A DNA stretch of 64,000 bases from positions 310,001 to 374,000 of the forward strand of contig NZ_VAUV01000006.1 in assembly GCF_005780165.1 (NCBI RefSeq), given 5' to 3'. Both the position numbers and the translations under genes were made by a program. Shown here in pieces: positions 1 through 64,000 of the stretch (within the stretch, counting starts at the first letter, position 1; every line of letters begins with the position of its first letter). Source of the DNA: Phragmitibacter flavus. Lineage in GTDB: Bacteria; Verrucomicrobiota; Verrucomicrobiia; Verrucomicrobiales; Verrucomicrobiaceae. The notes beneath the pieces are model-generated. The model searched no databases, had not been told where the DNA came from, and was given only the letters and a program-made list of their open reading frames with translations.

Positions 1-1
1 A

Positions 2-250
2 GGCAGTGGTGTTTTCCTTCTATCTAAAACCTATCTAGATAAAATTATGAGGCGCATGAACCCTTCTGGAGGACTTCTTATTACCGATGGATCCAACCGA
101 GGAAATGGAATTTATAAGAAAATGCTACGCGCTGGGGGATACACTAATCAGGCTTGGGGCAAGCACTTCCAGCTTTCACCTCATCAAGATCATTTCGAAG
201 TTCACGGTCTAAAGAAAATTGAAATCTCGCCAGCAGAGCCAACCCGCTAA
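2..250 (+). CDS. C-terminal fragment of an unidentified protein (5' end outside window)
   Basis: The reading frame is open from the first base of the window to a TAA at 248-250, so this is probably the last 82 residues of a longer gene and not a 67-residue protein starting at the ATG at 47. Its base composition is more AT-rich and balanced, with many AAA and AAT codons, unlike the C-ending codon usage of the next gene. No family is recognised. The end reads FEVHGLKKIEISPAEPTR. The next CDS begins 20 bases downstream, separated only by a 7-bp repeat. It could be an acquired gene or simply one under weaker codon selection; function unknown. Confidence 0.4.
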   Translation, partial: GSGVFLLSKTYLDKIMRRMNPSGGLLITDGSNRGNGIYKKMLRAGGYTNQAWGKHFQLSPHQDHFEVHGLKKIEISPAEPTR

Positions 251-270
251 ATCTCAAATCTCAACCCGCC
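250..270 (+). repeat. degenerate heptad tandem repeat abutting a start codon
   Basis: Three 7-bp units, two of them identical (AATCTCA), run directly into the ATG at 271. One of a class of heptad leaders seen at several loci in this window. Confidence 0.6.
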
Positions 271-3200
271 ATGACCACTCCTCTCCCACCCATCCTTGAG
301 GAAAAACTCGCCGCCTTCCGTCGGCGCGTGTGGCTCATCAAACTCACCGAAGGTCTTCTCGCCGGACTCTTCGGTCTCGCCCTCTCCTACCTGCTCGTCT
401 TCGTCCTCGACCGCTTCTTCGAAACCCCCACCAGCGTCCGACTCGCCATCCTCCTCACTGGCACCTCCGTGCTCGCCCTCGGCCTCCCACTCAAATGGCA
501 CCGCTGGGTCTGGCGTCAGCGCAAACTCGAAGATGCCGCCCGACTCATCCGTAAAAAATTCCCCCGACTCGGCGACCAGCTCCTCGGTCTCGTCGAACTC
601 GCCCATCTCGAAAGCGGCCAAGGCGGACGCAGCGAAACCCTCGTGCGCGCCGCCATGCAGCAAACCGCCGAAGCCGTCAAAGATCGCGACTTCACCGAAG
701 CCGTCCCCCACGCCCGCCATCGACCCTGGGCCTTCGCCTGCACCGCCCTGCTCGCCATCGCCATCGCCGCCCTCATCCTCGTCCCCGATGCCGCCCGCAA
801 CGCCCTCGCCCGCTGGCTCACCCCCTGGCAAAACATCGAACGATACACTTTTGCCCGCGTCGAAAAACTCCCCTCCACCCTCGTTGTCCCCATCGCCGAG
901 AACTTCGACCTCAACATCCAGCTCGCCGCCAACACCCAGTGGACCCCCCAAAGCGCCAACGCCCGCATTCCCAATCAACCGACGCTAACCGCCGGACTCG
1001 ACCCCAAAAAAACCTACCCCTTCACCTTCCCCGCCCAGAAAGCCGACACCACCCTTTCCCTCCGACTCGGCGACATCCGTCAAACTCTGCAACTCCATCC
1101 CCGTCCCCGACCCGAACTCACCCATCTCACCGCCCATCTCCGTCTCCCTTCCTACCTCCAATACAAAACCGAACCCCAGCAAGAAATCCACAGCGGCACC
1201 TTCACCCTCCTGCGCGGCACCGAAGCCGCCATCGAAGCCACCGCCAGTCGCGACCTCGCCCACGCCGAGATGGACGGCCAGATCCAAACCGTCAAAGCCG
1301 CCACCATCCGCACCTCCTACCGACAGATCGAAAACCCCACCCAGCACCAGCTCACTTGGCGCGACCAGCACGGCCTCACCCCCCGCGAACCCCTCACCCT
1401 CACTCTCAATCCCACCGAGGACCAGCCCCCCAAAGTCAACGCCCGTCGCGACAGCAACGAACAAGTCATCCTCGAGACCGAAACCATCACCCTCGACCTC
1501 AACATCAACGACGACTACGGCGTCCGCGAAGCCGGCCTCGAATGGCAGGGACTCTCCCCTGCGCCCGACGGCAAAACCCTCACCGGCAGCAAAATCACCG
1601 GCGGCGGCAATCCCGAAGCCCGCCAGTTCGAAACCCGCGCCACCTTCAGCCCCGCCCGTGACAAGGTCCCCCCTCAAACCATCGAACTCCGTGCCTGGGC
1701 CACCGACTACCTTCCGGACCGACCCCGCACCCGCTCCACCCCCTTCCTTCTTCACATCCTCAATCCCACCGACCACGCCCTCTGGCTCACCGACCAGTTC
1801 TCCCGCTGGCTGCAGGTCGCCCGTGAAAGCTACGACCGTGAACAGCAGCTCCACGAAACCAACCGCGAACTCCGCGCCCTCTCTCCCTCCGAACTCGACC
1901 GACCCGAAAACCGTCGTCGCGCCCAGCAACAAGCTGCCGCCGAAACCGCCAACGCCAACCGTCTCGACCAGCTCACCGATTCCGGTCGCGACCTCGTCAA
2001 ACAAGCCACCCGCAATCCCGAGTTCGATGGCGCTCGTCTCGAAAGCCTCGCAACCCTGCTAAAAAGTCTCGACAGCATCGCCGAAACCCGCATGCCCAGC
2101 GTCGCCGACCTCCTCAAACAAAGCAGCACTGCCCCCACAAAACCATCCTCCTCTTCCTCTTCCTCCCCACCCAAACCTTCGCCAACGGATTCAGCCACCA
2201 AGCCAGATTCATCATCCGCCCCCACCGACCCCAATTCTCCCCAATCACCCTCCCCCGTAAAATCGTCCTCGTCCTCGCTCTCCTCCTCGTCCCCGAAAAA
2301 CGATCCGCAAACACCCCAATCCCCCTCCAAACCCAGCGATCCCGACACCCAATCAAGCCCCTCTCCGTCACCCACCCCTCCCCAACCTCCCTCCCCATCT
2401 CTCCCCCCCGACAAACTCGCCTCCCATACCCAAACTCCCCCACCCCCAACTCCCCCTTCCCCACCCAAACCCCCAACCCCCCCCAAATTCTCCCTCCCGA
2501 AAACCACCCTTGGTGCCGCCCCTGGCGACGCTCCGCCTCCTCCGCCCGAGTCCCCCGCCCAACGCGCCATGGAGAACGCCGTGACCGAACAAAAAGACCT
2601 CCTCGAAGAATTTGCCAAAGTCACCGACCAGCTCAGCGAAATCCTTTCCAGCCTCGAAGCCAGCACCTTCGTCAAACGCCTCAAGGCCGCCTCCAAAAAA
2701 CAGCTCACCATCTCCACCGACCTCAATCAAAAGACCCTCACCGCCTTCGGTCTCACCACCAATCCCACCCCCGCCAACGCCACGCCCATCGTCACCCGCC
2801 AGAAAACCGAAGCCGAAACCGTCCGCATCATCCAGTCCGACCTCGAAGCCTTCCAGCAACGCAAACCCGACCTCCACTTCCGCAAAGTCCTCGACCAGAT
2901 GCGCGAAACCGAAATCGTCCGCGCCCTCAGCCAGACCCCCGAACGCACCGAAAAAAACCTCAGCGGACAATCCATTGTCAGTGCCGAGCACTGGGCCGAC
3001 ATCCTCGACCGCTGGGCCGAAGAAATGGTCGCCGCCAGCAATTGCTCCAACTGCTCCGCCGCCAGCGGACCCAGCCTCCCCCCCGAAATCGTCCTCAAAG
3101 TCATGCAAGCCCTGCGCGACGAAATGAACCTGCGCGACGAAACCCGCGAACTCGACACCGCCAAATCCGCCCTCTCCGCCGAGCTGTATGTTCAGAGTGC

Positions 3201-3681
3201 CGCCCAGCTCACCAAAAAACAACAGGCCATCCGCGACCTTACCCACAGCGCCATCGACGACATCAACGCCCTCCCCCGCGCCAAACAGAACTTCGAAAAA
3301 GAACTCGCCCTGCTCACCCGCGTCACCTTCGTCATGACCGAAGCCCGCGACCTCCTCGCCAAACCCGACACCGGCGCCCCCACCGTCGCTGCCGAAACCG
3401 AAGCCATCGAACTCCTCCTTCAAGCCCAACGCCAACCTCCCGGCGGCGGTGGCGGCGGAGGTGGCGATCCCGGCGGCGGCGGCACCGCCCAAAGCGCCTC
3501 CGCCACCGCCCTCAGCGAACTCGGCCCCGGCTCCGACGCCAAAGCCCAACCCGTCCAACGCGAGGTCAAACAATCCACCGGCAAAGCGGGCCGCGAGTTC
3601 CCCGAAGAATTCAAGAACGGCCTCGATACCTACTTCAACACTCTCGAGTCCAGCCCCGAAGCCGACGCCCAAGCCCCATGA
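271..3681 (+). CDS. large membrane-anchored protein, DUF4175-like, Pro/Ser-rich and Gly-rich linkers
   Basis: A 1,136-residue protein with two hydrophobic segments at about residues 25-45 and 57-74 and a third at about 152-172, followed by a large, presumably extracytoplasmic, region. Residues about 620-745 form an extreme Pro/Ser/Thr linker, and about 1056-1072 is a Gly tract. The C-terminal half (about 760-1020) is charged and probably helical. The architecture recalls the DUF4175-type proteins that accompany MoxR/DUF58/von Willebrand gene sets in planctomycetes and verrucomicrobia; this is from memory of gene context, not a search. The stop overlaps the next start (ATGA at 3678-3681), suggesting translational coupling. 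Role unknown, probably envelope-associated. No Shine-Dalgarno sequence precedes the ATG. Confidence 0.75.
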   Translation: MTTPLPPILEEKLAAFRRRVWLIKLTEGLLAGLFGLALSYLLVFVLDRFFETPTSVRLAILLTGTSVLALGLPLKWHRWVWRQRKLEDAARLIRKKFPRLGDQLLGLVELAHLESGQGGRSETLVRAAMQQTAEAVKDRDFTEAVPHARHRPWAFACTALLAIAIAALILVPDAARNALARWLTPWQNIERYTFARVEKLPSTLVVPIAENFDLNIQLAANTQWTPQSANARIPNQPTLTAGLDPKKTYPFTFPAQKADTTLSLRLGDIRQTLQLHPRPRPELTHLTAHLRLPSYLQYKTEPQQEIHSGTFTLLRGTEAAIEATASRDLAHAEMDGQIQTVKAATIRTSYRQIENPTQHQLTWRDQHGLTPREPLTLTLNPTEDQPPKVNARRDSNEQVILETETITLDLNINDDYGVREAGLEWQGLSPAPDGKTLTGSKITGGGNPEARQFETRATFSPARDKVPPQTIELRAWATDYLPDRPRTRSTPFLLHILNPTDHALWLTDQFSRWLQVARESYDREQQLHETNRELRALSPSELDRPENRRRAQQQAAAETANANRLDQLTDSGRDLVKQATRNPEFDGARLESLATLLKSLDSIAETRMPSVADLLKQSSTAPTKPSSSSSSSPPKPSPTDSATKPDSSSAPTDPNSPQSPSPVKSSSSSLSSSSPKNDPQTPQSPSKPSDPDTQSSPSPSPTPPQPPSPSLPPDKLASHTQTPPPPTPPSPPKPPTPPKFSLPKTTLGAAPGDAPPPPPESPAQRAMENAVTEQKDLLEEFAKVTDQLSEILSSLEASTFVKRLKAASKKQLTISTDLNQKTLTAFGLTTNPTPANATPIVTRQKTEAETVRIIQSDLEAFQQRKPDLHFRKVLDQMRETEIVRALSQTPERTEKNLSGQSIVSAEHWADILDRWAEEMVAASNCSNCSAASGPSLPPEIVLKVMQALRDEMNLRDETRELDTAKSALSAELYVQSAAQLTKKQQAIRDLTHSAIDDINALPRAKQNFEKELALLTRVTFVMTEARDLLAKPDTGAPTVAAETEAIELLLQAQRQPPGGGGGGGGDPGGGGTAQSASATALSELGPGSDAKAQPVQREVKQSTGKAGREFPEEFKNGLDTYFNTLESSPEADAQAP

Positions 3682-6050
3682 AAGCCGTCCTTTTTCTCCC
3701 TTTCATCTTGTTCCTCAGCACCGCTTCTGCCAGCGAAGTGCCAGTTCCCGAAACCCCACCCTCGACTCAAACTCCCCCGCGCAACCTCACCCACACCCGC
3801 GTCGAGCGACGCACCATGCCGCTCAGCCCAGAACTCGAGAAAAAAATCGCTGAACTCGCCGACCGCTGTCTCCCCGAGCAAAAAAATCTGGTCGAACAGC
3901 ACATGCAGGAGCTTATCCAGCGCATCGATGAAACCGTCCAGCTCACCCCCGACCAAAAAACCTCCCTCGAAAAATCGGCCACCACCGCCATCGAGCAATA
4001 CCTCCCCGTTTGGAAAACCGCCTTTATCGGCCCCCTTCGCCTGATCCACGACAGCCTCACCCCCGTCTCACTCAAGGCATCCTCCGGCTGGTCGCCGCAA
4101 CATCTGGTCAACGTCAATCCCGTTCCCGACCCACCGCTCCCCGATCAGTCCGACCACTGGAACACAGCACTCGCCGCCGTCCTCAGCCCCGAAGCCCTCG
4201 CCCGATGGAAGCAAACCGTCGAAAAAAATCGCGCTGCCAACGAAGAAACCCTTCAAAACCACCTCAAACCCAAATTCGAAAAAGTCCGCGAGTCCATGCA
4301 GGAAACCCTGCATCCGCTCATCGTGGAGATCAATTCCCTCACCCAAGCCCCGATCGAAAAAATTGACCAGCTCGAAAAACTCTCCAACCGCCTCGTCGAC
4401 TCCTTTTCCAACGCCATGTTCGCCGACATCACCGCTCTGCAGCGCAACATTCCCTCCCCAACCCGCAAATCTCACGCCAAACAGGGCGGCCTCAACACCA
4501 CCCTCATCTTCCCGTCCATCGCCCTCCAGAACGAATTTGAAACCGGTGCCGCCGCCATCCTTAGTCCGCAGGAACTCGCCACCTGGCGGACGGGTGCCAA
4601 GGAACGCGACGAAAAACTCCGCCGCGAACTCGTCGAAAACACCAAACCCCTCGCCGGGCAATACCGCGAATCCTTCCAGCAGCAATTTCAGTTGGAAGTG
4701 GCCAACATCGTCGCCACCCTCGACTTCCCCGACGACCGCAAAAAACTGCTGGAGAAAGCCGGCGATGACGCCCTCAACGACTATTTTGAAGACTGGCAGA
4801 AGGCTCTCGTCACCCACCTGCTCACCCTCCCCGAAGCCCAGCGCGAAGAGGTTCTCGGTGGCAGCCGCGGCTTTTCGCTCGGCATGGAATCCGAAAACCA
4901 GCCCCGCAAACACCCCGCCTGGGAACAGCGCAAAAACCTCGTCCTCACTCCCGAAGAAACCCAACGCTGGAAAACCTCCCTCGAAGAACGCCGCCAGCGC
5001 ATCTGCGACGCCTACGCCCATCTTTTCATTGCCGAAATCGACAAACAAGTCGCCCTCAGCAGCGCCCAGCGCGCCCCCCTCTTTCCCATCACCCAAAAGC
5101 TCGTCAGCAAACAGCTCGAACAATTCAACTTCGACTACACCACCCCCACCCATTTCCACCAAACCTACTTCCTCAACATGACCGAAACCGAGGACGGCAA
5201 GGAACTCGCCACCGTCCTCACCCCGCGTCAATGGGAACACTGGAAAAGCCTGCGCGAACGTCAGCGCCAGCAGCCCCCCAAACCCAGCGAAGATCTCGCC
5301 GGACTCGACCCCGAAATCATCATTGCCCGCCACCTCCATCACCTCGATCAACGCGAGCGAGCCCAGCGCCTCAGCCAGATGCAAATGCACACCGACGAAG
5401 CCACCCGCATCGCCACCCTTTCCGAAAAAGCCGCCGCCCACCTCAACACCGCCGCCAAGGGAGCCGTGGAATCCACCATGGATTTCTGGCGCAAAAGCAT
5501 GGCCAACTACATGCGCCAGCAAACCCGCCAGACCACCCCCGAAGCGCTCCAGCAGCGCCTCAACGGGCTCGGCTCCATGCGCTTCTCCAACAACGAACCC
5601 CAGGCCGAAGATCATCCCATCTGGAAAACCGCCGTCGTCCAGATCCTTCCCGAAGACCGCCGTCAAACCTGGAAAGATGAGCAGTCCGCCAGAGCCCGCT
5701 ACCTCAACGAAGCCATCGCCACCAACGTCCTCGCCCAGCTCAACCAGCAGTCTCCCATCTCCACCGACCACGCCGAAACCCTCAAACCTCACATCATTGA
5801 AGTCCTCACCGACCACTCGCACGAATTCCTCGGCTGGTTCTCCGACGGCTGGTATTACAGCCCCCATCAAGTCCTCACCCCCATCTGCGGCGTCCCAGAA
5901 GACGTGCTCAAAACCACTTTCACCGAAAAACGTCTCACCACCCTTCGTGAAACCGTCCTCGCCCAAGGCCAGTCCTACTGGGACAGCATCAAACAACAAC
6001 GCGAACAACGCCTGAAAAACGAAGAGCGCCGCCGCAAAGCGAAAAAGTAA
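3678..6050 (+). CDS. secreted helical repeat protein, unknown function
   Basis: 790 residues. The start at 3678 is chosen because it overlaps the upstream stop and begins a clear signal peptide (MKAVLFLPFILFLSTASAS); the frame is open further upstream to 3042, but only inside the preceding gene. The mature part is Glu/Lys/Gln-rich and probably all helical, with five spaced copies of a motif of the form (V/I)L(S/T)PE..xxxW(K/R), near nt 4168, 4552, 4936, 5212 and 5638, each followed by a charged stretch. Segments such as LTPDQKTSLEK recall LTxxQ periplasmic proteins, but that link is weak. It is sandwiched between a membrane protein and a toroid-repeat protein, so a periplasmic partner role is plausible. 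No family recognised. Confidence 0.75.
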   Translation: MKAVLFLPFILFLSTASASEVPVPETPPSTQTPPRNLTHTRVERRTMPLSPELEKKIAELADRCLPEQKNLVEQHMQELIQRIDETVQLTPDQKTSLEKSATTAIEQYLPVWKTAFIGPLRLIHDSLTPVSLKASSGWSPQHLVNVNPVPDPPLPDQSDHWNTALAAVLSPEALARWKQTVEKNRAANEETLQNHLKPKFEKVRESMQETLHPLIVEINSLTQAPIEKIDQLEKLSNRLVDSFSNAMFADITALQRNIPSPTRKSHAKQGGLNTTLIFPSIALQNEFETGAAAILSPQELATWRTGAKERDEKLRRELVENTKPLAGQYRESFQQQFQLEVANIVATLDFPDDRKKLLEKAGDDALNDYFEDWQKALVTHLLTLPEAQREEVLGGSRGFSLGMESENQPRKHPAWEQRKNLVLTPEETQRWKTSLEERRQRICDAYAHLFIAEIDKQVALSSAQRAPLFPITQKLVSKQLEQFNFDYTTPTHFHQTYFLNMTETEDGKELATVLTPRQWEHWKSLRERQRQQPPKPSEDLAGLDPEIIIARHLHHLDQRERAQRLSQMQMHTDEATRIATLSEKAAAHLNTAAKGAVESTMDFWRKSMANYMRQQTRQTTPEALQQRLNGLGSMRFSNNEPQAEDHPIWKTAVVQILPEDRRQTWKDEQSARARYLNEAIATNVLAQLNQQSPISTDHAETLKPHIIEVLTDHSHEFLGWFSDGWYYSPHQVLTPICGVPEDVLKTTFTEKRLTTLRETVLAQGQSYWDSIKQQREQRLKNEERRRKAKK

Positions 6051-6054
6051 TCGT

Positions 6055-6203
6055 CATGTCTCCGCGTCTCCCCTCAAAAGTGACACAGGCTTGCAGCCTG
6101 TGGGTGAGACAGGCATTCTGCCTGTCGTCCCGAACGTCTCCACGCCCCCAACCTCCCCCAATCCATCGAGGACGAGTTCGAGTAGGAGGACGAGGACGAT
6201 TCC
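6055..6203 (+). repeat. dispersed intergenic repeat, copy 1 (two hairpins plus purine-rich tail)
   Basis: The first of two closely similar copies (the other at 7268-7431). It begins with the ATG of the next gene, then holds two perfect hairpins with 8-bp stems and 3-base loops: CACAGGCT/AGCCTGTG at about 6084-6102 and GACAGGCA/TGCCTGTC at about 6108-6126. It ends in a purine-rich GAGGACGAG-type tract at 6168-6201. The layout resembles REP/BIME-type palindromic repeats. Here it is read through as coding sequence. Confidence 0.75.
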
Positions 6204-7222
6204 TGCAAACCACCCTCCTCATCTTTCTCACCCTCACCTGTTTTTGCAATGTTAACGCCCAAGACCCCGCCCTCCGCTTCGGCACCCCCATCCCCCCCGA
6301 AGTCGACCGCATCTACGAAAACGGACTCGCCTGGCTCGCCGCCAGCCAAACCCCCGAAGGCAGCTGGCAGGACGACCAGAACGGCGGCGGCGTCGACGGC
6401 ATTTGCCTGATGGCCTTCCTCGCCAGCGGCGAAGACCCCAACTTCGGCCGACACGCCAACCACATCCGCCGCGCCCTGCGCGCCATCATCCAAAGCCAGG
6501 ACGGCACCACCGGCTACATCCCCAACAGCATGTATCACCACGGCTTCGCCACCCTCGCCCTCGCCGAAGCCTATGGAGCCGTGGACGAAACCCTCCTCTG
6601 GCAGGGCGTCACCGATCCCACCAAAAAACGTTCCATCGCCGCCGCCCTCGACCTCGCCGTGCGTTGCGCCTCCACCTCCCAGATGAAAAACCGTTTCGGC
6701 GGCTGGCGCTACAATCCCGACGACACCGACGCCGACACCTCCGTCACCGGTGCCGTGCTCATGGGACTTCTCGCCGCCCGCAATGCCGGCATGGAGGTCC
6801 CTGATGAGTCCATCAACGGTGCCGTCGAATACATCCGCCGCAGCACCGGCAAAGACGGCTCTGTCGCCTACTCCGGCGGCATCGGCGGAGGCGGGGGCAG
6901 CATCAACCTCAGCGCCATCGCCGCCCTCATCGCCACCGTTTCGAAACAAAAAGACGACGAAAAATACCCCGCCACCGTCAAGCGCATTGTCGACGAAATG
7001 GCCGGCGACGAAACCCATTATCCCGAATACTTCCGCTACTACATGGCCCAGGCCCTGTTCCAGACCGATTACGAAGCCTGGCAAAAATGGAACAACGCCA
7101 TCGCCCGCAAACTCAGCACCCTCCAGCAATCCGACGGCGGTTTCGGCAGTTCCTATCAAACCGGCATGAACCTTCTCTCCCTTGCCCTCAACTATCGTTT
7201 CCTTCCCATCTACGAGCGTTAA
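6056..7222 (+). CDS. secreted prenyltransferase/squalene-oxidase-repeat protein with repeat-derived N-terminus
   Basis: 388 residues. After a hydrophobic signal-like segment (about residues 49-69, TLLIFLTLTCF) comes an alpha/alpha-toroid region typical of prenyltransferase and squalene oxidase repeats: NGLAWLAASQTPEGSW, YHHGFATLALAEAYG, RFGGWRYNPDDTDADTSVTG and LQQSDGGFGSSYQTGM. Such proteins in verrucomicrobia and planctomycetes are usually exported, not real terpene cyclases, and I see no DXDD acid motif. The first 48 residues are encoded by the intergenic repeat at 6055-6203, Arg-rich and alien to a normal signal peptide, and no ATG or GTG lies between the repeat and the hydrophobic core. 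The start is therefore uncertain: ATG at 6056 is the best, GTG at about 6103 possible. It lies 5 bases after the preceding gene, probably in one operon. Confidence 0.75.
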   Translation: MSPRLPSKVTQACSLWVRQAFCLSSRTSPRPQPPPIHRGRVRVGGRGRFLQTTLLIFLTLTCFCNVNAQDPALRFGTPIPPEVDRIYENGLAWLAASQTPEGSWQDDQNGGGVDGICLMAFLASGEDPNFGRHANHIRRALRAIIQSQDGTTGYIPNSMYHHGFATLALAEAYGAVDETLLWQGVTDPTKKRSIAAALDLAVRCASTSQMKNRFGGWRYNPDDTDADTSVTGAVLMGLLAARNAGMEVPDESINGAVEYIRRSTGKDGSVAYSGGIGGGGGSINLSAIAALIATVSKQKDDEKYPATVKRIVDEMAGDETHYPEYFRYYMAQALFQTDYEAWQKWNNAIARKLSTLQQSDGGFGSSYQTGMNLLSLALNYRFLPIYER

Positions 7223-7224
7223 AA

Positions 7225-7260
7225 ATCGTCCTCGTCCTCGTTCTCCTACTCGTCCTCGAA
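7225..7260 (-). repeat. purine-rich GAGGACGAG element, inverted copy
   Basis: About 35 bp immediately after the stop codon of the toroid-repeat gene. It is the reverse complement of the purine-rich tail seen at 6168-6201, 7377-7431, 18689-18722 and 23592-23627. Confidence 0.7.
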
Positions 7261-7267
7261 ACCGTTC

Positions 7268-7431
7268 CATGACTCCACGTCGACCCTCAAAAGTGACACA
7301 GGCTTGTAGCCTGTGGGTGAGACAGGCATTTTGCCTGTCCCGAACATCCCCACGCCCCCGACCTCCCTCAATCCATCGAGGACGAGTAGGAGAACGAGGA
7401 CGAGTAGGAGAACGAGGACGAGGACGATTCT
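7268..7431 (+). repeat. dispersed intergenic repeat, copy 2 (two hairpins plus duplicated purine-rich tail)
   Basis: The second copy of the repeat at 6055-6203, with the same start-codon context, the same two 8-bp hairpins (about 7295-7313 and 7319-7337) and a longer purine tail in which one unit is duplicated in tandem (7378-7428). Similarity continues a little into the signal-peptide region. It again supplies the N-terminus of the downstream gene in the same reading frame. Confidence 0.75.
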
Positions 7432-10400
7432 TCCACCTCACCCTCCTCATCCTCCTCACCCTCACCTGCCTTTCCAAACCCCTCCCCGCCATCGACGAAC
7501 TCACCTGGAACAACGGAAGCACCCTCAAAGGCACCCTCACCTCCGCCGACAGCACCACCCTCCACTGGCACCCCACCGCCTTCCTCGAAGCCGCCCCTCT
7601 CCACCTCCACAGCATCCGCCGACTCAGCTTCGACGCCAACCCCACTCTCACCCAGCAACCCTGGGCCATCCATCTCCGCGACGGCAGCCGGCTCCACGCC
7701 GACATCACCGCCCTCGACGCCAACACCCTCACCATCAACAGCCCCGTCCACGGCACCGCCCAACTCCGTCGCAGCGAAGTCAGCCACCTCCAGCGCATGA
7801 ACGGCGGCAGCCTCGTTCACGCCGGACCCTGCGGCAAAACCGGCTGGTTCGATGCCACCGAAATCCAAAACAAAGACGACCTCAAATCCCCCATCTGGCA
7901 AAGCGGTCCCGGCGGCACCCTCAACACCGGATCATGGAACAGCCGCGCCACCCTCAACACCCCACCTCCCGAAATTTGCGACCTGCAAATCCACCTAAGC
8001 TCCACCACCCGACCCGAATTTGCGCTCCTCATCGGCGATAAACCCTACGGTCGGCTTACCGTTGAAACCTGGGACGACGAACTCGTCCTCGTCTACCAAA
8101 ACCACTTCACTCCCCTCCTTAAACTCGCCGACGACGACCGCCAGATCTCGCTGCGCATCATTTGGGACCGCAAAACCCACCGTTACGCCGCCTTCGCCTC
8201 CGACGGCACCCCTCTTTGCGAGTGGCAAACCAGCCAACCCCTTCAAGAAACCGACCCAGTCTCCGACGACTTCGCCCCCAATTTTGCCCAAACACGCGCC
8301 CGCGCCACCACCACCCCCATCTACACCGGCATCGTCCTCGTCAACAAAGGCCCCGATCTCACCCTCCAACAACTCCTCATCCGACGCGGCACCGGCGACG
8401 CCCCCGGCAAAATCGATCCCGGCAAACCCCACCTCATCCTCAACAACGGCAGCAACTTCCAGCATCCGGTCCTCACCATCCGCGATGGTCGAGTGTCTCT
8501 CGCAAACCAACAAACTCTCCCCCTCAGCGACATCGAGCATCTCCACCTCGATCTCCCGGATCTGCACATCGTTCCCGCCATCAACACCGAAGTCCGCCTC
8601 GCCGATGGAGCCCACCTCCGCGGCCGCCTTCAGAAAGCCGATGCCGAAACCCTTCACCTTCAAACCTCCTTCACCACCGAACCCCTTTCCATCCTCCGCA
8701 AACCGCTCACCGACATCCACTTCCTCGTCTCCCCACCTGAAAACAGTCCGCCCATCCCCACCCCCCAACAAACCGACCTCCTCACCTACGGCCCAGGCGA
8801 AAACGAACGCCTCCCCGGACACTTCAGCCCCTCCAATTCCGCCTCCCTCGAGTGGCTCCCCATCGGCGGCGTGCGACCCGTCAAACTCCTCCCCAGCTCC
8901 CAGCTTAAAATCACCCGCGCCCTCCCCGCCGACGGCAAATTTCCCCGCGCCCCCGCCTGGTTTCACCTCGACAGCGGCGACATCATCCCCGCCAGACTCA
9001 CCTCCCTCGACAGCGACACCATCCACTTCGAAGCCCCACTGCTCGGCGTCCGCCAGCTCCCCGCCGTTCGCCTGCGTGCCGTCCAGTTCGCCGGACCCGA
9101 AGTCGACGCCGTCGGCTTCTCCGACCCACGCTGGCAGGTCGTTAAAGGCGATGCGGCCGGTGCTGTCATCAACAACAAAGACAACAGCCTCCTTCTCAAA
9201 CCCGGCACCTCCTTCGGCCACCCCATCCTCATGCAGGGCAGCGAAGTCCGCCTCACCCTCAAACCCAGCGAAACCATCGCCACCCTCCGCCTTCGCCTCT
9301 ACTGCGCCGGGGTCGACATCACCGCACCCCACCTCCGCATCGTCATCGCCCAATACCACGGCAACCAAATCTACGTCGGCCTCGAAGAACCCGAAGGCCA
9401 ACTGCGCGAACAAGTCGGCACCAACGTCACCAGCGGCAAAGACACCCACTACCGCCTCGTTTTCCAATCCAACAACAACGAAGTCGAAGTCTTCGTCAAC
9501 GATCTCTCCATCGGCAAGTTCTCCACCAATCAGACCCAGAACCGCAACCGCGTCCGTCGCGGCAACGCCGCCGTCGAAAGCGACCCCATCCCTCAATCCG
9601 GACTCGGTGTGGTGCTCGAATCCGCCAACCTCTGGGGCAACGGCGACGCCAACATCACCCTTCACAACTTTTCGGTCCAACCCGACCCCGCCAAACTCCA
9701 CCTCCCCGTGGTTGATCCCACCACCCGCGCCCAGGCCCTCCTCATTCCCCGTCTTCAGCAGAACGCCCCACCCCATCATGTGTTGATTGCCAACAACGGC
9801 GACCTACTGCGCGGTCACCTCCAATCCGCCACCGCCAGCCATCTCGGCTTCCGCGTTGGCCTCGAAGAACACACCATCCCCCTCGACCGCGTCTCCGCCG
9901 CCGTCTGGCTGCAAAACCCGAGCCACGATGACGACCTCATCCGGTTCAGCACCATCTCCATTCCCAAAGGCGACGGCCAGCTCAAACACGCAGAAGAAAT
10001 CCGCAAATCCGCCCTCAAAGGCGAAGACTTCGCCAAACTCGCCCTCAGCCACTCCAAAGACAGCAAAGCAGAAAACGACGGCGACTGGGGCGAACAAAAG
10101 CGCGGTGTCCTCCACTCCAGTCTCGCCACCATCGCCTTCTCACTCCAACCCGGTGCCATCAGCGAAATTATCGACATTGGTGATTTTCACATGATTCTCA
10201 AAAGCCATCCCTCCAACCCCAAACCCCGCCTCCTCGCACTCCCCCGCCCTCTCCCCAGTCCCGAACCCACCGTTGAATCCAAACCACCCACCCACCACCT
10301 CCACCTCCTCGACGGTTCGCAGTTCGCCATCACCGTCGATCAGTTTGCCAGCGACGCCATCATTGGCCACTCCGACCTCCTCGGCTCCTGCCGCATCCCC

Positions 10401-10955
10401 CTTAACCACCTCTACCAAATCCGCCTCTCCGCACCAGACGACTCACCCAACGAGGATTACTTCAACGACTGGAACATCGCCTACGCCACCGAACCCATCA
10501 TCCCCGAAGCCGGAGCCCAAAACTCCCCCCTCATCGGCAAAACCGCCGACGCCTTCACCCTTCCCCTGCTCAGCGGCGGCGAATTCAAACTCGAAGAGCA
10601 CCGCGGCAAAGTCATCGTCCTCGACTTCTGGGCCTCCTGGTGTGCCCCCTGCATCAAATCCCTCCCCGACATGATCACATTGATGTCAGCCCTCCCTCCC
10701 GAAAAAGCGCTCTTTATCGGCGTCAACCAGGGCGAACCTGCCGCGCACATCAGCACCTTCCTCAACCGCCGCCAGTGGCAATTTCCCGTTGCCCTCGACG
10801 AGCAGCAGCACATCGGCCAAAAATTCGGGGTTGAAGGCATTCCCCATACCGTCATCGTCGATGCCGAAGGGAAAATCGCCTGGGTCCAGACCGGCTACTC
10901 TCCCCAAACCGCCGAACAAGCCGCCCAAGTCATCGCCAAGCTTCTCTCCAAGTGA
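7269..10955 (+). CDS. giant secreted TlpA-family thioredoxin protein with internal parvulin-like domain
   Basis: About 1,228 residues from the ATG at 7269, which matches the start of the upstream paralogous N-terminus; the frame is open back to 7182. After a repeat-derived Arg-rich prefix and a hydrophobic signal segment (LTLLILLTLTC), several short beta-type units of the form NGSTLKGTLTSADSTTL recur (near nt 7500, 8590, 8975, 9790 and 10305). Around nt 9970-10200 lies a segment resembling PpiC/parvulin rotamases (GEDFAKLALSHSKDSKAEND, then GDWGEQKRG). The last ~140 residues are a TlpA/thioredoxin domain with WCAPC at 10638-10652 and a cis-Pro region GIPHTVIVDAEG. The combination suggests an envelope protein-folding or redox factor. 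It is far longer than ordinary TlpA (about 150-400 residues). Confidence 0.8.
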   Translation: MTPRRPSKVTQACSLWVRQAFCLSRTSPRPRPPSIHRGRVGERGRVGERGRGRFFHLTLLILLTLTCLSKPLPAIDELTWNNGSTLKGTLTSADSTTLHWHPTAFLEAAPLHLHSIRRLSFDANPTLTQQPWAIHLRDGSRLHADITALDANTLTINSPVHGTAQLRRSEVSHLQRMNGGSLVHAGPCGKTGWFDATEIQNKDDLKSPIWQSGPGGTLNTGSWNSRATLNTPPPEICDLQIHLSSTTRPEFALLIGDKPYGRLTVETWDDELVLVYQNHFTPLLKLADDDRQISLRIIWDRKTHRYAAFASDGTPLCEWQTSQPLQETDPVSDDFAPNFAQTRARATTTPIYTGIVLVNKGPDLTLQQLLIRRGTGDAPGKIDPGKPHLILNNGSNFQHPVLTIRDGRVSLANQQTLPLSDIEHLHLDLPDLHIVPAINTEVRLADGAHLRGRLQKADAETLHLQTSFTTEPLSILRKPLTDIHFLVSPPENSPPIPTPQQTDLLTYGPGENERLPGHFSPSNSASLEWLPIGGVRPVKLLPSSQLKITRALPADGKFPRAPAWFHLDSGDIIPARLTSLDSDTIHFEAPLLGVRQLPAVRLRAVQFAGPEVDAVGFSDPRWQVVKGDAAGAVINNKDNSLLLKPGTSFGHPILMQGSEVRLTLKPSETIATLRLRLYCAGVDITAPHLRIVIAQYHGNQIYVGLEEPEGQLREQVGTNVTSGKDTHYRLVFQSNNNEVEVFVNDLSIGKFSTNQTQNRNRVRRGNAAVESDPIPQSGLGVVLESANLWGNGDANITLHNFSVQPDPAKLHLPVVDPTTRAQALLIPRLQQNAPPHHVLIANNGDLLRGHLQSATASHLGFRVGLEEHTIPLDRVSAAVWLQNPSHDDDLIRFSTISIPKGDGQLKHAEEIRKSALKGEDFAKLALSHSKDSKAENDGDWGEQKRGVLHSSLATIAFSLQPGAISEIIDIGDFHMILKSHPSNPKPRLLALPRPLPSPEPTVESKPPTHHLHLLDGSQFAITVDQFASDAIIGHSDLLGSCRIPLNHLYQIRLSAPDDSPNEDYFNDWNIAYATEPIIPEAGAQNSPLIGKTADAFTLPLLSGGEFKLEEHRGKVIVLDFWASWCAPCIKSLPDMITLMSALPPEKALFIGVNQGEPAAHISTFLNRRQWQFPVALDEQQHIGQKFGVEGIPHTVIVDAEGKIAWVQTGYSPQTAEQAAQVIAKLLSK

Positions 10956-11032
10956 ATATCCGTCGATCTGCCTAATCCCATTTGGGTGCCTGACATCAAC
11001 GTCCTCTTCAGTCCAAAGCGCCAAAGGAGCGG

Positions 11033-11105
11033 CGCTATGTCAGCCTTGGGCAACGCCCAAGGTTGCGCGGGCAGGATTGTAGAGGGCTGAAAGCCCGCCC
11101 TATCT
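11033..11105. repeat. palindromic intergenic repeat
   Basis: Intergenic segment holding the hairpin CCTTGGGC/GCCCAAGG with a 3-base loop, followed by GGGCTGAAAGCCC and GC-rich sequence. It lies between the TlpA gene and the CDF transporter. It may act as a terminator or be a REP-like element; there is no T-run. Confidence 0.5.
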
Positions 11106-11208
11106 ACGAAACGATCCGCAGCTTGCTTTGACGAATCGCGCTTCCGCCTTCGGCCAAATAGCGTGCAAATCCCCCTCTCCTGTGCCAACACTCTCATCTA
11201 TTCTTCCG

Positions 11209-12126
11209 ATGAGCCGTCACAACCTTGCCATCCGCACCGTGATCGCCAGCATGGCGGTCAACGCCTTGCTGGCGGCCATCAAATTCGTCACCGGCATCCT
11301 CGGCCATTCCTACGCCCTCGTCGCCGACGGCATCGAATCCATCAACGACGTCTTCGCCTCCCTGCTCGTGCTGATCGGGCTCAAAGTCGCCTCCAAACCC
11401 CCCGATGAAGACCACCCTTATGGTCACGGCAAAGCGGAACAACTCGCCGCCCTGTTCTCCGCCCTGTCACTGCTTGCCGCCGCTTTTGTCATCGCCTGGC
11501 AAAGCATCCACAACATCATCCATCGTCACACCTCCCCCGCCTGGTTCACGCTCCCCATTCTCGTCCTCGTCATCGTCGTCAAGGAACTCATGTCGCGCTA
11601 CGCCCTCGCCAAAAGCACCGAGGCCGAAAGCACTTCCCTCAGAGGTGACGCCTGGCATCACCGCGCCGATGCCATCACCTCCGCCGCCGCGTTTTTCGGC
11701 ATCACCATCGCCCTGATCGGCGGCGACGGTTATGAGAAAGCCGACGACATCGCCGCCCTCATCGGCTGCACCATCATCGCCACCAACGGCATCCTCCTTC
11801 TGCGCACCGCCGTTCACGAAAACATGGACGGCACCCCGCCCCAAAAACAGTGTGACGAAGTCCGCGCCATCGCCACTGACGTCCCGGGCGTTGAACTCAT
11901 CGAAAAACTGCGCATGAAGAAATCCGGCCTCGGTTATCTGATGGACATCCACGTTCAGGTCGAAGGCACCCTCACCGTCGAAGAAGGCCACCGCATCGGC
12001 CACGATGTCCAACAAGCCCTGCTCGATTCCGACCACAAAATCGTCGACGTCGTTGTCCACGTCGAACCCTATCAAAGCACCGCCCTACCCCTCTCCCCGT
12101 CGGCAATCCACCCACCTAAAGAATAA
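11209..12126 (+). CDS. cation diffusion facilitator (CDF) family transporter
   Basis: 305 residues from the ATG at 11209; the frame extends upstream to 11128 but the extra 27 residues are not membrane-like. Exports divalent metal ions (Zn, Co, Fe, Mn or similar) across the inner membrane by proton exchange. About six membrane segments can be seen. CDF signatures: ALVADGIESINDVFASL in the second segment, DHPYGHGKAEQLAAL in the loop, and HHRADAITSAAAFFG in the fifth segment, which gives the HxxxD metal site. The cytoplasmic C-terminal domain (about 210-295, ending VDVVVHVEP) has the usual ferredoxin-like pattern. Metal specificity cannot be read from the sequence. Convergent with the next gene. 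Confidence 0.9.
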   Translation: MSRHNLAIRTVIASMAVNALLAAIKFVTGILGHSYALVADGIESINDVFASLLVLIGLKVASKPPDEDHPYGHGKAEQLAALFSALSLLAAAFVIAWQSIHNIIHRHTSPAWFTLPILVLVIVVKELMSRYALAKSTEAESTSLRGDAWHHRADAITSAAAFFGITIALIGGDGYEKADDIAALIGCTIIATNGILLLRTAVHENMDGTPPQKQCDEVRAIATDVPGVELIEKLRMKKSGLGYLMDIHVQVEGTLTVEEGHRIGHDVQQALLDSDHKIVDVVVHVEPYQSTALPLSPSAIHPPKE

Positions 12127-12158
12127 TAGGCCAAACCGCCTCAGGCATCCATCCTCCC

Positions 12159-14348
12159 CTACGTATTCGCCTTCGCCAACACCTCGCAAGCCTTCACATC
12201 CAGCTTGCCGCTCGACAAAATCGGAATCTCCGGCACGCGCACCAGCTTCTTCGGAATCCACAACGGCGGCACCCCGCGATCCAGCAGCTTGTAACGCAAA
12301 TCCAAAATCTCCTGCTGCACACTCCCACCCGGGATCGAACTCAACAAGATCAACGATTCCCCCTTGTCCTCATCGGGAACGCCCACCACGGCGATCTTGC
12401 GCGTCAATTCACTCTCCAGATTGAGCGCCTTCACCAACGCCTCCTCCACCGTCTCGTGCGGCACCATCTCGCCACCGACTTTGCTAAACCGGCTCAAGCG
12501 GCCTTCCACATACACAAACCCATCCGAGTCCACCCGGCCAATGTCTCCCGTGCGGAACCAGCCGTCCTTGATCACCTCTCCCGACTTCTTCGCATTCTTC
12601 AAATACCCGTTGAATACATTTGCCCCCTTGAACCAGATCATCCCGCTCTCATGCAGGCTGCGCGGCTCGTCGGTATCGACATCGGTTACCTTCAAGGCCA
12701 GACCCGGCATCAATTGCCCCACGCTGCCAAAACGATGACTTGGAAACACCGGAATGCTCGATGGCTCGCCATCCGCTCCCGTCAAATTCGGCAAATTCAC
12801 GTTGCTGGCCGGTGAGGTCTCTGTCAGTCCATACCCTTCCATCGGCGCAATCCCAAAACGCGCCTGAAACGCATCCGCCACCGTCTTCGGCAGCTTCTCC
12901 GCCCCCGTCACGATCATCTTAAGCGACGTGAACAATTCCGGATTCACCCCCTTCAAATACCCGCGCAAGAACGTCGGCGTCGTCACAAACAAGGTCACCT
13001 TGTATTTGTGGATCAGCTCTGCCAATTTTTTGCTCTCCAGCGGCGTCGGATAAGTCACCAGGTTAAACCCCTGAATCACCGGGAACCAACGCGTGACCGT
13101 GCAGCCAAAACTATGGAACAACGGCAAACACCCCAAAATGCCGTCCCGATGATCCATCGCAATCCGTGAACTGAACTGCGTCACATTGGCCAGCAAATTC
13201 CGATGCGTCAAAGACACCCCCTTCGGATCGCCACTGCTCCCACTGGTAAACAGCAGCAAGGCCTCCTCGTCGCCACCCTTCCTCGAAATCCCCAGCATCG
13301 CCGCCAACACCGGCGTCGGTAAAATCTTCGCCACCACAAACCAGCGCGCAATCGCACTTTTCAATCCTGGCACCAGGCGCTCCAAAAACATCATCTGCCG
13401 GTTCGGAGGCCAAGGAAAGGTCTGCAGCTTGCGCACAAACATGTCCGCCGTGATGTAATGATCCAGCTCCGCCTGCTTCATCGCGCTCTCCACTGCCGGA
13501 CGCCCCGCCGTGAAGTTCAAGTTCACCGGCACCTTGCCCGCAAACAACACCGCCAAATTCGCCACCATCCCACCCAATCCCGGCGGCAAAATGATGCCCA
13601 CCCGCGGCTTTTGGGTGGCCTTCTTCACCTCCTTGCTCAATGCGATCGCAATCGCCAAAACCTTGTCATACGGCCACACTTTTTCGTCCTTGCCGTCAAT
13701 CAGCGACGCTTTCGAACCATGCTTTTTCAGCCCCTTCAGCAACGCATAGGCAAGATTCCGACCCAGCTTCGGATTGGCCGAAAACACCGCCTCGCTCAAC
13801 TCAAGAATCGACTGCTGGTAGTTCGCCACCGACAACGTTTCTCCACTCAACAACGGACCGAACGCAAACACCGCCTTGCCTGCCGCCCATTTCGAATCAA
13901 TCGCCAGCACCAGCTCCTGGTTACGCTGCACAAACAAAGGCGCAATCGGCGCATCCAGCTGCACCATCATCTCCAACTGCGCCCCCAACACGCTCGTCAG
14001 CGAACCCGGCTGAACCGCCATCTCCGATGGCAGGTAAATCAACACCGACCCCGCATTCAGCACCTCCGAAACGCGCTGCCGCAACGGCCCCAGGTCATAA
14101 TCCAGCCGGCTGTCCGGCATCCTCAAAATCATCACGTCCTCCTGCTCTTCACGCAGCTTGTCCAACGCCGGAACCGTTGCTCCCTGCTGCACCAGATACG
14201 CCAGAGGGCGACCCTCCAAAAGGTGGTTCAGAACCCGCAACTCCTCGAAATTCAAATGACTGGGAACAATCAGCGCTCCGCTAGCAGGAATGTGCTCCCG
14301 GCCGTGGACAGGAATCGAAATCAGTTTGGGAGCTTTGGTCGTGGACAT
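12159..14348 (-). CDS. bifunctional acyltransferase / AMP-dependent acyl synthetase (Aas-like)
   Basis: 729 residues from the ATG at 14348 (the frame reaches 14387). Order: a PlsC-like acyltransferase domain (about 1-190), then an AMP-binding domain with LLLFTSGSSGDPKGVSLTHR, GYGLTETSPAS, GWFRTGDIG and the C-terminal SSGKLD lysine loop. This matches Aas, which re-acylates lysophosphatidylethanolamine and activates fatty acids with acyl carrier protein. Unlike Aas, the acyltransferase motif reads SHLNFEE (HX4E instead of HX4D), and the usual PEG motif is LPSEMAVQPG, so the acyltransferase half may be divergent or inactive. Unlike many Aas proteins no long transporter region is present. It lies downstream of the C39 peptidase on the same strand with 92 bp between. 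Confidence 0.8.
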   Translation of the reverse strand: MSTTKAPKLISIPVHGREHIPASGALIVPSHLNFEELRVLNHLLEGRPLAYLVQQGATVPALDKLREEQEDVMILRMPDSRLDYDLGPLRQRVSEVLNAGSVLIYLPSEMAVQPGSLTSVLGAQLEMMVQLDAPIAPLFVQRNQELVLAIDSKWAAGKAVFAFGPLLSGETLSVANYQQSILELSEAVFSANPKLGRNLAYALLKGLKKHGSKASLIDGKDEKVWPYDKVLAIAIALSKEVKKATQKPRVGIILPPGLGGMVANLAVLFAGKVPVNLNFTAGRPAVESAMKQAELDHYITADMFVRKLQTFPWPPNRQMMFLERLVPGLKSAIARWFVVAKILPTPVLAAMLGISRKGGDEEALLLFTSGSSGDPKGVSLTHRNLLANVTQFSSRIAMDHRDGILGCLPLFHSFGCTVTRWFPVIQGFNLVTYPTPLESKKLAELIHKYKVTLFVTTPTFLRGYLKGVNPELFTSLKMIVTGAEKLPKTVADAFQARFGIAPMEGYGLTETSPASNVNLPNLTGADGEPSSIPVFPSHRFGSVGQLMPGLALKVTDVDTDEPRSLHESGMIWFKGANVFNGYLKNAKKSGEVIKDGWFRTGDIGRVDSDGFVYVEGRLSRFSKVGGEMVPHETVEEALVKALNLESELTRKIAVVGVPDEDKGESLILLSSIPGGSVQQEILDLRYKLLDRGVPPLWIPKKLVRVPEIPILSSGKLDVKACEVLAKANT

Positions 14349-14440
14349 TTTCAGTGGGACGAAACATTCACCGTAACCAGAATCCATCTGATTACAAAGA
14401 ATGACTTGAGATAAAATCGCAGGCCCCGCCCCGGCGCGCC

Positions 14441-15136
14441 TTAAAAAACCGCCGATCCAGCCACCGGAACCCCATTCAACGCCTTTTTCGCCGCCAGCAC
14501 CTCAGGCCGCACCTCCGACCCGACCTTCACCGCCAACGCATGATCCGCCGGAAGTCCAAACCCCGACTTGCCCAGCACCAATGCCACCGTCGTCCACTGC
14601 TTGCTGAACCGGTCCATCGGAATCCGGATGTTGCCCCGGCTCGGGTCCGCCAAGAAAACCCGGTCCCCTGCCGTGCCGCGCAGCACCGCATAATGACGAT
14701 AATCCTTCGTTTCCAAGTGCACCAGCACCGGACCGCCCAGCTCGCCAATCGACTCAAACGGCAACTGCACCCCCACCGCCTGATACCCACGCCGCTCCGC
14801 CGCGTTCTGCAAATCCAGCAATGACAACCCCTCCTGCTCCCGGTTCTTCAACTCCGCCGGTGTCAGGTGCAAAAAAATGTCTCTCAGCAACTCCGCCTCC
14901 GACACCTCATCATCAAAATAATACTTCATCAACGTCGCCAGCGCCGCCGCCCCGCAGGAGTAATCCATCTGCTGCTTCACCACATTCAAATCCCGCAACT
15001 CCCGCCACGAGTTCCATTCACGCCTGACCGTCGTGTCGCCGCTGCTGTTGCCGCTGCTGCAGGCCGTTTGCAAAACACAAACCCCCGCCAGCATCAACGC
15101 CTGCGTCCTCATCAAGATCATCATGATTGATTTCAA
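14441..15136 (-). CDS. periplasmic C39-family cysteine peptidase lipoprotein, FapD-like
   Basis: 231 residues. A signal sequence ends in a lipobox (LQTAC at about 22-26), so the enzyme should be anchored in the envelope. The domain carries the C39 (double-glycine leader peptidase) pattern: VVKQQMDYSCGAAALATLMK with the oxyanion Gln and catalytic Cys, then KDYRHYAVLRG with the catalytic His, then FLADPSRGN with the Asp. There is no ABC transporter part, unlike bacteriocin exporters. FapD of the Pseudomonas functional-amyloid operon is a stand-alone enzyme of this kind. Its start overlaps the stop of the beta-barrel gene (15133-15136), indicating coupling, and a small secreted protein with a candidate leader is encoded upstream. 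Processing of that protein is an inference. Confidence 0.85.
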   Translation of the reverse strand: MKSIMMILMRTQALMLAGVCVLQTACSSGNSSGDTTVRREWNSWRELRDLNVVKQQMDYSCGAAALATLMKYYFDDEVSEAELLRDIFLHLTPAELKNREQEGLSLLDLQNAAERRGYQAVGVQLPFESIGELGGPVLVHLETKDYRHYAVLRGTAGDRVFLADPSRGNIRIPMDRFSKQWTTVALVLGKSGFGLPADHALAVKVGSEVRPEVLAAKKALNGVPVAGSAVF

Positions 15137-16395
15137 AAACGTTGGGTAACCGACGCTCCGAACACGCTGCTCGCCGCATCGTCCGACACTCCAAACGACA
15201 CAAACGAATCCAGATACCGGCCCGCCGCCAGCGAATAGGTCAGACCAAAACGAATCGAAATCGGCTCAAGCTCGCTGTCCTCAAGCTCCACGCCGCCGAC
15301 TTCCGTTTTCGAACGGAAATTGCCCTGCAACTGCGCGCTCAACGTCACCGCCTCGTTCACCGCAAAACCCATCCCAAAATTGTAACCAATCTGGTGTCCG
15401 GGCTCGATCCTTGTGTTGAACGCATTCCTCGAAAACCGGTAAAGATAATCCAAGCCCGCGAACAGAATCACCGGATCATACGATTTGATCAAGGTCAATC
15501 CCGCCCCCACGCCCCAATGCCCATCACCCAGCGCCACCACGTTCTCACCACCACTGTAGGGATCATCTCCCGTGGGAGCCAGGCCCGTGAGGTTCAAGAT
15601 CACCTCGGGCCGACCCTCCTTCTCACGCAAAAGCATCGCTTTTAACCCAAAAACCGTGTCCCCAATTCCAAACTCATCATTGTCCGACTTTGTGCCTCCC
15701 TGACGCACCTCCTCTTCCGAAGCATACAACAAAGGCAAACTCGCAAACGCCTCCACCCGGTCCATCAGTCCCAGCCTCACACTCACTCGCGACTCAAACT
15801 CTCGCCGCAATTCATCATTCGCGACGAAGGTGTTGTCCTCATTCAGCTCCGCAATGAAACTCTGCTTCTCATCCCGGCGATAGCTCAGCCCAATCTCCAC
15901 ATCAAACTGCCCCGGCCTCAGCAACACACTCGACTGACGCAAAAACAGCAAGCGCGAATCCGCCTCCTCAGGCTCCTGACCCAGTGGCTGCGTCGGCAAA
16001 CCCGTCGTCGTTGATTCCACCGCAGCCGTTGTTGTCGACTCACCCGTGACCGTCGACCCCGAACCAGATCCCGTCGCCGTGCTGCCCCCAAAAATCTTCG
16101 CCATGTCCGCCTCCGTCAGCATGGTCGGCTCACGACCCGACACCTGTGCCACATCCGCCCAATCCACCGTCACCGATCCAAATCGCGGCGAATTCACCAC
16201 CAGCTTCCCCTCTCCCAACGTCGTCGCCGTTCCGACCAAACGCTCGCCGTTGGCCAGCGTCACTGACATCGGCCTTCCATAATTCAGCGCCACCCCCGAC
16301 CCTGCTTCAGAAGCCTGCATCGATTTCGAACCCGTCGACACCAAGGTCGAAGCAACCATCCACAAACAACAATGACGAACAAACGCGCGGGACAT
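15133..16395 (-). CDS. outer-membrane beta-barrel transporter, FapF/MetA-like
   Basis: 420 residues. Signal peptide at about 1-29, then a small beta domain (VTLANGERLVGTATTLGEGK) similar in style to units in the TlpA protein at 7269. A Ser/Thr/Gly linker with many GSGS/TTT runs follows (about 100-130). From about 140 to the end there are alternating amphipathic strands typical of the transporter/MetA-pathway type barrels, ending in VTQRF with the terminal Phe of outer-membrane proteins. Pseudomonas FapF, the amyloid exporter, has a comparable soluble N-terminus plus barrel, though with a coiled coil that I do not see here. It lies between the small secreted protein gene and the C39 peptidase gene and overlaps the latter by 4 bases. 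Cargo export is inferred from context. Confidence 0.75.
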   Translation of the reverse strand: MSRAFVRHCCLWMVASTLVSTGSKSMQASEAGSGVALNYGRPMSVTLANGERLVGTATTLGEGKLVVNSPRFGSVTVDWADVAQVSGREPTMLTEADMAKIFGGSTATGSGSGSTVTGESTTTAAVESTTTGLPTQPLGQEPEEADSRLLFLRQSSVLLRPGQFDVEIGLSYRRDEKQSFIAELNEDNTFVANDELRREFESRVSVRLGLMDRVEAFASLPLLYASEEEVRQGGTKSDNDEFGIGDTVFGLKAMLLREKEGRPEVILNLTGLAPTGDDPYSGGENVVALGDGHWGVGAGLTLIKSYDPVILFAGLDYLYRFSRNAFNTRIEPGHQIGYNFGMGFAVNEAVTLSAQLQGNFRSKTEVGGVELEDSELEPISIRFGLTYSLAAGRYLDSFVSFGVSDDAASSVFGASVTQRF

Positions 16396-16420
16396 GAGAA
16401 AAGAAACTTTTGCTGAACAG

Positions 16421-16442
16421 GCCGCACCCTAAGCGGCAGCTT
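16421..16442 (+). terminator. hairpin followed by T-run in the 5' leader of the barrel gene
   Basis: GCCGC/GCGGC stem with a 7-base loop followed within 4 bases by a T-run on the plus strand. No plus-strand gene ends here. On the minus strand the same hairpin would lie in the leader of the barrel gene, so its role is unclear. Confidence 0.3.
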
Positions 16443-16452
16443 TTTTGATTCA

Positions 16453-16488
16453 AAAAAACCCCGGCGCAAACTTCCATCTACGTCGGGG
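16453..16488 (-). terminator. intrinsic terminator after the small secreted protein gene
   Basis: On the minus strand, CCCCG...CGGGG arms (about 8 bp including one wobble pair) around a 15-base loop are followed by seven T residues (plus-strand A-run at 16453-16458). It sits between the 138-residue gene and the barrel gene, which would give more message for the first gene than for the export genes. Confidence 0.5.
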
Positions 16489-16515
16489 CAAGGCTCTCAA
16501 TTTAGATCATCACAC

Positions 16516-16932
16516 TCAAGGATTTGCGACTTTCGTGCTTTGGTAGTTCACCAAACGACCGGTATCCAAAATACCAAGGTTCGTGGTGGTGGTGAAGCTG
16601 CCTTGGGCAGGAGTAGACGTGCCGCTGAAAAGCAAGCCAAGGATGTTGGTGTTCGTGGTTGATGCTGGACGGGCACCGCTGGTTCCTACCGAAGTCAGAC
16701 GCAAAACGGCGTTTTGCTCCAACAAGGTAATCGTCAAAGTCGAACCAATCAGGTTGATTGGAAGGACCAGATCACCGCGCACTTCGTTCATCTCCGATTT
16801 ATCAAGTTTCACCACTTGATGTTTGCTGGCGACATTCTTGAGAATCGCCGGCATGTTTTCTTCAGCCTTGGCAGCGGTGCCGCCAAAAGCGAGAGCAAGG
16901 ACTGCCATCAGAGTAAGAGATTTCGTTTTCAT
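16516..16932 (-). CDS. small secreted protein, candidate cargo of the C39/barrel pair
   Basis: 138 residues. Sec signal at about 1-23 (cleavage after AKA). Residues 43-54 read LDKSEMNEVRGD, which matches the double-glycine leader pattern L(-12), E(-8), M(-7), V(-4), G(-2), with Asp in place of the usual Gly, Ala or Ser at -1. The predicted mature part (about 84-86 residues) is rich in Thr, Ser, Asn, Leu and Gly with few charges, as expected of a fibre or surface subunit. It contains no Cys and no recognised family. It is first in a minus-strand set with the barrel and C39 genes and has its own promoter-like sequence and downstream terminator. Identity as export cargo or amyloid subunit is inference. 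Confidence 0.7.
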   Translation of the reverse strand: MKTKSLTLMAVLALAFGGTAAKAEENMPAILKNVASKHQVVKLDKSEMNEVRGDLVLPINLIGSTLTITLLEQNAVLRLTSVGTSGARPASTTNTNILGLLFSGTSTPAQGSFTTTTNLGILDTGRLVNYQSTKVANP

Positions 16933-17028
16933 AGTTTTTTTGGGTTGTATCAGGATTGTATCACTGCACCTCCAACACCCCCCGAACCACCGCGAGGCAG
17001 TCAGCCGAGTGCCAAAGCTTCCAACTGA

Positions 17029-17057
17029 CGATAAGCTTTACTTATTGAACAGGTCAA
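17029..17057 (-). promoter_or_regulatory. possible sigma70-type promoter for the small secreted protein gene
   Basis: In an AT-rich island on the minus strand, TTGACC and TTATCG are spaced by exactly 17 bases, about 95 bases upstream of the start at 16932. The -10 match is poor, so this is tentative. Confidence 0.3.
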
Positions 17058-17158
17058 TATAAATGAGAGCTACTTATACTATATTAGGGCAAATTTTTCT
17101 CTGAATGCCTTTGGCCCATCGTCCTCCTTGACTACTCCCGCCCGCCTCTCCGCCTGCA

Positions 17159-18268
17159 TCAGCTGATTTGATGCAGGGATAGCAAAGCCTCTTCCGCTGC
17201 CGCGCATATACCGGCTTCCGTGATCAATCCCGTCACCAGCCTTGCCGGGGTCACATCAAAGGCATAGTTCGCCGCCGCACTTTGCGCGGGAAAAAGCGTC
17301 ACCTCACCCACTTCGTTTGAGCTGGCCGACCATCCCTCCATCATGCGCACCTCCTCATCGCCGCGTTGCTCAATTGGAATGTCCCGAACTCCATCGCGCA
17401 AGTTCCAGTCAATCGTGCTCGAAGGCAGCGCCACATAAAACGGCACCCCATTGTCGCGCGCCGCCAGCGCTTTCAAATAGGTGCCGATCTTGTTCGCCAC
17501 ATCGCCCTGACACGATACCCGGTCCGCTCCCGTGATCACCATGTCCACCATCCCATGCTGCATCAAATGCCCGCCCGTGTTGTCGCAAATCACCGTGTGC
17601 GGCACCCCCTGTTGCGCCAGTTCCCACGCCGTCAAACGCGCGCCCTGATTCCGTGGCCGCGTCTCATCCACCCACACATGCACCGCAATCCCGGCCCGCT
17701 GCGCCGCATAAATCGGAGCCGTCGCACTGCCATGATCCACAAACGCCAGCCACCCTGCATTGCAATGGGTCAATAGGTTCACCACTCCCCCATTCTTCGC
17801 CCGCGACAGTTCCTCAATCACCTTCAATCCGTGTTCCCCAATCGCCTGACAAGCCGCCACGTCCTCTTCCGCAATCGCCAGCGCCGTCTCCAATGACACC
17901 CTCACCGCCACTTCTCGGTCCGCTACTTCCCCAATTGCCCGCAGCTGACGATCCACCGCATAAGCCAGATTCACCGCCGTCGGCCTTGTCCCCCTCAACC
18001 GATCCGCCCTCGACTTCAGCCCTCTTGCAAAATCTTCCTCCCCTGCCGCCTCCATCGCCGCCAGCCACATCCCAAATCCCGCCGTCGCCCCGATGCATCC
18101 CGCCCCGCGCACCCACATGTCTTTGATCGCAATTGCCACCTCCTCCACCGAGTTCAAATCCACTACCTCGAATTTCCACGGCAACAACCGCTGATCAATG
18201 ATCCTCACCCTCGCAGTTCCTTCCGTCACCGCCCACACCGTTTGAAAAGATTGTCCATCCACAAGCAT
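17159..18268 (-). CDS. mtnA: S-methyl-5-thioribose-1-phosphate isomerase
   Basis: 369 residues, full length for the family. Converts methylthioribose-1-phosphate to methylthioribulose-1-phosphate in the methionine salvage pathway, in the cytosol. Seen: the N-terminal DQRLLPWKFEVVDLNSVEEV region, MWVRGAGCIGATAGFG, LTHCNAGWLAF with the catalytic Cys, VWVDETRPRNQGARLTAWEL, the Asp-containing MVITGADRVSCQGDVANKIGT, and YVALPSSTIDW. The remainder of the pathway is not in this window. The adjacent upstream region on this strand is a pyrimidine-rich tandem repeat, so the promoter is not visible. The related regulatory eIF2B-type proteins lack this set of residues, so the call is firm. Confidence 0.93.
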   Translation of the reverse strand: MLVDGQSFQTVWAVTEGTARVRIIDQRLLPWKFEVVDLNSVEEVAIAIKDMWVRGAGCIGATAGFGMWLAAMEAAGEEDFARGLKSRADRLRGTRPTAVNLAYAVDRQLRAIGEVADREVAVRVSLETALAIAEEDVAACQAIGEHGLKVIEELSRAKNGGVVNLLTHCNAGWLAFVDHGSATAPIYAAQRAGIAVHVWVDETRPRNQGARLTAWELAQQGVPHTVICDNTGGHLMQHGMVDMVITGADRVSCQGDVANKIGTYLKALAARDNGVPFYVALPSSTIDWNLRDGVRDIPIEQRGDEEVRMMEGWSASSNEVGEVTLFPAQSAAANYAFDVTPARLVTGLITEAGICAAAEEALLSLHQIS

Positions 18269-18302
18269 TCCTCATTCTAGCCCTGCGTGTTCTTCGTGCA
18301 AT

Positions 18303-18432
18303 CCTCCTCCTGCTCTTACTCCTCCTCCTGCTCTTACTCCTCCTCCTGCTCTTACTCCTCCTCCTACTCCTCCTCCTACTCCTACTCCTACTCCTACTCC
18401 TACTCCTCCTCCTACTCCTACTCCTACTCCCC
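18303..18432 (+). repeat. pyrimidine-only tandem array (18-bp units, then 6-bp units)
   Basis: Three identical 18-bp units CCTCCTCCTGCTCTTACT at 18303-18356 pass into a run of CTCCTA/CTCCTC-type 6-bp units up to 18432. Apart from a few G and A bases the strand is all C and T for about 130 bp, with mirror symmetry in parts. It begins about 35 bp upstream of mtnA. Confidence 0.8.
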
Positions 18433-18488
18433 ACTCAAAAGCCCCATCACCCTCCGCGCCATCAAACTCCCAACGCATCCTTCCCACC

Positions 18489-18523
18489 ATCGTCCTCGTC
18501 CTCCTACTCGAACTCGTCCTCGA
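18489..18523 (-). repeat. purine-rich GAGGACGAG element, inverted copy
   Basis: Reverse-complement copy of the dispersed 35-bp element, with GAGTTCGAG in the middle as in the copy at 6168-6201. Confidence 0.65.
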
Positions 18524-18688
18524 AATCCACGTCATCATCAGCTCCCAGGCGGATCAATTCCATGGTGAATGGGCAACATGGAAGCTTCAGTCGCGCCTCG
18601 CGGGAAGTAGGAGGAAGAGTAAGAGTAGGAGGGGCCCCACCCGCTGTGATTCATTGGAAATGCTGCGTGTCGGCCTGTCTGCTATTTT

Positions 18689-18722
18689 CGAGGACGAGTA
18701 GGAGAACGAGGACGAGGACGAC
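18689..18722 (+). repeat. purine-rich GAGGACGAG element
   Basis: Direct copy of the dispersed 35-bp element (CGAGGACGAGTAGGAGAACG and continuing). It does not lie in a coding frame. Confidence 0.7.
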
Positions 18723-18743
18723 CATGATTTTTCCCGAGCATCC

Positions 18744-18771
18744 CCCTTGACCCTGAACCCTCCTCACCTGA
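18744..18771 (+). repeat. heptad tandem repeat (CCCTTGA type)
   Basis: Four 7-bp units beginning CCCTTGA-CCCTGAA. Related to the array upstream of the CvfB-like gene at 23648. Confidence 0.5.
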
Positions 18772-18787
18772 GCATTTCACTCTCCCC

Positions 18788-18822
18788 CCTTTAGCCCTTA
18801 TTCTTTAGCCTTTAGCCTTTCC
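18788..18822 (+). repeat. heptad tandem repeat abutting a start codon (CCTTTAG type)
   Basis: Five 7-bp units starting CCTTTAG-CCCTTAT, ending two bases before the GTG start of the AEC transporter. Closely similar arrays lie at 39008-39042, 43224-43258 and 33637-33678. Confidence 0.7.
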
Positions 18823-18824
18823 CA

Positions 18825-19760
18825 GTGTCCCTCCTCACCATCCTCACTGCCACCCTCCCCATCTACTTGATGATGATCGCCGGTGGTGTTGCGCGAAAAC
18901 TGCGCTGGATGCCCAAGGAAACCGACACCGGCGTCATGCACCTCACCGTGCGACTCCTCTTCCCCTGCCTCATCATTGAGCGCATCGTCGGCAACAGTGC
19001 CCTCGCCAACCCCTCGCAAGTCCTCCTCGCGGCCGTCCTCGGCTTTTCCATCGCCGCCCTCGCGGTTCTCGTCAGCTACCTCATCGCCCGCCTCCTCGGC
19101 ATGAAATCCGGTGCCGGAGCGCGCACGTTCGGACTCGCCACCGGTTTCCAAAACTACGGCTTCGTCGCCATCCCCGTCACCCAGGCCCTGTTCGGTCCCG
19201 ACCTCATCGGCGTCCTCTTCACCTTCAGCGTCGGCGTCGAATTTGCCATGTGGACCGTTGGCGTCGGTCTCCTCACCGGCTTCAGCAACGCCCCTTGGCG
19301 CCAAGCCGTCAACGCCCCCGTCATCAGCACCCTCGTCGCCCTTGCCCTCCACTACGGTGGCGCCGGACCCTACATTCCCGAAGCCATCCACACCTTTCTC
19401 GCCACCCTCGGTGCCTGCGCCATTCCGCTCTCCCTTTTGCTCATCGGCGGCAGCATTGCCGACCTCATCGGCACCGAACCCATCCGCTGGAACGTCGCCA
19501 TCACCTCCGCCCTCATGCGGCAAATCCTGCTGCCCATCATGATGCTTGCCATTGCCGCTGCCATGCCGATCAGCCACGAACTCAAACAAGTCCTCTGCGT
19601 CCAGGCCGCCATGCCCGCCGCCGTCTTCACCATCGTCATCTCCCGACACTACGGCGGACACGCCCCCACCGCCGTCCTCGTTGTGCTCGCCACCTCCTTC
19701 GTCAGCCTCTTCACCATCCCCGTCGCCATCCGCTTCGGCATGCGTTTCCTCGGCTTGTAA
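18825..19760 (+). CDS. AEC (auxin efflux carrier) family transporter
   Basis: 311 residues from a GTG start placed directly after the heptad array; no in-frame ATG precedes the first membrane segment, and the next ATG falls inside it. About ten hydrophobic segments in two halves with the AEC style: LPIYLMMIAGGVARKLRWMP at the N-terminus, GLATGFQNYGFVAIPVTQAL in the middle of the first half, and CAIPLSLLLIGGSIADL and VQAAMPAAVFTIVISRHYGG in the second. Family members carry organic acids such as malate or malonate, or other metabolites; substrate unknown here. It stands alone, 38 bp before an SGNH hydrolase gene. Confidence 0.88.
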   Translation: MSLLTILTATLPIYLMMIAGGVARKLRWMPKETDTGVMHLTVRLLFPCLIIERIVGNSALANPSQVLLAAVLGFSIAALAVLVSYLIARLLGMKSGAGARTFGLATGFQNYGFVAIPVTQALFGPDLIGVLFTFSVGVEFAMWTVGVGLLTGFSNAPWRQAVNAPVISTLVALALHYGGAGPYIPEAIHTFLATLGACAIPLSLLLIGGSIADLIGTEPIRWNVAITSALMRQILLPIMMLAIAAAMPISHELKQVLCVQAAMPAAVFTIVISRHYGGHAPTAVLVVLATSFVSLFTIPVAIRFGMRFLGL

Positions 19761-19798
19761 GAAACAAAATCGCAAAAGACCCTTAAGCTCTCACGTTC

Positions 19799-20950
19799 AT
19801 GCCAACCATCATCATGCACACCACCCGACGCCTCCTCGCCATCCTCGCCCTGGGCCTGCTTCCCCACCTCGCCACCGCCGAGACCCAACCCACCGAAGCA
19901 CCTCCCGCCCCAGCCCCAACCACTTCTGCCAAAACCTTCGGTGCCACCCTCAACCTCAAGCACGGCGACCGCTTCATCTTCATCGGCGACTCCATCACCC
20001 ACCAGTGCCTCTACACCCAATACGTCGAAAACTTTTTCTACATCAATCGTCCCGAACTCGGCATTCAGTTCCGCAATGCCGGCATCAGCGGCGACCGCGC
20101 CCTGGACGTCCTCAATCGCTTCGATGAAGACATCGCCGCCTTCAAACCCACCATCGCCACCATCCTCCTCGGCATGAACGACGGCAGCTACAAGGACTTC
20201 GACCGCGCCGTCTTCGACACCTACACCAAAGGCATGACCGAACTCCTCGACAAACTCGACGCCATTAACTGCCGCGTCGTCATCATGAGCCCCACCATGT
20301 TCGACCACCAATCTTGGGACATCACCATCAAACAAAAACCCGATTACGCCAAAGGCCGGATCGTCACTGGATACAACGCCGTGCTCGGCTACTACGGAAA
20401 ATGGCTCCAGCAAACCGCCCTCGACCGCGGCTACGGTTTCGTCGACCTGTTCGGCCCCCTCAACGACATCACCGTCCACCAACGCAAAACCGATCCCGCC
20501 TACACCCTCGTTGCCGACGCCATCCATCCCGGCTCCCACGGTCAATATGTCATGGCCAAATCCCTCGTCGAACAAACCGGCGAAGCTCCCCTCAGCATCG
20601 ACACCGAACCCTCCCAAGCCATCCACATCGGCAAAGTTCCCGTTCGCAACCTCAACGGACAACCCGCCCCCGACAGCACCGCCGCCAAAATCATCGCCCT
20701 CAACCAAAAGCGCAATCAGGAAGCCGTGAACCCTCTCCGTGGACTCTGGGGAAAACAAAAAGGCATGCTCAACACAAAAAACACCAACCCCGCCGCCTAC
20801 GCCACCTGGCGCACCGAATTTGAAGCCAAACGCGCCGAACTCGACGCCAAAGCCGCCCAATTCGAAGTAGAAATCCACGCCCTCTCCAAAACCATCCCCT
20901 TCAAAGCCGAACCCAAACCCCAGCCAGTCCAGCAAAAGAAAGCCGCCTAG
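19799..20950 (+). CDS. secreted SGNH/GDSL-family hydrolase
   Basis: 383 residues with a signal peptide (an alternative start is Met6 at 19814) and a Pro-rich spacer to about residue 45. SGNH blocks: FIGDSITHQ with the nucleophilic Ser65, the Gly block NAGISGDRALDVLNRF, LLGMNDGSYKDF (GxND) and DAIHPGSHGQYVMA with the catalytic Asp and His. This fits an esterase or lipase-like enzyme acting outside the cytoplasm on acetylated sugars or esters. A C-terminal extension (about 260-383) is charged and helical, with no recognised domain. The gene may be co-transcribed with the AEC transporter, 38 bp upstream. Confidence 0.88.
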   Translation: MPTIIMHTTRRLLAILALGLLPHLATAETQPTEAPPAPAPTTSAKTFGATLNLKHGDRFIFIGDSITHQCLYTQYVENFFYINRPELGIQFRNAGISGDRALDVLNRFDEDIAAFKPTIATILLGMNDGSYKDFDRAVFDTYTKGMTELLDKLDAINCRVVIMSPTMFDHQSWDITIKQKPDYAKGRIVTGYNAVLGYYGKWLQQTALDRGYGFVDLFGPLNDITVHQRKTDPAYTLVADAIHPGSHGQYVMAKSLVEQTGEAPLSIDTEPSQAIHIGKVPVRNLNGQPAPDSTAAKIIALNQKRNQEAVNPLRGLWGKQKGMLNTKNTNPAAYATWRTEFEAKRAELDAKAAQFEVEIHALSKTIPFKAEPKPQPVQQKKAA

Positions 20951-20959
20951 ATGGAGGAG

Positions 20960-20979
20960 GAGGGACATTCCTGTCCCTC
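20960..20979. repeat. palindrome downstream of the SGNH hydrolase gene
   Basis: Perfect 8-bp inverted repeat, GAGGGACA/TGTCCCTC with a 4-base loop, 10 bases after the stop. It could act as a terminator without a T-run or be a REP-like unit. Confidence 0.5.
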
Positions 20980-21017
20980 ATAAACCCCCGCCGCCCACCC
21001 GCCCCACCCCACGAAAA

Positions 21018-21066
21018 CCCCAAAATTCCCGTTTCTAATTGTCCCTTCTTCATTTCTAATTCCCCC
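21018..21066 (+). repeat. heptad tandem repeat abutting a start codon (TTTCTAA type)
   Basis: Seven 7-bp units in register; TTTCTAA occurs twice, and the last unit ends exactly at the ATG of the prephenate dehydratase gene at 21067. Confidence 0.6.
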
Positions 21067-21906
21067 ATGCCCCACCGCATCGCCTGTCTCGGCCCCGAAG
21101 GCAGCTTCTCCCACCTCATTGCCACCAAACGTTTCCCCGACACCCAGCCCACCCTGCTGGCCAGTGTCGAGGACGTCTTCACCTGGCTCGCCGACCAACC
21201 TGAATCCGACGCCCAAGCCCAAGGCATTGTCCCCATCGAAAACTCCTCCGGTGGCATCATCCTCGCCACCATCGACCGCCTGATGGACCCACGCTGCCCC
21301 TTCCACGTCCAGGAAGAACTCACCCTCGACGTCAAACTCGCCCTGCTCGGCCGCCCCGACCAGACCATCGAAGTCATCTACTCCCACTACATGCCCTTCT
21401 TCCACTGCGACGACTGGCTTAAACAAAACCATCCCCACGCCCGCCGCGTCCCCGTCGCCAGCACGTCCCACGCCGCCGAACGCGCCGCCAGGGAACCCAA
21501 CGCCGCCGCCATCGGCAGCCGTGAAAACGCCGAGCGCCACAACCTCGCGCTGCTGCAGTATCCGATCGAAGAAAACATCATCAACATCACCCAGTTCTTC
21601 CTCATCGGCCACCAGCCCGCCCAACCCTCCACCGACAACAACCGCACCGCCCTCGTGGTTGAACTTCCCGACAAACCCGGTATTCTCTGCTCCTTCCTGA
21701 CCCCCTTCTCCGAAGCCGCCGTCAGCCTCAAACGCATCGAATCCCGCCCCGTGCGCGGCCAACCCAACACTTATCGTTTTTACATCGAAATCGAAGGCTC
21801 CCCCGCCCATCCCGCCGTCGCCACCGCCCTCGAAAGGGCAAACACCATCGCCTCCCGCATCCATCAACTCGGCTCCTATCCCACCGGCATCCGCTTCGAA
21901 TCCTAA
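21067..21906 (+). CDS. pheA: prephenate dehydratase with ACT domain (monofunctional)
   Basis: 279 residues. Should convert prephenate to phenylpyruvate in phenylalanine synthesis. Seen: N-terminal RIACLGPEGSFSHLIA, VPIENSSGGIILATID, the second half with ASTSHAAERAA and AAIGSRENAE, then an ACT domain (about 190-279) with the ESRP effector motif (KRIESRPVRG). No chorismate mutase domain precedes it. The motif corresponding to TRF reads TQF (NITQFFLIG), keeping the catalytic Thr but not the Arg. A second, chorismate mutase-containing copy lies at 43262-44356. The gene begins exactly after a heptad repeat and lacks a Shine-Dalgarno sequence. Dehydratase activity is probable but not certain given the altered motif. 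Confidence 0.85.
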   Translation: MPHRIACLGPEGSFSHLIATKRFPDTQPTLLASVEDVFTWLADQPESDAQAQGIVPIENSSGGIILATIDRLMDPRCPFHVQEELTLDVKLALLGRPDQTIEVIYSHYMPFFHCDDWLKQNHPHARRVPVASTSHAAERAAREPNAAAIGSRENAERHNLALLQYPIEENIINITQFFLIGHQPAQPSTDNNRTALVVELPDKPGILCSFLTPFSEAAVSLKRIESRPVRGQPNTYRFYIEIEGSPAHPAVATALERANTIASRIHQLGSYPTGIRFES

Positions 21907-21937
21907 TCTCCAATCTCAGATCCCAGATCAAATTCCC
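21905..21937 (+). repeat. heptad tandem repeat abutting a start codon (AATCTCA type)
   Basis: Four 7-bp units, starting within the stop codon of the dehydratase gene (AATCTCC-AATCTCA) and ending five bases before the ATG of the lipoprotein gene. Same unit as at 250-270. Confidence 0.6.
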
Positions 21938-22432
21938 ATGTCCCGCCCGCTTCTCCTCCTGCTCGCCGTCGTCCTCACCCTTCTCCCCGCCTGCTCCACG
22001 ACCGATCCCATGCTCGCGGTCCAGCTCGAAGCCCGTCGTGCCGCCATTGCCTCCGAGCCCCGCGGCGACTGGTTCATCGGTCGTCGTTACCACATTCCCC
22101 GCACCCAGTTCTGGGGTTACCTCCGTCGTCCCGGTCAGTCCTGGGATGAATCCCGGCTCGTGATCTTCAACGAACACCAGGCCATCCAGCCCGACCGCCT
22201 CCCCGAAGAACCCGCTGCCGGCAATGCCTACGGTTACGATCACAACTACGAATACCGCATCTTCGGTTACTTCACCGGCGACACCGTCTACGATCCCAAC
22301 AGCGACATCTTCGTTCCCGAATTCAAACTTGCCAGCTACCAGCTCATCACCCCCACCCCCGGCTGGCTCTTCAAACCCAACGAACGTTTCGACGGCCGCC
22401 GCCTCCTGCGCAACGAGCCCAACATCAGGTAA
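21938..22432 (+). CDS. small lipoprotein, unknown function
   Basis: 164 residues with a lipoprotein signal (LLAVVLTLLPACS, lipid Cys at about residue 19). The mature part is rich in Tyr, Phe, Arg and Pro, with GRRYHIPRTQFWGYLRRPG and YGYDHNYEYRIFGYFTGDTV, and looks like a compact beta-rich domain. No family recognised. It follows the prephenate dehydratase gene by 31 bp, so the two may be co-transcribed, but the functions do not connect. It is convergent with the next gene. Confidence 0.7.
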   Translation: MSRPLLLLLAVVLTLLPACSTTDPMLAVQLEARRAAIASEPRGDWFIGRRYHIPRTQFWGYLRRPGQSWDESRLVIFNEHQAIQPDRLPEEPAAGNAYGYDHNYEYRIFGYFTGDTVYDPNSDIFVPEFKLASYQLITPTPGWLFKPNERFDGRRLLRNEPNIR

Positions 22433-22441
22433 AGAAAGAAA

Positions 22442-22502
22442 GTAGAAGGCTCGTCCCGGGCCTTTCATTTCCCCAATGCAAGGGCCGGGACGGCCCTTCT
22501 AC
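22442..22502. terminator. long imperfect palindrome between convergent genes
   Basis: Arms of 21 bases (GTAGAAGG...CCC and the near-complement) around about 20 bases lie between the ends of two convergent genes, and could end transcription from both sides. The left arm recurs at 30868-30895, so it is also a dispersed repeat. Confidence 0.6.
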
Positions 22503-22503
22503 T

Positions 22504-23160
22504 TTATCTTCTCCTTCGCATCCACCAAAACGCCGCTCCATAAAGCAGCACCGGTAACCCCGCGCTCAATCCCAGCGCCAGACCCGGCTCCACCACCCCG
22601 AGCGCCCCAATTGCCGCAAAAGCAAATCCCAGCGGCACACTCCCCGTCACGACCGCCAGCAAAAAACGCCACCAAGGCATCCGCGCCAATCCGGCCAGAC
22701 ACGCCACCGCCTCCGGCAAGACCGGCATCCATCGCGACAACGCCACCAGCCACCCGGCACTCTCCTTCTTAAAAAAGACTTCGCCCCGGCGCAACCCCTC
22801 CTCGCCCGCCAGCCATCGTGCCGCCCCGTGTCCCCACCATCGGCACACCCCATACGCCAGCATCCCGCTCAACACCGATCCGACGACGCTCACCACTCCG
22901 CCCCAAAACCACCCATAAACCAATCCCAAAGCCGACATCACCACCGTCCCTGGAATCGGCAGCACCAGATCCGCCATCAACAACAGCATTCCCCCCGCCC
23001 ACGCCCACGAACCCAGCCCCTCCAGCCACACCTTAACCCCCATCAAATCAAAGAAGCCTTCAAACCATCCCCCCCAAATGACAAAAGGACCAATGATCAG
23101 CGCCAGCAAAACGCCGACCAGCACCCACCAACGAGAATGCGAATCTGATCGTGCCGTCAT
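22504..23160 (-). CDS. VTT/DedA-like membrane protein (TVP38/TMEM64 type)
   Basis: 218 residues with about five hydrophobic segments. Seen: LPIPGTVVMSALGLVYGWFWG followed by VVSVVGSVLSGMLAYGVCRW, the VTT-domain glycine-rich pattern, then VALSRWMPVLPEAVACLAGL, typical of the re-entrant second half. Family members are inner-membrane proteins linked to undecaprenyl-phosphate or phospholipid flipping and to membrane-potential homeostasis. The exact role here is unknown. Start at 23160 gives a soluble 10-residue N-terminus, then a hydrophobic segment. Divergent from the small membrane protein gene with about 50 bp between. Confidence 0.8.
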   Translation of the reverse strand: MTARSDSHSRWWVLVGVLLALIIGPFVIWGGWFEGFFDLMGVKVWLEGLGSWAWAGGMLLLMADLVLPIPGTVVMSALGLVYGWFWGGVVSVVGSVLSGMLAYGVCRWWGHGAARWLAGEEGLRRGEVFFKKESAGWLVALSRWMPVLPEAVACLAGLARMPWWRFLLAVVTGSVPLGFAFAAIGALGVVEPGLALGLSAGLPVLLYGAAFWWMRRRR

Positions 23161-23213
23161 TTAAAGAATAGTTTCGCGCGTTAAAGCTCGATTTGTTACA
23201 CTTCATCATCGCG

Positions 23214-23435
23214 ATGAATCCCAAAATCAAACGCTTCCAACAAATCCTCCTCGCCGCCTGCCTGCTAGGCATCCTGGCGGGAGTTATCATGGTGGTTCTC
23301 AAAGAAAAACACTCGTTTGGCGACACCGGATATTTCATCGTTCTCTACTCAGGAGGCCTCGCCACCCTGCCCCTCTTCTACTTTGCCTCCCAAGTCGCCT
23401 TCCAATCTGACGACGACGACGACGATAAAAAATAA
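23214..23435 (+). CDS. small two-segment membrane protein with acidic tail
   Basis: 73 residues from the ATG at 23214 (the frame could start at 23193). Two hydrophobic segments (LLAACLLGILAGVIMVV and YFIVLYSGGLATLPLFYFA), joined by a short loop with HSFGD, and an Asp-run tail (SDDDDDDKK). No family recognised. The divergent VTT gene shares its upstream region. Small size makes it uncertain, but the amphipathic pattern and basic start argue for a real protein. Confidence 0.6.
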   Translation: MNPKIKRFQQILLAACLLGILAGVIMVVLKEKHSFGDTGYFIVLYSGGLATLPLFYFASQVAFQSDDDDDDKK

Positions 23436-23467
23436 CCCATCAGGCCTCAAAAGCACATTTTCCCTTT

Positions 23468-23548
23468 GTCCCATCGGGACAATTCATACCAGCCCGGCAC
23501 GAGGTGCCGGGTTCCTGTCAGCAGATGACCCGCGTCCTGCAAGGACGC
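23468..23548. repeat. cluster of three palindromes
   Basis: Three short palindromes in 80 bp: GTCCC/GGGAC at 23468-23480, CCCGGCAC/GTGCCGGG at 23493-23511 and GCGTCCT/AGGACGC at 23532-23548. They follow the small membrane protein gene and resemble mobile palindromic repeat units. Confidence 0.6.
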
Positions 23549-23591
23549 CTCATGCGGATGGCGCTTGCCCTAATTCATACATCCGACCAAA

Positions 23592-23627
23592 TCGAGGACG
23601 AGTAGGAGTAGGAGAACGAGGACGATT
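23592..23627 (+). repeat. purine-rich GAGGACGAG element
   Basis: Direct copy of the dispersed 35-bp element with an added GTAGGA unit. Not in a coding frame. Confidence 0.7.
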
Positions 23628-23647
23628 GATTCGCGGTGCTCATCTTC

Positions 23648-23682
23648 CCCTTGACCCTTCACCCTGAACCCCTGACCCTCTC
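23648..23682 (+). repeat. heptad tandem repeat close to a start codon (CCCTTGA type)
   Basis: Five 7-bp units in register, starting CCCTTGA-CCCTTCA, ending three bases before the ATG of the CvfB-like gene. Confidence 0.65.
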
Positions 23683-23685
23683 CGC

Positions 23686-24531
23686 ATGCCCGCCATCGGT
23701 GAAAACAACCTCCTTCGCGTCGTCCGCGACAGCCCCTACGGCCTCTACCTCGATGGCGGCCAATACGGCGAAATCCTCCTCCCCCAACGCTTCGTCCCCA
23801 CCAACAGCGTTCCCGGCGGCGAACTCGAAGTCTTCCTTTACCGCGACTCCGAAGACCGCCTCGTCGCCACCACCGAAACCCCCGTCGCTTTTGTCGACGA
23901 ATTCGCCTTTCTCAAAATCGTCGACTACAAAACCGGCGTTGGAGCCTTCCTCGACTTCGGCGTCGCCAAACACCTCTTGCTGCCCATCAGCGAACAAAAA
24001 GGCCACGTCGCCCCCGGTGACCGCGTCGTCGTCTACATCAAACTCGACGATTACACCGACCGCCTCGTCGCCACCATGCGACTCGACCGCCACCTCAACC
24101 ACACCAAACCCCGCTACGCCGAAGGCCAGACCGTCAACGTCCTCATCGCCGGAGAAACCCCGCTCGGCTACAACGCCATCGTCGAAAACGCCCACCGCGG
24201 CCTCCTCTACCACTCCGATCTCAACGCCAACCTCCAAATCGGCCAGCGCCTCAAAGCCTTCGTCACCACCGTCCGACCCGACGACAAAATCGATCTCAAA
24301 CTCGACGCCGCCGGCTACACCCGCATCGAACCTCTCGCCGACCAAATCCTCAAAAAACTCGAAGCCAACGGCGGCCGGCTCGAGTTCGACGACTCCAGCC
24401 CCCCCGAAGCCATCCGCTTCACTTTTGGCGTCAGCAAAAAAGCCTTCAAACAAGCCCTCGGCCAGCTCCTCCGACAAAACAAGATAGGCTTCTCCGAAAA
24501 CGGCATCAACCTGATCCGCGCATCTGACTAG
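23686..24531 (+). CDS. S1-like RNA-binding protein, CvfB/YitL family
   Basis: 281 residues, the family's usual length. Contains three S1-type beta-barrels and a C-terminal winged-helix-like part. Seen: LYLDGGQYGEILLPQRFVP, FGVAKHLLLPISEQKG, then the third barrel GYNAIVENAHRGLLYHSDLN, and the C-terminal FTFGVSKKAFKQALGQLLRQ motif, which is very characteristic of CvfB. Its relative in Staphylococcus is a virulence regulator that binds RNA; here it is presumably a cytoplasmic RNA-binding protein of unknown target. It is preceded by a heptad repeat and no Shine-Dalgarno sequence. Confidence 0.9.
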   Translation: MPAIGENNLLRVVRDSPYGLYLDGGQYGEILLPQRFVPTNSVPGGELEVFLYRDSEDRLVATTETPVAFVDEFAFLKIVDYKTGVGAFLDFGVAKHLLLPISEQKGHVAPGDRVVVYIKLDDYTDRLVATMRLDRHLNHTKPRYAEGQTVNVLIAGETPLGYNAIVENAHRGLLYHSDLNANLQIGQRLKAFVTTVRPDDKIDLKLDAAGYTRIEPLADQILKKLEANGGRLEFDDSSPPEAIRFTFGVSKKAFKQALGQLLRQNKIGFSENGINLIRASD

Positions 24532-24640
24532 GGATTCATAACTTTATCGTCCTCTCCACCCCTTTTCCCGGTGTCGTCAGCACGCGGAATTATTTCTATT
24601 CAAAAGTGTCGAATTGACTCGTTTAGAACAATTCAACACC

Positions 24641-27600
24641 ATGCAAGCTTCACGCAGCCAGCTCCTCCGATCATTTTCGTCCTTTGCCGCCCTGTTCGCA
24701 CTGGGCTGCTGCGCTCTTGCCCTGCCTTTTGCTTCCGTGGTTGCCCAAACTACCTGGACCGCCACCACCGACTCCACCTGGAGCACCCCGACCAACTGGA
24801 GCGCCGGCGAACCCACCCTCCTCATCGACGCCATCCTCCCCACCCCCATCCCCGTCGACGGTGCCACCCTCACCCTTTCCAACGGCGAACAAGCCAGATC
24901 CCTCACCTTCAACGCCAGCGGCTACATCCTCAATAGCGGCACCCTCGAACTCGGCAGCCCCGGCAACATCACCGTTACCAACGCCCTCCACACCGCCACC
25001 ATCAACAGCCTCCTCACCGGCACCAGCGGCCTCACCAAACTCGGTGCCGGCAACCTCACCCTCGGCTCAGCCAACTCCTACACCGGCCTCACCCGCGTTC
25101 TCAACGGCACCCTCACCCTCGCCAGCGGCAGTTCCATCGGCGTCGCCAGCACTCCTGGCAGCCTGCAAGTCGCCGAACGCACCACCGCCACCCTCATCGC
25201 CCAGGCCGGCAGCCAGCTCAGCGTCGGCTCCGGTGCCGCCGACTTCCTCCACGTCGGCTCCCGCGGCAACATCGCCGGCAGCGCCGCCACCACCGGCACC
25301 CTCAACCTCTCCGCCCTCAACAACTTCACCGCCAACGTCGGCGAATTCCACATCGGCGTCGGCACCACCTCCGGCTCCGGCACCACCCGCGGCATCGTCA
25401 ACCTCGCCACCAACAACACCATCAACGCCAGCACCGCCATCATTGTCGGCGACATGGTCCCCGCCCTCGACAACTCTGCCGTCGGCAACACCAGCCAGCT
25501 CAACTTCGGCTCCGGCAACAATACCATCACCACCCCCACCCTCGTGATCGGTGGCAGCCGCACCCGCGCCACCTCCACCCTCGCCGCCGGCGGCACCCTC
25601 ACCCTCAACAACGGCGCCAGCAGCACCGACCTCCACATCGGCCGTCAAAACGTCGAGAACACCGCCACCTCCAGCGAAGGCAACCTCGATCTCGGCAACG
25701 GCACCTTCATCGCCACCCTTGACGAACTCACCATCGGCACCCGCACCTCCGGAGCCCAGGCCAACACCGGCAGCGCCACCGGCACCCTCACCATCGGCAC
25801 CTCCGTCACCAACAACATCACCGCCAACACCCTCACCCTCGGCAGCCACGGCTCAGGAGTCGGCGGCACCAGTCAGGGCACCCTCAACTTCGCCGGCGGC
25901 ACCTTCACCGTCGCCAACGACATCACCCTCGCCAACCACACCGCCAACGGCGGCAACGCCCGTGGCACCCTCAACCTCACCGGCGGCACCTTCACCGTCG
26001 ACGGCAACATCACCAAAACCGACAAAACCACCGCCACCGCCGTCATCATCATCGACGGAGCCAACGTCGACATGACCGGCGGCAGCATCACCTCCAGCCA
26101 GCTCGCCGTGCGCAGCGGCACCCTCGGCAACGTCACCTCCGTCACCCTCGACGCCCACGCCACCACCACCGGCACCGGCAACACCGCCGACGCCCTCATC
26201 ATTCGCGACTACAACCTCGCCTTCGACATCGCCCTCACCGGCGCCACCACCAGCAACGTTCACTACGAAGCCACCACCCCCACCGCCAGCGGAGCCACGC
26301 TCAGCGGCAACCTCAACCTCGGCAACGCCATCCGCACCTTCAACATCGAAGACAACGCCCTCGCACCCATCGACCTCGACATCACCGGCATCATCACCAG
26401 CACCGGCACCTCCGGCGGCCTCAACAAAACCAACACCGGCACCCTCCGCCTCAGCAACGCCAACACCCACACCGGACCCACCACCGTCAGCGACGGCCTC
26501 CTCATCCTCAACCACGCCCTCGCCGTCCAAAACAGCACGCTTACCGTCAATACCCCCACCGGCCTCCAGTTCGCCTCAACCATCACCAACTTCACCCTCG
26601 GCGGCCTCGCCGGCAACACCACCGCCAGCATCACCCTCAACGACTCCGCCGCCCAACCCGTCAACCTCACCATCGGCCAAAACAACGCCGCCACCACCTA
26701 CTCCGGAACCATCAGCGGCAGCGGCACCCTCACCAAAACCGGCAACGGCATTCTCACCCTCGCCGGCCCCGACGCCAACACCTACACCGGCCTCACCACC
26801 GTCAACGGCGGCAGCATCCTCCTCGCCAAAACCTCCAACACCGACGCCATCTCAGGCGACCTCCTCCTCACCAATGGTGGCGACCTCCGCTTCTCCGGCA
26901 ACACCAACCAGCTCGCCGACACCACCAACATCACCATCAACGGCAACGACAGCACCTTCAACGGCACCAGCACCAACGCCAACATCGCCATCCCCATCGA
27001 AACCATCGCCTCCCTCACCGTCACCCGCGGCGTCGTCAACAGCGGCCCCACCGGCTCCCAAATCACCGTCACCGGTGCCACCGCCTACACCGGCACCACA
27101 GGAACCGCCCCCGGCAACAGCACCATGTATATCGGCAACAGCGGCGGCCAGTTCCAAACCCACTCCCTTTCCCTCACCGACATGACCGGCCTCGGCGACG
27201 TCGACAAAGCCAACAGCTTCACCGTCTTCGGCAACAGCAACACCCTCCAATCCACCCTCCACGTCGGACCCGGCGGCCTCACCCTCAACAATAGCAACCT
27301 CCACCTCTTCAAAGCCACCAGCTCCGTCAACCTCGGCAGCCGCCTCATCCTCGATGGCAACCTCACCGTCAACGGCTCCACCCCCTCCGCCATCCTCACC
27401 ACCACCGGCACCTTCGCCCAGTCCGAAATCGAACTCAGCTCCACCACCGGCACCGTCAACCGCACCATCGAAACCAACGCCGACCTCACCATCAATCCCG
27501 ACATCAACAACGGCAACGCCACCACTGCCGGCATCACCAAAACCGGCGCCGCCAAACTCACCCTCGCCGGCAACAACAGCTACACCGGCCAGACCCAAAT

Positions 27601-30600
27601 CAACGGCGGCACCCTGGCCTTCCTCACCAGCGCCAACCTCGGCGACTCCACCGCCACCGCCAACACCATCGGCATCAACAACGCCACCCTTCAATACAAC
27701 GACTCCATCACCACCAATCTCGGCACCAACCGCGACCTCATCCTCTCCACCGGCACCGCCACCATCGACACCGCCTTCACCAACGGCAACCTTATCCTCT
27801 CCGGCGACATCACCGGCAGCGGCCCCGGCACCTTCACCAAAACCGGCGCAGGCACCCTCACCCTCGCCGGCACCGACCTCTCCGGACTCAACAATCGCGG
27901 CCTCGACCTCGACCAGGGCACCCTCAGTTTCGTCAACCACATCGGCACCGCCATCAACCTCGGCACCGCCCCCCTCTCCCTCGGCAACAACACCGCCCTC
28001 GCCTTCGACATCGGCTCCCTCACCAACTTCGACTCCATCAACACCACCGCCGTCGCCACCCTCGACCCCGACGCCAACATCACCCTCCTCGTCACCGCCC
28101 TCGCCGACATCACCCCCAACACCACCTACAACCTCGTCACCGCAGGCACCGGCAGCAACTTCGACGACCCCACCTACACCTGGAACCTCAGCCTCGCCGG
28201 CAGCTACCAATATCAACTCAACCTCACCGACACCCAGGTCCAGCTCCAAACCCTCGCCGCCATCACCGGAGACGCTTGGTGGCAGGGCGACCTCCCCACC
28301 TCAAGCTGGAGCAGCATCATCCTCGGCCCCACCAACAACACCAACTGGGCCACCGACAACACCGGCACCACCGACCGAGAAGCCGGTCCCGGGCCCGACA
28401 CCACCGTCTACTTCAGCACCACCAACGCCACCGGCCCCACCATCACCACCACCCTCGACAACAACTTCACCATCAACGACCTCATCTTCACCCCCAACCC
28501 CAACCCCGTCACCTCCGTCACCATTGCCCAGGGCACCACCGGCACCCTGACCCTCAACCCCACCGACCCCACCACCGGCATTCAAGTCCAGGACAACGCC
28601 GGCACCATCACCATCACCGCCCCCCTCCAACTCGGGGCTGATCAAACCTGGAACGTCTCCAACCTCGCTGCCTCCCTCGCCGTCAGCGGCCCCATCAGTG
28701 GCGGTTCCACCACCGACCTCACCAAGACCGGCCTCGGCACCCTCACCCTCACCGGCACCAACACCCACACCGGACGCACCATCGTCAACGAAGGCACCCT
28801 CGTCATCAACTCCGAAGCTGCTCTCGGCGCCAACCCCGACACCCCCACCCCCGACCAGCTCACCCTCAACGGCGGCACCCTCCAAACCACCGCCACCTTC
28901 GCCATCAACGACCCCAACCGCGGCATCACCCTCGGCACCAGCAGCGGAACTTTCAACACCAACAACGGCACCACCCTTACCGTCGACGCCATCATCACCG
29001 GCACCGGCAACCTCACCAAATCCGGCGGCACCGGCGCCCTCGTGTTCTCCAAAGCCAACACCTACACCGGCATCACCACCCTCCTCACCGGCACCACCAC
29101 CATTGCCAACGGCGGCTCCATCGGCGTCGCAACCCCCACCGCCAACAGCCTGCAAATCGCCGACCGCAGCAGCGCCACCCTCAACGTCCAGGCCGGTGGC
29201 GATCTCAAAGTCGGCAACGGCTCCAGCAGCTACCTCTACGTTGGCACCCGCACCACCGATGCAGGCACCGCCGCCACCACCGGCACCATGAACCTCTCCG
29301 CCTCCACCAACTTCACCGCCAACGTCGGGAAATTCTACATCGGCGTCGCTGACACCGCGAGCGCCACCGGCACCACCCAGGGCATCGTCACCCTCGCCCA
29401 AAACAACGACATCATCGCCAGCACCGAAATCCTCGTCGGCCAGATGACCCCCGCCCTTGGGAACACCGGCGTCACCAGCCAGCTCAACTTCGGCTCCGGC
29501 ATCAACAACATCACCACCCCCAGCCTCACCATCGGCAGCCGCAAAAGCGCCGCCACCTCCACCATCGCCACTGGCGGAACCCTCAACCTCAGCAACGGCG
29601 CAGGCAAAACCAACCTCTACCTCGGCCGCAACAACAACACCGGCACCAGCACCCACGCCACCGGAACCCTCAACCTCACCAACGGCACCTTCAACGCCAC
29701 CCTCGGCATCGTCATCATCGGCGAACGCAGTGGCAACGACGGCACCAGCACCGGCAGCGGCGGCGCAGGCTCCGGCACCGGCACCCTTACCCTCGGCACC
29801 GCCAACCACAACATCACCGCCGACACCCTCATCCTGGGCAACCTCCTCGTCGCAGGATCCACCACCACCACCCAGGGCACCCTCAACATGGCCGGCGGCA
29901 CCTTCACCATCGCCACCAACATCGGCCTCGGCATCCACACCTCCGGCACCGCAGGCACCCTCGCCCAAGGCACCATCAACCTCACCGGCGGCACCCTCAT
30001 CGTCGGCGGCAACATCACCACCGCCAACAAAACCGACTCCACCTCCATCGTCACCGTCAACGGCGGCACCCTCGACATGACCGACGGCACCATCAACGCC
30101 GACACCCTCAACGCCCAGTCCGGTGCCCTCAAAGACGTCGCCCAAATCAACACCGGCGACAGCGCCACGCCCGCCGCCCTCACCAAAACCACCGGCGGCA
30201 ACCTCCTCCTCCTCGGCACCAACAGCTACACCGGAGCCACCCTCGTCAATGAAGGCGTCCTCGAAGTCCGCGGCACCTCCGGCACCGGCACCACCACCAT
30301 CCTTAACACCGCCACCCTCGCCGGTGCCGGCACCATCCAAAGCACCACCGGCACCACCATCCAAACCGGCGGCCAGCTCAAAGCCGGCAACAACCTCGGC
30401 GACGACATCGGCACCCTCACCTTCAACAGCGACCTCACCCTCGACACCGGCTCCATCACCACTTTCCAACTCTCCGCCGCCACCGGCACCTTCACCGACC
30501 CCCTCGCCATCGACCCCACCTTCCTCAACGGCACCCCCGCCAACCATGACCACATCGACATCACCGGCACCCTCAACCTCGCCACCGACACCACCATCAA

Positions 30601-30871
30601 AATCGACCTCCTCAATTACATCCCCAACTACGGCGATGTCTTCAACCTTTTCGATTGGACCATCGCCGGCAACGCCCTCCCCAACGGTTTCGATCCCGAC
30701 ACCGACTTCGACTTCACCAACGCCGTCCTCAACGACGGTCAGACCTGGGCTCGCGACCGTTTTCTCAGCGACGGCGTCATCTACGTCGTCCCCGAACCCT
30801 CCCGCGCCCTCCTCATCCTCCTCGGCAGCACCCTCCTCAACCTCACCCGCCGCCGTCGCACCTCAAAGTAG
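24641..30871 (+). CDS. giant surface protein with autotransporter-type strand repeats and PEP-CTERM tail
   Basis: 2,076 residues from the ATG at 24641 (a TTG start at 24614 is in frame but unlikely). Signal peptide at about 1-36, then a long Gly/Thr/Asn/Ser-rich series of strand repeats of the autotransporter-associated (PATR) kind, such as GLTKLGAGNLTLGSANSYTG and TKTGNGILTLAGPDANTYTG. Two segments (nt about 25075-26150 and 29055-30150) are diverged copies of one ~360-residue block. There is no C-terminal barrel; the end is VPEPSRALLILLG plus a basic tail, a PEP-CTERM sorting signal for exosortase. It should be a beta-helical surface or matrix protein. Codons are almost all C-ending. Confidence 0.88.
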   Translation: MQASRSQLLRSFSSFAALFALGCCALALPFASVVAQTTWTATTDSTWSTPTNWSAGEPTLLIDAILPTPIPVDGATLTLSNGEQARSLTFNASGYILNSGTLELGSPGNITVTNALHTATINSLLTGTSGLTKLGAGNLTLGSANSYTGLTRVLNGTLTLASGSSIGVASTPGSLQVAERTTATLIAQAGSQLSVGSGAADFLHVGSRGNIAGSAATTGTLNLSALNNFTANVGEFHIGVGTTSGSGTTRGIVNLATNNTINASTAIIVGDMVPALDNSAVGNTSQLNFGSGNNTITTPTLVIGGSRTRATSTLAAGGTLTLNNGASSTDLHIGRQNVENTATSSEGNLDLGNGTFIATLDELTIGTRTSGAQANTGSATGTLTIGTSVTNNITANTLTLGSHGSGVGGTSQGTLNFAGGTFTVANDITLANHTANGGNARGTLNLTGGTFTVDGNITKTDKTTATAVIIIDGANVDMTGGSITSSQLAVRSGTLGNVTSVTLDAHATTTGTGNTADALIIRDYNLAFDIALTGATTSNVHYEATTPTASGATLSGNLNLGNAIRTFNIEDNALAPIDLDITGIITSTGTSGGLNKTNTGTLRLSNANTHTGPTTVSDGLLILNHALAVQNSTLTVNTPTGLQFASTITNFTLGGLAGNTTASITLNDSAAQPVNLTIGQNNAATTYSGTISGSGTLTKTGNGILTLAGPDANTYTGLTTVNGGSILLAKTSNTDAISGDLLLTNGGDLRFSGNTNQLADTTNITINGNDSTFNGTSTNANIAIPIETIASLTVTRGVVNSGPTGSQITVTGATAYTGTTGTAPGNSTMYIGNSGGQFQTHSLSLTDMTGLGDVDKANSFTVFGNSNTLQSTLHVGPGGLTLNNSNLHLFKATSSVNLGSRLILDGNLTVNGSTPSAILTTTGTFAQSEIELSSTTGTVNRTIETNADLTINPDINNGNATTAGITKTGAAKLTLAGNNSYTGQTQINGGTLAFLTSANLGDSTATANTIGINNATLQYNDSITTNLGTNRDLILSTGTATIDTAFTNGNLILSGDITGSGPGTFTKTGAGTLTLAGTDLSGLNNRGLDLDQGTLSFVNHIGTAINLGTAPLSLGNNTALAFDIGSLTNFDSINTTAVATLDPDANITLLVTALADITPNTTYNLVTAGTGSNFDDPTYTWNLSLAGSYQYQLNLTDTQVQLQTLAAITGDAWWQGDLPTSSWSSIILGPTNNTNWATDNTGTTDREAGPGPDTTVYFSTTNATGPTITTTLDNNFTINDLIFTPNPNPVTSVTIAQGTTGTLTLNPTDPTTGIQVQDNAGTITITAPLQLGADQTWNVSNLAASLAVSGPISGGSTTDLTKTGLGTLTLTGTNTHTGRTIVNEGTLVINSEAALGANPDTPTPDQLTLNGGTLQTTATFAINDPNRGITLGTSSGTFNTNNGTTLTVDAIITGTGNLTKSGGTGALVFSKANTYTGITTLLTGTTTIANGGSIGVATPTANSLQIADRSSATLNVQAGGDLKVGNGSSSYLYVGTRTTDAGTAATTGTMNLSASTNFTANVGKFYIGVADTASATGTTQGIVTLAQNNDIIASTEILVGQMTPALGNTGVTSQLNFGSGINNITTPSLTIGSRKSAATSTIATGGTLNLSNGAGKTNLYLGRNNNTGTSTHATGTLNLTNGTFNATLGIVIIGERSGNDGTSTGSGGAGSGTGTLTLGTANHNITADTLILGNLLVAGSTTTTQGTLNMAGGTFTIATNIGLGIHTSGTAGTLAQGTINLTGGTLIVGGNITTANKTDSTSIVTVNGGTLDMTDGTINADTLNAQSGALKDVAQINTGDSATPAALTKTTGGNLLLLGTNSYTGATLVNEGVLEVRGTSGTGTTTILNTATLAGAGTIQSTTGTTIQTGGQLKAGNNLGDDIGTLTFNSDLTLDTGSITTFQLSAATGTFTDPLAIDPTFLNGTPANHDHIDITGTLNLATDTTIKIDLLNYIPNYGDVFNLFDWTIAGNALPNGFDPDTDFDFTNAVLNDGQTWARDRFLSDGVIYVVPEPSRALLILLGSTLLNLTRRRRTSK

Positions 30872-30895
30872 AAGGCTCGTCCCGGGCCCTGCTAC
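30868..30895 (+). repeat. partial copy of the 22442 palindrome overlapping a stop codon
   Basis: 28 bp repeating the left arm of 22442-22502 (GTAGAAGGCTCGTCCCGGGC); its TAG supplies the stop codon of the giant surface protein. Confidence 0.6.
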
Positions 30896-30907
30896 AGACA
30901 TTCCGCC

Positions 30908-31348
30908 TCAAAACGGGATGTCGTCATCAAAATCATCTTCCTTGCGCAAATCCGCCAAGGATGGCTCCGCCTCCGCCACTTGATTTTTCCTCGGGGCCGG
31001 TCGGTTGCCGCCCCGCGCCGGAGGCTCCTGCGAATACTCCTCGTCCCGGCCACCACTACCGCCGCCACCCGCCACCTGGATCTTCCAGCACGACAGGTTC
31101 ACAAAATATTTCCCGTTGTATTCATTCCCACGGATGTCGAAACTTACCACCACCTCCTGCTCCGGCTCAAACTGATCCAGCATCGAGCACTTGTCCTTCA
31201 CCACCTCAAATTTCAAATCCTGCGGATATTTGTCCGTCGAAGTCGTCACCACGAACTCGCGCTTCGTAAAACCACTGGGGAACGATTGCACCTCATTGAT
31301 CAACTTAATCCTGCCGCTGGCTTCATACATGAGCAGATACTTTCCCAT
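30908..31348 (-). CDS. DUF3127-type SSB-like OB-fold protein
   Basis: 146 residues from the ATG at 31348 (a GTG at 31351 is adjacent). The N-terminal ~95 residues match the DUF3127 pattern: GRIKLINEVQSFPSGFTKRE, VVTTSTDKYPQDLKFEVVKD, FEPEQEVVVSFDIRGNEY and KYFVNLSCWKI, an OB-fold for single-stranded nucleic acid. A Gly/Arg/Glu-rich linker leads to the C-terminal tip DDFDDDIPF, practically the tip of SSB that binds partner proteins. The combination suggests a nucleic-acid-binding protein that recruits replication or repair factors. The gene is divergent from the hydrolase lipoprotein gene at 31371, with start codons only 22 bp apart. Confidence 0.82.
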   Translation of the reverse strand: MGKYLLMYEASGRIKLINEVQSFPSGFTKREFVVTTSTDKYPQDLKFEVVKDKCSMLDQFEPEQEVVVSFDIRGNEYNGKYFVNLSCWKIQVAGGGGSGGRDEEYSQEPPARGGNRPAPRKNQVAEAEPSLADLRKEDDFDDDIPF

Positions 31349-31370
31349 CACACGCAGAAGTCAAACCTTT

Positions 31371-32189
31371 GTGCCCCACATCCTCGTCCTCCTCGGCCCT
31401 GCATTGCTCCTCCTAAATTCCTGCGCCATCCTCCCACGCCCCACCCCCGTTCCCGTCAACCAAATCACCGCAGGCAACCCCGGCCCCGATGCCGTTGTCG
31501 ACGAACTCATTGTCATCCTCCCCGGCCGCTGGAGCCTCATCAGCGAACTCAAACGCGAAGGCATGCTCGACATCGCCCAACAACGCTGGCCCGGTGCCCG
31601 CATCATCGTTCCCGACCTGCACCTCGGTTATTACAAAAACCGCACCATCACCCAACGCCTCCATCACGACATCATCCAACCTGCCAAAAAGTCCGGAGTC
31701 ACCAAAATCCGTCTTGTTGGCATTTCCCTCGGCGGATTCGGTGCCCTCATCTACGACCTTGAACATCCCGGCGAGATTGACGAGATCCTCCTGCTCTCCC
31801 CCTTCCTTGGCGACCCCGAAATCATCGACGAAATCAACGACGCCGGAGGTCTGACTCAATGGCAACCAGGAACTCCCGCCGCCGAGGACTTCAGCCGCCA
31901 ACTGTGGAAATCTCTGCGCGAACGCCAGCTCCAACCTCAACCGCGTCACCGTGGCAACCCATCATTCCTGCATCCTCCCCGCATCCTGCTCGGCTGCGGA
32001 ACCAACGACCGCCTCGCCCCGGCCAGCCGCCTCTTTGCCCAATCCTTCCTCCCTCCCGAGCAACAACAATGGATCAGCGCAGGCACCCACGACTGGCCAA
32101 CATGGCGCGAAATCCTTATCAAAATGCCCGCGCACAACGACATTTCGACACCGATCGACCACAGCTCACCAACCAATCTTAATTATTAG
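31371..32189 (+). CDS. alpha/beta-hydrolase lipoprotein
   Basis: 272 residues if the GTG at 31371 is used, which gives a clean lipoprotein signal (ILVLLGPALLLLNSC). An ATG at 31329 in frame would overlap the start of the divergent SSB-like gene. Seen: LIVILPGRWSLISE, the nucleophile elbow GISLGGFGALIYDL, a late Asp (GTNDRLAP) and the terminal GTHDWPTW with His, so a full Ser-Asp-His triad is present. A carboxylesterase-like enzyme anchored in the envelope; the substrate is not known. No clear ribosome binding site, and the start is uncertain. Confidence 0.72.
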   Translation: MPHILVLLGPALLLLNSCAILPRPTPVPVNQITAGNPGPDAVVDELIVILPGRWSLISELKREGMLDIAQQRWPGARIIVPDLHLGYYKNRTITQRLHHDIIQPAKKSGVTKIRLVGISLGGFGALIYDLEHPGEIDEILLLSPFLGDPEIIDEINDAGGLTQWQPGTPAAEDFSRQLWKSLRERQLQPQPRHRGNPSFLHPPRILLGCGTNDRLAPASRLFAQSFLPPEQQQWISAGTHDWPTWREILIKMPAHNDISTPIDHSSPTNLNY

Positions 32190-32557
32190 GTGATCTGATT
32201 CAATTTATCTCAATGCTTGTCTTATCTTCAACGCCCTCGGCTGTCGGAATTATTCAGGCTCGTCGAATAAATGACAGTCCTCCATGAATTTGCGCGATCA
32301 AAACCAATATATGCGCAGCCGAACATCTTAAGCTGATATAAGCTAGGATCATAATAAGGCGCTGAAGCATTATTACCAGTTTCCCCACAGGCTGCGACAA
32401 TCCCCGAACCACTCCCCCACTTACATAACCCCTGACCTAACGACCCCCGACTAATCCCCGATTCAGACAATCCCCGGTTAATCCCCGTAAAATAAGCTGA
32501 GGCGAAAGCCTCAGCTTTTTTTGTGCCAACATCATTCCGAACAAACTTTCCGGCCAC
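32190..32557. other. 368-bp spacer, low-GC, ending in a strong terminator
   Basis: Between two convergent genes. The first part (32190-32390) is AT-rich. The second holds four copies of AATCCCCG/ACCCCCG-like words (32395-32486) and then the hairpin terminator at 32494-32522. The only long frame, a GTG-started 109-residue frame on the minus strand, crosses the terminator and has no coding character. An untranslated RNA reading rightward to the terminator is possible, but the evidence is only the terminator. Confidence 0.45.
32494..32522 (+). terminator. strong intrinsic terminator
   Basis: Perfect 10-bp stem AAGCTGAGGC/GCCTCAGCTT with a GAAA tetraloop followed by a T-run. On the minus strand the downstream sequence is also T-rich, so it probably serves both convergent transcripts; the minus gene stops 36 bases away. 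Confidence 0.85.
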
Positions 32558-33574
32558 TTACGACACCGGCACCAGCACCACCTTGCGCACATCCATGATC
32601 GCCGCGCCCTCTTTCGTCTTTGGTTTGACCGCCAATCGGTAAACTCCCGCGCTATCGATCTCCACCTGCCCCACCGTCACCGGCTTCCATTTCTGAAATC
32701 CGCCCGTGTCCTCCACCTTGAACTCCAGTTGCTGACCGGCCAGTTCCACCGCCACCTGGCTTCCGCCGCCCGCACCGCAACCCTGATGCACGATCACCTC
32801 GTATTTGCCCGCCTTCTCAACCTTGAACTCCCACTCCGCAAAATCGTCCTTCTCCGTCCAGAACCCCAGACAATCCTTTTCAGGCTTCGGCTCATAGCGC
32901 ATGTGCTCACTCCACGTCGTCGCCTGCTTCGCCAGCAAATGCACCGCCCCATTCTCCTCGGCCACCACCTCAGCATCCGAATCCGTTTCTTGCGTCGGCA
33001 CCAGGGCAATCTCATGCAGGAAAAACTTCGACCACCCCATCGCACTTGGCGTATACAGCGCCATGAACTGGCTGCCCGCCTGCGCAATGTTCACCTCACC
33101 CAGATACATCACCGCCTGACCATCCCCCGTGTGTTTCAACTGCTTCTTCACCCGCTGATCCCCCAGCTTCAATTGCACCCCCATGCCTGATGACTTCAGC
33201 ATGTAAGTAAGCCTCACGCGGTATCTACCCGAGCGGCGCGCCTCAAAGGGAAAATTGTATTGCTCCCAATGCTCCCCAGGCATGAACGTCTGGTTCCGAT
33301 CGGTGATGGTGAAATTTAAAATTCCACGCCCCGGCAAATCCTGCCGCTCCACCGGATCCTCGCTGCCAAACTCTCCCAATTCCGAAATAATCCCCTTCGG
33401 CGCATCCGAATCAAAAGCAGGGGCTTCCGCCTCGGGAGTCTCTTCTTCAACCACGACTGTTCCCTCTGGTTCTAGAGTGACCTCAGCCATTTCCGCCCCC
33501 GGTTTTTCCTTGCAGGAAACCGCGAACCCACCAACCGAAACAACCGCAGCAAAAACAAGAACAGGGCGAAGCAT
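32558..33574 (-). CDS. lipoprotein with two carbohydrate-binding-like beta domains
   Basis: 338 residues from the ATG at 33574, which gives a lipoprotein signal (VVSVGGFAVSCKE); the frame reaches 33619. A Glu/Pro-rich spacer follows to about residue 60. Then two similar beta-sandwich segments: NFPFEARRSGRYRVRLTYML at about 110-130, and EWEFKVEKAGKYEVIVHQGC at about 255-275, both of the type used by CBM6/DUF5077-like domains to bind sugars (AGKYxVxxxxxxG). No catalytic residues. It lies 93 bp downstream of the FecR gene on the same strand, which suggests a shared operon with the sigma factor. Sugar binding is inferred from the pattern only. Confidence 0.7.
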   Translation of the reverse strand: MLRPVLVFAAVVSVGGFAVSCKEKPGAEMAEVTLEPEGTVVVEEETPEAEAPAFDSDAPKGIISELGEFGSEDPVERQDLPGRGILNFTITDRNQTFMPGEHWEQYNFPFEARRSGRYRVRLTYMLKSSGMGVQLKLGDQRVKKQLKHTGDGQAVMYLGEVNIAQAGSQFMALYTPSAMGWSKFFLHEIALVPTQETDSDAEVVAEENGAVHLLAKQATTWSEHMRYEPKPEKDCLGFWTEKDDFAEWEFKVEKAGKYEVIVHQGCGAGGGSQVAVELAGQQLEFKVEDTGGFQKWKPVTVGQVEIDSAGVYRLAVKPKTKEGAAIMDVRKVVLVPVS

Positions 33575-33636
33575 ATAAAAGAGACAAGCAGAAATAAAAC
33601 GCAAGGGCAACAGCCTCAAACGATCCAGCCCGCTAA

Positions 33637-33678
33637 ATCTTAGCCTTTATCCCTTATCCTTGCGCCATTATCCTTTCA
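33637..33678 (+). repeat. heptad tandem repeat across a stop codon (CCTTTAT type)
   Basis: Six 7-bp units between two minus-strand genes (CCTTTAT-CCCTTAT and similar); the FecR stop codon (33668-33670) lies inside. Confidence 0.6.
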
Positions 33679-35128
33679 ACTTCACCCTCAACAACGGCGG
33701 CGTGTTGTTCCGGCTCTCCTTCGTCGCAAAGGCATGCACCAGTCCGTCGCGATCCACCTCCGCCGTCTCGCGACAAATGATGAACGTCACCAGCCCGTTC
33801 GTATCCGCTTTCAAAAAATCCACCAGCGCCTGATTCCGCAACAGCCTCGTCCCCACCCCACCCTGGGCAACCTTGAACTCACCCAGCTTCACCACCCGTA
33901 ACATGTCCGGCTGGTTCAACGCCTTCTGATTCGCATCATGCGCCGGAGCTTTTTGCCACGTCAACTCCCCCTCCTCCCACTCGTCCTCCGCCTCCGCCGT
34001 CACTCCATAAACCGAAAAGGTGCTGTCTGGAACCAACGTTGCAAAACCCAGGTCACTCGGCTCAATCGTCAGCACCAGCTCCGCATCTTCGATCATCTCC
34101 TTGTCGAACCGGTCCAGATCAAATCCCACATACCCTTTCCGATCCAGATTGGGCACGATCCCGCTGTGCTTGACCCGAAAAAACGGATCACGCCCAAAGT
34201 TGCGATTGTTCGTCTGACTCTGAATATAACTGTCCTTGCCCCGGCCATACGCCGTCGAAATCACCTGCCAGCCATCCCCCGCGTCCAAAATCAAATTGGG
34301 CTGCCAGCGATACGACTCCTGCTCGTCCGGCTGCGGATTCAGCTGACTCCGACGCAACCCCGTGTCCATCGACTGACCGCCCTTCAACCTCCGCACCGCA
34401 TCCCCATTTTTCGGTGTCACCTCCACCGATCCCTCCAACACCTTCACCAAATACTTGCCATCCTCGCCGGCGCTCACCCCAAACTTCGTCCCGAAATCCA
34501 CGACCGTCGCCTGTGGCGTCTCCACCGTAAACCCCAGCGCCTTCTCCGGCACCTCCACCACAAGCGTTCCGCGCTCCAGTCGACAACGCCTTCCATCCAC
34601 CACCTCCAACGTCGCTGGCGCCTCCATCACCACCTCCGCCCCGCTATCAAAACCGATCACCGCCATCCCTTCCAAAATCTCCAACCGCCCCACCCCCATG
34701 CGCGAACCCTCCACCGTTGGCAGCGTGCTCCCGCCCCACTTGCTGTTGATGGTCCGACTCAACGTTGCCACCTTCAACCCCTTCGACTTCTCCATCCCGT
34801 TCGCCAGCCAAAATCCGCCCGCTCCCATCGCCACCAAACCCACCAGCACTACCGCCACCCAACGCCAGCGTTCCCCCGGCTGCGCGCTCTCCTCCACCGA
34901 CGGCAACTCACTGCCCTTTTCCTTCGCCCAGCTCTGATCATACCGAAGCTCCGCCCGTTGATGCAGCGACTTCGCAAACAATCTCCTTGCCCCCTCATTC
35001 CCCTTCAGCGTCTCCTCCAAAAAAACCCGCTCCTCCTCCGTCAGCTTCCCATCCGCCGCCCGCTCACAAAGCTCCAGCAATCGCCACGCATCCGCCGATT
35101 TCGAAACATCCAGCCGATCGTCACTCAT
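33668..35128 (-). CDS. FecR-type anti-sigma factor fused to a DNRLRE/CBM96-like domain
   Basis: 486 residues from the ATG at 35128 (the frame extends to 35173), overlapping the sigma factor stop by 4 bases (ATGA). Order: N-terminal cytoplasmic anti-sigma region (LLELCERAADGKLTEEERVF), one membrane segment (WVAVVLVGLVAMGAGGFW, about 88-108), a FecR domain (VIGFDSGAEVVMEAPATLEV, then VDFGTKFGVSAGEDG, VLEGSVEVTPKNG), then from about 270 a DNRLRE/CBM96-like domain with YIQSQTNNRNFGRD and YVGFDL. It should hold the ECF factor and release it on an outside signal. The added domain could bind sugar or protein directly. Usual FecR proteins in Gram-negatives sense TonB receptors; none is present here. 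Confidence 0.85.
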   Translation of the reverse strand: MSDDRLDVSKSADAWRLLELCERAADGKLTEEERVFLEETLKGNEGARRLFAKSLHQRAELRYDQSWAKEKGSELPSVEESAQPGERWRWVAVVLVGLVAMGAGGFWLANGMEKSKGLKVATLSRTINSKWGGSTLPTVEGSRMGVGRLEILEGMAVIGFDSGAEVVMEAPATLEVVDGRRCRLERGTLVVEVPEKALGFTVETPQATVVDFGTKFGVSAGEDGKYLVKVLEGSVEVTPKNGDAVRRLKGGQSMDTGLRRSQLNPQPDEQESYRWQPNLILDAGDGWQVISTAYGRGKDSYIQSQTNNRNFGRDPFFRVKHSGIVPNLDRKGYVGFDLDRFDKEMIEDAELVLTIEPSDLGFATLVPDSTFSVYGVTAEAEDEWEEGELTWQKAPAHDANQKALNQPDMLRVVKLGEFKVAQGGVGTRLLRNQALVDFLKADTNGLVTFIICRETAEVDRDGLVHAFATKESRNNTPPLLRVKLKG

Positions 35129-35661
35129 GCCGAAGCCCCCTTCTTCTCCGCCGCCACCCGACGCTCCACGCATTCCAATAAGGTGAACCGCACCCGGCTC
35201 AACGCCCGGTAAACCGCCCCCGTCGTGCTCGAAATCTTCGCCGCCACCGCCTCCACCTCAAGATCTTCATAATAGCGCAGCAACACCATCTGCCGCTGCT
35301 CCTCCGGCAAGCGGTTCACACACTCCTGCAACGCCTCACGCCGCACATCGCCACCATCATCCGAAAGTTTCGCCACCTCATGGCCAATCGCCTCCAGCGT
35401 CTCATCACTCAACGGCAAATGATCCCGTTTGCGCTGACGCCGATACGTCAAAATCTGGTTAAACGCCACCTTCCGCGCCCAAGCCAAAAAGTTTGTGCCC
35501 AGTTCAAACTGATCAAAACTCCGCCACATCACCATCTTCGCCTGTTGCAAAATGTCATCCGCATCCGCCGCCGGAGTCACCAGCCCATAAACATACAACG
35601 CCAGCGCCCGATCATGCTGCGTCAACAACGTCAAAAATTCTGTGGATCGATCCGTCTCCAT
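35125..35661 (-). CDS. ECF-type RNA polymerase sigma factor
   Basis: 178 residues from the ATG at 35661 (the frame reaches 35742). Sigma region 2: FLTLLTQHDRALALYVYGLV then AADADDILQQAKMVMWRSFD and TNFLAWARKVAFNQILTYRR. Region 4: CVNRLPEEQRQMVLLRYYED with LEVEAVAAKISSTTGAVYRA. This is the Planctomycetes/Verrucomicrobia type of small sigma-70 factor. The next gene on the strand, overlapping by 4 bases, is its FecR anti-sigma factor, so the two form a regulatory unit. It probably directs transcription of its own operon and perhaps the divergent PSCyt1 gene 180 bp away. No recognisable -35/-10 element was found. Confidence 0.92.
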   Translation of the reverse strand: METDRSTEFLTLLTQHDRALALYVYGLVTPAADADDILQQAKMVMWRSFDQFELGTNFLAWARKVAFNQILTYRRQRKRDHLPLSDETLEAIGHEVAKLSDDGGDVRREALQECVNRLPEEQRQMVLLRYYEDLEVEAVAAKISSTTGAVYRALSRVRFTLLECVERRVAAEKKGASA

Positions 35662-35840
35662 CAAATTAATAATCCCCACCCTATCACCCCCAAAGGCCAC
35701 CTGCCCAACCATTTTGGACAACAAACACCCTCGCCAATCCACGCCGCTTCAAAAAAATCATCCCTCCCGCAAAAAAAACTGTCCAAAACACCCACCTCAC
35801 CCGCCTTCTGCTCTTACACGACCGCACCCATCCTTCGTCC

Positions 35841-38800
35841 ATGAAGAAAACGCTTACCTTGCTGCTGCTCCTCAGCGCCTCATTCAACGCTTCCGCCGCC
35901 TCCGACGTCACCGCAGAAGCCGATGCCCAGCGCGAGGCCATGCTCTTCTTTGAGAACGACATCCGCCCCATCCTCGCCAACCGCTGCTACTCCTGCCACG
36001 GCGAAGACAAACAAAAAGCCGGACTCCGTGTCGACGATATCAATCACCTCCTCGCCGGTGGCGACACCGGTGCTGCCCTCACCAAAGGCGACCCCGACAA
36101 ATCCCTTTTTATCGAAGCCGTGCGTTACCAAAACGCCGACTTCCAAATGCCCCCCAAGGAAAAACTCCCCGACAACGAAATCGCCCTTCTCGAAAAATGG
36201 GTCGCCATGGGTGCCCCCTGGCCGCAAACCGCCGAACAGGCCAAAGCCGGCGCTCGTGACGAATTCGGCTTCACCGCCGAAGACCGCTCCCTCTGGAGCC
36301 TGCAACCCCTCGCCAAACCCACCCCACCCGCCAATGTCGGTCAGAATTGGGCGAAAAATTCCATCGACAGCTTCATTGCCGCCAAACACGCCGAAACCAA
36401 ACTCACCCCAGCCCCCACCGCCACCCCCCGCGAACTCATCCGTCGCGCCTACTACGACCTCACTGGCCTTCCTCCCACGACCGAGCAAGTCGCCGCGTTT
36501 GAAAAAGACCCCAGCGATGTCGCCTACGCCAAACTCATCGACACCCTTCTCGCCACTCCCCAATACGGCGAACGCTGGGCCCAACACTGGCTCGACCTCG
36601 TCCGCTTTGCCGAATCTGATGGCTACAACGCCGACGCCTACCGCCCCGCCGCCTGGCCCTATCGCGATTGGGTGATCAACGCCTTCAACAACGACATGCC
36701 CTACGACCAGTTCGTGCGCTACCAGCTCGCCGGCGACGAAATCAATCCCGAAGATCCCAACGTCCTCGTCGCCACCTCCTACCTTCGCAACGGCATCTAC
36801 GAATGGAACCAGCGCGACGTTCGCGGCCAGCACCAGCTCATCGTCGAAGACATGACCGACACCACCGGCGAACTTTTCCTCGGCCTCTCCATGGGCTGCG
36901 CCCGCTGCCACAATCACAAGTTCGACCCCATCCTGCAAAAAGACTACTACCGTCTCCAGGCCTTCTTCACCCCCGTCCTGTGGCGCACCGACCTCAAGCT
37001 CGCCACCCCGGAAGAAAAAGCCGCCCACGCCAAACAAACTGCCGAATGGGAAGCCGCCACAGTTCAAACCCGCGCCCAGATGCAGGCAATGGTCGGCAAA
37101 TACCTCGAATCCAAGAAGAAAAGCGCCTTCGAACGCTTCCGCGATGACATCGAGGTCATGATGCACAAGGACCCCAACGACCGCGAGCCCCTCGAGCACC
37201 AGCTCGCCAGCCTCGCCTACCGCCAGGTCCAATACGAAGAAGAACGCTTCACCCCGCTCACCTCCCTCAAAAAGGACGAGGACAAAAAAGCCTACCAGGC
37301 CCTTGAAGCCGAACTCAAAAAATTCGACCACCTCAAACCCAAACCCCTCCTCGACGCCTTCGTCGCCACCGACGCCAAAGCCACCTTTCCCCCCACCATC
37401 CTCAAAACCCGTGCCGGTGAAACCGACATCGCCCCCGGCTTTCTTACCATCCTTGAACCCGGCGACATCAACCCCGCCCCCATCGGCAACTCCACCGGCC
37501 GCCGCACCGCGCTTGCCAACTGGATGACCCGCCCCGACAACCAACTCACCACCCGCACCATCGTCAACCGCATCTGGGCTTATCACTTCGGCCGCGGCAT
37601 CTCCTCCGTCACCAGCGACCTCGGCAACATGGGCGAAAAACCCACCCATCCCGAACTTCTCGACTGGCTCGCCCAAGAATTTGTCAGCAACGGCTGGAGC
37701 TTCAAGAAACTCCACCGCACCATCATGCTCTCCGCCACCTACCGGCAGACCGCCTTGCGCACCGCCGACGCCCACATCAACACCACCGACCCGGGCAACA
37801 CGCTTCTGTGGCGCTTCCATCCCCGCCGTCTCGACGCCGAACAGGCCCGCGACTCCATGCTCACCGCCAGTGGCGAAATCGACGTCACCCTCGGCGGCGA
37901 AGTGAAAGACGCCGCCAAAACCACCCGCCGCGCCATCTACGTCACCAAAAAGCGCAACAACCAGGATGAATTCCTGCGCAACCTCGACGCCCCCGCCGGT
38001 TTCCTCAGCGCCCCGGAACGCCAGACCACCACCACCCCCACCCAAGCCCTCTTCATGCTTAATGGTGACTGGGTCCTCACTCGTGCCCGCGAACTCGCCA
38101 CCCGTTCCAAAACCATCGACGAAGCCTGGCAGAACGCCCTCGGTCGCTCCCCCACCGCCAAAGAAGCCGAACTCGCCCACCAATTCCTGCGCAACCGCGC
38201 CGGTGAAGACGCCTACCAGCTCGACCAAAGCACCGCCAAGGACACCGATGAAGCCCTCTTCAAAGACGGCACGCCTCACGAACGCATCCTCGTCAAAGAC
38301 GCGAAAAAAGAAGGCGACGACTTCACCATCGAAGCGCTCGTCACCCTCGACAGCATCGACGTCAACGCCTCCGTCCGCACCATCGTTTCCCGCTGGAACC
38401 TCGGCAAAGACAACCTCGAGTCCTTCGGCTGGAGCCTCGGCGTCACCGGCATCAAGTCCCGCTACAAACCCAACAACCTCATCGTTCAACTGGTCGGCGA
38501 AGACGAAAACACCAACATCGGTTATGAAGTCGTCCCCTCCGACCTCCACCTCAAACTCAACACCCCCTACTACCTCGCCGTCACCGTCTCCTGCGCCGCC
38601 AAAACCGTGACCTTCCGCGTCACCGACCTCAGCCAGCCCAACCAAAAACCCACCTCGGTTGTCATCCCTCACGACATCCGACGCGGCATCAGCAAAGGCG
38701 CCTCATCCCTCGTCATCGGCGGCCTCAATCAGCGCACCCCCACTCATCATTGGGACGGTCGCATCGACGCGCTGCGCCTCAGCCTCGGTGCCCAGGACGA

Positions 38801-38993
38801 AGACCGCTTCCACCCCAAAGCCAACCTTTGGAAGAACGCCCTGGTCAACTGGAACGCCACCAAACCCCTCGCCCCCGGCAGCGAATGGTCCGGCTTCGAC
38901 GGCAAATCCGACTCCAACAACCCCCTTCAAAACGCCATGACCGACCTTTGCCACGTCCTCCTCAACTCCAACGAGTTTCTCTACCTCCACTAA
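35841..38993 (+). CDS. PSCyt1 / DUF1549 / DUF1553 protein with inserted LamG-like domain
   Basis: 1,050 residues with a signal peptide (SASFNASA). Order: a cytochrome-type PSCyt1 domain with the heme motif NRCYSCHGED (about 47-57) and the pattern FQMPPKEKLPDNEIALLEKW; DUF1549 (about 170-380, LIRRAYYDLTGLPPT); DUF1553 (about 545-790, RRTALANWMTRPDNQLTTRT); then from about 805 to 995 a LamG/concanavalin-like beta domain interrupting the end of DUF1553, which finishes with DLCHVLLNSNEFLYLH. These proteins are typical of planctomycetes and verrucomicrobia and usually pair with DUF1501 proteins. The function is unproven, possibly oxidative degradation of extracellular polymers. Divergent from the ECF sigma factor. 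Confidence 0.9.
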   Translation: MKKTLTLLLLLSASFNASAASDVTAEADAQREAMLFFENDIRPILANRCYSCHGEDKQKAGLRVDDINHLLAGGDTGAALTKGDPDKSLFIEAVRYQNADFQMPPKEKLPDNEIALLEKWVAMGAPWPQTAEQAKAGARDEFGFTAEDRSLWSLQPLAKPTPPANVGQNWAKNSIDSFIAAKHAETKLTPAPTATPRELIRRAYYDLTGLPPTTEQVAAFEKDPSDVAYAKLIDTLLATPQYGERWAQHWLDLVRFAESDGYNADAYRPAAWPYRDWVINAFNNDMPYDQFVRYQLAGDEINPEDPNVLVATSYLRNGIYEWNQRDVRGQHQLIVEDMTDTTGELFLGLSMGCARCHNHKFDPILQKDYYRLQAFFTPVLWRTDLKLATPEEKAAHAKQTAEWEAATVQTRAQMQAMVGKYLESKKKSAFERFRDDIEVMMHKDPNDREPLEHQLASLAYRQVQYEEERFTPLTSLKKDEDKKAYQALEAELKKFDHLKPKPLLDAFVATDAKATFPPTILKTRAGETDIAPGFLTILEPGDINPAPIGNSTGRRTALANWMTRPDNQLTTRTIVNRIWAYHFGRGISSVTSDLGNMGEKPTHPELLDWLAQEFVSNGWSFKKLHRTIMLSATYRQTALRTADAHINTTDPGNTLLWRFHPRRLDAEQARDSMLTASGEIDVTLGGEVKDAAKTTRRAIYVTKKRNNQDEFLRNLDAPAGFLSAPERQTTTTPTQALFMLNGDWVLTRARELATRSKTIDEAWQNALGRSPTAKEAELAHQFLRNRAGEDAYQLDQSTAKDTDEALFKDGTPHERILVKDAKKEGDDFTIEALVTLDSIDVNASVRTIVSRWNLGKDNLESFGWSLGVTGIKSRYKPNNLIVQLVGEDENTNIGYEVVPSDLHLKLNTPYYLAVTVSCAAKTVTFRVTDLSQPNQKPTSVVIPHDIRRGISKGASSLVIGGLNQRTPTHHWDGRIDALRLSLGAQDEDRFHPKANLWKNALVNWNATKPLAPGSEWSGFDGKSDSNNPLQNAMTDLCHVLLNSNEFLYLH

Positions 38994-39007
38994 GCCGTGT
39001 CAGTCAG

Positions 39008-39042
39008 TTTTTAGCCCTTATCCTTTAGCCATTATCCTTTCC
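39008..39042 (+). repeat. heptad tandem repeat near a start codon (CCTTTAG type)
   Basis: Five 7-bp units (CCCTTAT-CCTTTAG and similar) ending four bases before the DUF1501 start. Close to the arrays at 18788 and 43224. Confidence 0.7.
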
Positions 39043-39046
39043 CGAT

Positions 39047-40471
39047 ATGTCCTGCAACAACATCGACTACGTCACCTCCCGTCGTGACTTCCTGCGCACC
39101 GCCGGCACCGGCTTCGGAGCCGTCGCCCTCTCCGCGCTCACCGGCCAGTCCCTCTTCGCCAGCAACGCCCCCAACCCTGTTGCCGCCAAGATCCCCCACT
39201 ATTTCGGACGGGCCAAAAGCGTCATCTTCTGCTTCATGGAAGGCGGCCCCAGCCATCTCGACACCTTCGATTACAAACCCGAGCTCAACAAACTCCACGG
39301 CCAGCAGCTCCCCTCCAGCTTCAAACCACCCATCTTGGCCATGGGCGAAGACAACGCTCCGTTGATGGGCTCTCCACGCCAGTGGAAACAACACGGTCAG
39401 TCCGGCCTGTGGGTCTCCGACTGGTTCCCGCACGTCGCACAGCACGCCGATGACCTCGCCGTCATCAAATCCTGCTGGTCCAGCGGCATCAACCACGCCG
39501 GCGGCGTTTGCTCCATGAACACCGGCTCCATCTTCGGCGGTCGCCCCTCCCTCGGAGCATGGGTCTCCTACGGACTCGGCACAGAAAACCAAACCCTCCC
39601 CGCCTTTGTCGTCATCAAGGACAGCGAACGCGGCGTCATCAACGGCGTCCGCAACTGGGGCACCGGCTTCATGCCCGCCGTCTATCAAGGTGTCGAGTTC
39701 AGCTCCGAAGGCACCCCCATCCGCAACCTCACCAACCCCAAAGGCGTCACCCTCGAACGCCAGCGCGCCAAACTCGATCTCCTCGGCGACCTCAACCAGC
39801 TTCACGCCGCCAGCCGCCAGGACAACAGCGACCTCGAAGCACGCATCCGCAGCTACGAACTCGCCTATAAAATGCAGGCCGAAGCCCCGCAAGCGGTCGA
39901 CATCGCCAACGAATCCGAAGCCACCAAAAAACTCTATGGCATGGACCAGGAAAACACCGCGGTGTTCGGACGCAACTGCCTCCTCGCCCGTCGTCTTGTC
40001 GAAAACGGTGTCCGCTTTGTCCAGCTTTACTCCGGAGCCGGCAGCCGCTGGGACAGCCACAGCAACCTCGAAGGTAACCACTCCAAACTCTGCCACTCCG
40101 TCGACCAGCCCATCGCCGGCCTGCTTGCCGACCTCAAATCGCGCGGCATGCTCGAAGACACCCTCGTCATCTGGGGCGGTGAATTCGGCCGCACTCCGAT
40201 GAGCGAACAAGGCGGCGGACGCGACCACAACCCCACCGGCTTCACCATGTGGATGGCTGGCGGCGGCGTCAAAGGCGGCCAGACCATCGGAGCCACCGAT
40301 GAACTCGGCCTCTATGCCATTGAGGACCGCCTTCACGTCCACGACATCCACTCCACCATCATGCACCTCATGGGTCTCGACCACACCCAGGTCATCTACA
40401 ACAACAAAGGCCGTCCCGAACGCATTGACCAAAACGAAGGCCACGCTTATACCAAAATAGCTGCTGTATAG
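39047..40471 (+). CDS. DUF1501 protein with Tat signal
   Basis: 474 residues. The N-terminus holds a twin-arginine signal (TSRRDFLRTAGTGFGAVALS). The DUF1501 fold belongs to the alkaline-phosphatase/sulfatase superfamily: VIFCFMEGGPSHLDTFDYKP at the start, then WVSDWFPHVAQHADDLAVIK, GINHAGGVCSMNTGSI, LVIWGGEFGRTPMSEQGGGRDHN with metal-binding residues, and the C-terminal VHDIHSTIMHLMGLDH. Partner of the upstream PSCyt1/DUF1549/DUF1553 protein, 53 bp away; the pair is nearly always neighbours in these phyla. The enzyme activity is unknown. A heptad array precedes the ATG. Confidence 0.92.
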   Translation: MSCNNIDYVTSRRDFLRTAGTGFGAVALSALTGQSLFASNAPNPVAAKIPHYFGRAKSVIFCFMEGGPSHLDTFDYKPELNKLHGQQLPSSFKPPILAMGEDNAPLMGSPRQWKQHGQSGLWVSDWFPHVAQHADDLAVIKSCWSSGINHAGGVCSMNTGSIFGGRPSLGAWVSYGLGTENQTLPAFVVIKDSERGVINGVRNWGTGFMPAVYQGVEFSSEGTPIRNLTNPKGVTLERQRAKLDLLGDLNQLHAASRQDNSDLEARIRSYELAYKMQAEAPQAVDIANESEATKKLYGMDQENTAVFGRNCLLARRLVENGVRFVQLYSGAGSRWDSHSNLEGNHSKLCHSVDQPIAGLLADLKSRGMLEDTLVIWGGEFGRTPMSEQGGGRDHNPTGFTMWMAGGGVKGGQTIGATDELGLYAIEDRLHVHDIHSTIMHLMGLDHTQVIYNNKGRPERIDQNEGHAYTKIAAV

Positions 40472-40501
40472 TGCTTTGCTTTGCCTTCCCTTCACGCACC
40501 C

Positions 40502-41353
40502 ATGCCGATTTCACGCCTAATCCCGCTGCTCGCCATCATGGCAGCAGGCATTCTCGTTGCGCCCCTTTCTCTTTCCGCGGCCACCCTCTACCAGCAAAAC
40601 TTCGTCGGAATCAGCGGCAATCTTGGAGTCCACAACTGGCTCGGCTACCAATCCGCCACCGCCATTCCGGTCACCAGCACCTCGGGGAGCTACCGCGCAG
40701 GTTCCATCAACAACAACGGCCTGCCCGACACCCCCGGACCCCCGGCCTCTGCCAGCCCCGCCGTTGCCGGATACATCTTTGCCCAAAATTACGCCATCTC
40801 CACTTCCGGCACCGTCACCACCGCCGCCTCCAACTACTTTTTGCACATGAACACCACGCTGCCCACGATCCTTGATCTGGATGGCTATTCCTCCCTCAAC
40901 ATCCAGTGGCACCAGAGTGCCTCCAACAGCAATACCAGCAGCCGCCTTGCCATTCAGCTCGATAACGGCTCTTGGTATGTCACCAACAACACCAACACCG
41001 GACCCGGATCACAAGGCAACACCACCTTCAGCGCCTTCAATTCCAACATCCTCACCCAGAATTGGTATTCCCTCGACTTCGCCCCCTCTTTTGAACTCGC
41101 CGTCGACACCTCCAGCCTTCTCAACTACAACGCCCTAACGGGGCTCGGCAGCAACATCACCGCAGTTGGAATCTACATCGACTCCCTCCCAGCCGCCGTC
41201 GCCACCTCCGTTGCTGGAGGCACTGCCGAGAGTTACATCACTCTGCGACTGGATGCCATCACCATTACCGGCGACCTCGTCCCCGAGCCCACCCGCGCCC
41301 TGCTCCTCTCTTTCGCCCTCTGCGGCCTCCTGCTCCACCGCAGACGGTCGTAA
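40502..41353 (+). CDS. PEP-CTERM sorted secreted protein
   Basis: 283 residues from the ATG at 40502 (a TTG at 40481 is in frame). Signal peptide to about residue 26, then a Ser/Asn/Thr/Gly-rich beta-type domain (AATLYQQNFVGISGNLGVHN, then DGYSSLNIQWHQSASNSNTS) that resembles concanavalin-like or CBM secreted modules. It ends in VPEPTRALLLSFALCGLLLH plus Arg residues, a PEP-CTERM signal for exosortase-mediated sorting to the envelope. It lies 30 bp after the DUF1501 gene and may be co-transcribed. Function unknown. Confidence 0.82.
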   Translation: MPISRLIPLLAIMAAGILVAPLSLSAATLYQQNFVGISGNLGVHNWLGYQSATAIPVTSTSGSYRAGSINNNGLPDTPGPPASASPAVAGYIFAQNYAISTSGTVTTAASNYFLHMNTTLPTILDLDGYSSLNIQWHQSASNSNTSSRLAIQLDNGSWYVTNNTNTGPGSQGNTTFSAFNSNILTQNWYSLDFAPSFELAVDTSSLLNYNALTGLGSNITAVGIYIDSLPAAVATSVAGGTAESYITLRLDAITITGDLVPEPTRALLLSFALCGLLLHRRRS

Positions 41354-41363
41354 CGAGGGGAGC

Positions 41364-41380
41364 ACACGCATCTTGCGTGT
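41364..41380. repeat. palindrome after the PEP-CTERM gene
   Basis: Perfect 7-bp palindrome ACACGCA/TGCGTGT with a TCT loop, followed by CGTTTTTGG. It may serve as a terminator and looks like a dispersed palindromic unit. Confidence 0.5.
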
Positions 41381-41574
41381 CGTTTTTGGCGTCCCGCCGA
41401 AAACACGGACGCGAAGCGCCCGACCGGCTGCGCGCCATGACATCCTCGCTCAACCTCCTTGCGGAACAGAGCACCCAGTCTTCCCTGACCCCCCAATCCC
41501 CCAAGAAAACCATAACCCGCTTGCATTGCCAAGCCCCGCCTCATCGTGTATAGATTGAGGCACGCCACCCCATC

Positions 41575-42243
41575 ATGGATGCCTCCACCGAAACCCTGCT
41601 GGCCCCGCTGCTGCGCTCCGCCCGGCTCACCGAGTTGCAGAAGGCATTGCATGCCTCCCTCGCCGACGAACAGAGCCGTCGCGAACTTTTCCATGACGAG
41701 ATCGACGACTCCGTTAAAGCCGAGTTCATCAACGGCGAAATCATCATGCACTCCCCCGCCAAAACCCGCCACCTCAATGCCGTGAAATTCATTGCGCGGC
41801 TCCTCGACGCCTACGCAGAAACCCATTCCCTCGGCACCGTCTTCACCGAAAAGGCGCTCATCCGCCTGCCGCGCAACAGCTACGAACCCGACATCTGCTA
41901 TTTCCGCAAGGAAACCGCCGACCAGTTCACTCCCGATCAAACCCTCTTCCCTGCTCCCGACCTAATCGTCGAAGTCCTCTCCGAAACCACTGAACACCGC
42001 GATCGCGGCATCAAGATGGAAGACTACGCCGCCCACGGCGTCTCCGAATACTGGCTCGTTGATGCCGTCGGTGGGTTCATCGAACAATACCTGCCCGGCC
42101 CCGAGGGTCTCACCTTCCAGTTGGCCCGCAAAGTCGATCAAGGCACCCTTCCCAGCCACGCCCTCGCCGGGTTCATCCTCCCCGTGCCAGCTGCCTTCGA
42201 CCCCGTCGAAAACCGCCGCGCCCTGCTCGCCATCCTTCAGTAA
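41575..42243 (+). CDS. Uma2 family (DUF820) PD-(D/E)XK nuclease-like protein
   Basis: 222 residues. The Uma2/DUF820 pattern is visible: FINGEIIMHSPAKTRHLNAV, then FTEKALIRLPRNSYEPDICYF, DLIVEVLSETTEHRDRGIKM and YAAHGVSEYWLVD, which holds the PD-(D/E)XK-like residues (PD...EVL). Such proteins are abundant in cyanobacteria and some other phyla and often lie near mobile or repeated DNA; their biological target is unknown. It stands alone after an intergenic palindrome and the start lacks a Shine-Dalgarno sequence. The first ~45 residues are an extra N-terminal part that I do not recognise. Confidence 0.85.
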   Translation: MDASTETLLAPLLRSARLTELQKALHASLADEQSRRELFHDEIDDSVKAEFINGEIIMHSPAKTRHLNAVKFIARLLDAYAETHSLGTVFTEKALIRLPRNSYEPDICYFRKETADQFTPDQTLFPAPDLIVEVLSETTEHRDRGIKMEDYAAHGVSEYWLVDAVGGFIEQYLPGPEGLTFQLARKVDQGTLPSHALAGFILPVPAAFDPVENRRALLAILQ

Positions 42244-42291
42244 GTAGCAGCCTACGTGAGGAGGCTCTTTCTAAAAAGGCCCCTTCCGACA

Positions 42292-43203
42292 TTACCCCGC
42301 CGCCCGCTTCTCGCAATAAAGCGCAATCCCATCGGCGCCCATGTCCGTGTGATTCGCACACTGGTATAGATCCCAGTCCGCATCCCGCACCACCCCCTGC
42401 AGGCCCGCAAACATCCGCTCGCTCTGCTCATAACTGCGTCGCACCTTCTCCGCATCATATCCCGCGCGCAAAAAAGAACCCACGGTCTGATGAACCTGCG
42501 CCACTCGCAGCCGCTCCATCTCCATGTGCGCAGCGACGTCATCCAGGGCCCCAAAATGCGTCAGATACAGCCTTTTGAACTTCATCGCCTGTAACTTCAA
42601 AATCGATGCCTCATAAGCCACCGGATCAAACTGGGGAGGTGCCGCCGCCACGCTGATGTAGTTTTGCCCCTGCAACCTCACCCCCGCCACATCACCCGTA
42701 AAACAAACCCCCTCGCCCTCGATCTCAAACACATGATGATGCCGCGCATGCCCCGGCGTGTCATGCGCCACGAACACCGTCTCCCCAATTTCAATCCTCC
42801 CCCCATCCTCCACCGTCACCATCTGCTCCTCCGGCACCGGCAGCATCTCCCCCCAAAGCTCCTCCATGCGCTCCCCATAAACCATCTTCGCGCTTCCCAG
42901 CAATTTTGTCGGATCCATCAAATGTCCCACCGCCCGCGGATGCGCATACACCTTCGCTCCCTGCTTTTGCGCCCACCACCCTGCCGCCCCCGCATGATCC
43001 AAATGCACATGCGTCACCAGCACATGTTTCACGTCTCCCGGATCGAATCCCGCCTCTCGAATGCCCACCAACAAATTCTCCAAAGTCGACCCCGGCCCCG
43101 TCTCCACCAACGCCAGCTCCCCCGCTCCACACTCGACCAAAAACGCCGCAATCGTCCCCGCCATCCCCCGAAACTTCAAATCCAGCGTGTGAACCTTGCT
43201 CAT
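42292..43203 (-). CDS. metallo-beta-lactamase fold hydrolase
   Basis: 303 residues. MBL metal motif THVHLDHAGAAGWW (HxHxDH) at about 65-80, then HDTPGHARHHHVFE with the second His, FTGDVAGVRL with Asp, and LYLTHFGALDDVAAH. The other half (about 230-303) is helical. Such hydrolases act on thioesters, phosphodiesters or small molecules; no substrate can be named. It is downstream of pheA on the same strand with 58 bp between, including a heptad array, but no metabolic link is evident. Convergent with the Uma2 gene. Confidence 0.88.
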   Translation of the reverse strand: MSKVHTLDLKFRGMAGTIAAFLVECGAGELALVETGPGSTLENLLVGIREAGFDPGDVKHVLVTHVHLDHAGAAGWWAQKQGAKVYAHPRAVGHLMDPTKLLGSAKMVYGERMEELWGEMLPVPEEQMVTVEDGGRIEIGETVFVAHDTPGHARHHHVFEIEGEGVCFTGDVAGVRLQGQNYISVAAAPPQFDPVAYEASILKLQAMKFKRLYLTHFGALDDVAAHMEMERLRVAQVHQTVGSFLRAGYDAEKVRRSYEQSERMFAGLQGVVRDADWDLYQCANHTDMGADGIALYCEKRAAG

Positions 43204-43223
43204 AGCGCCTCAAGAACCATCAG

Positions 43224-43258
43224 CCTTTAGCCCTTATCCTTTCGCCTTTATCCTTTCC
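43224..43258 (+). repeat. heptad tandem repeat between two minus-strand genes (CCTTTAG type)
   Basis: Five 7-bp units (CCTTTAG-CCCTTAT and similar) ending three bases from the pheA stop. It does not precede a plus-strand start, so the arrays are not exclusively leaders. Confidence 0.65.
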
Positions 43259-43261
43259 CTC

Positions 43262-44356
43262 TCAGTCCCTGTCGCCCCAGTTCGACACCGGATAACTCCC
43301 CAAAATTTTGATGTGCGCGCCATCCCCACCGACATCCTCCTGCGCCTTTTTGAGTCCTTCATCGTGACAATGCCCCGTCACCTCCAGGAAAAACCTCACC
43401 CGGCTCGGCAGCCCCACCTCATCGGTCGTCACCGGACGGTTCTCAATGTGCCGCACGTTGATCCCCTGTTTCACAAACGCTTCAAGAATCTCAAACAAAG
43501 CCCCCACCTTGTCATGCGCCGTCACCATCAACAGCGTGTTGTCGTTCCCCGTCGCCGGAGCCGGACGCCGACCCAAAATAATGAACCGCGCCTGTGACGC
43601 ACTGTCATCAATCGACGACGCAATGATCTTCAAGCCCTGCAACTCCGCTCCCAACGCCGTCCCCAACGCCGCCGACGCTGGATGCTCACACGCAAACGCC
43701 GCCGCCTGACTCGTCGAAGGCGCCTCGCGCAGCTCCGCATCCGGGAAGTTCACCGTCAGCCACTTGCGACACTGCGCAATCACCTGCGGATGCCCGTAAA
43801 TGTAATCGACCGTATCGCGCGACCCGTTTGACATCAGCACCGTCTCCGTTCGCCAAAGAAACTGCGAGTAAATCTGCAACGGCGAATCCACCAGATGATC
43901 CAGCGTGTGATGCACCGCCCCTTCCGTCGAATGCTCAATCGGCAACACCCCGTAATCCGCCTCCTGCGAATTCACGCACTCGAACACATCCTCCGTGCTC
44001 GCCTCCGACACATACAATACCGAATTCCCAAACCGGCTGATCGCCGCCTGATGCGTCCACGATCCCGCCGGTCCCAAATACCCAATCCGCAAATCCTGCT
44101 CCAGCGCCAGCGCCGCCGAAATGATCTCACGATAAATGGCCCTGATCGACTTCTCCGGCAACCTCCCCTTGTGTTTCTGATTCAGCTCAATCAGCTTCAG
44201 CAGCAGCTTTTCTTCACGATCCGGGGCATAAATTTCCAGCCCCTCCTTGCGCTTGATCTCGCCCACCTGATGCACCAAATCCGCCCGTTCATTCAGGAAC
44301 TTCAGCAGCTCCCGGTCAACGCGGTCAATCTTGGTGCGGATGTCTTCAAGGCTCAT
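43262..44356 (-). CDS. pheA: bifunctional chorismate mutase / prephenate dehydratase (P-protein)
   Basis: 364 residues from the ATG at 44356 (the frame extends to 44464 without homology). Order: AroQ-type chorismate mutase helices (about 1-90, LEDIRTKIDRVDRELLKFLN then KEGLEIYAPDREEKLL), prephenate dehydratase (about 92-275, RIGYLGPAGSWTHQAA, DYGVLPIEHSTEGAVHHTL, ASTSQ-like PSTSQAAAFACE), then an ACT domain with IENRPV. Catalyses chorismate to prephenate and, if active, prephenate to phenylpyruvate. The TRF motif reads ARF (SQARFIILG), so the catalytic Thr is replaced by Ala, and the dehydratase half may be weak or regulatory. A monofunctional dehydratase is encoded at 21067-21906. Confidence 0.9.
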   Translation of the reverse strand: MSLEDIRTKIDRVDRELLKFLNERADLVHQVGEIKRKEGLEIYAPDREEKLLLKLIELNQKHKGRLPEKSIRAIYREIISAALALEQDLRIGYLGPAGSWTHQAAISRFGNSVLYVSEASTEDVFECVNSQEADYGVLPIEHSTEGAVHHTLDHLVDSPLQIYSQFLWRTETVLMSNGSRDTVDYIYGHPQVIAQCRKWLTVNFPDAELREAPSTSQAAAFACEHPASAALGTALGAELQGLKIIASSIDDSASQARFIILGRRPAPATGNDNTLLMVTAHDKVGALFEILEAFVKQGINVRHIENRPVTTDEVGLPSRVRFFLEVTGHCHDEGLKKAQEDVGGDGAHIKILGSYPVSNWGDRD

Positions 44357-44462
44357 GGCAAAAAATTCCCTGTAAGACTTAGAGCAAGGCATCCAGCGCT
44401 GGAAAGCAGAAAATACCGATAGTTTCGTTTTGCCTCGAAACCTCCCCCCATCAGATGCTCCC

Positions 44463-44540
44463 ATCTGTGGTTATCTGTGTCGATCTGTGGTTCTACTCCA
44501 GTCTTGTAAAACCACAGATGGACACCGATAAACCCGGATA
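44463..44540. repeat. intergenic repeat with ATCTGTGG words and inverted copy
   Basis: ATCTGTGGTT occurs twice (44463-44472, 44483-44492), with the spaced word ATCTGTGT between; the inverted copy AACCACAGAT at 44510-44519 follows a 17-base loop. This resembles widespread intergenic repeats of this wording in several phyla. It lies upstream of pheA and next to the hydrolase stop. Confidence 0.65.
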
Positions 44541-44552
44541 AACTGCCTTTCT

Positions 44553-45677
44553 CTACCGCTTCAACCACCATTCAAAAAACGCATAAACCGCCGCGTTAGA
44601 CTCCACCGTCGGATCATGCTTCTCCCGATTGGTCATCCCCACCCGGTTCTCCACCCCCAGCAACCGGTTCACCGCCACCGCGTGATTCAGCGCCATCCAG
44701 CGCGAAGGAAAATCCTCCGAACCCCCGGATACCAAAAACGGCCGTGGTGCCATCAATGCATGCAACTCCACCAGATCATGCCCCCCCTCCACCAGCTTTT
44801 TATACGCCCCGCCACGCGGATTCTCCTTCGTGATCAACCCCCGCTTCGGCACCGCCCCCCGCTCGTTCCCCAAATACCACGGCTCCCAATAATTCACACT
44901 CGGCCTCTCCTCGTCAAAAACCACCCCACCATCCGACCACACGGCGCACGCATACTTCTCCCACAAGCACGACCCGAACATCGCCCACTTTCCCCCATAC
45001 GAATGCCCCACAATGCCAATCCGGCTCTCATCCACCTCCGTTAAATTCGCCAGCACCAACCACGCATTCGCCGCCACATACCCCAGATACGAAAGCGGCT
45101 GGCACGCCGCCCCCTCACTCAGCACCGGCTTCCGCGCATCCCCACCCGGCGACCCAAAACTCAACGTCACAAACCCCCGCTTGGCCAGCTGCAACGCAAA
45201 ATCCCGCAAGGGCTTCCCGCCCAATCCCGCACTCGTCTCCGCCTCATAAAACGGCACCACCACCGCCGGAAACGGACCTTCCCCCTCCGGCACCATGAGA
45301 TACCCCAGCTCACTCCTCCCCGGTGCCATCGGCACCCGCACCCGACTTTGCCAGAAATTCTCCCGCTTCACCCGCTCCAGCACCTCGAGCTTCAGCTCAT
45401 CACCCGTCAACAACCTCGGCCACTCCCCCATCAATCCATGCCACGTCTCCAAAATCTCAGCCCTTCGCTCCTTCCATTCCTCCGCCGACTTCACCACCCG
45501 CCCATCCTCAAACACCAACGGCGACCGATGCCCGCTCAGCTTCCCCGCAAACTCCCCCGGCACCTCAAAAAAACTACGGATCTCCCCCGGCAGCTCCGCT
45601 TCCTGTGCCGACCCCTGAACAACACCCAGCAAAATCGCCAAAAGACATCTGAAAAATCGCCACCTGATTGTCATCAC
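44553..45677 (-). CDS. secreted alpha/beta hydrolase, dienelactone-hydrolase/acetyl-esterase type
   Basis: 374 residues with a signal peptide (LLAILLGVVQGSAQ). Seen: MVPEGEGPFPAVVVPFYEAE, an oxyanion-like region; the nucleophile elbow GIVGHSYGGKWAMFGSC with Ser; ERPSVNYWEPWYLG; the acid loop LMAPRPFLVSGGSEDFPSRW with Asp; and EKHDPT with the His. This is the pattern of bacterial secreted acetyl-xylan/glucuronoyl-type esterases, acting on plant or surface polysaccharides, though no substrate is proved. Start codon of two adjacent Met choices (45677 or 45674). Confidence 0.83.
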   Translation of the reverse strand: MMTIRWRFFRCLLAILLGVVQGSAQEAELPGEIRSFFEVPGEFAGKLSGHRSPLVFEDGRVVKSAEEWKERRAEILETWHGLMGEWPRLLTGDELKLEVLERVKRENFWQSRVRVPMAPGRSELGYLMVPEGEGPFPAVVVPFYEAETSAGLGGKPLRDFALQLAKRGFVTLSFGSPGGDARKPVLSEGAACQPLSYLGYVAANAWLVLANLTEVDESRIGIVGHSYGGKWAMFGSCLWEKYACAVWSDGGVVFDEERPSVNYWEPWYLGNERGAVPKRGLITKENPRGGAYKKLVEGGHDLVELHALMAPRPFLVSGGSEDFPSRWMALNHAVAVNRLLGVENRVGMTNREKHDPTVESNAAVYAFFEWWLKR

Positions 45678-45915
45678 CTACAAACGCCACTCCTATAACC
45701 TCATCCATCACCCGGTTCCTGTTTCGATCGAAAAAGCGCATCCTTCGTCGTTTTTAAATCACCTTCCCTGCCCATCCGCCACCTACATAACCCCAGCTTA
45801 CAGTTGCACTCCGCCTCTGTGAGACTAAAAAATCTCATTTTCCGCATTCACCGTGGACGTCATCATCGCCACATCTCCTCCCGCCATCAGTCCGCCGATT
45901 CGACCGTTTGTTCCC

Positions 45916-47031
45916 ATGAAAGTTCTTATCACCAACAACCGCCTCGAGTTTCGTGGCGGTGCCGAAAGTTTTGTGCGCGACCTCGCCCGCAACCTGCAAT
46001 CCTTTGGCCACACCGTCATGGCCTACAGCAGCGACCTCGGCCAGCGCGACCGGCTCCTCACCTACGACCAGGTTCCCGTCACCACCGACCTCGCCAACCT
46101 CCCCTTCAAACCCGACATCATCCACGCCCAGCATCACCTGGATGCCATCACCGCCATTGCCGCCCTTCCGGGCGTTCCCGCCGTCTACCACATTCACGGT
46201 GCCGTCTGGCGCGACCGACCGCCCATCCACCCCGCCATCAAACATTACCTCGCCATGTCCCGCACCATTCGCGAGCGGGCCATGATCGAAAACAACATCC
46301 CCCCATCCGATATCACCGTTTTTCTCAACAGCGTCGATCTTCACCGCTTCCAACGCATTCGCAACCTGCCCGAAAAACCCCTTCGCGCCCTCTTCTACAA
46401 TCCCAATCACGGCCCCCAAAGCCCTGTTTACCAAACCATCCGCGAAGCCGCCGAAACCTGTGGACTTACTCTCGACGCCATCGGCTACCACTTCAGCAAC
46501 ATGATCAACAACCCCCAGGAAGTGCTCTCCACCTATGACGTGGTTTTCGCCTCCGGCCTCTCCGCGATCGATGCCCTCGCCAGCGGCTGCGCCGTCATCG
46601 TGGTCGGCGCCAACGGCTGCGGTCCCCTCATCTGCCGCGAAAACTACGACCGCCTTCGCACCGTCAACTTCTCCATTCCCATCAATTCCCCGCCCCCATC
46701 CGTCGCTGGGATCATCGAAGAAATCCGCCGTTACTCCCAGGAAGACGCCACCGCCATCTGCCAAACCCTCCGTCACGATGCCGATCAGCAACGTTCCACC
46801 CGCGACCTCATCCGCATCTACGAATCCGTCATCCAGCAATACCACGACCATCCGCCCAGCCTGGAGGACCAGATGCTCGGCCTTTCCAACTACTTGCGCA
46901 CCCTGGTGCCGCTCATCAAAATGGTGGACGACAACCAATGCCAAAACGGCATGCCCGCCTACAAAGCCGAAGCCATCGACGAACTCAGCAACCACTTGCT
47001 CAACATCGTCAACATCATCCGGCATCCCTAA
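45916..47031 (+). CDS. glycosyltransferase, GT-B-like
   Basis: 371 residues from the ATG at 45916 (the GTG at 45853 opens the frame but lies in the leader). The GT4-like N-terminus MKVLITNNRLEFRGGAESFV is typical, followed by DIIHAQHHLDAITAIAALPG. The donor half includes VFLNSVDLHRFQRIRNL, ALFYNPNHGPQSP, YDVVFASGLSAIDALASGCAVIV and GCGPLI. The EX7E motif of classic GT4 enzymes is not clear, so the family is a guess. The C-terminus (about 300-371) is helical. It is followed after 15 bp by a second glycosyltransferase-like gene, so the two probably act together on a surface glycan. Confidence 0.72.
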   Translation: MKVLITNNRLEFRGGAESFVRDLARNLQSFGHTVMAYSSDLGQRDRLLTYDQVPVTTDLANLPFKPDIIHAQHHLDAITAIAALPGVPAVYHIHGAVWRDRPPIHPAIKHYLAMSRTIRERAMIENNIPPSDITVFLNSVDLHRFQRIRNLPEKPLRALFYNPNHGPQSPVYQTIREAAETCGLTLDAIGYHFSNMINNPQEVLSTYDVVFASGLSAIDALASGCAVIVVGANGCGPLICRENYDRLRTVNFSIPINSPPPSVAGIIEEIRRYSQEDATAICQTLRHDADQQRSTRDLIRIYESVIQQYHDHPPSLEDQMLGLSNYLRTLVPLIKMVDDNQCQNGMPAYKAEAIDELSNHLLNIVNIIRHP

Positions 47032-47046
47032 CAACTCCGCCTTTCC

Positions 47047-48546
47047 ATGAGCCACCCCATCCCACTATCCGACACGCCAACACGATGGGAACCGGTTCTC
47101 GAAAGTTGCCTCCAGGAACTTCGCGCCTTCATCACCACTCCCGGCCTCGGCAGCCTCGGCCTCGGCGTTGCTGATCTCGACATGCAACTTTGGATGCTCG
47201 GTCAGGAATGGCTGCGCGAGCATCCTCCGCTCACCCCCGCCACTGGACTCCGCGACGTTTACCTCACCACTCAAATTTACGACAAAGGCGGCCATACCCC
47301 GCTCATCGGCGACTTTGCCCGCGCCCTCGCCTCCGACGAAAACACCGGAGACTCGGCCCCGCCCCATCTCATCGTCACCAACCTCCTCGCCCACAACAAA
47401 CCAAAAATCTCGCAGGCAATCCTCGACCGGCTCGACTTCCATTCCGATCAGATCACCCTCCTTACCGGTCCAACCCTCGACGAGCGGCTGCATCAGCTCT
47501 TTACCCAACTCATCACGCTTCGACCCAAGCGCCTCTTTCTCTTCCACCACCCCGACGACCCCCTTCCCTGCGTCGTCGCGCATGATGCCATCTGCCCCCG
47601 CCGTTATCTCGTTCACCACGCGGATGCCACCCCCTCTTTCGGTCTGCATCTTCCCGACACTCCGGTGATCGAACTCAATCCCTACGCCGCCGCGCTCTCG
47701 CGCAGCCAGGGGCTCGATCCCGGACTGCTCATCCCCACCTGTCCCGATCCCGGTCCACGCCCCACCGGGTTCCTGAGCCGCGGCAAACTCGTCACCGCCA
47801 CCTGCGGGAGCGAACACAAATATATCGGGGCCACCAGTTGCCCCTACACCCAGGCCGTTGCTGTCATCCTCAGAACCACCGGCGGCTGGCATATTCACAT
47901 CGGCCCCCTCAGCGAGACATTGCTGGCTGAAATCCATGCCGGACTCGACCGCTTCCAAATTCCCCCCGACCGTTTCACCCACGTTCGCTGGGCCCCTTCC
48001 CTCGCCCATTGCCTGTGGGAGCACCATTGCGATCTTTACCTCTCCTCCTACCCCATCGACGGCGCCCGCGCCAATGCGGAGGTTGCCGCCTCATCCACTC
48101 CGCATCTCCGCCGGCTTTGCCATCCCGGCACCCCGGCCTCTCCCGATTTTTTCGAATACGAAGGCGGGCTTACGTGGCGCAATTGGGACGACCTCATCGC
48201 CACCCTCCAAACCCTCATCGCCGAGCCAACCTCTCTGGAGAATCGATCCGTCGCCATTCGCGAGTCCTACCAACGCCTTCATCACCCCGAGATCTTTGCC
48301 GCCAACCTTCGGGAGCTGCTCGATCACGGCCCCGGACATCAGGATCCGCAATCTGAATCAAGACAACTTCAGGTCATGCGCACCGTCATGCATCACAGTC
48401 TGGTTCAAGCACGCAAAAATCATCTCGAACTCCTACGTCATCGCGACCAAACCATTGCAAAGATTCAGTCTCTCGAGCAGACCATCCAATCACTTCAGCG
48501 CCCCGTCCGCCGTTGGTGGCAGCCGTTCAGAACCCAATCAGATTAA
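47047..48546 (+). CDS. glycosyltransferase-like protein with C-terminal coiled coil
   Basis: 499 residues. GT-B-like features: LTTQIYDKGGHTPLIGDFAR in the N-terminal half (an acceptor-binding loop style), LRPKRLFLFHHPDDPLPCVV, GKLVTATCGSEHKYIG in the middle, then GWHIHIGPLSETLLAEIHAG, LYLSSYPIDGARANAEVAAS in a donor-binding region and a C-terminal coiled coil (about 440-490, ELLRHRDQTIAKIQSLEQTI). No signal peptide, so it is cytoplasmic. Together with the preceding gene it could make a glycan side chain. No close family recognised. Its last nine bases overlap the convergent Mur-ligase gene. Confidence 0.62.
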   Translation: MSHPIPLSDTPTRWEPVLESCLQELRAFITTPGLGSLGLGVADLDMQLWMLGQEWLREHPPLTPATGLRDVYLTTQIYDKGGHTPLIGDFARALASDENTGDSAPPHLIVTNLLAHNKPKISQAILDRLDFHSDQITLLTGPTLDERLHQLFTQLITLRPKRLFLFHHPDDPLPCVVAHDAICPRRYLVHHADATPSFGLHLPDTPVIELNPYAAALSRSQGLDPGLLIPTCPDPGPRPTGFLSRGKLVTATCGSEHKYIGATSCPYTQAVAVILRTTGGWHIHIGPLSETLLAEIHAGLDRFQIPPDRFTHVRWAPSLAHCLWEHHCDLYLSSYPIDGARANAEVAASSTPHLRRLCHPGTPASPDFFEYEGGLTWRNWDDLIATLQTLIAEPTSLENRSVAIRESYQRLHHPEIFAANLRELLDHGPGHQDPQSESRQLQVMRTVMHHSLVQARKNHLELLRHRDQTIAKIQSLEQTIQSLQRPVRRWWQPFRTQSD

Positions 48547-49983
48547 AGTCATGTCTACCGCCACCCTCGTATCTGGACTGCGGCCAAGGGCCTGTTCGAC
48601 GACACCGAGCAGATGACGTGACTGTTCCAACAACGAAAGCGCCACCACATCGCCCGGCTTCAACCCCGCCATCAGCGCTTCAGACAAACCTGCCCCTCCC
48701 ATCAACACCACACAAGCCGTGCCTACCGCCACCAGCTCTTGGTGCAAACGCTCAAGACTAAAGTTGCCGCCCTTCCAGACTCTTCCCGCGCCTGGCCGAT
48801 GCTCATACGACGGCAATAACATCACCTCATCCGCCCCGGCCAAAGCCCCTGGTAACTGCTTTTGGTAGACCCAGTCCTGACCGCCCGTCGCCCTTGGTTG
48901 AATCACCAGCACCACCCGCCGCCCCGGAAACTGCTGCCTCAAACTCTGCAAAAATCCCCGCAACGCCGAAGGATGCGTCGCCTTGTCCGAGACCAGCACG
49001 TGGCTCCCCACCAACGTCTTTTCCTGCCGGTTCGCAATGCCCTTGAACTCCGCCATCGCCAGTGCCGATTCCGCATACGAAACCCCAAAATGGTCCGCCA
49101 GTGCCGCCGCCATGGCCGCATTTTTCACGTTCATGCGCCCAAAAAGGCCCAGCTTGAATTCCACCCCGCCGAACCGAAACCGCGAGCACTCCTTCTCCAA
49201 TTTTACATCCTCGATTCGCTCATCTGCCATCTCATCAGATCCCACCGAGATCACCCTGCAACCCGCCTCCCTTCGCAAACGCGGCGTCGCCTCGTCATCC
49301 TCCGACAACACCAAACACCCCGACTCCGGAAGCAACTTCACCAAATCGATGAATACCTCCAGCAACGACTCCATCCCATCATACAAGTCCGGGTGATCCT
49401 CCAACACATTCGTCACCAAAACTCCTTCCGGACGATAGTGCATGAACTTTGGCTGCCGATCATCAAAACACGATGCATATTCGTCCCCCTCCAGCACCGC
49501 AATCGCCGCCCCGCTCCGCAACCTCGCGGGCGACTTCAGGTTGTCAGCCAGCCCCCCCACAAAGTAGTTCGGTGACCGGCCCGCATGTTCCAAAATCCAC
49601 GCCAGCATCGCCGTCGTCGTTGTTTTGCCAAGCGCCCCCGCCACCACCGCATTGCGCGAATTCATTAAGAAATGGCGGTTCAAAAATTGCGGAAACGAGC
49701 AGTAGTCGAATCCATTTCTCATCACCCACTGCAACTCAGGATTGTCTTCAGTCACTCTCTTGCCCACCACCACCAGATCCGTATCCGCCGGGATGTTGTG
49801 TTCATTGTAAGGCGTTGAAATCACCAGTCCGGCCTGCACCAAATAATCACTCATCGGAGCATAACAACCCTCATCAGATCCCGTCACCCGCCATCCCTCC
49901 CGAGCCAGCGCGGCCGCAATCGGTGCCATTCCCTTGCCACAAACACCAATGAAGTGAAGCCGCTGTTTGGTGTTGTTGCTCAT
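48538..49983 (-). CDS. mpl: Mpl-like Mur ligase (UDP-MurNAc:tripeptide ligase)
   Basis: 481 residues. Should ligate recycled L-Ala-gamma-D-Glu-meso-Dap to UDP-MurNAc in peptidoglycan recycling, in the cytosol. Order: N-terminal Rossmann domain RLHFIGVCGKGMAPIAAALA, an ATP domain with the P-loop variant VAGALGKTTTTAMLAW (usually GTHGKTT), then VLEGDEYASCFDDRQPKFMHY and VLVTNVLEDHPDLYDGM, then FGRMNVKNAAMAAALADHFG, and a C-terminal domain with SDKATHPSALRGFLQSLRQQ. The DEY...KFxHY pattern fits Mpl better than MurC. The altered P-loop may mean an unusual family member. Convergent with the glycosyltransferase-like gene, overlapping by 9 bases. Confidence 0.8.
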   Translation of the reverse strand: MSNNTKQRLHFIGVCGKGMAPIAAALAREGWRVTGSDEGCYAPMSDYLVQAGLVISTPYNEHNIPADTDLVVVGKRVTEDNPELQWVMRNGFDYCSFPQFLNRHFLMNSRNAVVAGALGKTTTTAMLAWILEHAGRSPNYFVGGLADNLKSPARLRSGAAIAVLEGDEYASCFDDRQPKFMHYRPEGVLVTNVLEDHPDLYDGMESLLEVFIDLVKLLPESGCLVLSEDDEATPRLRREAGCRVISVGSDEMADERIEDVKLEKECSRFRFGGVEFKLGLFGRMNVKNAAMAAALADHFGVSYAESALAMAEFKGIANRQEKTLVGSHVLVSDKATHPSALRGFLQSLRQQFPGRRVVLVIQPRATGGQDWVYQKQLPGALAGADEVMLLPSYEHRPGAGRVWKGGNFSLERLHQELVAVGTACVVLMGGAGLSEALMAGLKPGDVVALSLLEQSRHLLGVVEQALGRSPDTRVAVDMTLI

Positions 49984-50119
49984 TTGAATCGTCCAACCTG
50001 TTTTTCGTTCGGCGTAGATTGCCTACTTATTAGTTGCCCAAATATTTTCAAAGGTGACCGCATTTTCATTAATTTTTTCAATGCTTCACAATCCTGATCC
50101 CCCCAGCTTAAAATGGATC

Positions 50120-51319
50120 ATGCGTTTTCACCTTTGCCTCATCGCCCTGCTAACCACGAGCGTCAACGCCCAAACCCCCCAATTCCGCCCCCAAACGATC
50201 GACTCCGCCATCCAAATCGGCTACGGACTCGCCATTGCCGACGTCCAGGGCGACGGCAAACCTGACATCCTCCTCGCCGACAAAACCCAAATCGTTTGGT
50301 ATGAAAACCCCACCTGGCAAAAACACGTCATCGCGGAGAACCTCACCGAAAAAGACAACGTCTGCATCGCCGCCCGCGATATCGATGGCGACGGAAAATG
50401 CGAAATCGCCGTCGGCGCCGGCTGGAATCCCTCCGACACCGAAACCAGCGGCGCCGTCTTCTATCTGATTCCTCCAGCTGACCGCACCCAGAAATGGGAA
50501 CCTGTCGCCCTTCCCCACGAACCCACCACCCACCGCATGAAATGGGTCAAACGCGGCAAAGACCGTTTTGATCTCGTCGTGGTCCCCCTCCACGGACGCG
50601 GCAACAAAAACGGCGAAGGTGCCGGAGTGAAAATCCTCGCCTATCAAAAACCCGCCAACCCCCGCCACCCCTGGCCCACCGAAGTCATCAGCGACGACAT
50701 GCACCTTACCCACAATTTTGATGTCACCTGGGGAGATGAACACCAGGAGAAGATCCTCCTCAGCGGAAAAGAAGGCTGGGAAAGTCGCTTCCTGTTAAGT
50801 CCGGTTAGTCCAGTCCGAATTATCTCCCAATTCACCCACCAAAACCAACCAGAGCTCAAAGGCATCGGAGAAATTCGGCAATTTCGCCGCCAACTGCTAG
50901 TTGCCACCATCGAACCCATGCATGGCAACCAACTAGTCCTGTATTCAGTCTCCGGGATTACTCGTGGTGGTCCCTACGGCGCAACCCGCTCCGTCCTCGA
51001 CGACACCCTAGCCGATGGACACGCCCTCGCCACCGCCGACCTCCTCAACCTTGGCCACGATCAAATCATCGTCGGCTGGCGCGCCATGTCCAACCGCCTC
51101 GCCAAAGTCGGCATCAAGATGTTCATCGCCAAAGACACCGACGGCCGCGAATGGGAAACCCATCTCATCGATGATAACACCATGGCCTGCGAAGACCTCA
51201 TCATCGCCGACCTCAATGGCGACAACAAACCCGACATCATCGCTTCCGGCCGCCGCACCCAGAACGTCATCATTTACTGGAACGAGTCAGTGACCTCCGC
51301 CTCCGCCACAAAAAATTAG
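50120..51319 (+). CDS. secreted FG-GAP/VCBS repeat protein
   Basis: 399 residues from the ATG at 50120 (the frame reaches 50054). Signal peptide MRFHLCLIALLTTSVNA. Four or more repeats of the FG-GAP/VCBS style, with Ca-binding DxDGDxxxD: IADVQGDGKPDILLAD, ARDIDGDGKCEIAVGAG, ADLLNLGHDQIIVGW and IADLNGDNKPDIIASG. This predicts a seven-bladed beta-propeller facing outside the cytoplasm. Such proteins often adhere to substrates or accompany ASPIC/cytochrome proteins; none is seen beside it. Function unknown. A 136-bp gap separates it from the divergent Mur-ligase gene. Confidence 0.85.
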   Translation: MRFHLCLIALLTTSVNAQTPQFRPQTIDSAIQIGYGLAIADVQGDGKPDILLADKTQIVWYENPTWQKHVIAENLTEKDNVCIAARDIDGDGKCEIAVGAGWNPSDTETSGAVFYLIPPADRTQKWEPVALPHEPTTHRMKWVKRGKDRFDLVVVPLHGRGNKNGEGAGVKILAYQKPANPRHPWPTEVISDDMHLTHNFDVTWGDEHQEKILLSGKEGWESRFLLSPVSPVRIISQFTHQNQPELKGIGEIRQFRRQLLVATIEPMHGNQLVLYSVSGITRGGPYGATRSVLDDTLADGHALATADLLNLGHDQIIVGWRAMSNRLAKVGIKMFIAKDTDGREWETHLIDDNTMACEDLIIADLNGDNKPDIIASGRRTQNVIIYWNESVTSASATKN

Positions 51320-51665
51320 CGGGGTTATCATCCTCACCATTCTTGTCCGTGTTGCAGGACACCAATGTCAACAAGGTGCTACTCTCTGGCGCGCCATCAA
51401 CCGACTCTACCTGAAATTGGTTGGCCGTTGACCGGCTAAACTGCCATGGGCCATGCTCATGGTTCTCTATAAGGTTCTAAGGAGAAACCCCTCTATATTT
51501 GCAAAAGAATGTTATAAGGCGATTTTCGATTTATAATTCACTCTTATTGATAATCATGCAAAGCGCAATATCTGGTCAAGCTTTAGCAATTTCGACTTAT
51601 TCTCCATAATTGATCCCTATAAAAGCCATACCCATATTGAATTTCAACGGAGCAAAGTTATCCCT
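51320..51665. other. 346-bp spacer upstream of a PEP-CTERM gene
   Basis: The first ~100 bases are GC-balanced and the last ~200 AT-rich, as expected of a promoter region. A GGAG word lies at 51649-51652, rather far from the ATG. No confident -35/-10 pair, no repeat, no gene seen. Confidence 0.4.
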
Positions 51666-52517
51666 ATGAAATTATCAATATTTATAACAAAAGTTATTTT
51701 ATTCATCGCCACTCTTCCTTTCTTTGTCGCTCAACAAGTCCGTTCACAGGATTACTTCGACATCAGTTTCGACAACGCAGTCCAAAGCACCAATCAAAAC
51801 TACCCCTCTTTGGGTCCATATTTCGATGGAACCACCCTTAATTTCACCGACATTGCCCCGGCCTCTGGACAAAACATCGACCTCCGACTCACCGTCACCG
51901 ATGTCATTGGGAACTATCAATTCATCGGTTCTTTTCCCAATTACAAGCAGGGGAGCTCCAACGAACCAAACGGTGACCTCGGTTACTTTTATGAACACCT
52001 TGGCGGCGCGCCCTTCGGAGCAGGCGGTCTGACTTACAACCTGGATTTTTTTGAAGGTGGCACCAATTTCACCACCCCTTTTACGATTCCACTGTTCCGC
52101 CTGATGATCTATGATGTGGATGGAGAAGCCGTCCAAAGCGAAGGCGTCCGTGTCTTCGAAGAAGATGGATTTGTCGCCTATCAGTTGCCCACCATTGGCG
52201 GCATATCTGTCACTGAGAACGCTGGCGACTTTTTATTCACCGGTCCGGGGACCAATCGCGCGGAAGACGATCCCAGCGGAGCGTTTATCCTGATCTTCGC
52301 AGATACCTCGTCGATCCGGTTGCAGATGGAAGCCAACACCACCAGTGGAAACTCGGCCAACGGGATCTTCTCCGCCATCGACGGCGATCTGAGCCTGTTC
52401 AATGGAAACACCGACGATTTCGACGACCCCGTTCCCACCCCCGAGCCCTCCTCTGCTCTGCTCCTGGCCGTCGTGGGAGTTCTGGGCATCATGCACCGCA
52501 AAAGGCCTGCCTGCTGA
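51666..52517 (+). CDS. PEP-CTERM sorted secreted protein
   Basis: 283 residues, AT-richer than the neighbours in the first part. Signal peptide to about residue 27 (ATLPFFVAQQVRSQ). The body is beta-rich with many Asn, Asp, Gly and Thr residues: DGTTLNFTDIAPASGQNIDL, YFYEHLGGAPFGAGGLTYNL, FRLMIYDVDGEAVQSEGVRV and SSIRLQMEANTTSGNSANG. Ends in TPEPSSALLLAVVGVLGIMH followed by RKRPAC, a PEP-CTERM signal with a terminal Cys. Function unknown, probably a surface or exopolymer-associated protein. Stands alone. Confidence 0.85.
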   Translation: MKLSIFITKVILFIATLPFFVAQQVRSQDYFDISFDNAVQSTNQNYPSLGPYFDGTTLNFTDIAPASGQNIDLRLTVTDVIGNYQFIGSFPNYKQGSSNEPNGDLGYFYEHLGGAPFGAGGLTYNLDFFEGGTNFTTPFTIPLFRLMIYDVDGEAVQSEGVRVFEEDGFVAYQLPTIGGISVTENAGDFLFTGPGTNRAEDDPSGAFILIFADTSSIRLQMEANTTSGNSANGIFSAIDGDLSLFNGNTDDFDDPVPTPEPSSALLLAVVGVLGIMHRKRPAC

Positions 52518-52587
52518 TTCCGACACTCCGGTGGTGATTGAACTCAACAAGCGATCACCACTCATCACTCATCACACCCCGGGGCCT

Positions 52588-53826
52588 TCACCAAACCCTC
52601 GCCCACAGCACCTTCAAATAGCGGCTGTCCGGACAATTCGACATCACCGGATGGTCCGCCCCGGGTCCTGTCCGATCCAGAATTTGCAGCTTCCGCCCGG
52701 CCCGGTGCGCGATCCCTGTGACGATCTCCTCAAACACCTCCACCGGCATCAATCCCGAACAAGAACACGTCGCAAACAACCCGCCCGTCTCCACCAGTGA
52801 CAACGCCAGTTTGTTGAGGTCATGATAGCGCGCCTTGCCTTCTTCAAACGCCTCGCGTGAAAAAATCAGTTTCGGTGGATCAAGAATCACCGCATCCCAA
52901 GTCTCCCCGTTTTTCTGCATCTGCCGCATCCAGGTGAACGCATCGGCATGCACAAAATTGACGCGCTGTTGATTCAAGTTCGCGTTTTTCTTCGCCAGCT
53001 CAATCGCCTTCTCATCCAGGTCCACCCCCGTCACCTCCTCCGCTCCCCCCATCTTTGCCGCCACAGAGAATCCTCCCGAATAACAGCACACATCCAGCAC
53101 CCGACGACCTTTCACCCACGATCCCCACTTCGCCCGGTTGTCCCGTTGATCACAAAAAAATCCCGTCTTGTGCCCGTGCTGAAAATCCACATGAAAACGC
53201 ATGCCGTTCTCGGTGATCCGACCGCTCTCCACCCCGGTTCCCACCATCTCCAGCGCCTCCTCAATCTCCCGCTCCGACAACGCCTCCGCCCGCTGCGCTG
53301 CGTTGTCCATGTGAATGGTGACCTGCTTGGTTCCCAACAACTCCTGCAAAATAGGCACCCATTCTTTCGCCTTCCGCAGCGCCGTTCCATTGCTCACCTC
53401 CACCGCCAGCACGTCCCCCAATTTGTCCACCATCAGGCCCGGAATCCGGTCCGCATCCGCATGCACCACCCGAAAGGCATCCGTCGTTTCCTCAAGCCGC
53501 AACAAATCCTTCCGCAGCGACACCGCCTCGCGCAGCAACCGCTCAAAATGATCCGCCGCCAGCGGCTCGGATCCGTGCTGAAAAATCCTCAATGGCACCC
53601 GTCCACCCGGATTAAAAAAGCCGTGCCCAAACACCTTGCCTTCCTTGTCATAAACCGTCACCACATCCCCGCGTCTGGCATCCGGCGACGCCGCGAGGAT
53701 CATGTTCGGATACACGTTGGGCTGAAACGAAAAATACTTCATCTGCACCCACGGCGCCTGCCAGTCCACACTTTCAGCAGGCAATGGACGGGAACGGGAG
53801 GGCTGGCGTGAAGGAGGTCGAGGCAT
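52588..53826 (-). CDS. RlmI-like class I SAM-dependent RNA methyltransferase
   Basis: 412 residues (an alternative start at 53742, Met29, would remove a basic, Pro-rich N-terminus). Order: N-terminal PUA domain (about 40-110, ASPDARRGDVVTVYDKEGKV), then a linker, then the methyltransferase with GHKTGFFCDQRDNRAKWG, VLDVCCYSGGFSVAAKMGGA (SAM site), VTGVDLDEKAIELAKKNANL and ILDPPKLIFSREAF (DPPK), plus CSCSGLMPVEVF with the Cys region. Family members methylate a cytosine of 23S rRNA; the exact target base here is inferred from RlmI. Convergent with the PEP-CTERM gene upstream. Confidence 0.9.
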   Translation of the reverse strand: MPRPPSRQPSRSRPLPAESVDWQAPWVQMKYFSFQPNVYPNMILAASPDARRGDVVTVYDKEGKVFGHGFFNPGGRVPLRIFQHGSEPLAADHFERLLREAVSLRKDLLRLEETTDAFRVVHADADRIPGLMVDKLGDVLAVEVSNGTALRKAKEWVPILQELLGTKQVTIHMDNAAQRAEALSEREIEEALEMVGTGVESGRITENGMRFHVDFQHGHKTGFFCDQRDNRAKWGSWVKGRRVLDVCCYSGGFSVAAKMGGAEEVTGVDLDEKAIELAKKNANLNQQRVNFVHADAFTWMRQMQKNGETWDAVILDPPKLIFSREAFEEGKARYHDLNKLALSLVETGGLFATCSCSGLMPVEVFEEIVTGIAHRAGRKLQILDRTGPGADHPVMSNCPDSRYLKVLWARVW

Positions 53827-54037
53827 GTCGCGAGGCTAATACGCAAAGCTAATCCCGCTCGCAACCAAATAGCACTCCCCTTCATTTCATAAGCCATACC
53901 CTTACTCTGCTTAAACCGCGCCCACAGAGCGCCGCCTTCCATCCCGCCATCTCAAGCATTTCCAGACATCCAATGGCAAAAACCTCATATCTCGTGTGAG
54001 ATGTTGATGTTATTAATCACCTCCATTTTTAATCGAA

Positions 54038-54265
54038 ATGCAAACCGAATCATTGCACCACATCCCGGGCATAACCCGCTCGCAAGCTGGCTTGCTGGAA
54101 GCCTCCGGCGTCAAATCGACCGAAGATTTGGCCAAAAACCACCCCGAAAAACTGCTGCGCTGGATGACCGAGGTCAACGCAGATCAACGCATCGTGCGCC
54201 GACTTCCTGATCTCAATCAAGTGGCCCAGTGGATTAACGAAGCGCGCTCCCTGCAACCCGCTTAA
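54038..54265 (+). CDS. small helix-hairpin-helix protein (DUF4332-like)
   Basis: 75 residues. LHHIPGITRSQAGLLEASGV with VKSTEDLAKNHPEKLL, then VRRLPDLNQVAQWINEARSL: this is the helix-hairpin-helix wording of DUF4332, where two HhH motifs bind DNA or mediate protein contacts (the IPGI and LPDL turns). Partner unknown. It stands alone and is convergent with the next gene. The start is the only ATG that keeps the first HhH motif. Confidence 0.78.
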   Translation: MQTESLHHIPGITRSQAGLLEASGVKSTEDLAKNHPEKLLRWMTEVNADQRIVRRLPDLNQVAQWINEARSLQPA

Positions 54266-54286
54266 GCAAGCCCAAACCGAACCAGG

Positions 54287-55075
54287 TCAAGGCACCGGCA
54301 TGACCGGCTCAGGCTTGTCGATCTCCAGCGGTTCGTCCGGAAACACAATCCGCACCGCCTTCACTTCCGACTGATAACTCGGATGTGCCTCTACGATCCA
54401 CTTCTGAACAAATTTTTGTATGTCACTCCGCGCGGTTTCGCGGATCGTTGTCAGATGCCTCGCGGCCCGCGCATTCAGTTCCGGCGTGATCGATTTTTCC
54501 AGTTCATCCAGCTGTTGCGCCGAATCAAAACGCAGCCACGTGCCGTCAGATTTTTTCTCCAGTCCCGACGTATCAATCGCCACCGGTAGGCTCGGCTGTG
54601 CGGGTGGCGCTTCAATCGTCAGCACCCCGTCCTCCAGCCTCGCCTTCTTCATCTCTGACAGTTTGATGTGAAACCGGTAAACTGCGGGCACCCGGATCTC
54701 GCTCGTCGCCGTTCCCAGATACACCCAGCCCCACGCCCCATAACGCGAGTCCGACTTGCGAAAGATCTCCGTCGTCTTCATCGGCGACGCCACCTCCAAA
54801 ACATCGCCATGCGTTGGCAGGATCTCCAGGATCACATCGCGATGTTCACTCACCGACCCCTTGGTCTTGAAGAACTCACCCGCGCCCACCGCCATCACCA
54901 CCTTGTCGAACAACTGCTTCAACGGCATGCCAAAATAAAACACCATCCCCGCTCCCAAAAGCATCAGCACGATCAACACCAGCGCCGACGCGCCAAAACA
55001 ACCCATGCGTCCCGACCGCCTTCCACCCGCGCGTTGTTGCTCGAAATAATCCGGGGGTATCAAGGAATCACTCAT
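54287..55075 (-). CDS. membrane-anchored DUF4230-like protein
   Basis: 262 residues from the ATG at 55075 (the frame extends to 55162 with no membrane pattern). Cytoplasmic N-terminus of about 23 residues, one membrane segment (ASALVLIVLMLLGAGMVFYF), then an external domain beginning MPLKQLFDKVVMAVGAGEFF. It includes RYGAWGWVYLGTATSEIRVP and HIKLSEMKKARLEDGVLTIE, as expected of DUF4230, whose role is unknown. The C-terminus is Glu/Pro-rich (PDEPLEIDKPEPVMPVP). Next to the pseudouridine synthase gene (19 bp), probably one operon. Confidence 0.78.
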   Translation of the reverse strand: MSDSLIPPDYFEQQRAGGRRSGRMGCFGASALVLIVLMLLGAGMVFYFGMPLKQLFDKVVMAVGAGEFFKTKGSVSEHRDVILEILPTHGDVLEVASPMKTTEIFRKSDSRYGAWGWVYLGTATSEIRVPAVYRFHIKLSEMKKARLEDGVLTIEAPPAQPSLPVAIDTSGLEKKSDGTWLRFDSAQQLDELEKSITPELNARAARHLTTIRETARSDIQKFVQKWIVEAHPSYQSEVKAVRIVFPDEPLEIDKPEPVMPVP

Positions 55076-55094
55076 GCCGTGCCCAACCCTCCGC

Positions 55095-55793
55095 TCATCG
55101 CGCCCCCACGTCAAGCAACCGCCACTCCCCGACCGCAACATCCTCCAGCGAATACTCCCCAAATCGCGACCGGTGCAACGCCGTCACCTTCCAGCCCTGA
55201 CTCGCAAACATCCGCCGCACCTGATGATAGCGCCCCTCCATCAACGTCAACCGTGCATGCAGATCATCCACCAGTTCCAACTGAGCTGGCAAACAAGGCT
55301 TCTCCTCGCCGCGCAACATCACCGTGCCACTCGCAAACACCTCCACCAAAGACGCGTCCAACGGCTTCTCTACCGTCACCTCATACACCTTCTCCACCTC
55401 CGACTTCGGTGAAGTCCAGCGCTGCACCAGATCGCCCCGATCCGTCACCAGCAACAACCCGCTCGTGTCCCGGTCCAGCCGTCCCACGCTGGTCACCGCC
55501 GGCTTTCGATCCGACCACTGCGCGGGAAGCAATTCATAAATCGTCGCCCCCTCCCCGTCGGATCTCGTGCACACGAAATCCAGCGGCTTGTGCAAAATCG
55601 CCAGCAAGCCCTCTGCTGCCTCCAGCGGCTGCCCCTTCACCAACACATCCTCCGACGCCACCCGCACATCCGCCCGTTCCGCCACCACGCCCTTCACCGT
55701 CACCAACCCATCCGCCACCATCCCCTGCGCCTCACGCCTGGTCCCATACCCCAACGAACCCAACAATTGATCCAACCGGCGAAGCTTGCTCAT
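55095..55793 (-). CDS. RsuA/RluB-family pseudouridine synthase
   Basis: 232 residues. An S4-type N-terminal domain (about 1-60, RRLDQLLGSLGYGTRREAQG) followed by the RsuA-like catalytic domain: LLAILHKPLDFVCTR, the catalytic motif SVGRLDRDTSGLLLVTDRGD with Asp, the loop KVYEVTVEKPLD, and MEGRYHQVRRMFASQGWKV. The family modifies uridine of 16S (RsuA) or 23S (RluB/E/F) rRNA; which one cannot be told. The preceding gene on the strand is 12 bp away. Confidence 0.93.
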   Translation of the reverse strand: MSKLRRLDQLLGSLGYGTRREAQGMVADGLVTVKGVVAERADVRVASEDVLVKGQPLEAAEGLLAILHKPLDFVCTRSDGEGATIYELLPAQWSDRKPAVTSVGRLDRDTSGLLLVTDRGDLVQRWTSPKSEVEKVYEVTVEKPLDASLVEVFASGTVMLRGEEKPCLPAQLELVDDLHARLTLMEGRYHQVRRMFASQGWKVTALHRSRFGEYSLEDVAVGEWRLLDVGAR

Positions 55794-55805
55794 AAATGAG
55801 ATCTA

Positions 55806-56291
55806 CTACTTGTTGCGCTCAACCGCAGCCGGTTTCTCGAATTTGTCTTCCGGTGATTTCCATGTTCTCGTATCAATAATTGCCACTTTTTTGGCATGAT
55901 ATACCAATACGATCAGTCCGAAGCGTTGATCGTTGTCCCAATTCCCAGTCTGGCTCAACCGCTTGGTTCGCCAGAACTCAAATCTCCAAAATGGCCCTTC
56001 TCCAAACTCTTTCACCATGGCCATCACCTGCATGCTGCCAGAATGCTGATTATTTGCATGATGCTCCACATTGTCATCAGGCTTAAATTTGGCGACCCAA
56101 TCGGCGTTATGAACCTCAAACATCAAAGGATTAAACCCCTCCGCCTTCACGGCTTTGCGCGACGCAGCAAGGGCGTCTTCAATCGATAGATGTGGCATGA
56201 GCGCATCATATCGATCCTGCGCCTTTGTAGTTGATACAGTCACCGCCAACTGCAAAAAGAGAATAAGAAGAATAAACGGACGCGAGATCAT
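55806..56291 (-). CDS. secreted protein of unknown function
   Basis: 161 residues with a signal peptide (LILFLQLAVTVSTTKAQ). The rest contains DALAASRKAVKAEGFNPLMF, then EVHNADWVAKFKPD and a beta region WRFEFWRTKRLSQTG with GLIVLVYHAKKVAIIDTRTW. No family recognised, but the layout is that of a small periplasmic protein. It is 12 bp upstream of the pseudouridine synthase gene on the same strand, so they may be co-transcribed. Base composition is slightly AT-richer than that of the neighbours. Divergent from the PEP-CTERM gene. Confidence 0.65.
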   Translation of the reverse strand: MISRPFILLILFLQLAVTVSTTKAQDRYDALMPHLSIEDALAASRKAVKAEGFNPLMFEVHNADWVAKFKPDDNVEHHANNQHSGSMQVMAMVKEFGEGPFWRFEFWRTKRLSQTGNWDNDQRFGLIVLVYHAKKVAIIDTRTWKSPEDKFEKPAAVERNK

Positions 56292-56438
56292 AAATTGACT
56301 TTAGCGCCTCGCCGAGATTCACACAAGTCAGTCACCTTGACCAACTCGTCTGCCTTCGCTCCAGGCTTGACTCCGCCAACCCAATCCTCCTATTCTATTC
56401 TCTACCCTCACCGCTTCATCCCGCGATACCGATCCATC

Positions 56439-57308
56439 ATGAAGAATCCCGCCCTCTCTCATCTCCTGCCAGTTCTCGGCCTGGTCATCAGCCTCATTTG
56501 CGTTCTGCCAATACCAGGCCACGCCGCCTTGACCTACTCCGGCACGCCTTACAGCGAAGGATTCAACGGACTCGCTTCCACCGGTCCGACCACCTGGATC
56601 AACGATGTCACCGTCCCCGGCTGGCATTGGGCCATCAGCAACACCCCGCCCACCGGATACAGCACCCCTGCCACCTATACCGCTGCCAATGGCTCAGGCC
56701 CGGCACAGAGCGCCATCCTTAGCATCGGCAACAATGCCGACCGTGCCCTTGGCAGCCAGAATGGCAATGTCGCCGGCCAATCCATCACCTTCGGCCTCTC
56801 CTTCACCAACGCCACCGGCAACACCCTCAACAATTTCACTCTTGGCTACACCGGCGAGCACTGGCGTGCCATCACTGGCGACACTTTCGGCCCCAACACC
56901 CTGCAGCTGCAATACCAGGTCTTCACTACAGGACCCGGCAGCCTCACCGAAGCCTCCGGCTGGCTCGATGCCGACCATCTCGACTACACCTCCACCACCA
57001 TTCCCGCCGGAAACACCGGGCAGAATGGCAACCTTCCCGAGAACCGTTCAGTCATCTCCGGCATCGTCTTCGACATCAACTGGCAGGTCGGCCAGACCCT
57101 GTGGATTCGATGGGTCGATACCAACGCCGCTACGGACGCAGGCAACAACGCCACCCTCTCCATGGTTGGCATCGACGACGTCACCTTCACCGCCGCAGTC
57201 CCCGAACCCGCGCGCGGTCTGCTTTTCCTTGCTGCCATCGGCGCCTTCACCCTCCGACGCCGCCGGTTTCTCTCCTACAACCCCGCCACCTCCCAGCCTT
57301 TGCGATAG
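56439..57308 (+). CDS. PEP-CTERM protein with extra C-terminal tail
   Basis: 289 residues from the ATG at 56439 (the frame reaches 56295 without a plausible N-terminus). Signal peptide to about residue 30 (ICVLPIPGHA). Beta-rich domain with AALTYSGTPYSEGFNGLAST, QSITFGLSFTNATGNTLNNF and the module VISGIVFDINWQVGQTLWIR. The PEP-CTERM signal is VPEPARGLLFLAAIGAFTLR followed by RRRRF; unusually it then continues for 12 residues (LSYNPATSQPLR), so the tail may be the result of a lost stop. The final 34 bases overlap the convergent oxidoreductase gene. Confidence 0.8.
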   Translation: MKNPALSHLLPVLGLVISLICVLPIPGHAALTYSGTPYSEGFNGLASTGPTTWINDVTVPGWHWAISNTPPTGYSTPATYTAANGSGPAQSAILSIGNNADRALGSQNGNVAGQSITFGLSFTNATGNTLNNFTLGYTGEHWRAITGDTFGPNTLQLQYQVFTTGPGSLTEASGWLDADHLDYTSTTIPAGNTGQNGNLPENRSVISGIVFDINWQVGQTLWIRWVDTNAATDAGNNATLSMVGIDDVTFTAAVPEPARGLLFLAAIGAFTLRRRRFLSYNPATSQPLR

Positions 57309-58627
57309 TCCCGCGTCACCAACTTGGTCGCCGCCTCTGAATTTGCGAACGACAGCTTCGCCGCGTCCCACTCCAATGTCTCGTTCGGAAACACCGAAGC
57401 CAGACATCCCAGCAACACCGCCTCCGTCAGCGGTCCGCTGTAATCAAAATTCGCGCTCGGCTTCTCACCGCCCTTCAAACATGCGTCAACATACTCAAGA
57501 TAGTGATCGCGCGGCTCCAGCTTCGGATACCTGAAGTCTGCAAATTTCTCCTTCGGATGCAAGGTCGGCGTGCTGCCATGCGGGGACAGCAACACCCCTT
57601 CCGTCCCAATATATACACTGCCCTGGTCCGGGAATTTCCCTGAAATCATCGCCATCACCTCCTGCGGCGGCAACGACGCGCCATCATACCAGGTCACCTT
57701 CACCTTGTCCGATTCGGTGAACTGCGTCCCGGGGAACACATATTCCACCTTGGCATTGATCGCCCAACTGTCCTTGTCCACCGGTGCCGGTCCCGTCGAC
57801 TTCACCGAAACCGGACTCCCCAAGCCCAAAGCCCGATACCAGCCACTGAACATGTGGCAGCCCATGTCACCCAGCGTCCCCGTGCCGAAATCTCTCCGCT
57901 TGCGCCAGTTCGACGGATGATACACCCCGCTCAGATACGGACGCTCCGCCGCCACCGCCAGCCACTGGTCCCAGTTCAACCCCTCCGGCACCGCATCCTC
58001 GCGCACCGGCAACGGATTCATCTCCCCCCAGAACTTGTGCGAAAAACTATGCACCTCCTTCACCTTTCCAATCGCGCCGTTTTGGATCATCTCCACCACC
58101 AGCCGCTCCGTGAACGACGACGAAACCTGAATCCCCATCTGCGTCATCACCCCCTTGTCCCGCGCCAGTTTGGTCACCACACGACACTCATGCAGCGTCT
58201 GTGTCAGCGGCTTCTGGCCGTAGACATGCAAACCCTTCTGCAGAGCCGTCATCCCAATCGGACCATGCATGTGATCCGGCGTCGAGATGTTGACACTGTC
58301 CAGTTCCTCTTTCGCCAGAAGCTCCCGCCAGTCCGCATACACCTTCACATTGGGCCACTGCTTTTTCACCCTCGCGAAATTTCGCGAATCCACATCCGCC
58401 ACTGCCACCAGCTCCCACGACTCATGCCTGGCGAGTTGCGTCATATCGCTCCACGCCATCCCGCTCGCCCCAAAACTCGCATGCCGCAGCTTGCCATTTG
58501 GCGACGCCGCACGAGCCCCTGAAGTTACAAACGGAGCCGCCATCAAACCAGCAAACCCTTGCTGAATGAACCGACGACGGGAAACGCCGGCATGCGAACC
58601 GGAGAAAGTAGAAAATTCAGTGCTCAT
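57275..58627 (-). CDS. Gfo/Idh/MocA-family oxidoreductase with Tat signal
   Basis: 450 residues. N-terminal twin-arginine signal (VSRRRFIQQGFAGLMAAPFV), then a Rossmann domain (HASFGASGMAWSDMTQLARH, VAVADVDSRNFARVKKQWPN) and the family's STPDHMHGPIGMTALQKGLH with VYGQKPLTQTLHE (EKP-like, here QKP). C-terminal alpha/beta domain with GTLGDMGCHMFSGWYRALGL. Such secreted oxidoreductases of planctomycetes and verrucomicrobia probably use NAD(P) to act on sugars or their derivatives. The replacement of Glu by Gln in the EKP motif is unusual. The 3' end overlaps the PEP-CTERM gene by 34 bases. Confidence 0.88.
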   Translation of the reverse strand: MSTEFSTFSGSHAGVSRRRFIQQGFAGLMAAPFVTSGARAASPNGKLRHASFGASGMAWSDMTQLARHESWELVAVADVDSRNFARVKKQWPNVKVYADWRELLAKEELDSVNISTPDHMHGPIGMTALQKGLHVYGQKPLTQTLHECRVVTKLARDKGVMTQMGIQVSSSFTERLVVEMIQNGAIGKVKEVHSFSHKFWGEMNPLPVREDAVPEGLNWDQWLAVAAERPYLSGVYHPSNWRKRRDFGTGTLGDMGCHMFSGWYRALGLGSPVSVKSTGPAPVDKDSWAINAKVEYVFPGTQFTESDKVKVTWYDGASLPPQEVMAMISGKFPDQGSVYIGTEGVLLSPHGSTPTLHPKEKFADFRYPKLEPRDHYLEYVDACLKGGEKPSANFDYSGPLTEAVLLGCLASVFPNETLEWDAAKLSFANSEAATKLVTRDYRKGWEVAGL

Positions 58628-59035
58628 GGAAGGAGAGATTCGATCATTGTCATGAACCTATAAACCCCACCCGCGCTGTTCTTTTCTTCGGCGGGCCAAA
58701 AAACGGAAAACCATACAAAATCACCGGATTTTCGTCTCGGAGCCGCACCGTCTGTTCACGCGTGCATGACGCTTGGGACTTCGCTCGCATTCGAAAACCA
58801 GCGGCAACAGTCGCCTGCCATTTGGAGGAGCCATGAGTAACGGCGGCATGCGGGTCTCAACTCGTCCTCACCACGCCTGACCTGCGCGTTTTTTTCGACA
58901 TTGCACGCATAAATTGGCAATCATGAGTTTTTACAGGTGCTAATGCAACCGCTTGCTAGGCTCCAATTATCATGGTCGCTAATTTGAGCGCCGATATGAA
59001 CACTTGAACAACTGAACCGTCCATCATTTTTCCTT
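58628..59035. other. 408-bp divergent spacer between two exported-protein genes
   Basis: Between the oxidoreductase gene (leftward) and a PEP-CTERM gene (rightward). AT-rich stretches of the usual promoter kind lie near 58900-59030. One 15-codon frame at 58833-58880 has a good GGAGGA site before it. No repeat or other feature was recognised. Confidence 0.4.
58833..58880 (+). CDS. possible 15-residue small ORF with a strong ribosome binding site
   Basis: An ATG preceded by GGAGGA at 58824-58829 (3-base spacing, which is short) starts a 15-residue frame, MSNGGMRVSTRPHHA. It is the best Shine-Dalgarno-like match in the window, where most genes have none. It may be chance, or a leader peptide of the downstream PEP-CTERM gene 155 bp away. 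Confidence 0.15.
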   Translation: MSNGGMRVSTRPHHA

Positions 59036-59950
59036 ATGTATAAGCTCTGGCTTTTTTCGATACTGTTGATATTGTTCACCCGACCAGATGCCAAGGCTCA
59101 GCAATTGGAAGTGGCATTCTCCATTCAGGACGACCTGTTGACTTGGTTTTCTGTTGATGACCCAAGCATTCAAAACACCATTTCAGTGACCGGATTGCCC
59201 CCCTGGTTGGAGGGCAACGCCCTCGCTTATGATACCGACAACGAACGCCTGCTATTTGTCCACGGCAACACCTTGACCAACCGCGCCATCTACGCGGTGG
59301 ATCTGTCCGGTGTCACCCTCTCTGCCAGCGGAACCGTAAGCGCCGGCGCAGCCGTCAACCTTGGCACCATGTCATTTGAAGGCCCCCGTGAAGTCTACGG
59401 TGGCAGTTTTTACAATGGCTCCTATTACGTTCTCATTGATGGCACGGACAGCTTGCGCAAGGTGAGCTTCGATGCCGCAGGCACGATCACCTCCCAAATA
59501 AACATCAACCTCCCTGGAAGCCGGGACATGTTTCTTGGCGACATCGCGTTTGCCGCCAATGGCGACCTCTGGATCGCTGGATTCAACCAGTATGATGGCA
59601 GTCCTGCTGACGACCGCTTGTGGCGCTTTTCAACCGCTGATGGAGGCAACACCTTCGATTATCAACAGACCATCGAACCCGCTGGCGACCGTTACAACGG
59701 CATCTTCTTCGATGTCACTGGCACCGATCTATATGGATACCGCTACAATACCGTGATCAATGGATATGGCGGCATCGACACCACCACCGGCGCTCCAACT
59801 TTGATCTACAGCGGATATCCCTTCATCCAGGGAGGCGATCTTTCCAACGGCTTCTTCATCGGCGTCGAAGTCCCGGAACCCACCAGCGCCCTCATGGTAA
59901 TGACCGGTCTAGGATGCCTCTTCGGCAGACGCCGCCGTGCACAGGCGTGA
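59036..59950 (+). CDS. PEP-CTERM protein with propeller-like repeats
   Basis: 304 residues. Signal peptide to about residue 21 (LILFTRPDAKAQ). The body looks like a beta-propeller of the lactonase/SMP30 kind: ALAYDTDNERLLFVHGNTLT, IYAVDLSGVTLSASGTVSAG, GSFYNGSYYVLIDGTDSLRK and DIAFAANGDLWIAGFNQYDG. Ends in VPEPTSALMVMTGLGCLFGR followed by RRRAQA, a PEP-CTERM signal. Codon usage is less C-biased than that of genes upstream. Sorted by exosortase to the surface; no function known. Confidence 0.83.
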   Translation: MYKLWLFSILLILFTRPDAKAQQLEVAFSIQDDLLTWFSVDDPSIQNTISVTGLPPWLEGNALAYDTDNERLLFVHGNTLTNRAIYAVDLSGVTLSASGTVSAGAAVNLGTMSFEGPREVYGGSFYNGSYYVLIDGTDSLRKVSFDAAGTITSQININLPGSRDMFLGDIAFAANGDLWIAGFNQYDGSPADDRLWRFSTADGGNTFDYQQTIEPAGDRYNGIFFDVTGTDLYGYRYNTVINGYGGIDTTTGAPTLIYSGYPFIQGGDLSNGFFIGVEVPEPTSALMVMTGLGCLFGRRRRAQA

Positions 59951-60083
59951 AGCAGGTCACCAATGCCACCACTGGACGGGAAGAATCGATTCGAGCCACT
60001 TCTTCGACGCCCCCTGAATGCTTATGTCTGAGAACCTCCGCGGGAGGCCCGACAGCACGCTGGTTGCAGAAGTGTTAAGGTGG

Positions 60084-60566
60084 CTATTCTGGATTTAGCT
60101 TGATCACCAAACTTGTGCGGTGTTGGCGTTTAATCCAAGGAGTATCAAAGAAACGCAATTGCTCATTCTCCGAGATTCGAACCTTGGCAGGTAGATAACC
60201 GGTCGCCTCACCAGAAACGACCGACTGCCTTACCCCAATCGAAATTTCGTAAGTGCTGCCGCCAGCCCCGAACATGTGCTTCAATCTTGCGCGACCCCGC
60301 CCATCGGTTTTGGCGGTCCGGACGAAAGAAGATGCCACCATTTCATCCAATGAACCTGGAGGATGGGGATGCAAAGTCACTAACGCGCCGCTAATGGGTC
60401 GATTGGTGGTGGCATCAATCACACGAATATGGATCGCCAGTGGATAAGCCCCGGTCCACGAAAAATTTGGAACCAGCATCAAGCATAAAATCACCAGGGC
60501 AGAAACCGAAAAGAACCACTTTAAACATCCTGTGTTAGTAGGTTCGTTGGTCGGCGTTGGATCCAT
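60084..60566 (-). CDS. membrane-anchored protein with carboxypeptidase-regulatory-like beta domain
   Basis: 160 residues. One N-terminal membrane segment (WFFSVSALVILCLMLV, about 17-32), then an external Ig-like domain: AIHIRVIDATTNRPISGALV with VTLHPHPPG, TDGRGRARLKHMFGAGGSTY and ATGYLPAKVRISENEQLRFF. This is the wording of the carboxypeptidase regulatory/transthyretin-like fold, which carries no catalytic residues. It may bind other surface molecules. It stands alone, with no link to neighbours. Codon usage is closer to random than in the rest of the window. Confidence 0.68.
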   Translation of the reverse strand: MDPTPTNEPTNTGCLKWFFSVSALVILCLMLVPNFSWTGAYPLAIHIRVIDATTNRPISGALVTLHPHPPGSLDEMVASSFVRTAKTDGRGRARLKHMFGAGGSTYEISIGVRQSVVSGEATGYLPAKVRISENEQLRFFDTPWIKRQHRTSLVIKLNPE

Positions 60567-60992
60567 CGAGCAATTTGTTATTCAGCAGTTGGTGGGCAAT
60601 CCAAGGCGACCCTAAATTAGACTTTAATGACGGTAAATCTGTCTTCTATCCACAAAAGTGTATTTTAGTCCTGAGAAGCGGACTTGGTCCGTGGCTCAAT
60701 ACGGATGCCCAGAGCCGATCAAAGTTGACGAGAATCTGCGAGGTGATTTTGCCTCCGCGACAGCGGATGCGAGGACCATGCCAAAGACTGGCTTGGCGGT
60801 AAATCTCGAAATAATCTGGTGAGATCGAGTGTTTTCGGACCAGGAGGTGGCGGAGAGGACCGTCACTCCTGGTCGACCTCGACCTGGTCAATCATCATTC
60901 GACTCGTAAAGTGCGGGTCGGTTTGAGGGAAGCGAAAAAGTGATTGGACTCAATCGCGCGCAAACCTATACTGAAAATCCACGTTTTTCTCC
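60567..60992. other. 426-bp spacer, no gene recognised
   Basis: Contains short open frames on both strands without coding character, two sequences one base away from the DnaA box (60439-60447, inside the preceding gene, and about 60646-60654), and a good sigma70-type promoter at 60944-60972. Confidence 0.4.
60944..60972 (+). promoter_or_regulatory. sigma70-type promoter of the fibronectin-III/cyclophilin gene
   Basis: TTGGAC (60944-60949) and TATACT (60967-60972) are spaced by exactly 17 bases, 20 bases upstream of the ATG at 60993; the leader would be only about 14 bases. The best promoter match seen in the window. Confidence 0.6.
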
Positions 60993-63866
60993 ATGATTCG
61001 GATAACCAATTCCACCCTCTGCTGCTTCCAAGTTTTGGCGCTCTTGCTGGTCTCTTTTCCCGCCTTCGCAGCTCCCCCGGTGGCGCCGGCTAACTTTTCG
61101 GTCCGAATCAAGAACGTCAGCGGAAACCTGCGCCACTACGCATTTACTTGGGACGACTCACCCAACGAAACCAGTTACAAACTCCAAATCAAGGTAATCG
61201 GGGTAGACCCAGACTTTGTTGATCTGATCCCGAACCTTCCGCAAAACAGTAACTTCGAAGATGGGACAATCAACCAGTGGAACGCTGGCATCACCCTTCA
61301 ATTTCGTCTACTTGCCGTCAACGGAGAGGGCTCAAGCGCTTCCGCGATAGCGACCATCGTCACAGCGGCTGACGTCGCCAACATCGCAGCCCCTTCGTCA
61401 TTGGCTGCGGTTCCGGCAAGCGACAGCCAGTTGAATCTCAGTTGGGTTGACAACTCCCACATGGACGACGGCGTCGAACTGGAGTTGCAACGTTTGCCCA
61501 ACGGGCCCTTTGAGTATCTTGGAGACCGGTTGTTTCTCTTACCACCATCGGTTTCCATCTCTTCGCTGACGGCCAACACCAGCTACAAAATCCGCCTCAA
61601 GGCCTACCGGGTGGGATCAGGCAACACGCGAACCTATTCGAGTTCCGTTGAGGTCGTAGGCACCACCGCCGCATTTTCCACCGTGCCGACCAACTTTGTT
61701 GCTACCGCAGCCAGTGAAAACAGTGTTCAATACAGCTGGGTCGATCCCTTTTTGAGCGAGTCGGGATTTGAAGTGCAGGGAAAAATCACTGGAGAGCCCG
61801 TCGAATATGTGCGGGTGAACTTGTATAATGGCAATCCTCCTCCGGGGGCCCCAGGCCATTTGAATCCGATCGTTACGACTCCCGATGGTCCATTTTTTCC
61901 AGGCATGTCCTATGATTTTCGCGTGCGTGCGGTGTCCATTGGAAATGGAACGATTGATGACCAAAGCACCTGGGTATATTCCGCTCCCTCGAACATAAGC
62001 ACGGTGCAAATGCCCTTTCACCGACCTACCGGCTTAACGGCACCCAATGCTGGCATTACCGAATCTTCCGCTACTCTCAATTGGACAGACAATTCGGCGA
62101 CCGAGAGTGGCTACGACATCCTTATCAAATACCCCGGTGAATCCCAGTATACTTATTGGGATGAGGTGGCAGCCAACCAAACGACTTACAACATGACCGG
62201 CCTGCCACCCGGTGTTGGTGTGCAGGTCGCCGTGCGGGCCTTCTTCCAATTTGATGTGGCGGGACAAACGGAATTCACGTTCTCGGCATTGTCAGATCCT
62301 CTGATCTTCACCACCAAAGACACCTTTCCCCAACCCCAGTTTCAAGGACTGGTTGGGCAGAATCTGTCCCATCCGATGACCGTCACCACCGGTTCGCCCA
62401 GGGTTTCCTGGAGCGCCTCCGCCCTCCCCGGCTGGCTCTCATTTGACAGCAACACCGGGGTATTTTCAGGAACTCCGCCATCGGCAGGCGTGTTTCAGGT
62501 CCCGGTGTCAGCCACCTTTCAAAATGGCTGGGTGACCAACAAAACGGTGACGATTCGGACCATCCATGCCCCGGGTGCGCCGGTGGAGGTGATTCCGCAG
62601 AACCAGGTGGCGATGGGATTGGGCGCAGTGGTGGAGTGGGATCTCGGACTGATGTTTTCCGATCCCGACACCCCCTCTGCCGTGCGGGTAAACACCAACC
62701 TCGGAAACTATCACATGGCGCTTTACCCTGAAGCGACGCCGCTGACGGTCTCGAATTTCCTGGCTTATGTGAATGATCCGAACCCGGCGGGGAACTACAA
62801 CGATTCGATTTTCCACCGTTTGATCCCCGGTTTTGTGGTTCAAGCAGGCGGATATAAAGTGCCGAATACCCCCTATGTGTTGACCTCAATTGCGTCCAGG
62901 CCCGATCTTCAGAATGAATCGGGGCTCACCAATGTCCGTGGAACGGTGGCGATGGCAAAATTTGGGGGCGATCCCGACAGCGCTACCAGCCAGTTTTTTA
63001 TCAATCTCGTTGATAACTCCGATGGCCTGGATGCTACCAATGGCGGTTTTACCGTCTTTGGCCGTGTGGTTGGTCCAATGACCGTGCCCGATCTGCTTTC
63101 CACTCAGCCAACGAGCGACCGGACCGTCACCATTGATGGAGCGAGCGGAAGTGTCCTGGATTTTTTTCCCGACCTGCCAGTTTCCCCACCCGCTCCGGTA
63201 ACGATCAATTCCATCACCTCCGTGCCAGTGTTGAACTTTGCGATGACCAACAACTCCAACCCGGCTGTCGTGGCCGTGACCCTGCAGGACGATGAGTTGC
63301 AAATGACCAGTCTTTCACCGGGACAAAGCACGGTGACTTATACCGTCACTGATCTGGACGGCAATGTGGTGACCCGGGAGGTTTCGGTGCTGGTGCGTGA
63401 AACCGTCGACGAATGGTTGCTTGCGGGGAATCTGCCAGTGGGTCAGCAGGGCTTTGATGACGACGCGGACTTTGACGGCCTTACGAATATCGAAGAGTTT
63501 GCCTTCATGGGTTCGGTGCTTCAAGCCGACGATGCCTCCGTGCGACCCACGGCCGTGACCGTGGACGTGTCAGGCACCGACCGGCAGGGCATCCAGTTCA
63601 ATGCCCGCAAATTCGGTCCAGGCTTGAAGTATGTGGTGGAGGTCTCGGGCAATCTGTCAGCCGCTTCGTGGGAACCGGTGTGGTCCTGGACCGCTGATTC
63701 GTGGCCTCCACAACCCGGAGTGGAGACTGCCGCCATCAATTTGCCCACGCGTTTCATCGACCACGACACTCACTACGAATTCAAGATTTTGGATCCGGTC
63801 CCTGTGTCGGTGGGCAATCCACGTTTTCTGAGAGTGCGTCTGATCAAGGATTCCGATCCGGATTAA
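60993..63866 (+). CDS. secreted multidomain protein: fibronectin-III repeats, Ig-like domain, cyclophilin domain
   Basis: 957 residues with a signal peptide (ALLLVSFPAFA). Order: four fibronectin-III-like repeats (about 30-450, each with a pattern like LNLSWVDNSHMDDGVELELQ), a putative Ig/cadherin-like domain (about 455-530, WSASALPGWLSFDSNTGVFS), a cyclophilin peptidyl-prolyl isomerase domain (about 565-705, FHRLIPGFVVQAGGYK and GTVAMAKFGGDPDSATSQFF, FTVFGRVV), then a C-terminal secreted-protein tail (about 790-957). The cyclophilin catalytic Arg (FHR) is present. Base composition changes near nt 62550, from balanced to G-rich, close to the Ig-cyclophilin boundary. A prolyl isomerase at the surface, perhaps for folding exported proteins. 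Confidence 0.87.
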   Translation: MIRITNSTLCCFQVLALLLVSFPAFAAPPVAPANFSVRIKNVSGNLRHYAFTWDDSPNETSYKLQIKVIGVDPDFVDLIPNLPQNSNFEDGTINQWNAGITLQFRLLAVNGEGSSASAIATIVTAADVANIAAPSSLAAVPASDSQLNLSWVDNSHMDDGVELELQRLPNGPFEYLGDRLFLLPPSVSISSLTANTSYKIRLKAYRVGSGNTRTYSSSVEVVGTTAAFSTVPTNFVATAASENSVQYSWVDPFLSESGFEVQGKITGEPVEYVRVNLYNGNPPPGAPGHLNPIVTTPDGPFFPGMSYDFRVRAVSIGNGTIDDQSTWVYSAPSNISTVQMPFHRPTGLTAPNAGITESSATLNWTDNSATESGYDILIKYPGESQYTYWDEVAANQTTYNMTGLPPGVGVQVAVRAFFQFDVAGQTEFTFSALSDPLIFTTKDTFPQPQFQGLVGQNLSHPMTVTTGSPRVSWSASALPGWLSFDSNTGVFSGTPPSAGVFQVPVSATFQNGWVTNKTVTIRTIHAPGAPVEVIPQNQVAMGLGAVVEWDLGLMFSDPDTPSAVRVNTNLGNYHMALYPEATPLTVSNFLAYVNDPNPAGNYNDSIFHRLIPGFVVQAGGYKVPNTPYVLTSIASRPDLQNESGLTNVRGTVAMAKFGGDPDSATSQFFINLVDNSDGLDATNGGFTVFGRVVGPMTVPDLLSTQPTSDRTVTIDGASGSVLDFFPDLPVSPPAPVTINSITSVPVLNFAMTNNSNPAVVAVTLQDDELQMTSLSPGQSTVTYTVTDLDGNVVTREVSVLVRETVDEWLLAGNLPVGQQGFDDDADFDGLTNIEEFAFMGSVLQADDASVRPTAVTVDVSGTDRQGIQFNARKFGPGLKYVVEVSGNLSAASWEPVWSWTADSWPPQPGVETAAINLPTRFIDHDTHYEFKILDPVPVSVGNPRFLRVRLIKDSDPD

Positions 63867-64000
63867 CCGGATCAGCGCCCCCCTCGAATTCTTTTGGAGT
63901 GCGGGGCTCGGCACCGCTTTGGATTTGGGATTTGAAAAAGGGATGCGCCATCGATAAACTGGATCAATGCCCCCGGAAGATCCCACCCCAAAAATCCAAA

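What the first reader, a model, noticed from the sequence alone, without database searches (positions are those of the whole stretch)
14441..16932. Fap-like export module: small secreted cargo, outer-membrane barrel, C39 peptidase lipoprotein
Three genes on the minus strand in the order candidate cargo, beta-barrel, C39 lipoprotein, the last two overlapping by 4 bases, match the parts list of the Pseudomonas functional-amyloid (Fap) system: FapD is a stand-alone C39 peptidase, FapF an outer-membrane exporter, and the cargo is small and Ser/Thr/Gly/Asn-rich. Fap is best known from proteobacteria. The protease here is a lipoprotein, and the barrel has a small beta domain where FapF has a coiled coil, so this may be a distinct, perhaps minimal, system of verrucomicrobia.
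Basis: partly seen in the sequence, partly recalled or inferred. Interest (0 to 1): 0.8.

Follow-up and report, generated by a model that had tools for sequence, protein, structure and literature searches.

The report
Minimal Fap-like peptide export module
Three neighbouring genes of a verrucomicrobial bacterium look like a stripped-down version of the machine that exports amyloid proteins in Pseudomonas: a small secreted precursor, a trimming protease and an outer-membrane pore; the cutting signals found here suggest what that protease cuts, a question left open in the Pseudomonas system.

Summary
The trio is real. The peptidase is a stand-alone C39 protein related to FapD; the barrel is a FapF homologue by sequence and predicted fold. 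Such leaders are strongly enriched beside C39/FapF pairs, including FapE- and FapA-like genes and a haemocin precursor. So cargo and machine probably belong together.

Amyloid is not supported: the cargo has no Fap repeat and no FapE match, and the C39 lies outside the Fap clade. No sampled verrucomicrobial relative showed the trio. One Beggiatoales genome has it in the same order, another almost so, with different, Cys/Arg-rich cargos. Of the barrels compared, only these carry small LSM/SH3-like domains where FapF has a coiled coil. The window's barrel also holds a strong C39 site (LTEADMAKIFGG) between that domain and the pore, so the protease may cut its own exporter, as once speculated for FapF.

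Verdict: a new variant of the known C39/FapF-type export module. Export is likely; whether the product is a fibre, an antibacterial or another surface peptide is open.

The parts
16516..16932 (-). Cargo precursor, 138 aa: Sec signal (residues 1-23), leader region (24-54), mature core (55-138)
   Evidence: Translation. One copy in its genome; no relative in 141 other related genomes at E <= 0.01 or in the plasmid collection at E <= 1.
16864..16932 (-). Sec signal peptide of the cargo (cut predicted after AKA)
   Evidence: Read from the sequence; no signal-peptide predictor was available.
16771..16806 (-). C39-type leader element LDKSEMNEVRGD (residues 43-54); cut predicted after GD
   Evidence: 14.5 bits with a profile trained without the window; 1 of 434 control ORFs and 12 of 20000 shuffles reach it.
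16519..16770 (-). Predicted mature cargo, 84 aa, rich in T, L, S, G, N; no Cys; net charge +2; no Fap repeat
   Evidence: The single-sequence fold model is useless (mean pLDDT 34).
16452..16489 (-). Terminator-like hairpin with T-run between cargo and barrel; possible attenuator
   Evidence: RNA fold: -20.2 kcal/mol over 67 nt, z -2.2, 7 of 200 shuffles as stable; over 117 nt z only -1.1. Not reported by the consensus scan.
15133..16395 (-). FapF-type outer-membrane barrel protein, 420 aa
   Evidence: PDB sequence search: FapF only, 3.9e-12; Foldseek FapF 6.9e-20; VIA-align Z 29.6; PF13557 9.4e-16.
16150..16287 (-). Small LSM/SH3-like beta domain (residues 37-82) in place of the FapF coiled coil
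   Evidence: A profile built from the window, L055 and L168 found it in no other ORF searched at E <= 10; model strands 43-78 at low confidence.
16084..16119 (-). C39-type site LTEADMAKIFGG inside the barrel protein (residues 93-104), before the S/T/G-rich linker
   Evidence: 19.8 bits, best of 421 window ORFs; 0 of 1000 shuffles reach it.
15136..15933 (-). Predicted 12-stranded barrel (residues 155-420) with the PTG motif
   Evidence: AlphaFold blocks mostly 90 or more pLDDT; the strand count is my reading of the DSSP string.
14441..15136 (-). FapD-related C39 peptidase, probable lipoprotein; Q55, C61, H148, D164
   Evidence: PF03412 3.5e-25; FapD model 1e-26; the four residues are invariant in an eight-row alignment. 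The only C39 match in its genome at E <= 0.001.

Best explanation
The locus is a minimal secretion module of the C39/FapF type. The cargo precursor crosses the inner membrane by Sec and loses its signal peptide (inferred). In the periplasm the probably membrane-anchored C39 peptidase recognises the leader LDKSEMNEVRGD and cuts after GD (inferred from motif and enrichment; not shown biochemically). The freed 84-residue core leaves through the FapF-type barrel (inferred from homology; the FapF role is published). The small beta domain at the barrel's N-terminus does the periplasmic work that the coiled coil does in FapF: cargo capture or plug control (inferred). The barrel protein has its own C39-type site between that domain and the linker to the plug, so the peptidase may also trim the exporter and so switch the gate (hypothesis). 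The module was probably acquired laterally, from a lineage shared with Beggiatoales (inferred). The core is more likely a surface-acting peptide (coat, antibacterial or self-acting) than a Fap-type amyloid, but its role is not settled.
For: FapD/FapF homology. Leader statistics: window leader against controls; 132 of 3688 ORFs within 3 kb pass against 7 of the same reversed and 8 of 1541 distant ORFs; 80 of 98 C39 loci have at least one such ORF, 75 of 98 on the strand of the C39 or barrel gene. In a Fap-type operon the FapE-like gene and the FapA-positioned gene carry the motif; a haemocin precursor carries LSQKEMSEVKGG. Same gene order in L168 and, with an apparent frame break in the barrel's signal region, L055. 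C39 and barrel trees both put the window with Beggiatoales. Barrel site.
Against: The cargo leader ends in GD, not GG. The enrichment profile was trained on loci of the same kind, so the 80 of 98 is partly circular; of 11 loci not used in training 8 have clear leaders (L168, L172-L178), but L172-L178 are related to training loci and L176 is the same sequence as L133 at the C39. The N. gonorrhoeae row L107 showed neither barrel nor leader with my profiles, so the published nap arrangement was not reproduced here. In L172 the FapC-like gene has no motif and the FapB-like one only a weak form. Published mass spectrometry saw complete N-terminal processing of FapE only, with FapA-D peptides throughout (PMC5557850, passages). 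Two relatives in the Beggiatoales order have C39 without a barrel in the DNA read (L169, L170) and one is broken (L171). The window-Beggiatoales grouping has moderate support (83 for C39, 87 for the barrel, the latter with long branches). No expression data.
Confidence: 0.75

Rival explanations
1. A true minimal Fap amyloid system: the cargo is the fibre subunit, processed and exported to build extracellular amyloid.
For: FapD and FapF homologues; core half S/T/N/Q/G; FapE-like proteins and FapA-positioned proteins elsewhere carry the same kind of leader.
Against: No minimal Fap repeat in the cargo, while four FapB/FapC-like controls have 2-3 each; no FapE family match; C39 outside the 54-row Fap group at 98; the FapB model finds nothing in the genome, but its 14 control genomes were silent too; the closest modules carry short cationic Cys-rich cargos.
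Confidence: 0.2
2. A bacteriocin-like or self-lysing peptide exporter of the haemocin or nap kind.
For: C39 in the 29-row part of the tree that holds two Neisseria rows; the haemocin plasmid has C39, HmcD (FapF-core profile 55.6 bits) and a precursor whose leader is 6 of 12 identical to the window's; one relative's cargo (L056) weakly matches Bacteriocin_IIc, 0.0068, under its cut-off; nap precedent (PMC11798529, passages).
Against: No immunity gene recognised beside the trio: the neighbours are an AMP-binding enzyme and an IF-2B-family gene. The core is longer than those of L055 and L168, weakly charged and without Cys.
Confidence: 0.3
3. An ordinary COG4313/MetA-type uptake porin next to an unrelated C39 protein and small secreted protein.
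For: PF13557 above its cut-off; the COG4313 channel 4rl8 is the second fold match, Z 25.0.
Against: FapF leads by sequence and fold; a barrel accompanies C39 in 70 of 80 named loci; same trio order in L168; cargo leader.
Confidence: 0.04

Closest known systems
Fap functional-amyloid system (fapABCDEF; PMC5557850, PMC6173800)
   Same: Stand-alone Sec-exported C39 peptidase, FapF-type 12-strand barrel, exported protein; C39-type leader in the FapE-like and FapA-positioned proteins of operons examined here.
   Different: No FapB/FapC repeat subunits seen; barrel has an LSM/SH3-like domain instead of the coiled coil; C39 probably a lipoprotein and outside the Fap group; three genes, not six.
Neisseria nap island (NapP C39, NapF FapF homologue, NapABC peptides; PMC11798529, passages)
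   Same: C39 plus FapF homologue plus small GG-type peptides as published; two Neisseria C39 rows lie in the same part of the tree.
   Different: nap has several cationic peptides and extra genes; the window has one longer, nearly neutral cargo and a GD leader. Not established here that L107 is NapP: no barrel or leader was detected in that locus.
Haemocin locus of Avibacterium plasmid p250
   Same: C39, a barrel-like protein (HmcD) that matches the FapF-core profile, and a precursor with leader LSQKEMSEVKGG.
   Different: It has an ATPase and an annotated immunity gene; neither was recognised beside the window trio.
   Same: Same gene order, C39 with 49% and 45% identity, LSM/SH3-like barrel domain, leader LxxxEMxxxxG in L055 and MxxxEMxxxxG in L168.
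   Different: Two tandem beta domains instead of one; predicted mature cargos of 13 and 18 residues, Cys/Arg-rich; the C39 site in the barrel is weak in L168 (4.4 bits) and I saw none in L055.

Membership tests
Fap system | FapD-type stand-alone C39 peptidase | tested here: met
   NF058616 1e-26 over 30-189, PF03412 3.5e-25; but 93.6 bits is under the equivalog cut-off of 330, so it is a homologue, not FapD itself.
Fap system | FapF-type 12-stranded barrel | tested here: met
   PDB FapF 3.9e-12, Foldseek 6.9e-20, Z 29.6; NF058560 57.3 bits against a cut-off of 700.
Fap system | FapF periplasmic coiled coil ('All FapF homologues', PMC6173795, passages) | tested here: not met
   Beta domain instead; model of that part is of low confidence.
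Fap system | FapB/FapC subunits with imperfect amyloid repeats | tested here: not met
   No repeat in the cargo by the published minimal pattern; four positive controls ring. Elsewhere in the genome only the FapB model was tried, and its controls were silent, so that part is inconclusive.
Fap system | FapE | tested here: not met
   Cargo matches no NCBIfam family at E <= 1; an L172 FapE-like gene scores 7.9e-31, itself under the cut-off.
Fap system | Extracellular amyloid fibres | not testable with these tools
   Needs the bench.
C39/FapF-type GG-leader peptide export (nap/haemocin-like) | C39 plus FapF-family barrel as neighbours | tested here: met
C39/FapF-type GG-leader peptide export (nap/haemocin-like) | Sec-targeted precursor with a C39 leader | tested here: met
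   Motif position and score; last residue D, not G; signal peptide read by eye.
Haemocin-type bacteriocin | Linked immunity gene | tested here: not met
   Flanks are an AMP-binding enzyme and an IF-2B-family gene; immunity proteins are diverse, so an unrecognised one is not excluded.
COG4313/MetA uptake channel | Closest by sequence and fold, without C39 partner | tested here: not met
   FapF is closer and a C39 partner is present; PF13557 itself does match.

The most novel reading that the evidence does not exclude
The C39 peptidase processes both cargo and exporter: by cutting the barrel protein at LTEADMAKIFGG it frees the pore and plug from the periplasmic domain, a protease-set gate. This would apply to FapF-type exporters more widely, and leaders of this type mark the unknown FapD substrates.
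Probability: 0.3. Interest if true: 0.75.

Novelty: new variant of a known kind. Interest (0 to 1): 0.6.

Why it matters
The substrate of FapD was called undetermined in 2018, and Fap proteins were said to lack canonical C39 sequences in 2017 (PMC6173800, PMC5557850, passages). The leader profile found here, shared by the window cargo, FapE-like and FapA-positioned proteins and a haemocin precursor, gives exact cut sites to test. It would tie amyloid export, published gonococcal autolysis peptides and haemocin to one kind of exporter. The window and Beggiatoales barrels also go against the published statement that all FapF homologues have a coiled coil, which offers a simple system for asking what that domain does.

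Tried and rejected
Amyloid reading: tested by Fap repeat pattern, FapE model and tree; not supported. Ordinary porin: rejected. Verrucomicrobia-wide system: rejected for the samples searched. Promoters: 2 consensus matches against 1.0 expected, no weight given. Cargo structure: mean pLDDT 34, not used. FapB in the own genome: nothing, but the 14 control genomes were silent too. Viral contigs: 103 pattern matches, none a relative. Homologues of the cargo: none in 141 relatives or plasmids. Barrel sites: 7 of 60 barrels at p < 0.01 and 15 at p < 0.05, the window among both, and some rows closely related, so such a site is not general. Positive control L107 (N. gonorrhoeae): C39 found, barrel and leader not.

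Papers: passages of PMC5557850, PMC3792158, PMC6173800, PMC6173795 and PMC11798529 were read; all others were seen only in search listings. Ten literature searches showed me no paper on this variant; most subscription papers are not in that library.
Full report
WHAT IS THERE. Three minus-strand genes lie between an AMP-binding enzyme (12159-14387) and an IF-2B-family gene (17159-18268; mtnA-like by recall). In transcription order they are cargo 16516-16932, barrel 15133-16395 and C39 peptidase 14441-15136. The 4-base overlap depends on a TTG start; an ATG follows 12 bases downstream. G+C is 0.51 for the cargo, 0.57 for the barrel, 0.59 for the C39 gene and 0.59 for the window. A hairpin with a T-run lies between cargo and barrel (67 nt, -20.2 kcal/mol, z -2.2, 7 of 200 shuffles as stable; over 117 nt z -1.1), so the cargo may be made in excess of the exporter (inference).

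THE PEPTIDASE. PF03412 3.5e-25 and the NCBIfam FapD model 1e-26 at 93.6 bits, under its cut-off of 330. Q55, C61, H148 and D164 are invariant in an eight-row alignment of the window with L055, L168-L170 and L056-L058; their catalytic roles are recalled from the C39 family. It is the only C39 match in its genome at E <= 0.001.

THE BARREL. A sequence search of the PDB returns FapF entries only (best 3.9e-12). The AlphaFold model (mean pLDDT 75.6; blocks of the barrel mostly 90 or more) matches FapF first by Foldseek (6.9e-20) and by VIA-align (Z 29.6, rmsd 1.6, 257 aligned; COG4313 channel 25.0). The N-terminus shows no coiled coil. It has a small beta domain with a pattern like VxLxxGExLxGT (residues 37-82). 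A profile built from the window, L055 and L168 segments finds no other such domain, at E <= 10, among the ORFs of the loci searched. L168 hits the LSM model weakly (0.017, below cut-off), hence 'LSM/SH3-like' is tentative. A published statement says that all FapF homologues have coiled coils (PMC6173795, passages).

THE CARGO AND ITS LEADER. After the signal peptide (cut predicted after AKA) comes LDKSEMNEVRGD. In small proteins next to C39 genes of plasmid-borne sets the same place holds, for example, LTDDEMSSLRGG. I made a 12-column profile from 35 leaders of relatives, the window left out and seven visually poor motifs dropped. The window scores 14.5 bits; 1 of 434 Sec-like control ORFs and 12 of 20000 shuffles reach that. 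Across 98 C39 loci, 132 of 3688 ORFs within 3 kb pass 10 bits, against 7 of the same ORFs reversed and 8 of 1541 ORFs more than 4.5 kb away; 80 of 98 loci have at least one, 75 of 98 on the strand of the C39 or barrel gene, 68 of 98 at 13 bits. ORF lists are mechanical and contain false ORFs, and a few of the 80 rest on doubtful ones (such as L101, L119, L129, L132). An earlier strict pattern gave 47 of 365 near against 11 of 434 far. Of 11 loci fetched later and not used in training, L168 and L172-L178 have clear leaders; L169 and L170 are doubtful and L171 has none. L172-L178 are not independent of the training set: they are related to L084, L113 and L133, and L176 equals L133 at the C39. 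In L172 the FapE-like gene (NCBIfam FapE 7.9e-31, the match covering the motif) carries LSDQELGQLRGR, and the gene at the FapA position carries LTDHQLEQLRGR; the FapB-like gene has only a weak form and the FapC-like gene none. A haemocin precursor carries LSQKEMSEVKGG, 6 of 12 identical to the window leader. A Neisseria gonorrhoeae row (L107) gave neither leader nor barrel with these profiles, so they miss, or that record lacks, the published nap parts; N. dentiae (L071) has both.

THE BARREL AS A SUBSTRATE. The best-scoring motif of all 421 window ORFs is not in the cargo but in the barrel protein: LTEADMAKIFGG, 19.8 bits, residues 93-104, between the beta domain and the S/T/G-rich linker to the plug. 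No shuffle of 1000 reached it. Among 60 barrel proteins, 7 have such a site at p < 0.01 and 15 at p < 0.05, the window included, against 0.6 and 3 expected; some of these rows are close relatives. Rouse and colleagues raised the possibility that FapD cuts FapF at this junction (PMC5557850, passages).

RELATIVES. One scan of named genomes gave 448 C39 relatives, the best 80 kept; 70 of these 80 have a barrel in the fetched DNA. The nearest are L055 (Ca. Halobeggiatoa, 49%), L056 and L057 (a gammaproteobacterial MAG), L058 (Methyloversatilis; no barrel found) and L059 (Methyloglobulus). In the order of L055, 4 further genomes of 42 have close C39 homologues: L168 is a full trio in the window's order, L169 and L170 show no barrel in the DNA read, and L171 is broken. 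Predicted cargo cores differ: RCHWRSRRCCRRR in L055 (two near-identical copies) and RCPRSRGCCKRSSKSRGR in L168. Among 142 relatives including the own genome, 20 others match the C39 (2.1e-7 or weaker), and among 387 phylum genomes 20 others match the FapD model (4.4e-17 or weaker), mostly in long ORFs that look like transporters; none of these loci held a relative of the barrel (flanks about 1.5 kb). The barrel profile finds 9 other genomes of 387, best 5.7e-8; two of them also have a C39 match, but on another contig. The phylum is inferred: L120 is titled Verrucomicrobia, and a genome of its phylum (G813) has a match at the same place as one listed as the window's own order (G129). L120 itself has a fuller Fap-like set. 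In its phylum 10 other genomes of 239 match a C39 profile, 1.6e-13 or weaker.

TREES. C39 tree of 99 rows: the window joins four Beggiatoales-order rows (83) within a 29-row part (92) that also holds Neisseria, Helicobacter and Methyloversatilis rows; the 54-row Fap group is split off at 98. Barrel tree of 85 rows: the window groups with L168, L055 (present twice) and a long-branch Paceibacterota row (87), and with L056, L057 and L059 at 99 (8 rows); the program warned of long branches, the window's among them. Both are quick trees with SH-aLRT only, rooted at the midpoint. Pore and peptidase thus seem to travel together; lateral transfer is inferred.

WHAT IT DOES. Shown: homology, fold, motif enrichment, synteny. 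Inferred: Sec export, leader removal in the periplasm, export through the barrel. Open: the role of the 84-residue core. Fap amyloid 0.2, bacteriocin-like or self-acting peptide 0.3; the rest is another surface or signalling role. Published precedent exists for both kinds of cargo (Fap; nap, PMC11798529, passages). Co-located fapD and fapF were already reported in five additional phyla (PMC6173800, passages), so the pair as such outside Proteobacteria is not new; the beta-domain barrel, the explicit leaders and the canonical site in the barrel are what I did not find in print with the searches listed in Tried and rejected.

Noticed in passing
L191 1482-2360: HmcD of the Avibacterium haemocin plasmid matches the FapF-core profile (55.6 bits), so haemocin seems to use a FapF-type exporter; NCBIfam gives it no name at E <= 0.1.
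   Followed up: partly
L172 5042-5863 and 9123-9569; L173-L178: FapE-like and other Sec-type genes of Fap-type operons carry C39-type leaders (mostly ending RGR or RGG) after the signal peptide; they are candidate FapD substrates.
   Followed up: partly
L120 5771-9954: A genome titled Verrucomicrobia with C39, a FapF-type barrel and three leader-bearing proteins (MxDxEMD type): a fuller Fap-like set in that phylum.
   Followed up: partly
L080 3242-5911, L082 3742-6048: Aquificales loci with three or four successive leader-bearing proteins of 84 to 453 residues before C39 and barrel.
   Followed up: no
L173 4807-10423; L174 2909-12842: Two C39 genes in one locus; in L174 two different Fap-type sets lie side by side with regulator-like genes.
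   Followed up: no
L107: C39 row titled N. gonorrhoeae without a barrel or leader by my profiles, unlike the published nap island.
   Followed up: no
window 24614-30871: A 2085-residue ORF with PATR repeats, autotransporter-like.
   Followed up: no
window about 18195-18540: Low-complexity simple repeat just upstream of the IF-2B-family gene, open in several frames (Ser/Arg-, Ser/Tyr- and Gly/Val-rich ORFs).
   Followed up: no
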